Of a stretch of DNA of 39,845 bases, positions 1 to 39,845 are shown piece after piece. The translations under genes and the position numbers were made by a program. The DNA is from Gemmatimonas sp. (lineage in GTDB: Bacteria > Gemmatimonadota > Gemmatimonadetes > Gemmatimonadales > Gemmatimonadaceae). The stretch covers positions 1 to 39,845 of the forward strand of contig NZ_JAJTHI010000059.1 in NCBI RefSeq assembly GCF_021298855.1. The letters are read 5' to 3'. Every line of letters begins with the position of its first letter. Within the stretch, counting starts at the first letter, position 1. Under the pieces are notes generated by a model. That model was not told the DNA's origin. It did not search any database and saw only the letters and a program-made list of their open reading frames with translations.

Positions 1-130
1 ATGCCGGATGCATGCCGGACGTCCGAGATGGGAAACGGCTTTCGGAAGTCGGAGGCCGGAGGGCGTGCGTCCTGCGACTCCGGCTTCGGACCTCCGAACG
101 CGGTATCCGGCGTCCGACCTCCGGCATGGA

Positions 131-214
131 TCCGACCTCCGACCTCCGACCTCCGGCGTCCGACATCTGATATCCGATATCCGATATCCGATGTCTGAAA
201 TCTGATGTCCGACC
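131..214. repeat. In-register heptanucleotide tandem repeat, 12 units
   Basis: Twelve consecutive 7-bp units follow the pattern TCYGAYN: three TCCGACC, then TCCGGCG, TCCGACA, TCTGATA, two TCCGATA, TCCGATG, TCTGAAA, TCTGATG and TCCGACC. Degenerate copies continue left to about position 70 and right to about 235. Near 48-62 the motif also appears in inverted orientation (GTCGGAGGCCGGAGG). The tract ends just beyond the 3' end of the leftward guanylyltransferase gene. No gene is visible in 1-241. It resembles the short tandem heptamers of cyanobacteria in form only; function unknown. Confidence 0.85.
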
Positions 215-241
215 CCTCCGACCGATCCGACCTCTCCGCGC

Positions 242-1423
242 CTACTGCCGTCCCGGGTTGAAGCGCAGGCTTCCCGGCAGGGCATTCAGCAGCGGTCCCA
301 GTTCGGTGGCGCGATCCTGCGTGGTGACGAAGGTGAGTCCGTCGATGCTGACCACGATCATGCCGCTGATGCCATAGGCCACCACGCAGCAGCCGTCCGC
401 ATGAATGACATTGCCGCTGCAGTCGACGCAATGGACCTGGCCCATGACGCCGTTGCCGGTATCGTCGAGCTCGCGGACGCGGCGCAGTGAGGCCCACGTC
501 CCCACGTCGTCCCACTCCATGTCGGCGGGGAGCACCACCACGTTGGGAGACCGTTCGAGCAGGCCGCGGTCGATGGAGACGCTCGACACGCGCGCGGCGA
601 ATTGCTCCATGGCTCCGGCGGCAAGCTGTGGCAGGCCGTGTCGCACCTCGGCGGTGTGCCGGTCGAGTTCGTCCAGCACCACGCGGGCGCGCCACACGAA
701 GATGCCCGTATTCCAGAGCGCGCCACGCTCGATGAGCACGTCGGCCAAGGCCGCGCCCGGTTTTTCCACGAAATGCTCCACGCGGCAGGCCCCACCTTCG
801 GCGCGCGACTGGAGGGGGTCGAGCGGCATCCCCGGCTGGAGATAGCCGAAGCCGGTTTCGGCGCGTGTGGGTCGGGCACCGAGGGCCACCAGCGCGTTGT
901 CGGCCGAGGCGATGGCGGCGGCGCGGCGGAGCGTATCGCGCAGCACATCGGGGTACCCCACGGCAAGGTCGGCGTGCAGCGCCACGAACACCGTGTCCGG
1001 CCCCGCGCGTCGGGAGACTTCCTGCGCTCCCCATGCCAGCGCGGCGGCGGTACCGAGCGGGCGCGGCTCAATGAGCAGATTGCTGCGCGGTACCTCGGGA
1101 ATGGCCTCGTGCAGCGCATCGGCAATGTCGGCGCTCGTCACGACGAGCACTCGTTCGGCCGGCACCAGCGGCGCCAGGCGCGCCACGGTGTCGGCGATGA
1201 GTGGCCGTTCGTTGACGAGGGCCAGCACCTGCTTGGGCCGGCGCGGCGTGCTGAGTGGCCAGAACCGCGTGCCGATGCCGCCGGCGAAGACGACAGCCCA
1301 CATGGCGGTGCCGGTGCCAAGCATGGCCTCGAGGTCCACCTCCTCGAGCGTACCGGCCGCGAGGGCGTCGTCGTTCGTGACCGAGGTGGGAGCAGTTGGA
1401 CTGACGACGCGGGTCTCGGACAT
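242..1423 (-). CDS. manC: Mannose-1-phosphate guanylyltransferase
   Basis: Predicted to make GDP-mannose from mannose 1-phosphate and GTP, a cytoplasmic step for surface polysaccharide. The nucleotidyltransferase signature FAGGIGTRFWPLS is followed by RRPKQ, and FVEKP and WNTGIFVW motifs lie further on, as in the GDP-mannose pyrophosphorylase family. The protein ends after the nucleotidyltransferase/beta-helix part (about 390 residues), so it lacks the C-terminal phosphomannose isomerase cupin of bifunctional ManC. The start is uncertain. The frame is open to a GTG at 1462, an ATG lies at 1423, and the family normally begins a few residues before the signature, which would favour ATG at 1303. 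No clear ribosome site decides it. Divergent from the DUF1835 gene. Confidence 0.88.
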   Translation of the reverse strand: MSETRVVSPTAPTSVTNDDALAAGTLEEVDLEAMLGTGTAMWAVVFAGGIGTRFWPLSTPRRPKQVLALVNERPLIADTVARLAPLVPAERVLVVTSADIADALHEAIPEVPRSNLLIEPRPLGTAAALAWGAQEVSRRAGPDTVFVALHADLAVGYPDVLRDTLRRAAAIASADNALVALGARPTRAETGFGYLQPGMPLDPLQSRAEGGACRVEHFVEKPGAALADVLIERGALWNTGIFVWRARVVLDELDRHTAEVRHGLPQLAAGAMEQFAARVSSVSIDRGLLERSPNVVVLPADMEWDDVGTWASLRRVRELDDTGNGVMGQVHCVDCSGNVIHADGCCVVAYGISGMIVVSIDGLTFVTTQDRATELGPLLNALPGSLRFNPGRQ

Positions 1424-1535
1424 CGGTCGGCGAGTATGTCGTTGGATGCACCGGGGGTACACGTCCGGCGACGGCTCGGACCCGACGCGCGGTGACTAGC
1501 GATCCGGACCGGGGCGGGACAAGATATCTGCAACT

Positions 1536-1541
1536 TACGCT
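1536..1541 (+). promoter_or_regulatory. Candidate -10 element of a leaderless transcript (DUF1835 gene)
   Basis: TACGCT ends 5 nt before the ATG at 1547 with no Shine-Dalgarno sequence between them. Transcription starting 6-7 nt after a -10 would begin at the start codon. Confidence 0.4.
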
Positions 1542-1546
1542 ACCTC

Positions 1547-2575
1547 ATGCTGACCCTGCACCTCACCAACGGCGATCACGCCGTGACCGCCTTGGCCCGT
1601 TCGGGGCTGCCCGGCGACCTGCTGTCGTGGCGCGATATGCTCCACGACGGGCCGGTCCCGTCGGATCACGATCTCGCGACCTTCCGGCGGGTGCGTGGGG
1701 AATTCCTGGCCAGTCGCGGCTGGCAGAGTCAGTCGGCGGCAATCGCGGATTTTGCCGAGCGCGATGCCCGGCTCGACAGTGTGAAGACCACGGATGAGCT
1801 CGTCCTGTGGTTCGAGCCCGACCTCTTCGATCAGCTGCAGCTCATCCAGGTGCTGGCCCGCGTGGCGCGCCGTCCGCTCGACGAGCGGCCCAGGGTGACG
1901 ATCGCGCCGGCCGATTGCTTCCTTGGTCCGCTGCAGCCCGAGAAGTTCGTGCCGCTGTACGCGGCTCGCCGTCAGGTGACCGCCGGGGACTTCGCCCTGG
2001 CCAGCGCGGCCTGGGAGGCGTTCACGGCCGACACGCCGGATGCGCTGCTCGCGGTGACCGCGCGCATCGACCGCGAGGTGCGGGCACGCGCCTACGCCTA
2101 CGACGACGAGGTGCGGCTGCCGCATCTGGCGCCGGCGCTGCGGCGGCAGCTGGAGGAGTACCCCGATACGCAGGCCGGGCTGTCGCGCTGCGAGCGGCAA
2201 CTGTGCGAAGCGTTGTCGCCCGGGGCGCTGCCGTTGGCCAAGCTGTTTGCGGCGCACCAGAGCGCGGAATCGTGGGTGTGGCTGGGTGACTGGAGTTTCG
2301 CGTGGTATGTGCAGCGGCTCAGCGACTGCGCGCATCCGCTGGTGACGCACGTGAATGGCTCGCGGGTCATCGCGCCGCTGCGCGACACCGACGGCAAGGC
2401 CTTCTGGGAGCGCACCGTGCAGCTGACCCCACTGGGGCAGGACATGGTGCGCGATCGCGCCGATTTCGTGAAGGTGAACGGCATCGACCGCTGGATTGGC
2501 GGCGTGTACAACACCACCGCGCGGCACTGGCGCTGGGATCCCCATCACTACCGCCTCATTCCGTACAGCGGGTAG
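1547..2575 (+). CDS. DUF1835/DUF3658 domain protein
   Basis: A 342-residue cytoplasmic protein of unknown function. The N-terminus (LHLTNGDHA, then LSWRDMLHDGPVP) is typical of DUF1835. The C-terminal part, about residues 205-335 with LTPLGQDMV and NGIDRWIGG, matches the DUF3658 half usually fused to it. There is no signal peptide or membrane segment. The start is the ATG that follows a candidate -10 by 5 nt, with no ribosome site. The next gene starts 18 bp downstream on the same strand but has its own promoter-like sequence, so the two may or may not be co-transcribed. The family has no established reaction. Confidence 0.88.
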   Translation: MLTLHLTNGDHAVTALARSGLPGDLLSWRDMLHDGPVPSDHDLATFRRVRGEFLASRGWQSQSAAIADFAERDARLDSVKTTDELVLWFEPDLFDQLQLIQVLARVARRPLDERPRVTIAPADCFLGPLQPEKFVPLYAARRQVTAGDFALASAAWEAFTADTPDALLAVTARIDREVRARAYAYDDEVRLPHLAPALRRQLEEYPDTQAGLSRCERQLCEALSPGALPLAKLFAAHQSAESWVWLGDWSFAWYVQRLSDCAHPLVTHVNGSRVIAPLRDTDGKAFWERTVQLTPLGQDMVRDRADFVKVNGIDRWIGGVYNTTARHWRWDPHHYRLIPYSG

Positions 2576-2587
2576 CATCGGTAACGT
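2559..2587 (+). promoter_or_regulatory. Promoter of the PLP decarboxylase gene, leaderless type
   Basis: A -35-like TTCCGT (2559-2564) is separated by 17 bp from TAACGT (2582-2587), which ends 6 nt before the ATG at 2594. The -35 lies inside the end of the DUF1835 gene. There is no Shine-Dalgarno site, so a leaderless mRNA is likely. Confidence 0.45.
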
Positions 2588-2593
2588 ACGGCC

Positions 2594-4072
2594 ATGACCG
2601 ACGACGCCGCGCTCGAGGCCCTGGCCCTGCTGGAAGCCGATACCTCCCTGGAGGCGGCGCGCCCGATTCTGGCCTTGGCGGCCGACTACCTGGCGGGCAC
2701 GCGCCGTGGCGAGGGGCCGGTGTCCACCTGGCACAGCGCCGAAGTCATTGCCGGCCGCCTGCAGGAAACGCTGCCGCGCCGGTCGCGCCCGTTGGCCGAT
2801 GTGGCCCGGCGGCTGTCGTCGTTGCTGCTGGAAGACGTGAACCGTCTGGCGCACCCCATGTACATCGGGCACCAGGTATCGGCGCCGCTGCCGGCGGCCG
2901 TGTGGACGGATGCGCTGATCAGCGCGCTCAACCAGAGCATGGCGGTGCGGGAAATGTCCCCCTCGTTCACGCCGCTCGAGCATCAGGTCGTGGAGTGGAT
3001 GACGGACCTGCTGGGTTGGGACGCGCGTGCGGGGGGCACCATGACGAGTGGCGGGACCGAGGCCACCTTCACCGCGCTGCTGGCCGCGCGTCGTCGCGCC
3101 ATCCCCGATGTGTGGCGCTGCGGCGTGGGGGCCGATGCGCCCGTGCTGGTGTGTGGTGACCATGCGCATTATGCCGTGGCGCGCGCCGCCGGCAACATGG
3201 GGCTGGGCATGGAGCGGGTGGTGACGGTGCGCAGCGAGGCGCACCGCCTGAGCATTCCGGCGCTCCGCGACACGCTGGCGGCACTGCGCTCCCGCGGGGA
3301 GCGCGTGATGGCGGTCGTGGCCACCGCCGGTTGCACCGCCACCGGGGCGTTCGATGATCTCGACGCGGTGGCGGATGTCTGCGCCGAGTTCGGCGAACGG
3401 GGCGAGCCGCTGTGGTTGCACGTGGACGCCGCGCACGGCGGGGCGGCACTGCTGTCACCCACGCATGCGCACCGGGTGCGCGGCATCGCGCGCGCGCGAT
3501 CGGTGGTCTGGGATCCGCACAAGACGCTGCTGCTGCCGCTCGCGGCGGGGCTGCTGCTCATGCGCGACGAACACGACCTGGACGCCGCCTTCTCGCAGCA
3601 GGCCCCGTATCTGTTCACCCCGAACGACGACGCGCGCGCGTGGGACATGGGGCCGCGCAGCTTCCAGTGCTCACGTCGTGCGGATGTGCTCAAGCTGTGG
3701 GTGGCGTTCGAGCGCTACGGCGCCGATGCGCTCGCCGCGTTGTACGATCGGCTCTGTCACATGGCGCAGACACTGCACGCGCACCTGGCCAACCATGCGT
3801 TGTTCACGCCGCTGCACGAGCCGGAAAGCAACATCCTGTGCTTTGCCTGGACCGGGCCCGACGTGAGTCCCGAGGAGCGCGATGCGCTCACCGATGCGCT
3901 GCGCGAGCGCTACAACCGCAGCGGACGCGGGTGGATTACGGCCACCACGCTCGATGGCCGTCGGGTGCTGCGCATTACGGTCATGAATGCCCGGACCGAC
4001 GAGTCGCACATCGACGCCCTCGTGGATGGGCTCGAGGCCGAGGCGGCCTACGTACTCAAGCACCACCGCTGA
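2594..4072 (+). CDS. Pyridoxal-phosphate-dependent group II decarboxylase
   Basis: A 492-residue fold-type I PLP enzyme of the glutamate/tyrosine/diaminobutyrate decarboxylase family. HVDAAHGG at about residue 275 supplies the ring-stacking aspartate region, and VWDPHKTLLLP contains the Schiff-base lysine, K310. TMTSGGTEATFTALLAAR is the phosphate-binding segment. The N-terminal HPMYIGHQ motif is typical of the aromatic and diaminobutyrate decarboxylase branch. Neither the substrate nor decarboxylation (as opposed to a related lyase reaction) can be settled from sequence. No transporter or partner enzyme is adjacent. Cytoplasmic; convergent with the DCC-family gene. Confidence 0.9.
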   Translation: MTDDAALEALALLEADTSLEAARPILALAADYLAGTRRGEGPVSTWHSAEVIAGRLQETLPRRSRPLADVARRLSSLLLEDVNRLAHPMYIGHQVSAPLPAAVWTDALISALNQSMAVREMSPSFTPLEHQVVEWMTDLLGWDARAGGTMTSGGTEATFTALLAARRRAIPDVWRCGVGADAPVLVCGDHAHYAVARAAGNMGLGMERVVTVRSEAHRLSIPALRDTLAALRSRGERVMAVVATAGCTATGAFDDLDAVADVCAEFGERGEPLWLHVDAAHGGAALLSPTHAHRVRGIARARSVVWDPHKTLLLPLAAGLLLMRDEHDLDAAFSQQAPYLFTPNDDARAWDMGPRSFQCSRRADVLKLWVAFERYGADALAALYDRLCHMAQTLHAHLANHALFTPLHEPESNILCFAWTGPDVSPEERDALTDALRERYNRSGRGWITATTLDGRRVLRITVMNARTDESHIDALVDGLEAEAAYVLKHHR

Positions 4073-4187
4073 CGTCGGCATCGGGCAATCGCCACCGTCG
4101 CCCGCGGGAGCGGCACCGCACCACGGACGACGCAGACTCTCGCGGAATGACGCCGGGGTTCCCGGTACCCGCGGCACGACCCGCATG

Positions 4188-4577
4188 CTACGGGAGAAAC
4201 CACGGGGCCTCGTGCGGCGCGGGGAGGCGGCACTGCGCCCGCCGTCCGAACCAGCGATAGCGGTGGCGGGCGATGACGCCGTACACGGCGTCGCGCCAGC
4301 TCCGCGGCACGACGGTGAACACGCGGCTCAGTGCAAACACGCCGCCGAGTTGCTGGAGCACGAACAGCGCCGCATCGGTGCGCAGCAGCACACGGCCGTG
4401 GTGCACCACCACGACGGAGTCCATGCCGGAGGGAAGGCCGGCCTGGGTGGCGGCCGTCGCACCCTGCAGCGACGCAAAGCGCAGGCGGTGCGCCCGGTCG
4501 TGGCGCAGCAGAAAGTCGACGAAGCCGTTGCACAGGCCGCACAGGCCGTCGAAGTAGACGATGGTGGGCGGATTCAC
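4188..4577 (-). CDS. DCC family thiol-disulfide oxidoreductase (DUF393)
   Basis: Small protein with the family hallmark DGLCGLCN close to the N-terminus, the CxxC that names the DCC family. RFASLQG and DSVVVV follow as in other members. Members are predicted thiol-disulfide oxidoreductases; the physiological substrate is unknown. The start is uncertain: a GTG at 4577 puts the motif about 10 residues in, as is usual, while GTGs at 4610 and 4628 would add residues and overlap trmL. I prefer 4577, which leaves 44 bp to the divergent trmL start. The C-terminus (RCRxPAPHEAP-like) is arginine- and proline-rich. Confidence 0.85.
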   Translation of the reverse strand: MNPPTIVYFDGLCGLCNGFVDFLLRHDRAHRLRFASLQGATAATQAGLPSGMDSVVVVHHGRVLLRTDAALFVLQQLGGVFALSRVFTVVPRSWRDAVYGVIARHRYRWFGRRAQCRLPAPHEAPWFLP

Positions 4578-4621
4578 GATGGCGTCTTGGCGGGACCGGG
4601 GCGCAGGCACACCATTACACC

Positions 4622-5098
4622 ATGTCACTTCACGTCGTGCTGGTCCACCCCGAAATCCACTGGAACACCGGGAATGCGGGGCGCACCTGCCTGGCGGCGG
4701 GCGCCAGGCTCCATCTCATCGAGCCGCTGGGGTTCTCCCTGGATGAGCGACAGGTGAAGCGCGCGGGGCTCGACTATTGGCCGCAGGTGGAGCTGCGTGT
4801 CTGGAAGACGTGGGCCGACTTCGAGGTGACACTGCCGCGCCTTGGCGACCCGTGGTTCTTCTCCACGCGCGGGCGGCAGCCCTTCTGGGATGCGCCGCTG
4901 GCTGCCGGCGAGGGCACGGTCCTGGTATTCGGGCGCGAGACGGGCGGCTTGCCCCCCGCGCTGCACGAGCGCTACGCCGAGCGCTTCGTGACGCTTCCCA
5001 TGTCCCCCTCGCCGCACATCCGGTCGCTCAACCTCTCCACGAGCGTGGGTATCGCCGTGTACGAGGTATTGCGCCAGCGGCGGGTGACGCAGCCCTGA
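4622..5098 (+). CDS. trmL: tRNA (cytidine(34)-2'-O)-methyltransferase
   Basis: A 158-residue SPOUT-class methyltransferase that 2'-O-methylates the wobble base of certain leucine tRNAs, using S-adenosylmethionine. The family signatures are WNTGNAGRTCLA (residues 14-25), VLVFGRETGGLP and the knot motif RSLNLSTSVGIAVYE near the C-terminus. The length matches E. coli TrmL. The start is the first ATG that gives the standard N-terminus MSLHVVLVHPEI. It acts alone as a dimer and no operon partner is visible. Confidence 0.95.
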   Translation: MSLHVVLVHPEIHWNTGNAGRTCLAAGARLHLIEPLGFSLDERQVKRAGLDYWPQVELRVWKTWADFEVTLPRLGDPWFFSTRGRQPFWDAPLAAGEGTVLVFGRETGGLPPALHERYAERFVTLPMSPSPHIRSLNLSTSVGIAVYEVLRQRRVTQP

Positions 5099-5222
5099 AT
5101 CGTTGGAACGCCTGCGCCTCGGATTCGATGACTTGAAGTCCGGTCCGAACGACGGTCCTGTAACAAAACCGCCGAACGTTGATGGAAGCCGCCGCATGCG
5201 GGACGACCTGCGCCGCTCCCTG

Positions 5223-5252
5223 TTGCACGAATGCGCCTGCCCGCCGTACCAT
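5223..5252 (+). promoter_or_regulatory. Candidate promoter of the ATL gene
   Basis: TTGCAC (5223-5228), an 18-bp spacer and TACCAT (5247-5252) would give a leader of about 65 nt before the ATG at 5326. The 227-bp gap 5099-5325 shows no other feature. Confidence 0.3.
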
Positions 5253-5325
5253 ATGCGCGCCCGGACCACCGGGTCCCGCCCGCCTGCATGGCACTCTCCG
5301 TCTTGTCCGACGCTGGAACGATTCC

Positions 5326-5748
5326 ATGAGCATGATGATGCTCGATGCGCGCGCCTCGCTGTTCGGCAACGCGCTCGCGATCAAGGCCACGTACACGCGC
5401 ATGAACGCCGATGTGCTGGCCGTCGTGCGCTCCATCCCCGCCGGTCGTCTCACCACGGTGGATGCGATCAGCACCTTCCTCGGTGTGCCGGTGCGTCACG
5501 TCACATTCCTGCTCGCGCGGCGTTTCGACGCCGACCGGGAGTCGGTCCCGTGGCACCGGGTACTCGCGCATCGCGGCGCCCTCGGCCGGGTGCTGTACAA
5601 CGCGGCCGGCCGCTCCCAGGCCGACCTGCTGGCCGACGACGGGGTGACGGTGGGCTATCGCGGCCGCGTCGCGGAGTTCAACGCGCGCTACTTCGAGCCG
5701 AGCACGGAAACGACGGGCGTGGTACCGGCGGTGTTGCGCCGCAGCTGA
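5326..5748 (+). CDS. Alkyltransferase-like protein (ATL, MGMT family without the catalytic cysteine)
   Basis: A 140-residue protein that matches the DNA-binding domain of O6-alkylguanine-DNA alkyltransferase: IPAGRLTTVDAISTFLG (helix-turn-helix), then VRHVTFLLARR (helix with the arginine finger). The active-site PCHRV is PWHRV here (P75-V79), so Trp76 replaces the alkyl-accepting cysteine. That is the defining change of ATL proteins such as S. pombe Atl1 and E. coli YbaZ (established for those). They bind O6-alkylguanine and hand lesions to nucleotide-excision repair. The start ATG gives a short N-terminal extension MSMMMLDARAS. Its last 71 bp overlap the end of the convergent phosphodiesterase gene. 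Confidence 0.88.
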   Translation: MSMMMLDARASLFGNALAIKATYTRMNADVLAVVRSIPAGRLTTVDAISTFLGVPVRHVTFLLARRFDADRESVPWHRVLAHRGALGRVLYNAAGRSQADLLADDGVTVGYRGRVAEFNARYFEPSTETTGVVPAVLRRS

Positions 5749-6775
5749 CGACTGCGCGCAGGAGATCGGGGCGATCGGTCGTGATGCCGTCCACGCCCAG
5801 CGCAAGCAGGCGCCGCATCTCGGTGGTGTCGTTGACCGTGTAGGGATAGACACGCACGCCCAGCCGGTGTGCCTCCGCGAGACGCTCGCGGGTGAGGCTC
5901 GCGGCGTTCGGCGACCAGTTGCGGCCGCCAGCCGCGAGAATGGCCCGCGGGACCGACCCACCGAAGTCATCCACGTCGAGCCCACCCATCCACGGTGATG
6001 CGCCGACGCGGCCGATCTGCACCGTATTCCCGTCCTGCTCGGTGCGCCCCTCGCCGGTGAGGATGCTCGTGGGGATATCGGGTGCGTCGCGATGCACCAG
6101 CATGGCCACGCGCCAATCGAACGCGATGATCTGCGTGCGCCCGGTCACCTTGCGTGCGCGCAGCACCCCGAGCGTGCGCGCCACCAGCTGCGGCGGCGCG
6201 GCACTCACGGCCGGTTGGGTGGGGTCGGTCTTGATCTCCACCACCAGGCGCGTGGGCGGCGCGCACTCACGCAGGAACAGCGTGATGACCTCGTCGAGGG
6301 TGGGGATGCGCGCACCGTCGGCGGCGCGCTGCTCCGGATGGCGCGCGGCGTACTCGCTGTGCGGGCGCACCCGCCCCACGTCATACTCCCGAAGGGCCGG
6401 CAGCGGCAGGCTGCGCAGAAGCGGGCGCGGATCCGCAATGCTGTACGCGCCCGATCGGTCGCGCGTGAGATCGGGGTGCAACGCGTAATCGTGGTGCACC
6501 ACGACCTGATCGTCGGCGCTCAGGTGCACGTCGAGCTCGATGCCGTTCACGCCCACCGCGCAGGCGCGGGAGAAGGAGGCCAGCGTGTTCTCCGGCGCGA
6601 GTCCCGCGGCGCCCCGATGGCCGATGATTTCGAACGTGCGCGCGCCGTCCGAGGGCGCGGCGGCCGGTGTCGCGGTGGGGCGCGTGCAGGCCACGGCGGT
6701 GCCCAGCAGGGCGGTGACCATCACGATGAGCGGGCGATGCGCAGACGCAGCGCGGGGAGGGGCGGCAGTGGGCAT
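5678..6775 (-). CDS. Glycerophosphodiester phosphodiesterase, exported, possible lipoprotein
   Basis: Hydrolyses glycerophosphodiesters to glycerol 3-phosphate and an alcohol. TIM-barrel signatures are IGHRGAAGLAPENT (H53, R54, E62), ELDVHLSADDQVVVHHD (E80, D82, H94/H95), VEIK, and VNDTTEMRRLLALGVDGITTDRPD at the C-terminus. The N-terminus has a hydrophobic stretch ending in GTAVAC (C30), a weak lipobox, so it is probably anchored outside the cytoplasm. The last 22 residues, after the fold ends at DRPDLLRAVV, lie entirely in the overlap with the convergent ATL gene and look like a read-through extension. It lies 130 bp downstream of a LacI-type regulator on the same strand and may be its target. 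Confidence 0.93.
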   Translation of the reverse strand: MPTAAPPRAASAHRPLIVMVTALLGTAVACTRPTATPAAAPSDGARTFEIIGHRGAAGLAPENTLASFSRACAVGVNGIELDVHLSADDQVVVHHDYALHPDLTRDRSGAYSIADPRPLLRSLPLPALREYDVGRVRPHSEYAARHPEQRAADGARIPTLDEVITLFLRECAPPTRLVVEIKTDPTQPAVSAAPPQLVARTLGVLRARKVTGRTQIIAFDWRVAMLVHRDAPDIPTSILTGEGRTEQDGNTVQIGRVGASPWMGGLDVDDFGGSVPRAILAAGGRNWSPNAASLTRERLAEAHRLGVRVYPYTVNDTTEMRRLLALGVDGITTDRPDLLRAVVSCGATPPVPRPSFPCSARSSAR

Positions 6776-6905
6776 GCCTTAACGTCCCCATGCACCGGAC
6801 ACCCGTCAATTGCGGACGCCTGCCGTTACGCAATGCTTACCGCGTTCCGCACGCCGTGCGCCGCCGTGCGCCGCGCCGGGGGGCGGCCCCACGGCGGGAG
6901 GCGCG

Positions 6906-7976
6906 TCAGCTGCCGGCGGCCTCCATCATCTTGCGGGCCGCGCCGCAGCTGGAGCGGATGACCAGCTGCGCCGGCAGGATTTCGTGGTTCGCCGGCACCG
7001 CGGTGCCGCCCCCGCGCAGCGTTTCGATGAGGCGTAGGGCGGCGCGCTCGCCGAGCGCGTGGATGGGCATGCGCACGGTGCTGAGCGGCGGCGACAGGAA
7101 ACGCGTCATGGGCGTATCGTCGAAGCCGGTGATGGCGATGTCGTCGGGGACGCGCAGATCGGCGTCGCGAACGGCCGAGATGGCGCCAATAGCCATGGTG
7201 TCGTTGGCGGCGAAGATCGCATCGGGGCGCACGCCCGACTTGAGCAGCTGCGTGACCACCTCGTAGGCGGTGTCCATGCGGAACTCGCCGGCCAGCTCGG
7301 TGAGCTCGCAGTTGTCGTACCAGTTGGCCACTTCGCGCACGGCGTGCAGGCGCTCGCCGGCATCGACCTGTGCGGTGGGGCCGCGCAGGAACACGATGCG
7401 GCGATGCCCCAGCGACAGGAGGTGCTTCATCATGGTGGCGGCGCCCTGGAAGTTGTTCACCGACAGGGCGGCAAAGTCACCGACATCGCTGCCGGCGCCC
7501 ACGAGGACGGTGGGGTAGCGTTCCGCGACCTCCGCCAGCGTCGCGCGGGCGGCCACCGACGGGGACACGGCGAGAAATCCATCCACTCGGCCGCGCATGT
7601 TGCTCACCGCGGCGGCAATCTCGTGCGCTTCGCGGCGAGCGCTCGTGACGAGGGTGAGGAAGCCGTGCTTCTTGGCGGTCTCGTCGATGCCGCGGATGAA
7701 CTCGGAAAAGAACTCGCCGTAGAGCTCGGGGAGCAGCACGCCGAGGGTGCGCGTGCGACGCACGGCGACGCTGCGCGTACCGCCGTGGGGCGCGTAGCCC
7801 ATCTTGCTGACCACGCTCCGGACCCGATCCCGCGTGTCTTCGGTCACGCGCGCCGCATCATTGAGCACGCGGGAGACAGTGGCGATGGACACGCCGGCGG
7901 CCTTGGCGACGTCGCGGATGGTGGGCGTTGGACGAGTGCTCACGCAGGCTCTGAGGAAGGGAGGCGGGAAACGCAC
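6906..7976 (-). CDS. LacI family transcriptional regulator
   Basis: N-terminal helix-turn-helix and hinge: TIRDVAKAAGVSIATVSRVLND, followed by VTEDTRDRV and MGYAP. A periplasmic-binding-protein-like effector domain follows, with VLLPELYGEFFSEFIRGID, FLRGP, DAIFAANDTMAIGA and ITGFDDTPMTRFLSPPLSTV. Full length for the family (about 340 residues). A GTG at 7943 would give the usual short N-terminus before TIRDV and is as likely as the upstream start at 7976. The effector is probably a sugar-like ligand, but which one cannot be read. A promoter with an embedded palindrome lies 55-80 bp upstream, so it is probably autoregulated. Confidence 0.93.
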   Translation of the reverse strand: MRFPPPFLRACVSTRPTPTIRDVAKAAGVSIATVSRVLNDAARVTEDTRDRVRSVVSKMGYAPHGGTRSVAVRRTRTLGVLLPELYGEFFSEFIRGIDETAKKHGFLTLVTSARREAHEIAAAVSNMRGRVDGFLAVSPSVAARATLAEVAERYPTVLVGAGSDVGDFAALSVNNFQGAATMMKHLLSLGHRRIVFLRGPTAQVDAGERLHAVREVANWYDNCELTELAGEFRMDTAYEVVTQLLKSGVRPDAIFAANDTMAIGAISAVRDADLRVPDDIAITGFDDTPMTRFLSPPLSTVRMPIHALGERAALRLIETLRGGGTAVPANHEILPAQLVIRSSCGAARKMMEAAGS

Positions 7977-8030
7977 GCGGTCCGCCGCAGGGCGTGCCGG
8001 TGAGTCTGGACTGACATTCCAATCACGCCG

Positions 8031-8058
8031 AATGTAACGCGTTTCAGGCGAAAGCCAA
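8031..8058 (-). promoter_or_regulatory. lacI-type gene promoter with embedded operator
   Basis: Read leftward: -35 TTGGCT (8058-8053), 16-bp spacer, -10 TACATT (8036-8031). An imperfect palindrome TGAAACGCGTTACA (8046-8033, six of seven pairs, central CG) fills the spacer and enters the -10. The central CG with flanking AAC/GTT is the classic LacI-family operator form. A repressor bound here would block RNA polymerase, so autorepression is inferred. No second copy of the site was seen in the window. Confidence 0.6.
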
Positions 8059-8075
8059 GGCCGTGTTTCCCGCCG

Positions 8076-8579
8076 TTACATGGCCTTCTTGAGGGCGGCC
8101 TCGATGTTCTGCGTGCCACCGACGCCGGTGTAGACGATCTTGCCGGTCTTGTCGGCGACCACGATGTAACTGGTGGCGGGGACATCGTAGGCGCCGCTCA
8201 CGGTGCCTTTGCGGTCGTAGAGGATGTCGCCGGGCATCTTGTTGGCGGCCTGCCACGCCTTCACGCGTTCGACGGATTGGTTGACCGACACGGCAACGGT
8301 CACGAAGCGCACGGCCTTGCCGTGCTTGGCGTGGGCCGCGCGCAGGGCGGGTTCGAGCTGCTTGCAGTTGGGGCACCAGGTGGCCCAGAACTCGATGAGC
8401 GTGGGCTGCTGCTTGCCGAGGTAGGCCGAGAGGTCGACCGTCTGACCGGCGAGCGTTTCGAGGGGGCCACCGGGGGCTTGTTCACCGAGGGCGATGCCGA
8501 GGTCCTGCGCGGCGGCGGGGGCTGTGGCGATGGCGACGATCGCCATGGCGCGGCGTGCCGACTTGAACAGATCCGTCAT
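8076..8579 (-). CDS. TlpA-like thioredoxin-fold protein, exported
   Basis: A 167-residue thiol-disulfide protein. Residues 8-24 form a signal peptide ending PAAAQ. The redox motif is FWATWCPNCK (C69-x-x-C72) in a TlpA/AhpC-type thioredoxin fold, and PATSYIVVADKTGKIVYTGVGG contains the cis-proline region. It lies 89 bp downstream of a CcdA-type gene on the same strand. Together they match the split electron-relay arrangement, in which CcdA passes reductant across the membrane to a periplasmic thioredoxin used for cytochrome c or disulfide reduction. No cytochrome genes are in view, so the final acceptor is unknown. Confidence 0.92.
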   Translation of the reverse strand: MTDLFKSARRAMAIVAIATAPAAAQDLGIALGEQAPGGPLETLAGQTVDLSAYLGKQQPTLIEFWATWCPNCKQLEPALRAAHAKHGKAVRFVTVAVSVNQSVERVKAWQAANKMPGDILYDRKGTVSGAYDVPATSYIVVADKTGKIVYTGVGGTQNIEAALKKAM

Positions 8580-8588
8580 GGGTGGTGA

Positions 8589-8653
8589 GTTCGGGTAGCG
8601 GGTTCCGGGTGAGTCGGACTCGAAACCCCAAACCCGAACCCAGAACCCGGAAC
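8589..8653. repeat. Paired inverted repeats between the ccdA-like and tlpA-like genes
   Basis: GTTCGGGT (8589-8596) pairs with ACCCGAAC (8632-8639), and GTTCCGGGT (8602-8610) with ACCCGGAAC (8645-8653). The arms interleave, so they could form alternative hairpins or a pseudoknot-like fold in the leftward transcript. There is no T-tract. Confidence 0.55.
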
Positions 8654-8668
8654 TGATCGGTTGTGCCT

Positions 8669-9406
8669 TCAGAAGTAGACCTGCCCCATCTTCACCAGAT
8701 AGTACTCGGCCATGGCGATCATGACGAAGGCGAACCCCTTCTTCACCGTCAGCATCCACGCACCAGCGCGAGGGAGTCGCGACAGTGTCCCGGCAGATAC
8801 CCCCACCAGAACGAGGAGGGTGCACATGCCCAAGGAGAAGGTGAAGAGGTAGGTGAAGCCGAGGAGGGCCGATTTGGTGGTGGAGACCCAGGTGAGGACG
8901 GCGGCCATGACTGGGGCGGAGCAGGGGGCGGCGACCAGCCCGGAGGCGGCGCCCATGACGAATGCTCCGGCCGTGCGGCCGCCGGTGCCGGCGTTGGCCG
9001 CGCGCTGCATGATGGCGTTGGGGATGCGGACCGGCAGTACATCGAGCATGGCCAGCCCGGCGATCATGAGCAGGTTGGCCATGGTGAAGTAGGCCCACGG
9101 ATTGGCCGACACCGTGCCGAACATGGTACCGGTGAGGCCTGCGAGCAGGCCGAGGCCGGCGTATACGCTGGCCAGACCAATCACGTACACCAGCGACAGG
9201 CCGACCGGTCGCCACCTTGACACCGTGGTGGCTCCTGCCTGCTCCGATGACGACTGGCCACCAACGATCGCGGCCGTGATCGGAATCATCGGATACACGC
9301 AGGGGGTGAGGCTCGTCAGGACCCCCGCGCCGAAGAGGAGCGGGAGTGCGGCGGCCGGGTTGCCGGACAGCTGGGCCGAAACGTCGGCGATCTGGAGGAG
9401 TGCCAT
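8669..9406 (-). CDS. ccdA: CcdA/DsbD-type transmembrane thiol-electron transporter
   Basis: A 245-residue polytopic membrane protein that moves reducing equivalents from cytoplasmic thioredoxin to the periplasm. TSLTPCVYPMIP carries the first redox cysteine (C36) and GLVAAPCSAPVM the second (C162), each at a helix start as in CcdA/DsbD. Six or more hydrophobic segments are visible. The ATG at 9406 follows TATGGT by 5 nt. Its partner is the TlpA-like protein downstream. The 46-bp gap to the upstream HD-GYP-type gene contains a GGGAAC...GTTCCC inverted repeat. Confidence 0.92.
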   Translation of the reverse strand: MALLQIADVSAQLSGNPAAALPLLFGAGVLTSLTPCVYPMIPITAAIVGGQSSSEQAGATTVSRWRPVGLSLVYVIGLASVYAGLGLLAGLTGTMFGTVSANPWAYFTMANLLMIAGLAMLDVLPVRIPNAIMQRAANAGTGGRTAGAFVMGAASGLVAAPCSAPVMAAVLTWVSTTKSALLGFTYLFTFSLGMCTLLVLVGVSAGTLSRLPRAGAWMLTVKKGFAFVMIAMAEYYLVKMGQVYF

Positions 9407-9411
9407 CGACG

Positions 9412-9417
9412 ACCATA
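9412..9417 (-). promoter_or_regulatory. Candidate -10 element of a leaderless transcript (ccdA-like gene)
   Basis: TATGGT on the reverse strand ends 5 nt before the ATG at 9406, the same hexamer and spacing as at the vapB start. No ribosome site lies between. Confidence 0.4.
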
Positions 9418-9452
9418 CGGGGGGAACCGGGCGAGCGTTCCCGGACCCTCCG

Positions 9453-10724
9453 TCAGCGCGATCGGGGCGACCGTGTCCGGTACTGGTCCAGCAGGTCGAA
9501 GAACGCGAGCAGCAGGTCCGCGTCGATCTCGCGGCCGGCCCGCAGTCGCATGTGGTGTAGCGCCCGCACCCGCGGCCACGCGGCCCGGTACGGCCGGTCG
9601 GTGCTGAGGGCGTCGTAGATGTCGCACACCTGCACCAGCCGCGACACGTAGTGCGGTTGGCGGGGGAAGGTGTACTTGGGGTAGCCCCCCTGCCCGTTGG
9701 CCCCGATGTGGTGTTCGTACGCCACGATCGCGGCCAGCCCATAGCCGGCGCCGCGCTCGCCCAACAGGCGCGCCCCCTCGAGGGAATGGGTGTTCAGCAG
9801 GGCCCGGTCGGCCGCCGTGAGCGCCTCCGTCTTGTTCAGCAGGCTGTCGGGGAGGCGGACCTTGCCGATATCGTGCAGCAGCGCGGCCACCCCGATGGCC
9901 CGCACGTCGCGCGCCCCGAAGGCGAGCTGCTCCGCGAGCCCCATGGCGAGCATCGCCACGTTGCAGGAGTGCACGGTGGTGTACTGGTCGGTGCTCTTGA
10001 GCTCGATGAGCGGCAGGAACGACCCGTGGTCGGCCCGCATGGCGAGCGACAGCCCGCGCACGATCGTTTCCGCCTCGCCTACCGGCAGGCGATTCGTCTC
10101 CGCCGTCTGCGCCTCCACCCACGCCAGCGCGTCGAGTTCGTCGCGCACGTCCTCGGGGGAGAGCAGGGTGTGCGCCGCCTCGATCGCCACCGGCAGGGCG
10201 CCGATCTCGGCGGGCAGCGGCACCGTCGCCTCTCCCATGGCCGGCGTCGACACGGTGCGCGACTCGCTGCCGGCCAGCCCCACGGGGCCGAACCGGATGC
10301 TGCCGACGAGTTGCGGATGCGCGAGGGGGGGGCAGCCCGTCCCGACCGCGGCGTGCAACGCCGTCAGCAACTCCACGAACTCCGATTCAGCGAGGGTGGC
10401 GCTCCCGAATTCCACGCGCTGGACGCCGCCCGCGGCGAGCCGTGCTCCCCAGTCCCACTCCCGGAACTCGTGCAGCACCAGTCGATCCACGATCACGTCG
10501 CCGCCGACGAAGGTGAGGCGGAGGGGGGTCACGCGCGCCAGGAGCTCCCGCAGCTTGGCCAGCGCCCGGTCGTGCGCCGCACTCCGCGCGGGGTGACCGG
10601 CGCCGTAGAGTGTCATGGCGGCGAGCGCCTGGCCCAGCGTGTGGAGGAACGCGCCCGCGATGACCGGCACCGGGGCGGGGGCCATGCGGGTGGGCATGCC
10701 GGTCGGCGTCGCCGGCGCGCTCAT
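9453..10724 (-). CDS. HD-GYP-type phosphohydrolase with an N-terminal YG-x-x-HP domain
   Basis: A 423-residue cytoplasmic protein. Residues about 23-125 form a domain containing LYGAGHP (39-45) that resembles the N-terminus of the upstream gene product. The C-terminal half is an HD domain: VHSCNVAMLA (H252), LLHDIGKVRLPDSLL (H284, D285), HHIGANGQGGYP (338-349), a variant of the HD-GYP motif, and CDIYDALSTDRPYR. HD-GYP enzymes cleave cyclic di-GMP; activity here is plausible given the intact HD pair but not certain. Its ATG overlaps the TGA of the upstream gene (ATGA, 10721-10724), so the two are translationally coupled. Confidence 0.85.
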   Translation of the reverse strand: MSAPATPTGMPTRMAPAPVPVIAGAFLHTLGQALAAMTLYGAGHPARSAAHDRALAKLRELLARVTPLRLTFVGGDVIVDRLVLHEFREWDWGARLAAGGVQRVEFGSATLAESEFVELLTALHAAVGTGCPPLAHPQLVGSIRFGPVGLAGSESRTVSTPAMGEATVPLPAEIGALPVAIEAAHTLLSPEDVRDELDALAWVEAQTAETNRLPVGEAETIVRGLSLAMRADHGSFLPLIELKSTDQYTTVHSCNVAMLAMGLAEQLAFGARDVRAIGVAALLHDIGKVRLPDSLLNKTEALTAADRALLNTHSLEGARLLGERGAGYGLAAIVAYEHHIGANGQGGYPKYTFPRQPHYVSRLVQVCDIYDALSTDRPYRAAWPRVRALHHMRLRAGREIDADLLLAFFDLLDQYRTRSPRSR

Positions 10725-12886
10725 CGGGCCACCGCCGCGGCGGATGCCGAACTGCTGCCACTCAGCACCCCGGCCCGCCTGGCCAGCACGAGGATGGGGG
10801 CCACCTCGCCGTGCTCGCCGAAGTGCAGCGCCAACTGCAGCAGCGCCGTGCGCACGAGCGGGGTCACGGGGGCCAGCCGACGGCTCTTCAACAGGCCGCG
10901 GCGGGTCGCGTGCTCCACCAGCCACTCCCGCACCTCCGCGTGCCGCGACCGGGCGGCAGCGCGCACCGCCTTCTCGCGCGTGGTCAGGTCGATGGGCTCC
11001 TGATCGGCGATGGCCAGCAGCCGGGAGACGACCTCCCGCTGCGGGATCGCCTCCCCCAGAGCCAGCATGACCTCGATCGCGGCAAGGCGCACCTCGGCGT
11101 TGGCGTCGTCGAGCGCCCGGCGCAGCGCGGCCGGACGCACGTCCGGGTACAGCACCAGCACCCGGACTGCCTCCCGCCGCACGGGCGGCTGCTCGTGCGT
11201 CTGGAAGAGGAGCAGCGGACCCGGCGGCGCCTCCGTCGCGAGCGCTGCGGGGGCGAGGTCGACGCATACGTCCCGCAGCAGGCCCAGCAGGTTGCGCACC
11301 AGGTACCACGGCGCGGGCTGGGTGAGGCGCTGGTGCAGCATGGGCACGATGGCCGGTCCCGCCCGCTGCAGCCGGTCGTAGATGAGCCGCCGACCGGTGC
11401 GCGACTCGCATCGTTCGAGGGGCTCGATGAGCAACGGCGCCGACTCGTCCGGCAACCCGTCGAGGAGCTGCTTCGCCTCGGCGGCGTCGAAGGGGGTGCC
11501 GAGCAGCGCCTTGGCAATGGCCTGCGGGGTCACGGTGAGCCCGCGCAACCGGTCGCGCGTGGCCTGACTGGCCGCGAGTTCGGCCCACGCGAGCACCTGC
11601 GGGCCCAAGCCGTGGTCGGCGAGATGACGCACCGCCGGGACGGTATCGTGGGACACGACATCGATCTCGCAGGCCATCTGGACCAGGCGTACGGCTTCGT
11701 GGCTGATGGGGTCGAGCTGCACCGTCTGCCCGTCCGATGTCGGGTGCAGGTCGTTGGCGCTCCAGTGGGCGAGCGTGTCGAGCAGCTGATGATGCTCCAT
11801 CGGATTGGGCTCGATCACTTCCCACCCCTGGATGAGTTCCAGCACCGTCTCACGCACGGCGTGGTCGGCGGCGTCCCGCGATCGGCTCGACCGGTGCGCG
11901 GTCATCTTGGTGATGATGCGCAGCATATGCGGAGAGAGTTCGCGGCCGCTGGTCTGGGCGGAGAGGTTCAGCCACCGGATGACTGCCGGGGCGGGGAGGA
12001 TCTCCACCAGGGCGGACAGAAAGCGGGTGACCGCGTTGTCGGAGGCCGACGCCAGCAGGGCCGACAGGGCCTCGTCGTCGACGCCGGCGAACAGCGCGTC
12101 GAGCTGGGCGCCCACCGTGTCGCGGAGCGTCCGCGGCGCGGTGGCGATGCGGTTCGCGAGATCACTGAGGGCCGCGAAGGCGGCCCAGGCGGCCCTCGGG
12201 TCGGACGCGGCAATGGCGAGGGCGTCCGCGAGGGTGAGGCCCGACGTCGCCGACGCAGCCAGCGGGTCGTGGCTCCCCGACGGCACGTCACCCACTGCCG
12301 CAGCGGGGAGCGCGGCCGCCTCGGACCTGGGGCTCAGTCCCTCGAGCGTGCGCGTGGCCAGCGTGTGCCAGAGCTGTTCGCCCTCGGCGCGCAGCGTCGC
12401 CTCGTCGGCCAGCCCGAGCTGCTCGAAGTCGATGCGGCCGATGACGATCCCCTGCAGGTCGGGGAACGGCGCCGCGTCGTCCACCTCCGTCTGCCGGCGG
12501 GCGAGCAGCGCCACCAGGGCGCTGAGTGCACCGAGGGTGAGCCCGCGCTCGACCCGGATCGCGCCAATGCCCATGCCGTGCAAGCGGGCGGCGAGATCAC
12601 GCACGACCGCCGTGTTCCCCGACATCACCTCGCCATTCACGAGGAGGTCGCGGTTGGCGACGGCGAGCGTGAGGCTGGCGTGGGCCTCGATGTGCCGGAC
12701 GAAGACCTCGCTCAGTGCCTCGTCGGCCTGCACGACCATGGGATGCGTGTTCCCGTAGGACCGCCGCCGCGCGATGGCGAGCGCCAGGCCGGAGAGCAGG
12801 GGAAGGACGGCGGAGGATGCAGACGACACGGCGGCGCAGGGAGACGACGAGGGGAGCGGAGCGAGGTGGCCTCGGGTCACCGGCAC
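10721..12886 (-). CDS. HEAT-like repeat protein with an N-terminal YG-x-x-HP domain
   Basis: A 721-residue alanine- and leucine-rich protein, no catalytic motif recognised. Residues about 28-130 (SYGNTHP at 43-49, then DEALSEV, LLVNGEV, DLAARL, AIRVERG) align with the N-terminus of the coupled HD-GYP-type protein. The C-terminal third has repeated helical pairs of HEAT type, such as PVRREAVRVLVLYPDVRPAALRRALDDANAEVRLAAIEVMLAL (described by position: about residues 575-620). It starts with GTG at 12886. The coupling to an HD domain protein suggests a scaffold or regulator of that enzyme (inference). A weaker reading is an internally deleted helical signalling protein with no partner. Confidence 0.75.
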   Translation of the reverse strand: MPVTRGHLAPLPSSSPCAAVSSASSAVLPLLSGLALAIARRRSYGNTHPMVVQADEALSEVFVRHIEAHASLTLAVANRDLLVNGEVMSGNTAVVRDLAARLHGMGIGAIRVERGLTLGALSALVALLARRQTEVDDAAPFPDLQGIVIGRIDFEQLGLADEATLRAEGEQLWHTLATRTLEGLSPRSEAAALPAAAVGDVPSGSHDPLAASATSGLTLADALAIAASDPRAAWAAFAALSDLANRIATAPRTLRDTVGAQLDALFAGVDDEALSALLASASDNAVTRFLSALVEILPAPAVIRWLNLSAQTSGRELSPHMLRIITKMTAHRSSRSRDAADHAVRETVLELIQGWEVIEPNPMEHHQLLDTLAHWSANDLHPTSDGQTVQLDPISHEAVRLVQMACEIDVVSHDTVPAVRHLADHGLGPQVLAWAELAASQATRDRLRGLTVTPQAIAKALLGTPFDAAEAKQLLDGLPDESAPLLIEPLERCESRTGRRLIYDRLQRAGPAIVPMLHQRLTQPAPWYLVRNLLGLLRDVCVDLAPAALATEAPPGPLLLFQTHEQPPVRREAVRVLVLYPDVRPAALRRALDDANAEVRLAAIEVMLALGEAIPQREVVSRLLAIADQEPIDLTTREKAVRAAARSRHAEVREWLVEHATRRGLLKSRRLAPVTPLVRTALLQLALHFGEHGEVAPILVLARRAGVLSGSSSASAAAVAR

Positions 12887-12963
12887 GGCGGCGGGAGCCC
12901 GGGACTTTATGGCAAGGACGACCGGCCCCGGCGATCATCACAGCCCCGTGCCGCCGGCGCCCC

Positions 12964-13019
12964 GAGCGGCGTCCCCCGAGCGGCGTCCCCCGAGCGGCGT
13001 CCCCCGAGCGGCTTCCGGG
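12964..13019. repeat. 14-bp tandem repeat, four copies
   Basis: GAGCGGCGTCCCCC occurs three times perfectly (12964-12977, 12978-12991, 12992-13005) and once degenerately (13006-13019). It lies in the divergent region between the HEAT-like gene (GTG 12886) and ettA (ATG 13086), where promoters for both would sit. Confidence 0.9.
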
Positions 13020-13085
13020 GCGCCCTAGATTACCGCGGTGCCGTCGCCGCCGTGGCGACCGGCGTTTCCCTCTGTCACGGGTTCC

Positions 13086-14753
<1,668 letters not shown>

Positions 14754-14774
14754 TTGGAGCGCTGAAGGAAAAGG

Positions 14775-14801
14775 CCCGGTCGAGCGAGATGCTCGGCCGG
14801 G
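14775..14801. terminator. Bidirectional terminator hairpin after ettA
   Basis: CCCGGTCGAGC, a 5-nt loop GAGAT, then GCTCGGCCGGG (one G-T pair). On the plus strand GTTTCG follows; on the minus strand CCTTTTCC follows. It sits between converging ettA and the hipA-like remnant. Confidence 0.75.
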
Positions 14802-14808
14802 TTTCGCG

Positions 14809-15290
14809 TCACTGCGCGCGTTTTGCGACCTCGTCGCAACGTGAGGTGAGGAGGGCGATGGTGTCGCGTGCGCAGCCGAGGTCCCGCAGCACGGTGGTCA
14901 CGTCGGCGACCGACAAAAGGGCGAGAGCGGCAACGGGTCCAGACAGAAGGCGTCGTCGTAGAAGAAAACGGGGCGTCCCTCGTGCAGGGCAAGGGTCCCA
15001 ACGACGCGGTCGGGCACGGCGATGCCGTGGCGGTCCATTCCGAACCGGAGCCTGACCAGCACGCGCGCAACGGGCGTCGTGACGCGCGCGCTCGAGATCC
15101 TCCAGCCTCTCGACCGTGACCGCCGGGAAGAGATCGTCGAGGTTCGGCGAGACGCTCAGCGCCACCGCAATGCGCACCAATCGCTCGAACGCGATCTGCC
15201 CGGTGGTCTCGAAGCGACGGAGTGTGTCGACCGAGACGCCGGCCCGCTCCGCCAAGACGTTACGCGTCAGCCCGACGCTACCGCGCCAGC
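14809..15290 (-). pseudogene. Decayed HTH/HipA-type toxin-antitoxin remnant
   Basis: Pieces of a HipB/HipA-like module in shifting frames. Reading leftward from about 15290, a truncated helix-turn-helix (GLTRNVLAERAGVSVDTLRR, then IAFERLVRIAVAL and PNLDDLFP) lacks its first helix and any proper start. It is cut against the end of vapC. At about 15085 the frame shifts: the next frame reads VTTPVARVLVRL, then VPDRVVGTLALHEGRPVFFY and DDAFCLDPLPLSPF. That is the HipA N-terminal domain pattern (VGTLAL-G-FxYD-PLSP). It then meets a stop near 14899. The first frame resumes with a plausible C-terminal tail. The kinase core is missing. Family assignment is by motif only. Confidence 0.65.
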
Positions 15291-15679
15291 ATCACATCGG
15301 TCCGCGCGAAGTCGTTTCCCACGCACAGCAGCGGCCAGCCCAGCGAGGCGGACACGGCATACGCGAGGCAGTCGCCGTAGTTGAGCACCGCCGGGGAGCC
15401 CACGCCGCGTCCGAAGCGGCGGTGGGCCTCCCGCGCGAAGGTGGCCTCGCGCGTTGCCAAGGGCACGACGCGCACGTCGAAGCGCTGCAGAAACGCGTCG
15501 AGCGCCAGCTCGCCGCGCCCCCCGTAGCGCGCGCGGAGCACGATGCCGGTCTCCACCAGCGTCGGGGCGCCGATGACCCGGTCGGTCAGCCGATCGAGGG
15601 CGGCCGCGAGCCGCGGCGCCTCGGGTTCATCGGCGATGAGCGCTATGACTGCTGAGCTGTCCAGCACGACTCCGCTCAT
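15278..15679 (-). CDS. vapC: VapC-type PIN-domain ribonuclease toxin
   Basis: A 133-residue PIN domain with its acidic residues intact: [11 protein letters not shown] (D7), TLVETGIVL (E43), [12 protein letters not shown] (D103) and GNDFARTD (D123 or D128). VapC toxins are Mg-dependent endoribonucleases, often cutting tRNA or rRNA, neutralised by the co-expressed antitoxin. Its ATG overlaps the TGA of the upstream antitoxin gene (15676-15679), the usual VapBC layout. Nothing suggests decay, unlike the fragment downstream. Confidence 0.93.
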
Positions 15680-16020
15680 GTGGGCAACCCGATATCGTCG
15701 TAGCCGAGAATCTCATCTGCCGGCCGCGGGTCGAGGACGGGGAGCTCCCGCACGATGGCCTGAATCTCGGCGAGCCGGGACGCGACGGAGGGCAGAGGCG
15801 CCGCGGCAGGCTGGGCCGGCTCGACGCGATAGCGCGGCGATGTCTCGGCGACGCCACGACTGGCCGCTGTGCCCGCGGTCCGCGAGAGCTGCGCCTCAAC
15901 AAACGCATGCAACGCTTCGCGCATGAGTTCCGCAGCAGAACGGTCACCGGCCGCCGCGAGCGCCTGCAGCGTGCGGTAATCCGCCTCGTCGACATAGACC
16001 GTAGTCTTGATGGTCGGCAT
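15676..16020 (-). CDS. vapB: VapB-type ribbon-helix-helix antitoxin
   Basis: A 114-residue protein. The N-terminal [20 protein letters not shown], with [14 protein letters not shown] after it, forms a ribbon-helix-helix DNA-binding fold. The C-terminal part after a proline/alanine linker ([24 protein letters not shown], by position 82-106) would wrap the toxin. It is longer than a typical 75-90-residue VapB because of the linker. It is coupled to vapC by an ATGA overlap. A 14-bp palindrome covers its start codon, so the pair is probably autorepressed. Confidence 0.88.
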
Positions 16021-16054
16021 ATGGTACCATATATGGCATTAATGAAACTCGCAA
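16018..16054 (-). promoter_or_regulatory. vapBC promoter and palindromic operator over the start codon
   Basis: Read leftward: TTGCGA (-35), a 17-bp spacer, TATGGT (-10, 16031-16026), 5 nt, then the vapB ATG (16020-16018). A perfect palindrome ATATGGTACCATAT spans 16019-16032, so it covers both the -10 and the start codon. A bound VapB-VapC complex would block transcription, and the transcript should be leaderless. Confidence 0.6.
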
Positions 16055-16105
16055 GAGCGGAGGAGGGCCTGTGCCGGCCCGCCGCGCAATGCTTGGGGAA
16101 CCTCC

Positions 16106-16497
16106 ATGACTTCACCGAAGACGAGCACGCTCCCCGAGACCGGCGCCCCGCCGTCCGACCTGCCCGCCGCCGCGCCCAGGCATGTGGACGTGGTCATCGT
16201 GGGCGCGGGGTGGTCCGGCATCAGTGCCTGCAGCACGACCTCGAGCACGACGGCCCTACCCTCCGCTACGCCATCATCGAGGGGCGTGAGCGCATGGGCG
16301 GCACGTGGGACCTGTTCCGCTACCCGGGCGTCCGCTCCGATTCGGACATGTACACGCTGGGCTCCCGCGGGGAGGGGATGCGGGCGCTCGTGCCGCACGT
16401 GCATCTGGACTACGTCGAGGGGGCGGGGCACATGCTGCCGCTCACGGCCCCCGATCGGGTGGCGTCGTTCGTGCGGGGGTGGCGGGTCGGGCAGGTG
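16106..16497 (+). pseudogene. Chimeric remnant: flavin monooxygenase N-terminus joined to an alpha/beta hydrolase C-terminus
   Basis: The ATG at 16106 follows GGGGAA by 5 nt and opens a Baeyer-Villiger-type flavin monooxygenase: [16 protein letters not shown], the FAD-binding loop. A small deletion (about 10 nt at 16222) shifts the frame. The next frame continues [33 protein letters not shown], the family hallmark. Right after this the sequence changes to [31 protein letters not shown], a typical C-terminal end of an alpha/beta hydrolase with its catalytic histidine. The remainder of both enzymes is missing, so a large deletion seems to have fused two once-neighbouring genes. Confidence 0.7.
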
Positions 16498-16572
16498 CGC
16501 TCGCGGATACCGACGCCTGGTGACGGGACACGTCGCCCTTCAAGCCCGAGACCCAAGCGCTCGTGGCCGGTA

Positions 16573-17031
16573 CTACTCCGCGCGCGGATCTTCGCCGAGG
16601 GACTCGAGATCACCGAGATCCTTGAAGCGGCCGGAGCTCCGCTTGTTGCGCACCAGCGACTCGCGTCCGAGAAACGGCACCGGCAACCCGTCCACCTGAT
16701 GCACGAGGCGTCCGGGCCACGCCTCCTCGAACGTCAGCCCTGAGACGCCCGTCAGGATGTCGATGCGGCGTGGCGGGACGCCGATCTGGACGACCATGTC
16801 CGGCGTCTCGAGATCGGCGGGACGAACGCCGAGCGACTCGGTGGGTGCCCCGAAGCGGACCAATGCCCGCACCACACGCGCCACATTCGCCGGCGTGCGG
16901 TCGATCCAGATGTCGATATCGCCCGTGGCCCGAGGAACGCCATGGACGGCCAGCGCGTGTGCCCCAACGACCAGGAACCGGGCCTCCTCCGCGAGCAGGG
17001 CGGCCAGACACTCCAGAAAGTCGGAATTCAC
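16573..17031 (-). CDS. Nucleotidyltransferase-fold protein (AbiEii/DUF6036-like)
   Basis: A 152-residue protein with a minimal nucleotidyltransferase fold: [26 protein letters not shown] holds a GA in place of the usual GS (G23-A24) and the metal-binding D38-x-D40 (both positions in the segment 19-44). [12 protein letters not shown] supplies the third acidic residue. Related proteins occur singly or as toxin/antitoxin parts of AbiE- and MNT-type systems; no HEPN or AbiEi partner is present here. Its ATG overlaps the stop of an upstream 73-residue gene (ATGA, 17028-17031), so the two act as a unit. Function not established. Confidence 0.8.
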
Positions 17032-17249
17032 CGGGCGGTGTCGAACGGACCGGGGCGCAACGCGCGCACCACGACCGGCGCCTCGTGCCGTGGGTACACG
17101 ATCGCGGTGGTGCCGGCGAGCGCAAACGCCTCGTGCGTGAGCGTTTCGACCAGGGCGAGCCGCGACGCCGGCGTGGTGGCCCCGCTCAGGCCGGCGTCGG
17201 GTTGGTCGTGCAGCCGGCGAATGGAAACAGAAGGCGCGCGCTCAGGCAT
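17028..17249 (-). CDS. Small hypothetical protein coupled to the nucleotidyltransferase
   Basis: A 73-residue protein with SRLALVETLTHEAFALAG and YPRHEAPVVVRALRP segments. From memory, small proteins of this pattern precede similar nucleotidyltransferase genes in other genomes, but I cannot name a family. It has no signal peptide or membrane segment. A -10-like TAGCTT ends 6 nt before its ATG, and its stop codon overlaps the next start. The arrangement resembles a toxin-antitoxin pair in layout only. Confidence 0.65.
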   Translation of the reverse strand: MPERAPSVSIRRLHDQPDAGLSGATTPASRLALVETLTHEAFALAGTTAIVYPRHEAPVVVRALRPGPFDTAR

Positions 17250-17255
17250 GCATGA

Positions 17256-17261
17256 AAGCTA
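17256..17261 (-). promoter_or_regulatory. Candidate -10 element of a leaderless transcript (small gene/nucleotidyltransferase pair)
   Basis: TAGCTT on the reverse strand ends 6 nt before the ATG at 17249. Confidence 0.4.
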
Positions 17262-17313
17262 CGCCGTCCGCAGTCGTGTGGGAGGGGCTCGATGTGCCGG
17301 CGGAGGGGCGCCG

Positions 17314-17347
17314 CCCTACCCCCGCGCCGCCATGGTGCGCAGCGCTG
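17314..17347. repeat. Direct repeat copy 1: shadow of the aminotransferase 3' end
   Basis: This 34-bp stretch matches 19625-19658 in 30 positions, including the first 21 without a mismatch, and in the same orientation. Copy 2 encodes the C-terminus ALQVMAARG plus stop of the class V aminotransferase; copy 1 would encode ALRTMAARG plus stop. The two copies flank the HD-GYP sensor gene. The gap 17250-17462 holds nothing else supportable. Confidence 0.7.
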
Positions 17348-17462
17348 TGCGAACGTGCAGTGCCGGACTGCAGTGGTAGCCGGTGATCGTCTCGCACGAC
17401 AGAAGCACGCGATCTCCCGCGCTCGAGCCGAGTGGGCAGCCTGCCTCGGCTGCCACACCCGT

Positions 17463-19439
17463 CTACGCCCGGCCGGCGCCAATCAGCTCGTGCGCGTGGT
17501 TCGCGGGCTCGGTGTCGCCGCTCTCGTCCCCGTCCGCGGCGACATTCCTGAAGCGCTCGTAGATCTCCAGCACCTGGGGCAGGGCTCGCCGGAAGGCGGC
17601 CACGACATGGGGGTCGAACTGCGCTCCTGCCTCCGCCTCCAGCATCGCGAGGGCCTGCTCCACTGGCCAAGCCTCCTTGTATGCCCGCTTCGAGGTCAGC
17701 GCATCGAACACGTCGGCCACGGACACGATCCGAGCGGCGAGCGGGATGGCGAGCCCGGCGAGCCCTCGCGGATAGCCGGCGCCATCAAAACGCTCGTGGT
17801 GCGCTTCGGCAATCTCGATCGCCACGCGAAAGATGCTGTAGCCGAGGTCGTTCATCTGCGCTTCGCATTGCCGCAGCACTTCGGCGCCAATGGTGGGGTG
17901 GCGCTGCATGTCCACCCGCTCGGCTTCGCTGAGCCCCCCGGGTTTGTGCAGAATGGCATCGCCCAATCCCACTTTGCCGATGTCGTGCATCGGGGCGAAC
18001 TGATGAATGGACCGGACAAAGGCTGCCGAAATCTGATCCTGGTACGGTCCGGCGCGCCCGAGCTCCTCGGCGATGAGGGCCGCGTAGAGCGCCATCCGCG
18101 CCAGATGGTCACCGGTCTCCGCATCGCGACTCTCGGCGAGCTTGGCGAGCCCCTGAATGGCCGAGACGACGAGCCCTTCCATGAAGACCGTCTTGTCGAG
18201 CGCGTGGGTGAGTTGCCCGGCCACGTTTTCGATGAGTTCGGCATGTTCGGGCGCGTACGCGCCACGGACACGCGAGGCGAAGACCAGAAGTGCGCCGCCG
18301 CCACTCCCCTGGATGGGCAGCAGCATCGCCGACGCGAAGCCCCCGTACCGAAGCATGCCGATGCAGGCATCCGACGGGGTGTCCCGGTGAGCGGCGCCGA
18401 GGTCGTTGACGGTGCGCGCTGCACCCGCTTGCAATGTCACCCCGAATCGCGGGAACGACATGCCCTCCCGCAGGATTCTGTCGTCGCTGCCAGACTGCCG
18501 TTCGAGGACGAGTCGTTCGCCGTCGGGCGCCAGAAAGAAGAGGCCCACCCAATCCAGCGGCAGAAAGCCCCGGAACTCCTCGGTCACGAAGCGCAGCGTA
18601 TCGTCGAGCGTTTTGCCCTGCGCGATGCGATCGGTCAGTCGGAACAGGGCATTGAGTCGGACCGACAGTTGGTTGAACGCCGTCGTCATCTGGCCGATCT
18701 CTCCGCCACCCTGCACCGGGACCTGATGGCCGAGTTCTCCCCGCGCCACGCGCGAAAAGCCGTCCATGGTTTCGCGCAACGGCCTGACCAGGTGACGGTA
18801 GAGCAGCGCAATGAGCGCCACCATGGTCACGGCGGCAAGCGCCAGGACCAGCTGGTTGAATAGCCGGATGGTGGCGAGCTTCTGTTCCATCATGTCCTGA
18901 AACGCGCGAGACAGCTGCGCGGACGACTTGGACAACCTGTCGCCGACCTCGGCGACGTACTCTGCGCCGCGGGTGACGTCGGGCGCGCCGTCCGCGGCGC
19001 CCAGCCGCCGATTCAAGGTATGACGGAAGGCCTGCCAATCGTCGGCGGTGCGCTGCAGTTGCGAACGGGAGCGCGCATCCCAGATGCAGACGATCGCGTC
19101 GTACTTGCCGGTCAGCTCGGGCTCGAATCGGCGCGTGACAAAGGCGGTGATGATCTTGTCGTACAGCGCCATGTGTCGCTGCAACCCTTCGTAGTACACC
19201 TGCCGCTCGGCACCGCGATTCGCCGCAGAATCGGACGCCAGCTGCAGGAACGTGCGGGCGTCGCTGACCATCGCCGCACTGGTCACGCGGAGCTGTCCGG
19301 ACAGGTTCAGAATCTCGTAGTCATGTCGGCGCAGGTTCAGCGCATAGATGCCGTATCCCGCACTCCCGGCCAGCGTCGCGAACAGCACGCCGAGGGACAG
19401 CGCCACCTGGAACCGGATGGTCTGCGCCCAGGGGGGCAT
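17463..19439 (-). CDS. Membrane sensor HD-GYP protein (HAMP-GAF-HD-GYP)
   Basis: A 659-residue inner-membrane signalling protein predicted to degrade cyclic di-GMP. Transmembrane helix 1 at about 8-32, a periplasmic sensory segment to about 192, helix 2 at 194-214, a HAMP linker to about 265, and a GAF domain at 275-410. The HD-GYP domain follows from 420: ETGDHLARM (H445), MHDIGKVGLGDAIL (H485, D486) and HHERFDGAGYP (547-557), all catalytic residues present. The ATG at 19439 is preferred; a GTG at 19460 in frame is possible. No ribosome site is clear. It is flanked by a direct repeat and may be a later insertion. Confidence 0.93.
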   Translation of the reverse strand: MPPWAQTIRFQVALSLGVLFATLAGSAGYGIYALNLRRHDYEILNLSGQLRVTSAAMVSDARTFLQLASDSAANRGAERQVYYEGLQRHMALYDKIITAFVTRRFEPELTGKYDAIVCIWDARSRSQLQRTADDWQAFRHTLNRRLGAADGAPDVTRGAEYVAEVGDRLSKSSAQLSRAFQDMMEQKLATIRLFNQLVLALAAVTMVALIALLYRHLVRPLRETMDGFSRVARGELGHQVPVQGGGEIGQMTTAFNQLSVRLNALFRLTDRIAQGKTLDDTLRFVTEEFRGFLPLDWVGLFFLAPDGERLVLERQSGSDDRILREGMSFPRFGVTLQAGAARTVNDLGAAHRDTPSDACIGMLRYGGFASAMLLPIQGSGGGALLVFASRVRGAYAPEHAELIENVAGQLTHALDKTVFMEGLVVSAIQGLAKLAESRDAETGDHLARMALYAALIAEELGRAGPYQDQISAAFVRSIHQFAPMHDIGKVGLGDAILHKPGGLSEAERVDMQRHPTIGAEVLRQCEAQMNDLGYSIFRVAIEIAEAHHERFDGAGYPRGLAGLAIPLAARIVSVADVFDALTSKRAYKEAWPVEQALAMLEAEAGAQFDPHVVAAFRRALPQVLEIYERFRNVAADGDESGDTEPANHAHELIGAGRA

Positions 19440-19624
19440 GATGACGCGACGACGATTCACGGCATTCCGGAGATGAGGGCTGGTGGCACGGCGCGGCTGT
19501 CGCCGCCCGAACGCCGGGGCGCCTCTCACCTGCGCGCGCGTCCGACGCCGAGGAAGGACGGTCGAGGGCCGGCGACGGCAACATGCCGTGCGCCGCCTCC
19601 CGTCCCCGCCAGCGTCCGCCTGCT

Positions 19625-19658
19625 CCCTACCCCCGCGCCGCCATGACCTGCAGCGCTG
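19625..19658. repeat. Direct repeat copy 2: 3' end of the aminotransferase gene
   Basis: Partner of 17314-17347; it contains the stop codon and last codons of the aminotransferase gene. See copy 1. Confidence 0.7.
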
Positions 19659-20964
19659 CGGCGAGCGTGTCCAGCTGCGCCGGTGTGTTGAACAGCGTGG
19701 GCGTGACCCGCACGCAGTCGCCGCCGGCAATGCCGGTACGCGGAAAGGTGAAGATGCCGAACTCGTCGAGCAGCGTCTTCGCCACGGCCTCGTTGGCCGC
19801 CTTCGTGCCACGTCCGTGCAACCGGAAGCCGGTGATGGCGCCCACGAGGGCGGGGGCATCGGGGGTGAGGATGTTCACGCCCGGCACGTCGCGCACGGCG
19901 TGCACCCAGCGGTCGCGCAAGAAGCGCAGGCGGGCCGCCTTTTGCGGCACGCCAATGGACTGCTGAAAGGCAATCGCGTCCGGGATGGTCATGACCGTCG
20001 CGAAGCTGGTCGTGCCCGTGTGCAGCCGGCTTTCGATGCGCGTGAGGGGGAACGCCTCGTCGGCGTGCATGCGGTCGATGGCGTCGAAGCGCCCTTCGCG
20101 AATGAACATGGCGCCTGCGCCCACGGGTGCGCCAATCCACTTGTGCAGGTTGAGCCCTACGAAGTCGGCGCCGAGGTCGCGGACGGTGAGCGGCACCTGC
20201 CCGAAGGAGTGCGCGGCGTCCACCACCACGTCGGCGCCGCGCGCCTTGGCGAGCGCAGCGATCTCCTGCACGGGGATGATGAGCCCCGTCTTGTTGTTGC
20301 AGTGCGTGAGCAGCACGAGCTTCGTGCGCGGGTGCGCGTCGAGGGCCTGCGCATACGCCGCCAGCACATTCTCGCGGGTGGCGGGCTCCGGAATGGCGAG
20401 CCTGGCCACCGTGGCGCCGCGCGCTGCCGCCAGCGCGTTCATGGCCCACTGCATGGCGTTGTAGTCGAGGTCGGCGTACAGCACCGTGTCGCCCGCCTTC
20501 ACGCCGCGGTACTGCGTGATGAGCGCCTGCAGGGCCTCGGTGGCGCCGCGCGACAGCACGATTTCGGTGGGCTTGGCCCCCACGAACTGGGCCACCGCGT
20601 CGCGTGCCTGCATCAGGATGGGGGGGTAGGCGCGCCGCGCGAAGTACGAGCTTTCGCGGTTCACCCGATCCACGTGCCGGTGGTGGGCGGCCAGCACCGG
20701 CGCCGCCATGATGCCGAAGTACCCCGCCTCCAGGTTGATGACGGCATCGGTAACCGGATACTGGGTCGCGACCTTGCTCCAGTACGCCTCGTCCTGCACC
20801 ACCGCCTGGAGTGGACCCGGGAGTGGCGCGAGCGGCGGTGGGTCCGACGCCTCGTTGCCGCTGACACTGGCGGCCCCCGCCGCCGACACGGGCGCGTGGA
20901 AGGCGAGGGACGCCGCACCAACGGCAGCGGCCTGTTTCACGAAGTCGCGACGAGGCTGGGTCAT
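19627..20964 (-). CDS. Class V aminotransferase-fold PLP enzyme, Tat-exported
   Basis: A 445-residue enzyme of the isopenicillin N epimerase/cysteine desulfurase-like group. The N-terminus QPRRDFVKQAAAVGAASLAF is a twin-arginine signal, so it should be exported folded with PLP bound. Catalytic region: VLSRGATEALQAL, DVVVDAAHSFGQ (D249, H252) and LNLHKWIGAPVG (K275, the Schiff-base lysine). The C-terminal RLHG and FGIFTFPRTG motifs fit the family. Substrate unknown. The ATG is preceded 5 nt upstream by TAGCGT, so the message may be leaderless. Divergent from the M28 peptidase gene (122 bp). Confidence 0.9.
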   Translation of the reverse strand: MTQPRRDFVKQAAAVGAASLAFHAPVSAAGAASVSGNEASDPPPLAPLPGPLQAVVQDEAYWSKVATQYPVTDAVINLEAGYFGIMAAPVLAAHHRHVDRVNRESSYFARRAYPPILMQARDAVAQFVGAKPTEIVLSRGATEALQALITQYRGVKAGDTVLYADLDYNAMQWAMNALAAARGATVARLAIPEPATRENVLAAYAQALDAHPRTKLVLLTHCNNKTGLIIPVQEIAALAKARGADVVVDAAHSFGQVPLTVRDLGADFVGLNLHKWIGAPVGAGAMFIREGRFDAIDRMHADEAFPLTRIESRLHTGTTSFATVMTIPDAIAFQQSIGVPQKAARLRFLRDRWVHAVRDVPGVNILTPDAPALVGAITGFRLHGRGTKAANEAVAKTLLDEFGIFTFPRTGIAGGDCVRVTPTLFNTPAQLDTLAAALQVMAARG

Positions 20965-20969
20965 GCCGG

Positions 20970-20975
20970 ACGCTA
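20970..20975 (-). promoter_or_regulatory. Candidate -10 element of a leaderless transcript (class V aminotransferase)
   Basis: TAGCGT on the reverse strand ends 5 nt before the ATG at 20964. Confidence 0.4.
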
Positions 20976-21086
20976 CGGCCGCCTGGGGCAGGTGACAAGC
21001 CGCGGGGCCCGAAGCACCGTCAACCTCCCAGTGCTAAGATTGTGCGGCTATCACCCCCTTCTTCCTCCGCCCGGTGAGGTTCCCCG

Positions 21087-22460
21087 ATGTCCCGCGTTCT
21101 TGCTGTTGCCGCCGGCCTGCTGCTGACGCCCCCGCTGGCATCCGCCCAGGCCACCGCCGCCCAGGGGGTCGCCGATCCGCGCATCACCGCGCTGGTGGCC
21201 AGCGTGTCCCCGGAGCGGCTCCAGGCCACGGCCACCAAGCTGGCCAGCTTCGGGACCCGCTCCACCCTGTCCGACACGGTCTCCACCACGCGCGGCATCG
21301 GCGCCGCCCGCCGCTGGATCTACGACGAGTTCAAGCGGGCAAGCCCCAAGCTGCAGGTGGCCTTCGACCGGCACATGCTGGCCCGGCAGGGGCGCATCAC
21401 GCGCGAGGTCGAACTGGTGAACGTGGTGGCCATCCTCCCCGGCAGGAGTGCCCGCCGCATCTACATCTCGGGGCACTACGACGCGGTGAATCCGCGCGGG
21501 AATGCGCCCAACAACCCCGGGGCGGGGGCCGGTGCCGCCGGCGGCGATGCGCAGATGCGGGCCGAAATGGACCACAACGCCGATGCGCCCGGCGCCAACG
21601 ATGACGGCAGCGGCACGGCGCTCACCATGGAGCTGGCGCGCGCCTTCGCCAACAGCGGGCTCGAGTTCGATGCCACGCTGGTGTTCGTTACCTGGGCCGG
21701 CGAGGAGCAGGGGCTCCTTGGCGCCATGGTACACGCGCAGACCCTCGCCGCCGCCAAGGGCACCGTGACGGCGAACTTCAACAACGACATCGTGGGGAGC
21801 AGCCTCGGCGGCAACGGCATCATCGATGCGGAGAGCGTGCGCATCTACTCGTTGGGCCCCGAGGACTCCATGAACCGTTCCCTCGCCCGCTACATCGCGC
21901 GGGTGGCGGGCGTCTATGTGCCGTCACACACCATTCGGCTCATGGCGCGGGAGGACCGCTTTGGTCGTGGCAGCGATCACTCGTCGTTCACCGCCTTCGA
22001 CTTTCCCGCCGTGGTGTTTCGCGAGGCCAACGAGAACTACCAGCGGCAGCACAACACCGAGGACAAGCCGGAGGGGATGGACTTCCGGTATCTCGCGCAG
22101 AACACCCGCGTGAACGCGGCGGCCGCGGCCTCGCTGGCGCTCGCGCCACCGGCACCCAAGGTGACCACGGGGGGCGGCACGCCCACCATCAGCCGCGGCA
22201 CCACCGGCTACGACGCCGCGCTCCAGTGGGAGGCGTCGCCGGGGGCGGCGGGCTATCGCGTGTACTGGCGCAACACGTGGAGCAATGACTGGGAGCGCTC
22301 GCAGTACGTGGGCAACGTGACGCGCTTCCTGCTGCCGAACGTGTCGATCGACGACTACGTGTTCGGCGTGGCGGCGGTGAACGCGGAAGGACACGAGAGC
22401 CTGGTGAGCGCGTACGTGTCGCCCAACCGGCGCATGCAGGAAGTGCAGATCAAGAAGTAG
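21087..22460 (+). CDS. M28 family zinc aminopeptidase, secreted, with C-terminal fibronectin III-like domain
   Basis: A 457-residue exported metallopeptidase. Signal peptide residues 1-20, ending PLASAQ. The M28 zinc ligands are visible: YISGHYDAVN (H130, D132), GANDDGSGTA (D172/D173), TWAGEEQGLLG (E206/E207), NNDIVG, and RFGRGSDHSSF (histidine). An insertion of glycine/alanine-rich sequence sits between the first two motifs. The last 90 residues (LQWEASPGAAGYRVYWR to VFGVAAVNAEGHESL) look like a fibronectin III-type module. A good ribosome site GGTGAGG lies 8 nt before the ATG. Likely role is peptide digestion outside the cell. Confidence 0.94.
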   Translation: MSRVLAVAAGLLLTPPLASAQATAAQGVADPRITALVASVSPERLQATATKLASFGTRSTLSDTVSTTRGIGAARRWIYDEFKRASPKLQVAFDRHMLARQGRITREVELVNVVAILPGRSARRIYISGHYDAVNPRGNAPNNPGAGAGAAGGDAQMRAEMDHNADAPGANDDGSGTALTMELARAFANSGLEFDATLVFVTWAGEEQGLLGAMVHAQTLAAAKGTVTANFNNDIVGSSLGGNGIIDAESVRIYSLGPEDSMNRSLARYIARVAGVYVPSHTIRLMAREDRFGRGSDHSSFTAFDFPAVVFREANENYQRQHNTEDKPEGMDFRYLAQNTRVNAAAAASLALAPPAPKVTTGGGTPTISRGTTGYDAALQWEASPGAAGYRVYWRNTWSNDWERSQYVGNVTRFLLPNVSIDDYVFGVAAVNAEGHESLVSAYVSPNRRMQEVQIKK

Positions 22461-22484
22461 CCCGGCCCGCGACCCCGCAGCATG

Positions 22485-22517
22485 ACGAAGGGCGCCCCAC
22501 CGTGGGGCGCCCTTCGT
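22485..22517. terminator. Perfect 15-bp hairpin between convergent genes
   Basis: ACGAAGGGCGCCCCA (22485-22499), loop CCG, then the exact reverse complement (22503-22517). No T-tract follows on either strand, but the position between the M28 gene and the oppositely directed LVIVD gene suits a bidirectional terminator. Confidence 0.65.
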
Positions 22518-22543
22518 GCATCCGGTCGTGTCGCGGTGTGCCC

Positions 22544-24385
22544 TTACTTCGACGCCGCCGCCAGTCGGCGAATCTCGCCGGCCATCGCGCGCACGCGCGC
22601 GCTGTCCTTGGCGCCGGCGATGTCCTTGCCCACCTCGGCCGCCAACGTGTTGAGCGCAGCGGCCCGCGCCGCGCCCGTCTTCTGTTCGGCAGCGGTGAGC
22701 GCCGCATCGATGGCCGTCGTGCGCGCGGCCGCGAGCCCCTGACCACGCACCAGCTGGTCGAGGTACGAGCGGATCACCACGAACGCGGGCGGCCACACGT
22801 ACTTGGGCTGACTCTGCGGGTTGAACTGCTCGAAGGTGACCAGCTTGGCCGCGGCGATCTCGTTGGCCGAGAGCTGCGCGGTGGGCGTCAGCTCGAGGAT
22901 GTCGAGACCGCGATCGAGCTCGGAGGAAACGATGAGGCCGTTCCAGTAGTACGCGCCCCACGAGCCACCGATGGTGTTGCCGCCACCGCGCACCGTGGGA
23001 TCGGCGGCCGCGGCAGACGGCACGTCCACCGGACGCGGCGGGTTGATCGAGCCGCGATCGAAGTAGGCGATCTCGAAGGCGCTGTCGGCGTTGGTGAAGT
23101 CCATGATGTTCACGCCGCCCTGGTACCACCCCTGCACGTACAGGTCGCGCCCGGGCACCGGGATGATGCCGCCGTTGTGCGCCACGCAGTTCTCTTCCGC
23201 GGCCTGCGCCGACCCCAGCTTGAAGTATGCGCGCTGCTTCTGCCGCTTCTCCGCGTCGAGGGTGATGATCGTGTTCCCGCCGAGCTGCTGCATGCTCGAG
23301 GCCTGGCACATCGGGCCCGTGCCGCCGCCCCACTCCTCGGTCTGGATCAACTTCTTGGCGTCGTTGCTGAAGGCCGCCGTGTGACGCCCCTGGAAGTTGT
23401 TCGTGTCCATGATCGCATTGATACGGAACGGCTTCTCGGGGTTCTTGATGTCCACGAGAATCGAGTGCGTCGAGCAGGACGCGAGCAACATGTTCATCTC
23501 GGGGTAAGCCGTCACGTCATGGCAGTTGCGCGGACCGGCCGGCATGTCGGCCGCGGGCTGCGGACGCCCGGCGCGCGTCCCCGTGCGCGTCGGCACGCAA
23601 TACCGCTGGCACTCGCCAGCGCCTTCGAGGTCGGCAAAGATGCGAGCGCCCGGAATGACCTCCGACTTCTCCGGGGCGTTGAGGTACACCTTCACGATGT
23701 CGAGTTGGTACAGCGAGTTCGTCGGATCCTTCGGATCGTTGCCGTTCTTGCACCCGGCGAGCTCGGTGTCCGGACGCGCGCCCTGCTGCCCCGACACATA
23801 GAGATAAATGATGTTCTTGTTCGTCGGGCTCGGCACCAGCGTGTGCGTGTGCGAGCCTTTGCACGTCTCGACGTTCTTGATCAGCTTGGGCGCCTTCGGG
23901 TTGGACACGTCGAAGATGCGAATGCCGGCCATGTGATCCTTCGGATCCTGCACGCCGCCCGCCCCGCAGTCCTTGCGATTGCCGGCGCCTTCGGCCGAAA
24001 GGAAGAGGAGCGTGCCGTAGATGGTCGGGTCGCCCTGCGAGGTGATGCACTTCGTAACCGACGCGATGACCGGTTTCGCGGGATCGGTGATGTCCCAGAT
24101 GGTGAAGCCGGCGAAGTTGGCCTGGTAGACGTAGTGCGTCGCGAAGGCCACATCGGAATTGATGAACGTCAGCCCGCGGACGGTGTCGAGCTCGGCCGGC
24201 TTGGGCGAGAACGACACCTGCTTCATGCCGTTGATCGCGATGCCCGCATCGAAGCGCCCGGGTTTGAGCGTGCTGCGGGGATCCTTGTTGGACGGATAGG
24301 TTTGCGCCGAGAGCGTACCGGGGGCACTGAGCGCCGGCACGGCCACCGCCGCGGCGAGCAGGAGCAGACTGCGGACTACACGCAT
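22544..24385 (-). CDS. Secreted LVIVD-repeat (beta-propeller) protein
   Basis: A 613-residue exported protein. A signal peptide (residues 1-28, ending TLSAQ) is followed by repeats of LVIVD type: FTIWDITDPAKPVIAS, IRIFDVSNPKAPKLI, ILVDIKNPEKPFRI and VNIMDFTNADSAFEIAYF. These usually form a beta-propeller. Eight or more cysteines and two conserved histidine clusters (SHTHTL, NCHDVTAY) suggest metal binding or disulfides in the exported protein. The last 100 residues are a helical alanine-rich tail. GGAGGG lies 8 nt before the ATG. The DUF305 gene is directly upstream in the same direction. Family function is unknown. Confidence 0.88.
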   Translation of the reverse strand: MRVVRSLLLLAAAVAVPALSAPGTLSAQTYPSNKDPRSTLKPGRFDAGIAINGMKQVSFSPKPAELDTVRGLTFINSDVAFATHYVYQANFAGFTIWDITDPAKPVIASVTKCITSQGDPTIYGTLLFLSAEGAGNRKDCGAGGVQDPKDHMAGIRIFDVSNPKAPKLIKNVETCKGSHTHTLVPSPTNKNIIYLYVSGQQGARPDTELAGCKNGNDPKDPTNSLYQLDIVKVYLNAPEKSEVIPGARIFADLEGAGECQRYCVPTRTGTRAGRPQPAADMPAGPRNCHDVTAYPEMNMLLASCSTHSILVDIKNPEKPFRINAIMDTNNFQGRHTAAFSNDAKKLIQTEEWGGGTGPMCQASSMQQLGGNTIITLDAEKRQKQRAYFKLGSAQAAEENCVAHNGGIIPVPGRDLYVQGWYQGGVNIMDFTNADSAFEIAYFDRGSINPPRPVDVPSAAAADPTVRGGGNTIGGSWGAYYWNGLIVSSELDRGLDILELTPTAQLSANEIAAAKLVTFEQFNPQSQPKYVWPPAFVVIRSYLDQLVRGQGLAAARTTAIDAALTAAEQKTGAARAAALNTLAAEVGKDIAGAKDSARVRAMAGEIRRLAAASK

Positions 24386-24425
24386 CGATTCACCCTCCAG
24401 AGGTGAGGTGCAGCGGGAGAAACAT

Positions 24426-24453
24426 CGTGGCGCACCGGGCCCGGCGCACCACG
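24426..24453 (-). terminator. Strand-specific hairpin between DUF305 and LVIVD genes
   Basis: On the leftward RNA, CGTGGTGCGCCGGG can pair with CCCGGTGCGCCACG through 14 positions, two of them G-U. The same two positions are C-A mismatches on the plus strand, so the fold favours the minus transcript. ATGTTTCTCC follows. It may terminate, attenuate or protect the upstream DUF305 message. Confidence 0.5.
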
Positions 24454-24469
24454 ACCCGGATTGTGCGGG

Positions 24470-25081
24470 TTACAGCTTGGGCAACTGGGCGAGCAGGCGC
24501 TTCATGATGCCGATCTCGGCGGTCTGCGCTGCGACGACATCGTTGGCGAACACGTTGGCATCCACTTCCTGACCGGCGCCGGGCGACTTGAAGAGCTCGT
24601 CCACCATCTTGATGGCGCCGGCGTGGTGCTTGATCATGCCGACGAGAAACAGGCGGTCGAACTGCACACCGCGCGCCTTGTTCATCTCGGCCAACTCTTG
24701 GTCGGTGAGCATGCCTTCCATGCGCACGTCGTGCCACGACGCGGTATCGGGGGCGAACTGGTTATAGCGGCGCAGCCAGTCCTGCATGATCTGGATTTCG
24801 GGCATCTGCGACTGGTCGATCTTGCGCGACAGCTTGAGCAGCTGTGCGTTCGTGCTGTTCGATTCGGCCAGTTTGGCCATGACGATCGCCTGCGCATGAT
24901 GCGCGATCATCATCTGCATGAATTCCACATCGGCCTTGGTGTACAGCGCCCCCTTGGGGATGACGATTTCCGGCCCCATGCGGTGCATGCTGTGATCCAT
25001 GCCGTGCTGGGCGGATACCGGGGAAGCGAATCCAGTCGCAACGAGGAGTGCGACCAGTGAGGAAATGCGACGGGCCGTCAT
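24470..25081 (-). CDS. DUF305 domain protein, exported
   Basis: A 203-residue secreted or periplasmic protein. The signal peptide ends PVSAQ; MDHSMHRM follows. The DUF305 fold contains two repeated helical motifs, MMIAHHAQAIVMA and MIKHHAGAIKM, with paired histidines and methionine-rich surroundings, often read as a metal (copper) site. GGAG lies about 6 nt before the ATG at 25081. It lies 84 bp upstream of the LVIVD gene in the same direction and is separated from it by a hairpin. The pair may form an operon for a metal-related secreted function (inference). Confidence 0.92.
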   Translation of the reverse strand: MTARRISSLVALLVATGFASPVSAQHGMDHSMHRMGPEIVIPKGALYTKADVEFMQMMIAHHAQAIVMAKLAESNSTNAQLLKLSRKIDQSQMPEIQIMQDWLRRYNQFAPDTASWHDVRMEGMLTDQELAEMNKARGVQFDRLFLVGMIKHHAGAIKMVDELFKSPGAGQEVDANVFANDVVAAQTAEIGIMKRLLAQLPKL

Positions 25082-25168
25082 GAGGGCTCCGGAGGTATGC
25101 CGACTGCACATCGGCGGGCGGATGATTGGGCTGGTACCACAGAGAATACGGCTCTGGAAGCGCCAGCG

Positions 25169-26254
25169 TTAGGTCATGGCCTCGTGCAGGAGCGAGTGAA
25201 AGTGATGCACCCCCGTCTCGTGTTCGGCGGAGTAACGGCCGCGGTCGTAGATCCGTGAGCGCAGGTTGCGCTGCACGACCTCGCAGATGGCGATGTCCTC
25301 GTCCTGCACTTCCGTACTGAAGGCCATGAGCTTGAGCCAGGCCGGGTCGGTGGCGGCATCGGCCGGGGGATCCACCGCGTACCAGTCGAACACCACGCGG
25401 CAGCGGTCTGGGCCGAGCGGGATCACCACGTTGGTCTGCATCTGTCCCAGATACACGTTGAGCATGGTGTTGGGAAAGAGCCACGCATAGACCGCTTCGG
25501 GGACGTCGGTGGTGGCGGGATCGTACTGGCGGTCGGGGTTGCCGCCATGCACGGGGCGCAGCGGCGCATGCTGCAGCGAATACCAGCGGTGCGGCTCCAC
25601 CCGGTAGCGATCCATGTCGAGCTCCTTGTTGAGCCCCGGATGCACCACCGGTACGTGGTACCCTTCGAGGTAGTTGTCCACGTACACCTTCCAGTTGCAC
25701 GCGATCTCCCAGCTGCGCGACGTGACGAAGCGCATGCGTTCGCAGTGGAACGGCGCCACGCGAGCGGGCAGATCTTCGAGCACCTCGGCGAGCGGCGGCG
25801 CCTTGCCGTCGAGATTGACGAACACGAGCGGCCCCCAGGTGGTCACGGCGACCGGCACCAGACGCATCTCCTCCGGCCGGAACTGCGACGTGCCTTCCAT
25901 GCCGGGGGTGCGCTGCAGGGCCCCATCGAGGCCGTAGGTCCAGCCGTGATAGCGGCACTGCAGCGTGTGGCGCTTGCCGCACCCCGTGGCCACCGGGCCG
26001 GCGCGATGCAGGCACACGTTGTAGAACGCCCGCAGCTGCCCGCCATCGCGGACGACGACGACACTGTTGGCCCCCACGTCGGCGGTGAAGTACTGCCCCG
26101 GCTCCATGACCTGTTCCATCCGGCCCACCAGCTGCCAGCTGTGGGCGAAGACGCGCTCCATCTCGAGCTCGAGATAGACCGGGTCGTGATACAGGCGCGC
26201 CGGCAGCGTGGCGGCGCGCGCAATGTCGGGGTCGAACGGAAAGGCGAGCGGCAT
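25169..26254 (-). CDS. Rieske non-heme iron aromatic ring-hydroxylating oxygenase, alpha subunit type
   Basis: A 361-residue oxygenase component. Rieske 2Fe-2S ligands are C81-x-H83 (NVCLHRAG) and C100-x-x-H103 (LQCRYHGW). The mononuclear iron ligands are in YVDNYLEGYHVPVVHP (H200, H205), plus a C-terminal acidic residue. The substrate is unknown; close family members include choline/carnitine and aromatic oxygenases, and no reductase or ferredoxin gene is adjacent. Soluble and cytoplasmic. Its start is only 42 bp from the divergent transporter, so the two share one narrow promoter region, in which no clear -35/-10 is visible. Confidence 0.93.
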   Translation of the reverse strand: MPLAFPFDPDIARAATLPARLYHDPVYLELEMERVFAHSWQLVGRMEQVMEPGQYFTADVGANSVVVVRDGGQLRAFYNVCLHRAGPVATGCGKRHTLQCRYHGWTYGLDGALQRTPGMEGTSQFRPEEMRLVPVAVTTWGPLVFVNLDGKAPPLAEVLEDLPARVAPFHCERMRFVTSRSWEIACNWKVYVDNYLEGYHVPVVHPGLNKELDMDRYRVEPHRWYSLQHAPLRPVHGGNPDRQYDPATTDVPEAVYAWLFPNTMLNVYLGQMQTNVVIPLGPDRCRVVFDWYAVDPPADAATDPAWLKLMAFSTEVQDEDIAICEVVQRNLRSRIYDRGRYSAEHETGVHHFHSLLHEAMT

Positions 26255-26296
26255 GATCCAAGCTTGCGGTCTCGCGGGGAGGTGGCAAGTTGGGCG

Positions 26297-27673
26297 ATGC
26301 GCGCCCCCTTTCGAATCCGACTGCCGCACCCCCTGCTCCTGCTGCTGGGGGGCGTGGTGGCCGCCGCCTTGTGCACGTGGCTCCTCCCCGCGGGCAGCTT
26401 CGAGCGTCGTGCCGACGCGGCGAGCGGCCGGGAGCTGGTCATTCCGGGCACCTACGGCACCATCGCGGCCACACCCGTGGGGGCGTTCCAGACGCTCCTG
26501 GCGGTGCCGCGCGGCATGGCGGCCGGTGCCGACGTGCTCATCACCATTCTGTTCGTGGGGGCGGCCTTCGCCATGCTGGAGCGCACCGGCGCCCTTGGGC
26601 GTCTGGTGGAGGTCGTGGTGCAGCGCAGCCGCCGTCCTCAGGTGGTGCTGGTGGGCGTGACCCTGGCTTTCGCCACCTTCGGCGCCCTCGAGAACATGCA
26701 GGAAGAGATCGTGGCGCTCATCCCCACGCTGCTGGTGCTGTCGCGCGGGCTGGGCTTCGGTCCGCTCACCGCGCTGTCGGTGAGTGTAGGTGGTGCCGCC
26801 GTGGGGTCGGCGTTCGGCCCCACGAATCCCTTCCAAACGGGGATCGCGCTCCGCTTCGCGGAACTGCCCCCGTTCAGTCAACCGGTGCTGCGCACGGTGG
26901 CCTTCGTGCTGGCAGTCACGGTGTGGTGCGGCTGGGTGGTCTACGGCGCGGCGCGCGAAGCGCGCGATGTGGCGCGCGCCGCGGCCTCCTCGAGCACGCC
27001 CTCGGTTTCACCCACCGCCACCCTGTCCGGCGGCGCCGTGCCGATCGAGCGACGGGATCTGCTCCTGCTGCTGCTGGCCGTCGTGCCCTTCGCGCCGTAC
27101 GTGTACGGCGTGCTGCAATGGGAGTGGGGCTTTCACGAACTGTCGGCGCTGTTTCTGGTGGCCAGCTACGCCATTGGTCTCACCGCCGGGTTTTCGCTGG
27201 CCGCCTGCACGGAGGAGCTCATTGCCGGCATGAAGGCCATGCTCCCCGCCACCATCTACGTGGGGACGGCGCGTGCGATCGGGTTGGTGCTCGCCGACGG
27301 GCACGTGCTGGACACCATCATTCACGGGCTGTCGCTGCCGCTGCAGGTGGCGCCCCCCGTGGTGGCGCCGCTGCTCATGATTCCGGTGCAGGCGCTCATG
27401 CACGTGGTGGTGCCGTCGGTGAGCGGGCAGGCCACGCTCACCATGCCCATCATGGCCCCGCTGGCCGAGCTGGTGGGGGCAGGGCGCGACGCGGCGGTGC
27501 TGGCGTTCCAGACCGGTGCCGGCCTCGCCGATGCGCTGGTGCCGACCAACGGTGCGGTGCTGGCCATGCTGGCCGCCGCCGGGGTGAGTGTGGCACGCTG
27601 GTGGCGCTTTGCGGGCCCCGGCCTGCTGCTCGTGGCGCTGGTGGGAGCCGCGGCGGTGTGGATGGCGGCGTAG
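26297..27673 (+). CDS. YfcC/DcuC-like C4-dicarboxylate or amino acid transporter
   Basis: A 458-residue inner-membrane protein with about 12 hydrophobic segments. GALENMQEEIVALIPTLLVL is the conserved glutamate-rich region, and SVGGAAVGSAFGPTNPFQTG and SGQATLTMPIMAPLAE are two typical hairpin-loop segments of the YfcC/ion transporter families. The transported substrate (dicarboxylate, basic peptide or amino acid) cannot be decided. It starts with ATG at 26297. The divergent oxygenase is its only neighbour with plausible metabolic links. Confidence 0.85.
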   Translation: MRAPFRIRLPHPLLLLLGGVVAAALCTWLLPAGSFERRADAASGRELVIPGTYGTIAATPVGAFQTLLAVPRGMAAGADVLITILFVGAAFAMLERTGALGRLVEVVVQRSRRPQVVLVGVTLAFATFGALENMQEEIVALIPTLLVLSRGLGFGPLTALSVSVGGAAVGSAFGPTNPFQTGIALRFAELPPFSQPVLRTVAFVLAVTVWCGWVVYGAAREARDVARAAASSSTPSVSPTATLSGGAVPIERRDLLLLLLAVVPFAPYVYGVLQWEWGFHELSALFLVASYAIGLTAGFSLAACTEELIAGMKAMLPATIYVGTARAIGLVLADGHVLDTIIHGLSLPLQVAPPVVAPLLMIPVQALMHVVVPSVSGQATLTMPIMAPLAELVGAGRDAAVLAFQTGAGLADALVPTNGAVLAMLAAAGVSVARWWRFAGPGLLLVALVGAAAVWMAA

Positions 27674-27711
27674 CACGGAGCGCGTTGCGCGCGGACCGGG
27701 CCCTCGCCGTG

Positions 27712-28347
27712 TCAGCGCCCCGAATGCACCCACCCCAGGAACCGCTCGCGCACCCGCTCGGCAACCGGAGCCCGCAGCGCGTCGATGAGCACGGCCGGCG
27801 TACGTGGCGTCTGATACCAGATCCCGAACAACGCGTCGATGGTGGGCCAGCGCTCGTCGCTACGAGTCACGATGCCCGACACACCGGCCTCGATCGCTCC
27901 TGGCTGCACCACGCGCGCGTAGGCCCCCGGGCGCGCGGCGTCGGCGAACTGCTTGACGAACGTGGGCACGCCCATGCGCCCGGCGAGCGTGGCGCACGGA
28001 ATGCGCGGCGCCGTGAGCTCCAGCAGCACGTCGCCGAACTGGACGCGGTCGCCCACGCGGGGCGACGGCCACCACCGGTCGATGGTGAGGTTGTCGCCGA
28101 AGAGTCCCGGGCCGCAGGGCCGGCCAAGAGTGGTCGTCCACCACGCGTAGTCGTGGGCGCTGTACACATACAGGGCCTGATCGCGGCCCCCGTGGTGCTT
28201 GGCGTTGCCGACGGCGTCGCCCACCAGCCCCATGGCATCGCACAGCACGGGGCCTCCCACGGGGTGTTTGTGAATGCCGGTACGCCGGCTCGCGCTCGCG
28301 GAGAGCGGAGCCAGCGTGCCGATGTTGACGCTCTCCAGGCGAATCAT
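27712..28347 (-). CDS. MOSC domain protein (YiiM-like)
   Basis: A 211-residue soluble protein. MOSC domains bind molybdenum cofactor or sulfur carriers. Motifs: SRRTGIHKHPVGGPV, GLVGDAVGNAKHHGG, and GLFGDNLT. A conserved cysteine (C118 in PRIPCATLAG) can hold the sulfur or the cofactor in the family. YiiM-type proteins reduce N-hydroxylated bases; that role is unproven here. A -10-like TATCTT lies 6 nt before its ATG. Divergent from the FprA-like reductase gene, with 80 bp between them. Confidence 0.9.
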   Translation of the reverse strand: MIRLESVNIGTLAPLSASASRRTGIHKHPVGGPVLCDAMGLVGDAVGNAKHHGGRDQALYVYSAHDYAWWTTTLGRPCGPGLFGDNLTIDRWWPSPRVGDRVQFGDVLLELTAPRIPCATLAGRMGVPTFVKQFADAARPGAYARVVQPGAIEAGVSGIVTRSDERWPTIDALFGIWYQTPRTPAVLIDALRAPVAERVRERFLGWVHSGR

Positions 28348-28353
28348 GCGAAA

Positions 28354-28359
28354 AAGATA
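28354..28359 (-). promoter_or_regulatory. Candidate -10 element of a leaderless transcript (MOSC gene)
   Basis: TATCTT on the reverse strand ends 6 nt before the ATG at 28347. Confidence 0.4.
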
Positions 28360-28414
28360 GCCCGTGCCTCCCCGCGCCGGCCGGAAGGCGAGCGCTGTCG
28401 CGTGACGGCCCGAT

Positions 28415-28420
28415 TATCTT
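28415..28420 (+). promoter_or_regulatory. Candidate -10 element of a leaderless transcript (fprA-like gene)
   Basis: TATCTT ends 7 nt before the ATG at 28428. The same hexamer faces the divergent MOSC gene. Confidence 0.4.
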
Positions 28421-28427
28421 CCGCGCC

Positions 28428-29816
28428 ATGTCCATTTCTCCATCGTCCATGCGGGTCGCGATCGTCGGGTCGGGCCCGGCCGGTTTCTATGCCGCCGAAT
28501 CGCTGCAGAAGGCGGCGCCCGGCATCGCGATCGACCTGATCGATCGGCTCCCCACGCCGTTTGGTCTCGTGCGCGGTGGCGTTGCTCCCGATCATCCCAA
28601 GATCAAGTCGGTTACCCGCGTGTTCGATCGCATCGCCACGCAGCCCGGATTCCGGTATCTGGGCCATGTCCGCGTGGGCGAGGATGTCACGGTGGACGAG
28701 CTGCGCGCCCGGTACCACGCGCTCATTCTCTGCTACGGGGCCGAGACCGATCGCATGCTGGGCATTCCCGGCGAGTCGCTGGCGGGAAGCCACGCGGCCA
28801 CCGAGTTCGTGGCGTGGTACAACGGACACCCCGACTACGCGGGCGCCACCTTCGACCTGACGCAGCGCGACGTGGCGGTGGTGGGGATCGGGAACGTGGC
28901 CATGGATGTGGCGCGCATTCTCGCCAAGCCACCGCAGGCGTTGGCCGCGACCGACCTGGCCGACCATGCCCTGCAGGCGCTTGCCAGCTCCCAGGTGGCC
29001 ACCATTCACCTCATCGCCCGCCGCGGGCCGGTGCAGGCAGCCTGCACGACGCCCGAGCTGCGCGAGCTCGGCGAACTCGAGGGGGTGGATGTGGTCGTGG
29101 ATCCGCGCGACCTGGAGCTCGACGCGGCCAGCGAAGCGGAGCTCGCCGCCATGGAGGATCGCAATCCGGCGAAGAACCTCGACGTGTTGCGCGAATGGGC
29201 GGCGCGCCCGCTCACCGGCGCGGCGCGGCGTGTGGTGCTGCACTTCAACGCCTCACCCGTGGCCCTGCACGGCAGCACGCGGGTGGAGGGCATGACGATC
29301 GTGCGCAACCGACTGGAGTCCGACGGACGCGGCGGCGTGCGGGCGGTGGCGACCGACGACACGCGTGAGCTGCCGGTGGGGCTGGTCTTCCGGTCGGTGG
29401 GGTACCGCGGCAAGGCCTTGCCGGGGGTACCATTTGACGACCGTGCCGGTGTGGTGCCGAACGTGAAGGGGCATGTGGTAGCGGCGGCGGGGAGCCAGGC
29501 CGTGGTGCCCGGGCTCTACGTGGCCGGGTGGATCAAGCGTGGCCCCCAGGGGATCATCGGCACCAACAAGCTGTGCGCCACCGACACGGTGACGCAGCTG
29601 CTGGCCGACGTGGCCGCCGGCGACATCCCCGCCTTGCGCGATGATCTGCCGTCGATCGACGCGCTGCTGGCCGAGCGGGGGGTCCGGGTCACCAGCTGGA
29701 GCGACTGGCAGACACTCGACAAGGCGGAACAGGCGCGTGGCGCGGCGGCGGGACGCCCGCGCGTGAAGCTGACTAACGTTGCGGAGATGCTGGAGATCGT
29801 CGCCGCGAATCGCTGA
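28428..29816 (+). CDS. fprA: NADPH-ferredoxin reductase, FprA/adrenodoxin-reductase type
   Basis: A 462-residue flavoprotein that passes electrons from NADPH to ferredoxin. RVAIVGSGPAGFYAAE is the FAD-binding loop, FGLVRGGVAPDHPKIK the typical adrenodoxin-reductase segment, and VAVVGIGNVAMDVARIL the NADPH site. VPGLYVAGWIKRGPQGIIGT and NKLCATDTV close the fold. The length matches the family. It could feed an oxygenase, but the Rieske gene is 2 kb away and not in the same operon. An ATG 21 bp further in, before RVAIVG, is an alternative start. Confidence 0.94.
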   Translation: MSISPSSMRVAIVGSGPAGFYAAESLQKAAPGIAIDLIDRLPTPFGLVRGGVAPDHPKIKSVTRVFDRIATQPGFRYLGHVRVGEDVTVDELRARYHALILCYGAETDRMLGIPGESLAGSHAATEFVAWYNGHPDYAGATFDLTQRDVAVVGIGNVAMDVARILAKPPQALAATDLADHALQALASSQVATIHLIARRGPVQAACTTPELRELGELEGVDVVVDPRDLELDAASEAELAAMEDRNPAKNLDVLREWAARPLTGAARRVVLHFNASPVALHGSTRVEGMTIVRNRLESDGRGGVRAVATDDTRELPVGLVFRSVGYRGKALPGVPFDDRAGVVPNVKGHVVAAAGSQAVVPGLYVAGWIKRGPQGIIGTNKLCATDTVTQLLADVAAGDIPALRDDLPSIDALLAERGVRVTSWSDWQTLDKAEQARGAAAGRPRVKLTNVAEMLEIVAANR

Positions 29817-29824
29817 GCAGCGCG

Positions 29825-30370
29825 TCAGGCGCGCGCCAACTGCCGCGCGTGCTCGCGCACGTCGGCAGGCCACGCGGCCATGTGGGCATCCATGCGATCG
29901 AGGTCACCGGCAAAAAGCGCGCGGGTCACCTCCTCGTATTCGGGCAGATGGCCAGCCATGGCGTGCAGGAAGTGATACGCCGCCTCCCGCGCGTTGCGCG
30001 TGTGCTCATCGGCCGCGCCCGCCTTGCGGGCATGCTCGACGATCTTGCGCAGCGTGACGGATGTTCCACCCGGTTGCGCGCCCAACCACTCCCACTGGTG
30101 TGGCAGCAGCGTGACCTCCCGCGGGACGACACCGAGGCGCGGGCGCCCCGGACCCCGAGGCGTTGCTGGGGCCGACTCGGCTGCCGCGTAGCGCGCGGCC
30201 ACTTCCGCCGGTGAGCCCCGCGTGTCGATGTCCACCTGCCGCCCGGTTGCGTTCTCGAAGAGCAGCAGCCACTTCGACCCGCTGCGGCTTGCCTCCAGCA
30301 GAGCCACGGCCATGTCCGGAAGCGAACCGGCCGCGAGCCGTCGATGCCCGTCGAAGAGGGTATGTGTCAT
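29825..30370 (-). CDS. DUF2239 family protein
   Basis: A 181-residue cytoplasmic protein. Family motifs: LLLFENATGRQVDIDTRG, then GRPRLGVVPREVTLLPHQWE, and WLGAQPGGTSVTLRKIVEHA (each described separately; residues about 35-115). It has a helical, histidine-bearing C-terminal half. Molecular function is unknown. Its promoter is overlaid by an 11-bp inverted repeat that also faces the exported nucleosidase gene, so it is probably repressed and possibly co-regulated with that operon. Confidence 0.9.
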   Translation of the reverse strand: MTHTLFDGHRRLAAGSLPDMAVALLEASRSGSKWLLLFENATGRQVDIDTRGSPAEVAARYAAAESAPATPRGPGRPRLGVVPREVTLLPHQWEWLGAQPGGTSVTLRKIVEHARKAGAADEHTRNAREAAYHFLHAMAGHLPEYEEVTRALFAGDLDRMDAHMAAWPADVREHARQLARA

Positions 30371-30387
30371 GGATGAATGGGTTGGTT

Positions 30388-30423
30388 TTGTCCGGGTATA
30401 AGTAGAGTTTATACCCGGATCAA
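30388..30423. promoter_or_regulatory. Bidirectional promoter covered by a palindromic operator
   Basis: The arms TCCGGGTATAA (30391-30401) and TTATACCCGGA (30409-30419) are exact reverse complements around a 7-bp spacer. On the minus strand TTGATC (30423-30418), 17 bp, TATACC (30400-30395) makes a promoter for the DUF2239 gene. On the plus strand TTGTCC (30388-30393), 16 bp, TATACC (30410-30415) makes one for the nucleosidase operon. A dimeric repressor would shut both. The regulator is not in this window as far as I can see. Confidence 0.65.
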
Positions 30424-30446
30424 TTGTCTGCGCAAGAGGTTGTACC

Positions 30447-31547
30447 GTGCGTTCCGCGCTCCTCCCGTCGCTCCGGGGGTGGCTGGCGGCGCAATGCGAT
30501 GTTCATTCCCACATGCTCTGGAAACCGACCCTTTGGCCAGGCCGGCGCCGTCCGGCGTGGCGGCTCGCCATCGTCGTTGCCGCCACCACTGCGGCGTGCA
30601 CACCCCGCACGGCGCCGTCCCCGGCGCCCCCGGCCTCGTCCGTGTCGTCGGCGTCATCGTCGCCCGTGGCCGCGGTACGCGATACGACCCCGCGCGTGGC
30701 GATCATGTCGGCGTTCGATGCCGAGTGGCAGGCGTTACGCGCCGCCACGGCGATTACCCGTACCGAGGTGGTGAACAATCGCAGTTACCACTTCGGGCGG
30801 CTGCGCGGGCACGACGTGGTGCTGCTGCTGAGCGGCTTCAGCATGGTGAACGCCGCCATGACCACGCAGGCGCTGCTCGACCGGGTTCCGGTGCGCGCCA
30901 TCGTGTTCAGCGGCATCGCCGGCGGCGTGAACCCCGGGCTCAACGTGGGGGATGTGACCGTGCCCGCGCAGTGGGGGAACTACCAGGAACAGCTCTTCGC
31001 GCGCGAAACGCCGCAGGGATTCGTTCCGTCGCGGACGACGACCGCGTTCGGCGGCTACGGGATGATGTTCCCGCAGGGCACGTCCGTGACTGCGCGCCAC
31101 GCGCCGCCGGACTCGCTGGAGCGACGCTTCTGGTTCCCGGTGGACTCACTGGCGCTTGGCATTGCGCGCACCATTGCCGGTCGCTTCACCCTCAAGCGCT
31201 GCGTGCAGGCCGATCGCTGTCTCGATCACACCCCGAAGCTGGTGGTGGGCGGCAACGGGGTGAGCGGCCCCACCTTCGTGGACAATGCGGCGTACCGCGA
31301 GTGGGTATGGCGCACCTTCCGCGCCGATGCGCTCGACATGGAATCGTCGGCGGTGGCGGTGGTGGCGTATGAAAACCGGGTACCGTTCATCGCCTTCCGC
31401 TCACTCTCGGATCTCGCCGGCGGCAACGAGGCACCCAACGAGGCGCGCATCTTTGGCCGGCTGGCCTCCGAGAATTCGGCGGCGGTGGTCATGGCGTTCC
31501 TCGACGCACTGCCGCGCGAGGCCTTCGCCAGGGCGCGCGATCGGTGA
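30447..31547 (+). CDS. Exported nucleoside phosphorylase/nucleosidase-type protein
   Basis: A 366-residue protein with a long N-terminal leader (hydrophobic residues about 40-52, ending TTAAC) that should place it outside the cytoplasm, perhaps as a lipoprotein. The catalytic domain is of the MTA/SAH nucleosidase and PNP/UDP phosphorylase superfamily: PRVAIMSAFDAEWQAL, VVLLLSGFSMVNAAM, VFSGIAGGVNPGLNVGDVTVP, and ADALDMESSAVAVVAY with the purine- and ribose-binding glutamates. It starts with GTG at 30447, supported by AAGAGG 7 nt upstream; an in-frame ATG at 30513 is possible. Its last codon overlaps the GTG of the permease gene, so the two are coupled. It probably frees purine bases from nucleosides for import. 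Confidence 0.88.
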   Translation: MRSALLPSLRGWLAAQCDVHSHMLWKPTLWPGRRRPAWRLAIVVAATTAACTPRTAPSPAPPASSVSSASSSPVAAVRDTTPRVAIMSAFDAEWQALRAATAITRTEVVNNRSYHFGRLRGHDVVLLLSGFSMVNAAMTTQALLDRVPVRAIVFSGIAGGVNPGLNVGDVTVPAQWGNYQEQLFARETPQGFVPSRTTTAFGGYGMMFPQGTSVTARHAPPDSLERRFWFPVDSLALGIARTIAGRFTLKRCVQADRCLDHTPKLVVGGNGVSGPTFVDNAAYREWVWRTFRADALDMESSAVAVVAYENRVPFIAFRSLSDLAGGNEAPNEARIFGRLASENSAAVVMAFLDALPREAFARARDR

Positions 31548-32845
31548 AGCGGTACTTCGGCTTCGCGACGCACGGGACCACCTGGCGCACCGAGATCATG
31601 GCCGGTGTGGCCACGTTTCTCACGATGGCGTACATCATCGTGGTGAACCCGGCCATCCTCGAGGCCGCCGGCCTGCCGCGTGAGGCGTCCATCACGGCCA
31701 CGATTCTCTCGGCCGCCTTCGGCACCCTGATCATGGGGGTGTACGCACGGCGCCCGTTCGCCATCGCGCCCTACATGGGCGAGAACGCCTTCATCGTGTT
31801 CACCGTGGTCAAGGGATTGGGGTTCCCCTGGCAGACGGCGCTGGGCGCGATCTTCCTGGCCGGCGTGCTCTTCACGCTGCTCACCCTGCTGGGCGTGCGC
31901 CGCTGGCTCGCCGCCGGCATTCCGGCCAATCTCAAGCACAGCTTCACGGTGGGGATCGGGTTGTTCCTCACCTTCATTGGCCTCAATGCGATGGGTGTGG
32001 TGCAGCTGGGGGTTCCGGGCTCGCCGGTGGCGCTGGGGGCGCTCAATCGCGCGACCACGCTGGTGGCCATTGGCGGGTTCTTCGCCACTGCCGTGCTGCT
32101 GGCCCGGAAGCATCGCAGTGCACTGCTGCTGGGCATCATCATCACGTCGGTCCTTTCCTTCGGTGCAGGCATCACGCCGCTCCCAGCGGGGGTAGCGAGC
32201 GCGCCGCCGTCGCTCGCGCCGCTCTTCGGGCAGCTCGACATTGCGGGCGCGCTGACGCTCAAGGCGCTCCCCGTGGTGGTGATCGTCTTCGTGATGGCCT
32301 TCGTGGATACCATTGGCACCCTCATTGGCCTGGGCGCGCGTGCGGGGCTGCTCGATGCCTCGGGCAATCTCCCCGACATGGAGAAGCCCATGCTCGCCGA
32401 TGCCGTGGTGAACATGGCGGCGCCGGTGTTCGGCACCACCACCTGCGGCGCATTCGTGGAGTCGGCGGTGGGCATCGAGGCCGGTGGGCGTACCGGGGTC
32501 ACGGCCATCGTGGTGGCCGTGCTCTTTCTCGCGTCGCTGTTCTTTGCGCCGCTGTTCACCGCCATTCCCGCGCACGCCACCGGCGTGGCGATCGCCTCCA
32601 TGGGCGTGCTCATGCTGGGTGCCATGGCCGCGCTCGACTTTGCCGACTACACCGAGTGGGTGCCGGCCTTCCTCACGATCGTGCTCATGGCCTTCACGTA
32701 CAACATTGGCGTGGGGATGACGGCCGGCCTGCTGGCGTATCCGGTCCTCAAGGTTGGCACGGGGCGCGCGACGGAGGTGCCGGCCGCCATGTGGTGGTTG
32801 GCGGCCATGTCCCTGCTGTTCTACGCGGTATACCCATACCACTGA
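31544..32845 (+). CDS. NCS2 family purine permease (AzgA/PbuG-like)
   Basis: A 433-residue inner-membrane carrier with about 12-14 hydrophobic segments, for adenine, guanine or hypoxanthine with proton symport. Family marks: MAYIIVVNPAILEAAGLP near the start, MGENAFIVFTVVKGLGFPWQ, FTVGIGLFLTFIGLNAMG, FVDTIGTLIGLGAR and GTTTCGAFVESAVGIEAGGR (the substrate-binding segments). It begins with a GTG overlapping the TGA of the nucleosidase (31544-31547), a sign of translational coupling. The last 25 bp overlap the convergent mqnD gene. The neighbouring nucleosidase would supply its substrate. Confidence 0.93.
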   Translation: MKRYFGFATHGTTWRTEIMAGVATFLTMAYIIVVNPAILEAAGLPREASITATILSAAFGTLIMGVYARRPFAIAPYMGENAFIVFTVVKGLGFPWQTALGAIFLAGVLFTLLTLLGVRRWLAAGIPANLKHSFTVGIGLFLTFIGLNAMGVVQLGVPGSPVALGALNRATTLVAIGGFFATAVLLARKHRSALLLGIIITSVLSFGAGITPLPAGVASAPPSLAPLFGQLDIAGALTLKALPVVVIVFVMAFVDTIGTLIGLGARAGLLDASGNLPDMEKPMLADAVVNMAAPVFGTTTCGAFVESAVGIEAGGRTGVTAIVVAVLFLASLFFAPLFTAIPAHATGVAIASMGVLMLGAMAALDFADYTEWVPAFLTIVLMAFTYNIGVGMTAGLLAYPVLKVGTGRATEVPAAMWWLAAMSLLFYAVYPYH

Positions 32846-33627
32846 CCGGCCCCGCCCGCGAGGCGCTGCATGGCGGCCAGCCCCTCGTCGCCGATGTCGA
32901 GACTGTGGGCGTTCACGTAGAGCGCGATATGCTGCGCACACACCTCGCGTGACATTTCCTGCGCGTGTGCGCCCACATAGTCGCGGCTGGCCTCGGGATG
33001 ATCGAAGGCGTACTGCACGGAATCGCGAATGGCGCGCTCGAGGTCGACGCGCAGCGCGGCGTCCAGATCACGGTGGGCGCAGATCCCCGCCAGCGGCACC
33101 GGGAGCCCCGTGGTCTGCTCCCACCAGTCGCCCAAATCGACCACCTGTACCAGGCCGTGCGCGGCATAGGTGAACCGGCTTTCGTGAATGATGAGGCCCG
33201 CATCCACCTCCCCGTCGGTCACGGCGCGGAGGATGCGATCGTAGCGCAGCTCGACGACCTCGCTCAGTTCGGGGGCGGCGAGGCGCAGCAGGCGATACGC
33301 CGTGGTCTCGCGTCCCGGGATGGCCAGTCGGCCGCGGGCGGCCTGAGCCAGCGACTGTGCCTCGCGTGCCACCACAAGCGGCCCCACGCCCATGCCCAGC
33401 GCGGCCCCGCTGCGGAGCAGCGTATAGCGGGCGCCGACCGCCGCGAAAGCGCCGACGCTCAGCTTCGTGAGATCGAAGGCCCCCGCATGGGCGCGCCGGT
33501 TGAGCTCCTCGATGTCGAGCAGCACCGGCCGGATGCGCACCGGCGCGTTCACCAGCCCGTGCACGAGCGCGTGAAAGGCGAACGTGTCGTTGGGGCAGGG
33601 CGAGAATCCGAAGGTCAGCTCACGCAT
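32821..33627 (-). CDS. mqnD: 1,4-dihydroxy-6-naphthoate synthase (menaquinone, futalosine pathway)
   Basis: A 268-residue cytoplasmic enzyme that converts cyclic dehypoxanthine futalosine to 1,4-dihydroxy-6-naphthoate. FGFSPCPNDTFAFHALVHG at the N-terminus is highly characteristic. Next come DLTKLSVGAFAAV, IPGRETTAYRLLRL, EVDAGLIIHESRFTY and LPVPLAGICAHR of the periplasmic-binding-like fold. It lies directly downstream of mqnB with an 8-bp overlap (33620-33627), so the two are one operon. MqnA, MqnC and later genes are elsewhere. Confidence 0.95.
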   Translation of the reverse strand: MRELTFGFSPCPNDTFAFHALVHGLVNAPVRIRPVLLDIEELNRRAHAGAFDLTKLSVGAFAAVGARYTLLRSGAALGMGVGPLVVAREAQSLAQAARGRLAIPGRETTAYRLLRLAAPELSEVVELRYDRILRAVTDGEVDAGLIIHESRFTYAAHGLVQVVDLGDWWEQTTGLPVPLAGICAHRDLDAALRVDLERAIRDSVQYAFDHPEASRDYVGAHAQEMSREVCAQHIALYVNAHSLDIGDEGLAAMQRLAGGAGQWYGYTA

Positions 33628-34204
33628 GGTGCGGCCGTGTGGTTCGCAGGGCGGCCACGAGCGGCGGGGTGATGTCCACGATGGCGGCGAGGGCAACGCC
33701 GAACTGCCAGCGCGTCCGATCGGGCTCCTCGATGTCATTCGAGATGGCTCGCACCTCGATGGCGGGCACCCCGGCGAGTTGTGCGGCCCGCAGGACGGCG
33801 AAGCCTTCCATCGCCTCGACGTCGCAGTCGCTGGTGCCCCCCACGCGGCCGCTCGTGCCAATGCACGTGCATCGGGCGTGCGGGAGCTGGTCTCGAACGA
33901 GTTGCAGCAACGCTGCCGAGGGGGTGAGGTCGCGCGGCGCCCACTCGGCGGGGAGGTCCCCCAGATCGCAGTAGCGCGACCGCTCCCCCACCACGAGCGT
34001 GCCGGGCGCGCAGCCCCAGCGCCGCCGGGCGCCGGCAATGCCCACGTGCAGCAGCACATCGGGGCGATGCTCGGTGATGGCGCGCGCGGTGCGCACGGCG
34101 GCTTCCACCGGTCCCACGCCGCAGAGCGCGCCAATCCAATCGCCAGGTGGTGCCAGTTCATGGCTGGTGGCGGCAACCACGAGGATACGAGCGGGCGAAG
34201 TCAT
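33620..34204 (-). CDS. mqnB: Futalosine hydrolase (menaquinone biosynthesis)
   Basis: A 194-residue nucleosidase of the PNP/MTAN superfamily that removes hypoxanthine from futalosine. ILVVAATSHEL at the N-terminus, LLHVGIAGARR, GTLVVGERSRYCDLG, CDVEAMEGFAVLRAAQLAG and VRAISNDIEEPDRTRW are typical of MqnB. The 8-bp overlap with mqnD makes one operon. The released hypoxanthine could enter the same salvage as that taken up by the adjacent purine permease, though the genes face each other. TACACT lies 7 nt before the ATG. Confidence 0.93.
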   Translation of the reverse strand: MTSPARILVVAATSHELAPPGDWIGALCGVGPVEAAVRTARAITEHRPDVLLHVGIAGARRRWGCAPGTLVVGERSRYCDLGDLPAEWAPRDLTPSAALLQLVRDQLPHARCTCIGTSGRVGGTSDCDVEAMEGFAVLRAAQLAGVPAIEVRAISNDIEEPDRTRWQFGVALAAIVDITPPLVAALRTTRPHHA

Positions 34205-34211
34205 ACCGGGA

Positions 34212-34217
34212 AGTGTA
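34212..34217 (-). promoter_or_regulatory. Candidate -10 element of a leaderless transcript (mqnBD operon)
   Basis: TACACT on the reverse strand ends 7 nt before the ATG at 34204. The 15-bp repeats just upstream would occupy its -35 region. Confidence 0.4.
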
Positions 34218-34230
34218 AGCGGATCGGCGC

Positions 34231-34305
34231 GGTGTGCCGGGACCCGGTGTGCCGGGACCCGGTGTGCCGGTTCTCGGTGTGCCGGGACCCGGTGTGCCGG
34301 TTCTC
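34231..34305. repeat. 15-bp tandem repeat, five copies
   Basis: Two variants of a 15-bp unit alternate: GGTGTGCCGGGACCC (A) and GGTGTGCCGGTTCTC (B) in the order A-A-B-A-B. The last copy runs into the stop codon of the SRPBCC-VOC gene (34304-34306), and the first begins 26 bp upstream of the mqnB start. Copy number may vary between strains. Confidence 0.9.
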
Positions 34306-35197
34306 AGCGCGCCAGGTGGCCGCCCCACGCGGCCGGGTCGACGTCGGCCATGGACTGCGACAACGCCCACGCGTGTCCGGCGGGATCGCGCACCACCGCC
34401 TGCCGTTCGCCATCGGCGCCGGTCGCTGGCGCGGTGAGCGGTGTGAAGCCCAGCCCCACCGCGCGATGCCAGGCGGCATCCACGTCAGGGACGCGCACCA
34501 CCAGGGTGGCCGGGGGGCGTCCTCCACTGGCCGGCGCGCCGGTGGCGTCCCAGGCCGCGAGGACCACGGCCCCGTTGCCCAACGTGAGCTGCACACGCTC
34601 ACCGGGCACGCGCAGGCGCTCGGTGCACCCCAACAGCTCCACCAGCCACTGCACCGCCGCGTCCAGATCCGGGTAGCTGCGGGTAGGGATGAAGGTGCTG
34701 TCCGGTACCGAACGGTTGACCGGCAGGCCACCAAACCGTTGACGCACCTCCGCCCACGCCGCGGGGGTGACATGGCGCAGATGTTCGGCCTGCGCCGCGA
34801 GCATGCCGGACCAGGCGCTGGCGTGCCGGTCGCAGGATTCGGCGGTCGCGAACCCCTCGTGCCGCAGCGTGCAGCGGGTCACGGCGGCATCGACGGCCTC
34901 CAGCGAAACGGTGACCAGCGTTTCCACACCGCCGGTCCCCGAGGGCCCTGACACCCACGTGAACTGCACGGTGGAGGGCGGGGTGAGGGTGCGGAAGCGC
35001 CCGTAGTGCGGGTACCGCTGGGCCGGGGCGCCCGCCGCCCCCGGCACGACCACATCGAACGCGAAGGCCGCACCAACTCGGCACGTCAGGTGCACCGTGT
35101 CCGGGTGCGCGAACCAGAGCCCCCAACCGCAGGTCCACGCGTCGTAGACGCGGTCTACGCCCACAGGGAGCTCGGCCGTGCAGGAGAGCGCATGCAT
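34304..35197 (-). CDS. SRPBCC (AHSA1-type) and VOC (glyoxalase-like) fusion protein
   Basis: A 297-residue soluble protein with two domains. Residues 1-140 are a SRPBCC/AHSA1 ligand-binding fold (AELPVGVDRVYDAWT, YGRFRTLTPPSTVQFTWVS, CTLRHEGFATAESCDRHASAW); residues about 175-297 are a VOC fold of the PhnB/glyoxalase type (YPDLDAAVQWLVELLGCTER, LVVRVPDVDAAWHRAV, VVRDPAGHAWAL). Both domains often accompany ECF sigma factors or act as stress and metabolite-binding proteins. The fused form is uncommon in my experience. TATCAT lies 5 nt before its ATG. Substrate unknown; divergent from the MazG-like gene. Confidence 0.85.
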   Translation of the reverse strand: MHALSCTAELPVGVDRVYDAWTCGWGLWFAHPDTVHLTCRVGAAFAFDVVVPGAAGAPAQRYPHYGRFRTLTPPSTVQFTWVSGPSGTGGVETLVTVSLEAVDAAVTRCTLRHEGFATAESCDRHASAWSGMLAAQAEHLRHVTPAAWAEVRQRFGGLPVNRSVPDSTFIPTRSYPDLDAAVQWLVELLGCTERLRVPGERVQLTLGNGAVVLAAWDATGAPASGGRPPATLVVRVPDVDAAWHRAVGLGFTPLTAPATGADGERQAVVRDPAGHAWALSQSMADVDPAAWGGHLAR

Positions 35198-35202
35198 GCT
35201 GG

Positions 35203-35208
35203 ATGATA
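35203..35208 (-). promoter_or_regulatory. Candidate -10 element of a leaderless transcript (SRPBCC-VOC gene)
   Basis: TATCAT on the reverse strand ends 5 nt before the ATG at 35197. Confidence 0.4.
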
Positions 35209-35239
35209 TCGCCCGTGCCGCACCCCGTGGAGTGCGCTG

Positions 35240-35266
35240 TTGTGACGTCGCCGACTCCGCTAGCAT
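35240..35266 (+). promoter_or_regulatory. Candidate promoter of the MazG-like gene, leaderless type
   Basis: TTGTGA (about 35240), a 15-bp spacer and TAGCAT (35261-35266) end 7 nt before the ATG at 35274. The spacer is short; the -10 is the stronger half. Confidence 0.4.
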
Positions 35267-35273
35267 AGAAGCC

Positions 35274-35600
35274 ATGACAATGACTGAGTATCAGGCACGG
35301 GTGGACCGCTGGATCAGCCAGTTCGAGGAAGGCTACTTTCACCCGCTCACCAATCTCGCCCGACTCACCGAGGAAGTCGGTGAGTTTGCGCGCGAGGTGA
35401 ATCACCGGTTTGGCCAGAAGCCGAAGAAGTCCGAGGAAGCCGAGGCCGATCTCGCCATGGAGATGGCCGACATTCTGTTCGTGCTGATCTGCATGGCGAA
35501 CCGCGAGGGGATCGATCTCGATGCTGCCTTCGATCGCATGATGCACAAGGTCGAAACCCGCGATGCCAACCGGTGGACGCGGAAACCCACCGCGCCCTGA
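35274..35600 (+). CDS. MazG-like nucleotide pyrophosphohydrolase
   Basis: A 108-residue all-alpha NTP pyrophosphatase that hydrolyses (d)NTPs to monophosphates and pyrophosphate, probably as a housekeeping enzyme. LTEEVGEFAREV and EMADILFVLICMAN give the metal-binding EExxE...ExxD pattern (E33, E34, E37, E63, D66). The single short domain resembles Bacillus YpjD rather than two-domain MazG. Regulation by the divergent promoter region with the SRPBCC-VOC gene is possible. Substrate preference cannot be read. Confidence 0.93.
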   Translation: MTMTEYQARVDRWISQFEEGYFHPLTNLARLTEEVGEFAREVNHRFGQKPKKSEEAEADLAMEMADILFVLICMANREGIDLDAAFDRMMHKVETRDANRWTRKPTAP

Positions 35601-35653
35601 ACCGTACGGCACTCCGCCCGTAGCCTGGACGCCCGTCTGCCGCCCCCCCGCCC

Positions 35654-36610
35654 ATGCCATCCCGACTCTCTCCTCTCCGTTTCGCGCCGCGGGTTCTGCG
35701 GCACCTGCTGGCCGCGACCGCCGTGGTCACGCTGGCCTCCTGTGGCGACAGCAGCACTGCACCTGCGGACTCCGCACTCTTCGGAACCGTGGTGGTGTTC
35801 GGTGCCAGCCTCGACGACACCGGCAATGCGTGCAACGCCCTGCCCACGTCGTGCCCGCCGTTTCCGTATGCCAACGCCCGGTTTTCCAACGGGCCGCTGT
35901 GGGTCGAGCAGATGGCAGACCGGCTCAACGCCCGCGTGGCTCCGGCGCGTGGCGGCGGGACCAATTACGCCTTCGCCGCAGCGCGCACCGGGCCCATTGC
36001 CGGCCTGAACAACGCGGCGCCCAACATGATCCAGCAGGCGGATCTCTATCTCCAGGCGGGGAACACGACCGGCCGTGACGTCACGCTGTTCGTGGTGAAC
36101 GCGGCCACGGTGGGCAACGACATTTCCGACGCCCTCACGCTTGCCCGCACCAACCCGCAGGCGCCCGCCGCCGTCCTGTCGGGGGCCGTCGCCAACATTG
36201 CCAGCATCGTAGGCAAGCTGTACACGGGCGGCGCGAGGCACATTCTGCTGCTCAACAGCACCGATATCGGTCGTACCCCGCAGGTGACGGCGTTGGGCGC
36301 ACAGGCGGCGGCCACGGCATCCGCGCTGTCGGCGCAATTCAACAGCGCCCTCAGCACCCAGCTCGTGTCGCTGCGCGCGGCGTCACCCGGGCTGACGATC
36401 TATCTGGTCGACCTCGGCGCGTTCACGGCGCAGGTGTTCGCCAATCCTTCGTCCTTCGGCTTCACCAACATCACGGCGCCCTGCGTGTCGGTCTCGCCGC
36501 CCTCGCTGTGCGGCACGCCGGGGAGCTTCTTCTTCTGGGACGGGTTCCATCCGACCGAGGCTACCGGGCGTCTGGTCGCCCAGCGCGCCCTCACCGCGCT
36601 GGGGCGCTGA
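35654..36610 (+). CDS. SGNH/GDSL family esterase, lipoprotein
   Basis: A 318-residue exported hydrolase. Lipobox TLASC (C30) suggests membrane anchoring. Block I is VFGASLDDTGNA, with the nucleophile Ser52; block II is ARFSNGPLWVEQMADRL and GGTNYAFAAARTG; block III is VNAATVGNDI, a variant of GxND; block V is FFFWDGFHPTEATGR, with the catalytic Asp and His. This matches the plant/bacterial GDSL lipase branch. Acyl-ester hydrolysis at the cell surface is likely; the substrate is unknown. A hairpin 38 bp downstream may end the transcript. Confidence 0.92.
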   Translation: MPSRLSPLRFAPRVLRHLLAATAVVTLASCGDSSTAPADSALFGTVVVFGASLDDTGNACNALPTSCPPFPYANARFSNGPLWVEQMADRLNARVAPARGGGTNYAFAAARTGPIAGLNNAAPNMIQQADLYLQAGNTTGRDVTLFVVNAATVGNDISDALTLARTNPQAPAAVLSGAVANIASIVGKLYTGGARHILLLNSTDIGRTPQVTALGAQAAATASALSAQFNSALSTQLVSLRAASPGLTIYLVDLGAFTAQVFANPSSFGFTNITAPCVSVSPPSLCGTPGSFFFWDGFHPTEATGRLVAQRALTALGR

Positions 36611-36647
36611 AGCCGGCGCCGGACCGCGCGACGTCGCTGTTGCACAC

Positions 36648-36684
36648 AACGCCCGGTCGTGCGCTCAGCGCGCGATCGGGCGTT
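36648..36684. terminator. Hairpin between convergent GDSL and binding-protein genes
   Basis: AACGCCCGGTCG (36648-36659) pairs with CGATCGGGCGTT (36673-36684), one G-T wobble and a 13-nt loop. There is no T-tract. The 218-bp gap 36611-36828 also contains, on the minus strand, a start-less stretch with the codon flow of a protein end (see findings). Confidence 0.55.
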
Positions 36685-36828
36685 CCTGCAGGCCGTCCAG
36701 CGACTTCACGATACCGCGCGTGGCACTCGCCCGATCGCGGATCGCCTCGGTCGCATCCGTGGAGCGCCCGCTGCCGCGCACGCCACGCGCTGGCCCGCTG
36801 GGTTGCTACCGAGACCGCCACGCCGGCT

Positions 36829-37980
36829 TCAGTGACGCGTCGGGAGCGTTCCCCGGAACAGCAGTGAGTCCTTGTCCATCTCGAGGAGGGTGGCGCCGCG
36901 GATGGGATCACCGGAGCCGTCGAATCGATAGCTGGCGAAGGCCCCGTCGAAGGGGGCACCGGTGCGCAGTGCCGTGGCGAGGGCCATGCCGCTCCTGGCG
37001 CGCGCACGTTCCGCCGCGCGGGCAATGAGCCGAATGGCGTCGTAGGTTGCGGCACCGGTGGCACGTGGGCGCTCACCCAGATACCGCGCGTTCCAGCGGG
37101 CACGGAAGGTGCGTACGCCTTCGCGATCGCTGCGGCCGTCCCAGTTGCCCACGATGATGCTGCCGTCGATGTCCTGGCGTCCGCGCAGCGCGATGGCATC
37201 CCAGGCGTCGCTGCCGAGAAAGGGTCCGCGAAAGCCGGCCTCACGGAAGAGGCGCACCTGCGACGAGTCGCCTAGCGAAAGGTCGGGGAGCAGCACGGCG
37301 TCGGGGGCCTCGCGCATGAGTCGCTGGATCTGTGCTGCCTGGTCGCCCGTGTCGTTGATGTGGTACGTATCCGCCGCCAGCATGCGTCCGCCGCGCGTCG
37401 TGAACGTCCGTCCGTAGCGCTCGACCATGCCGCGGCCGTGCTCACTTGCGGCCGGGAAGAGGGCGGCCGTGCGCCGCCGCCCCAGTGAGTCGAAGGCGTA
37501 CCGAGCCAGTACTTCTCCTTGATCGGCGTCGAGAAAGGTGAGCCGCATGACGTACGAACGTCCCGTGGTGACCTGCGGACTGGAGGCCATGGGAGCCACG
37601 AGCGGCACCTGCGATTCCTCGGCCACCGCGCCGGCGGCAATGGCGAGCGCGCTGAATTGCGGGCCCACCAGGACATCGACCGAGTCGAGGGTGATGAGGG
37701 CGCGAGCCGCCGCGGCCGCGGCATCCGGCCGGTTGGGCGTTTCCCGCTCGATGAGGATGAGGCGATGCGACACGCCATCGATGAGGGCGCCGCCAGTGGC
37801 GTTGATCTCGTCGATGGCCATGCGGGCCGCGAGGCGCGCCGGCATTCCCGACGAATGGCGCGCCGGTCCGTCGAAGACGCCGATGAGGCCGATGCGCAGG
37901 GCGGGCGGTGGTGGCGGCGACGCGCACGAGGCGAGCAGCGACGCCACGCCCAAGGCGCAAAGGAGGCGTGCCACGGTCAT
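36829..37980 (-). CDS. Branched-chain amino acid (Liv-type) periplasmic-binding lipoprotein
   Basis: A 383-residue substrate-binding protein of the Peripla_BP_6 type. The lipobox LLASC (C19) gives a membrane anchor. IGLIGVFDGPAR near the start, AIDEINATGGAL, VDVLVGPQFSAL, VPLVAPMASSP and FPAASEHGRGMVERYG fit LivJ-like proteins. No permease or ATPase genes are adjacent, so it is an orphan, or a sensor or receptor rather than part of a transporter in this locus. TAACGT lies 6 nt before its ATG. Divergent from the CitMHS gene (130 bp). Confidence 0.92.
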   Translation of the reverse strand: MTVARLLCALGVASLLASCASPPPPPALRIGLIGVFDGPARHSSGMPARLAARMAIDEINATGGALIDGVSHRLILIERETPNRPDAAAAAARALITLDSVDVLVGPQFSALAIAAGAVAEESQVPLVAPMASSPQVTTGRSYVMRLTFLDADQGEVLARYAFDSLGRRRTAALFPAASEHGRGMVERYGRTFTTRGGRMLAADTYHINDTGDQAAQIQRLMREAPDAVLLPDLSLGDSSQVRLFREAGFRGPFLGSDAWDAIALRGRQDIDGSIIVGNWDGRSDREGVRTFRARWNARYLGERPRATGAATYDAIRLIARAAERARARSGMALATALRTGAPFDGAFASYRFDGSGDPIRGATLLEMDKDSLLFRGTLPTRH

Positions 37981-37986
37981 GGGGGC

Positions 37987-37992
37987 ACGTTA
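37987..37992 (-). promoter_or_regulatory. Candidate -10 element of a leaderless transcript (Liv-type binding protein)
   Basis: TAACGT on the reverse strand ends 6 nt before the ATG at 37980, the same hexamer and spacing as at the decarboxylase gene. Confidence 0.4.
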
Positions 37993-38110
37993 GGAGCCGC
38001 CTCCGGGGTGCGCAACAGCCCGGAAGCGGCGCGACGGTCCATGTCGCATGTTGGGCCATGCCTGTTTCCCGCAATTCCAGTTCGCGAACGCCTCGGCCGT
38101 GGGCGGGTGT

Positions 38111-39460
38111 ATGCTGACCGTCTGGGCGTACGGCATGGTGATTGTCTTCATGACGCTCATCATGACCCGCCGGCTTTCTCCGCTCACGGCGCTGATTCTG
38201 GTGCCCACCGTGGTGGGGGGGCTGGCCGGGTTCACCGGGGAGCTGGGGGGGATGATGGTGCAGGGGATCACCCGGCTGGCCCCCACCGGCGTGATGCTGC
38301 TCTTCGCCATTCTCTACTTCGCGGTCATGATCGACGCGGGGCTGTTTGCCCCGTTCGTGCGCCGGCTGGTGACCGTCGTGCACGGCGATCCGGTGCGGGT
38401 GGCCGTTGGCACGGCGGTACTGGCGCTGCTGGTCTCGCTCGACGGCGATGGCTCCACGACGTACATGATCACCACGGCGGCCATGCTGCCGCTGTATCGG
38501 GCGCTTGGCATGCAGCCACTCGTTCTGGCGTGCGTGACGATGCTGGCGTCGGGCGTCATGAACATCCTGCCCTGGGGCGGCCCCACGGCGCGGGCCGCCA
38601 GTGCCCTGGGAGTGGACGTGGATGCCGTCTTCATTCCCATGGTACCGGTCATGGCCACGGGGATCGTCTGGACCCTGTTCGTGGCGTACCAACTGGGCAT
38701 GGGCGAACGCCGACGGCTGGCGACAGGCGATACGGGCGCGGACGGTGCGCTCCCTGCGGCGTCAGGGCCAACCGGCCCCGATGCTGCGGCGGGGGCGTGG
38801 GCGGGGAGCACCGGCGATGCGGCGCACTCCGGACGTCCCGATCGTCTGTATGTGAATGCCCTGCTGACCGTCGCGCTGTTGGTGGCACTCATGACCGGCG
38901 TGCTGCCGCTGCCGGTGCTGTTCATGCTGGCCTATGCGGTCGCGGTGCTCATCAACTATCCCGCGCTCGAAGACCAGAAGGCCCTGCTGGCGCGTCATGC
39001 CGGCAATGCGCTGGCCGTGGTGGGGCTGATCTTCGCCGCCGGCGTGTTCACCGGCATTCTCTCGGGTACGAAGATGGTGGATGCCATGGCGAACAGCGTG
39101 GTCACGCTGGTGCCACCGGCACTGGGACCGTACCTCGCCGTGGTCACGGGCGTGCTGAGCATCCCGTTCACCTTCTTCATTTCGAACGACGCCTTCTACT
39201 TCGGCGTGCTTCCCATTCTTGCGAAGGCGGGCGAGGCGTACGGCCTGACCGCCGCGGAAATGGCCCGGGCCTCCCTCGTTGGACAGCCCGTGCACCTGCT
39301 GAGCCCCCTCGTGCCCTCCACCTTTCTGCTGGCCGGGCTGTGCGGCGTGGAATTCGGTGAGCATCAGCGGTTCACCCTGCGGTGGGCGCTGCTGTCGGCG
39401 CTGGTGATGCTGCTGGGTGGCGTGACCATGCTGGTCATCCCCTTGGTGGGGACGCGCTGA
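38111..39460 (+). CDS. CitMHS family divalent-metal/citrate transporter
   Basis: A 449-residue inner-membrane carrier with about 11-12 hydrophobic segments, in the family of Mg-citrate:proton symporters. Motifs: TALILVPTVVGGL, SLDGDGSTTYMITTAAMLPLY, ASGVMNILPWGGPTARAASAL and FISNDAFYFGVLPIL (residues about 360-375). The central hydrophilic loop (residues 205-245, GTGADGAxPAA-type) is alanine- and glycine-rich. It starts at ATG 38111, where the hydrophobic N-terminus begins. The substrate (citrate-metal complex or another carboxylate) is inferred from the family only. Confidence 0.93.
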   Translation: MLTVWAYGMVIVFMTLIMTRRLSPLTALILVPTVVGGLAGFTGELGGMMVQGITRLAPTGVMLLFAILYFAVMIDAGLFAPFVRRLVTVVHGDPVRVAVGTAVLALLVSLDGDGSTTYMITTAAMLPLYRALGMQPLVLACVTMLASGVMNILPWGGPTARAASALGVDVDAVFIPMVPVMATGIVWTLFVAYQLGMGERRRLATGDTGADGALPAASGPTGPDAAAGAWAGSTGDAAHSGRPDRLYVNALLTVALLVALMTGVLPLPVLFMLAYAVAVLINYPALEDQKALLARHAGNALAVVGLIFAAGVFTGILSGTKMVDAMANSVVTLVPPALGPYLAVVTGVLSIPFTFFISNDAFYFGVLPILAKAGEAYGLTAAEMARASLVGQPVHLLSPLVPSTFLLAGLCGVEFGEHQRFTLRWALLSALVMLLGGVTMLVIPLVGTR

Positions 39461-39475
39461 GGTGAGCGCGGGCCG

Positions 39476-39845
39476 TCACGACCCCGGCGGCTGCATGGCG
39501 AGACGTTCCAGCAGTACGTCGGTCTCGCCTCGCGAGTCATCCGAGTCGCTCTGGACCGTGATGGCGATGACCCGGAGCGACGAGAGCGGGATACCCGGAT
39601 AGGCGCGCTGCACATCCGCCGCAAGATTCCGCTCCACGGTCACCCACCGCCCTTCCGCATCGGGGCCGCCGATGTTGATGAGGCGGGCTTCCGGCAGCAC
39701 CGAGAAGCCGATGCGCCGGCGCGAGGCGCTGCCTTCCATCAGCGAGTCGGGAGCCGGTACGGCTCCGTTCGCATCGCGACCGGCCCAGGTGTAGCCGAAC
39801 AGCAGCCGCTGGCCAGCGCTGGCCGGGCGCTCGTCGCGCAACACG
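39476..39845 (-). CDS. DUF3047-like protein, partial (runs off the window)
   Basis: C-terminal 122 residues or more of a protein whose start lies beyond the right edge. LLFGYTWAGRDANG, ARLINIGGPDAEGRWVTVER, YPGIPLSSLRVIAITVQSDS and DDSRGETDVLLERLA match the C-terminal part of the DUF3047 family (beta-sandwich, often exported). The last residues MQPPGS end at 39476. It converges with the CitMHS gene, with 15 bp between them. Confidence 0.7.
   Translation of the reverse strand, partial: VLRDERPASAGQRLLFGYTWAGRDANGAVPAPDSLMEGSASRRRIGFSVLPEARLINIGGPDAEGRWVTVERNLAADVQRAYPGIPLSSLRVIAITVQSDSDDSRGETDVLLERLAMQPPGS

Follow-up and report, generated by a model that had tools for sequence, protein, structure and literature searches.

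DUF2239 proteins as probable DNA-binding autoregulators with a paired 20-bp palindromic operator

The DUF2239 family probably consists of DNA-binding autoregulators, hitherto unrecognised and most likely repressors, that have the 20-bp palindrome AWTTTTACCC·GGGTAAWATT (the dot marks its centre) as their operator; we put the probability of this reading at about three in four. That DUF2239 itself is the binder is the simplest reading, since operator and gene are found together over large distances and on mobile DNA, since the operator is rare elsewhere, and since it stands at partner genes in genomes with DUF2239. The protein would bind the palindrome, of which the DUF2239 promoter normally has two copies: the first adjoins the -35 element (TTGAC), the second sits in the spacer up against the -10, and bound protein would block RNA polymerase. 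The proposed effect is repression, which is argued from the way the units cover the -35 and the -10. DUF2239 would control itself plus a few partners; the predicted targets are its own gene, a GIY-YIG gene and a DUF1330-like gene. A family annotated only as uncharacterised becomes a testable candidate transcription factor with a defined site and with controls at hand.

The locus from which this account is developed lies in a stretch of 39,845 nucleotides from Gemmatimonas sp., here called the window (Table 1). In this lineage the nucleosidase/permease pair divergent from DUF2239 is probably under the same control.

Table 1. Features of the window, in order of position
Feature	Position	Strand	Details
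DUF2239 (PF09998), 181 aa, predicted autorepressor	29825-30370	-	Pfam E 3.6e-70
Operator unit 2, adjoining the DUF2239 start	30384-30403		20-bp near-palindrome GGTTTTGTCC·GGGTATAAGT; matrix scores 14.3 (+), 12.7 (-)
Plus-strand hexamers, TTGTCC and TATACC	30388-30393 and 30410-30415	+	16 bp apart; read from sequence
Exact 11-bp inverted repeat	30391-30419		TCCGGGTATAA-N7-TTATACCCGGA, 7-bp loop
Minus-strand hexamers, TTGATC and TATACC	30423-30418 and 30400-30395	-	17 bp apart; read from sequence
Operator unit 1, the more upstream of the two for DUF2239	30407-30426		20-bp near-palindrome GTTTATACCC·GGATCAATTG; matrix scores 18.3 (+), 14.8 (-)
MTA/SAH-type nucleosidase, divergent neighbour	30447-31547	+	PF01048 E 1.6e-37; start codon uncertain
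Signal/lipobox-like segment, nucleosidase N-terminus	30447-30560		VVAATTAAC
Xanthine/uracil-type permease (Xan_ur_permease)	31544-32845	+	PF00860 E 6e-42; overlaps nucleosidase stop
Second PNP_UDP_1 protein, futalosine hydrolase-like, and the gene after it	32821-34204	-	Futalosine hydrolase match below NCBIfam cut-off
15-bp tandem repeat	34230-34300		4.7 copies of CGGTGTGCCGGGACC; directly upstream of the futalosine hydrolase-like gene

A double operator accompanies DUF2239

In the family of the window, the Gemmatimonadaceae, 37 of 148 genomes (some of the genomes compared are incomplete drafts) have a DUF2239 gene, and a repeated motif, TTAYCCGGRTAATATTGAC...TTAYCCGGRTAATAT, stands upstream of most of these genes. 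Two units were found at 28 of 35 such genes, as against 1 of 617 background windows; some of the genes have a single or weak unit. A relaxed pattern for the pair matches the window's own genome once, at the DUF2239 locus; among the 148 family genomes, its other matches that are not repeat-like fall only in G066, G069 and G098, all DUF2239 carriers, and three genomes give additional GC-rich matches.

Scanning the genomes of 84,980 species brought in 80 further DUF2239 loci, from Alpha-, Beta- and Gammaproteobacteria, Acidobacteriota, Armatimonadota, Planctomycetota, Verrucomicrobiota, Desulfovibrio and Marinimicrobia, and it is the matrix made from these that gives the consensus above, with the central CCCGGG as its most conserved positions. 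At least one unit lies upstream in all 80 loci and two in 77; the centres are 26-29 bp apart in nearly all of them, and spacings of 27 or 28 dominate. The threshold for a single unit was reached by 5 of 1600 shuffled upstream regions, and the 800 kb of DNA flanking the 80 loci held one other strong match. The pair is likewise present upstream of distant plasmid DUF2239 genes in Paenibacillus (Bacillota), two Deinococcus (Deinococcota) and Acinetobacter (32-45% protein identity); operator and gene stay together through about ten bacterial phyla. Caulobacter vibrioides is another species with the DUF2239 family. Both units of the Acinetobacter pair read ACCCTGATAA, with the same altered centre, and the conserved core of that DUF2239 has diverged too. 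A pattern search through 80 genomes from G150's family gave double operators in 4 of them (L169-L172).

The units are tied to promoter elements: in the orthologues unit 1 ends in TTGAC, the -35, and a TATAAT-like -10 follows directly after unit 2. In unit coordinates TTGACA occupies +9 to +14 (unit 1) and the -10 begins at +4 (unit 2), so that the length of the promoter spacer should be the unit spacing minus 11; a unit spacing of 27-28 bp would then give a spacer of 16-17 bp.

The window as a contracted variant

A preliminary description of this DNA had noticed an exact inverted repeat and taken it for a symmetric operator over a bidirectional promoter. The repeat is real: the 4.09-Mb genome contains it a single time, and the number expected from dinucleotide shuffles is 0. 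The genes around it had also been named correctly (DUF2239, nucleosidase and Xan_ur_permease). The repeat itself is better read, from comparison with the orthologues, as the product of two side-by-side 20-bp palindromic units. Scored with the matrix from the 80 loci, the window has two units of the consensus type upstream of DUF2239 (18.3 and 14.3 on the better strand), both lower than in most relatives, and no other match above 4 over its whole length. A single dimer on one 29-bp site was rejected, as the orthologues show two separate palindromes; what survives of the earlier proposal is that the operator over the DUF2239 promoter is genuine and that, in this genome, it also stands before the nucleosidase, 20-60 bp ahead of its start.

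The centres of the window's units are 23 bp apart, and those of G098, whose DUF2239 is 93% identical, 21 bp; neither has the 25-29 bp spacing tied to TTGAC and the -10, and the TTGAC after unit 1 is absent from the window. These two loci have contracted, divergent variants of the double operator. In the window the TTGAC is gone and the promoter has been rebuilt. As for the bidirectional promoter, candidate hexamers do lie at the places that had been given for them, each pair matching the consensus at 4/6 + 4/6 (8/12 per strand); a scan for sigma-70 promoters with at least 9/12 matches and 16-18 bp spacing found none at the operator.

Recurring partners

Twelve genomes were scanned for further copies of the operator. 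Such copies lie upstream of a gene of the GIY-YIG nuclease family (L119, L121), of a DUF1330-like gene with an alpha/beta hydrolase gene after it (L124) and, in Dyella, of a DUF1330-like gene (L126). Five Gemmatimonas genomes have the GIY-YIG gene directly before DUF2239, with the operator ahead of the pair. Across the Gemmatimonadaceae an operator of its own stands at the GIY-YIG gene in 7 of the 9 genomes that also have DUF2239 and in 0 of the 4 that do not (P 0.02, shared ancestry uncorrected); an eighth genome, G008, has DUF2239, DUF1330-like and GIY-YIG genes on one strand behind the operator, and the GIY-YIG gene of G053, a DUF2239 carrier, has none. In the Xanthobacteraceae, the family of Bradyrhizobium G149, the GIY-YIG gene is found in 11 of 100 genomes and DUF2239 in 33, all 11 of the former are among the latter (P 1.4e-6, again with shared ancestry uncorrected), and all 11 genes carry the operator, at least six of them as divergent neighbours of DUF2239.

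Among the 80 fetched loci, the neighbour of DUF2239 is the GIY-YIG gene in nine and the DUF1330-like gene in one. On the Paenibacillus plasmid pJ45TS6 (L214), genes for DUF2239, DUF1330 and an alpha/beta hydrolase stand in a row with a canonical double operator; the row adjoins tet(L) and a rep gene, and the plasmid is mobilizable. No operator was found at relatives of the GIY-YIG gene beside a MarR gene in Janthinobacterium (L221) or beside a gene for a LuxR-type/DUF2087-matching protein in Peribacillus (L222), nor at the DUF1330-like gene of G048, a genome without DUF2239. The recurring partners of DUF2239 are the GIY-YIG gene and the DUF1330-like gene. Regulators are found repeatedly with the GIY-YIG nuclease-like family, whose proteins have about 110 aa (L119, L121, L142-L144, L147, L173-L183, L218-L220).

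The purine neighbours

The window's nucleosidase scores 78.7 bits against TIGR01704 (cut-off 73.8), and the permease is presumably co-transcribed with it; the lipobox-like segment at the nucleosidase N-terminus suggests an exported lipoprotein nucleosidase beside a purine-type permease. The preliminary description had inferred from this arrangement a general tie between DUF2239 and purine or nucleoside supply, and that tie is not supported. The nucleosidase is present in 5 of 30 genomes of the genus and stands beside DUF2239 only in the window species and in G098 (nucleosidase 89% identical). No operator is found at its relatives in G048, which has no DUF2239, or G127, which has DUF2239 elsewhere, and none was seen on the nucleosidase fragment of G157, where the contig starts inside the gene. 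An operator common to purine genes across species was not found, and a purine regulon was rejected on the relatives in G048 and G127. Conservation of the palindrome upstream of orthologues had been named beforehand as the point on which the proposal would stand or fall: it is conserved for DUF2239 and not for the nucleosidase.

Relatives of the nucleosidase away from DUF2239 lack the operator, so that two close species account for the whole of the purine connection, which is a lineage-specific juxtaposition; the operator follows DUF2239, not purine genes. The neighbourhood of a gene in a single genome can thus mislead about its partners (here the purine genes), and comparison removes the false one.

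Further along the window, the gene after the futalosine hydrolase-like gene resembles one for a menaquinone-pathway MqnD-type protein; a search gave no confirmation.

The DUF2239 protein

The protein of the window belongs to PF09998, which it matches over residues 3-179 of its 181 (235.9 bits, cut-off 25). In an alignment of 34 sequences the most conserved stretch is an invariant core, GRPxLGVVxREVTLLPRHWEWLxxQPGGASxxLRxLV, at residues 75-111. The AlphaFold model has a mean pLDDT of 89.4; two such models predict the core as an extended segment followed by helices at 90-98 and 102-139, an arrangement that would suit a ribbon-helix-helix or helix-turn-helix. No sequence in the PDB matches DUF2239, and Foldseek and VIA-align returned no significant structural match to the models. 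An hhalign comparison with the ribbon-helix-helix family BrnA aligned in register and was insignificant (probability 0.3%). The changed residues H91/Q92 were considered as the cause of the window's spacing and rejected: Paenibacillus is changed there too (Q, D), and its operators are canonical.

In the open-access literature searched, no paper names DUF2239 or PF09998, and COG3644 and the operator strings returned nothing relevant. The family and its operator appear to be undescribed, and autoregulation via paired palindromes is of a known kind. A wider claim is more tentative and falls a little short of an even chance: that DUF2239 is a new pan-bacterial regulator family whose DNA-binding domain resembles none in the PDB, and that it forms with the GIY-YIG and DUF1330-like proteins a small, mobile, self-regulated module.

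Alternative explanations

The alternative that deserves most weight, unlikely as we judge it, supposes that another regulator encoded elsewhere (XRE/MmyB, MarR or similar, for example) binds the operator, and that DUF2239 is its conserved target. DUF2239 has no recognised DNA-binding domain, as this account would expect, and one Bradyrhizobium locus (L137) has operator-like sites, in mid-locus, flanked by an SDR-family gene and, divergent from it, the gene of an XRE-type regulator; those sites are one more target, or else the similar motif of another regulator. The supposed other regulator would, however, need to have moved along with DUF2239 in each transfer while never being encoded next to it, since the operator tracks DUF2239 through the phyla and onto plasmids; and the operator is nearly absent elsewhere in DUF2239 genomes and missing from the GIY-YIG and DUF1330-like genes of genomes that lack DUF2239. 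A census of neighbour clusters for a universal adjacent regulator was confounded by antisense reading frames.

Far less probable is the earlier proposal of a purine-responsive repressor, one dimer of which, on one symmetric site, would couple DUF2239 to purine salvage. It would account for an operator that lies between DUF2239 and the nucleosidase/permease genes in the window and in G098 and is overlapped by both possible promoters, but not for a site made of two palindromes, for its absence from nucleosidase relatives without an adjacent DUF2239, or for its pairing elsewhere with DUF2239, GIY-YIG and DUF1330-like genes. Hardly credible is the suggestion that no regulator is involved and the dyad is a mere by-product of two overlapping promoters with TATA-like -10s: the AT-rich arms do overlap possible -10 elements on both strands, but the conservation spans 20 bp, twice, and the best-conserved part, the central CCCGGG, belongs to no promoter hexamer.

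Comparison with known systems

In its proposed role DUF2239 resembles the small autoregulatory repressors of the ribbon-helix-helix class (CopG/MetJ/BrnA type): it is short, its own promoter is the main target with few others, two palindromic operators are tied to promoter elements, and the invariant core is predicted to have a short extended segment and then two helices. It differs from them in the lack of a detectable sequence or structure match to the ribbon-helix-helix fold, in an extra N-terminal alpha/beta domain and a C-terminal helical domain, and in its operator, which is 20 bp long and centred on CCC·GGG, with a spacing of mostly 26-29 bp.

A second comparison is with the pairings of GIY-YIG with a LuxR-type/DUF2087 protein in Peribacillus and with MarR in Janthinobacterium, where the same GIY-YIG family adjoins a regulator gene. 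In Proteobacteria and Gemmatimonadota, DUF2239 takes the place of the LuxR-type/DUF2087 or MarR regulator beside GIY-YIG; unlike in those pairings, the GIY-YIG promoter here bears the DUF2239 operator.
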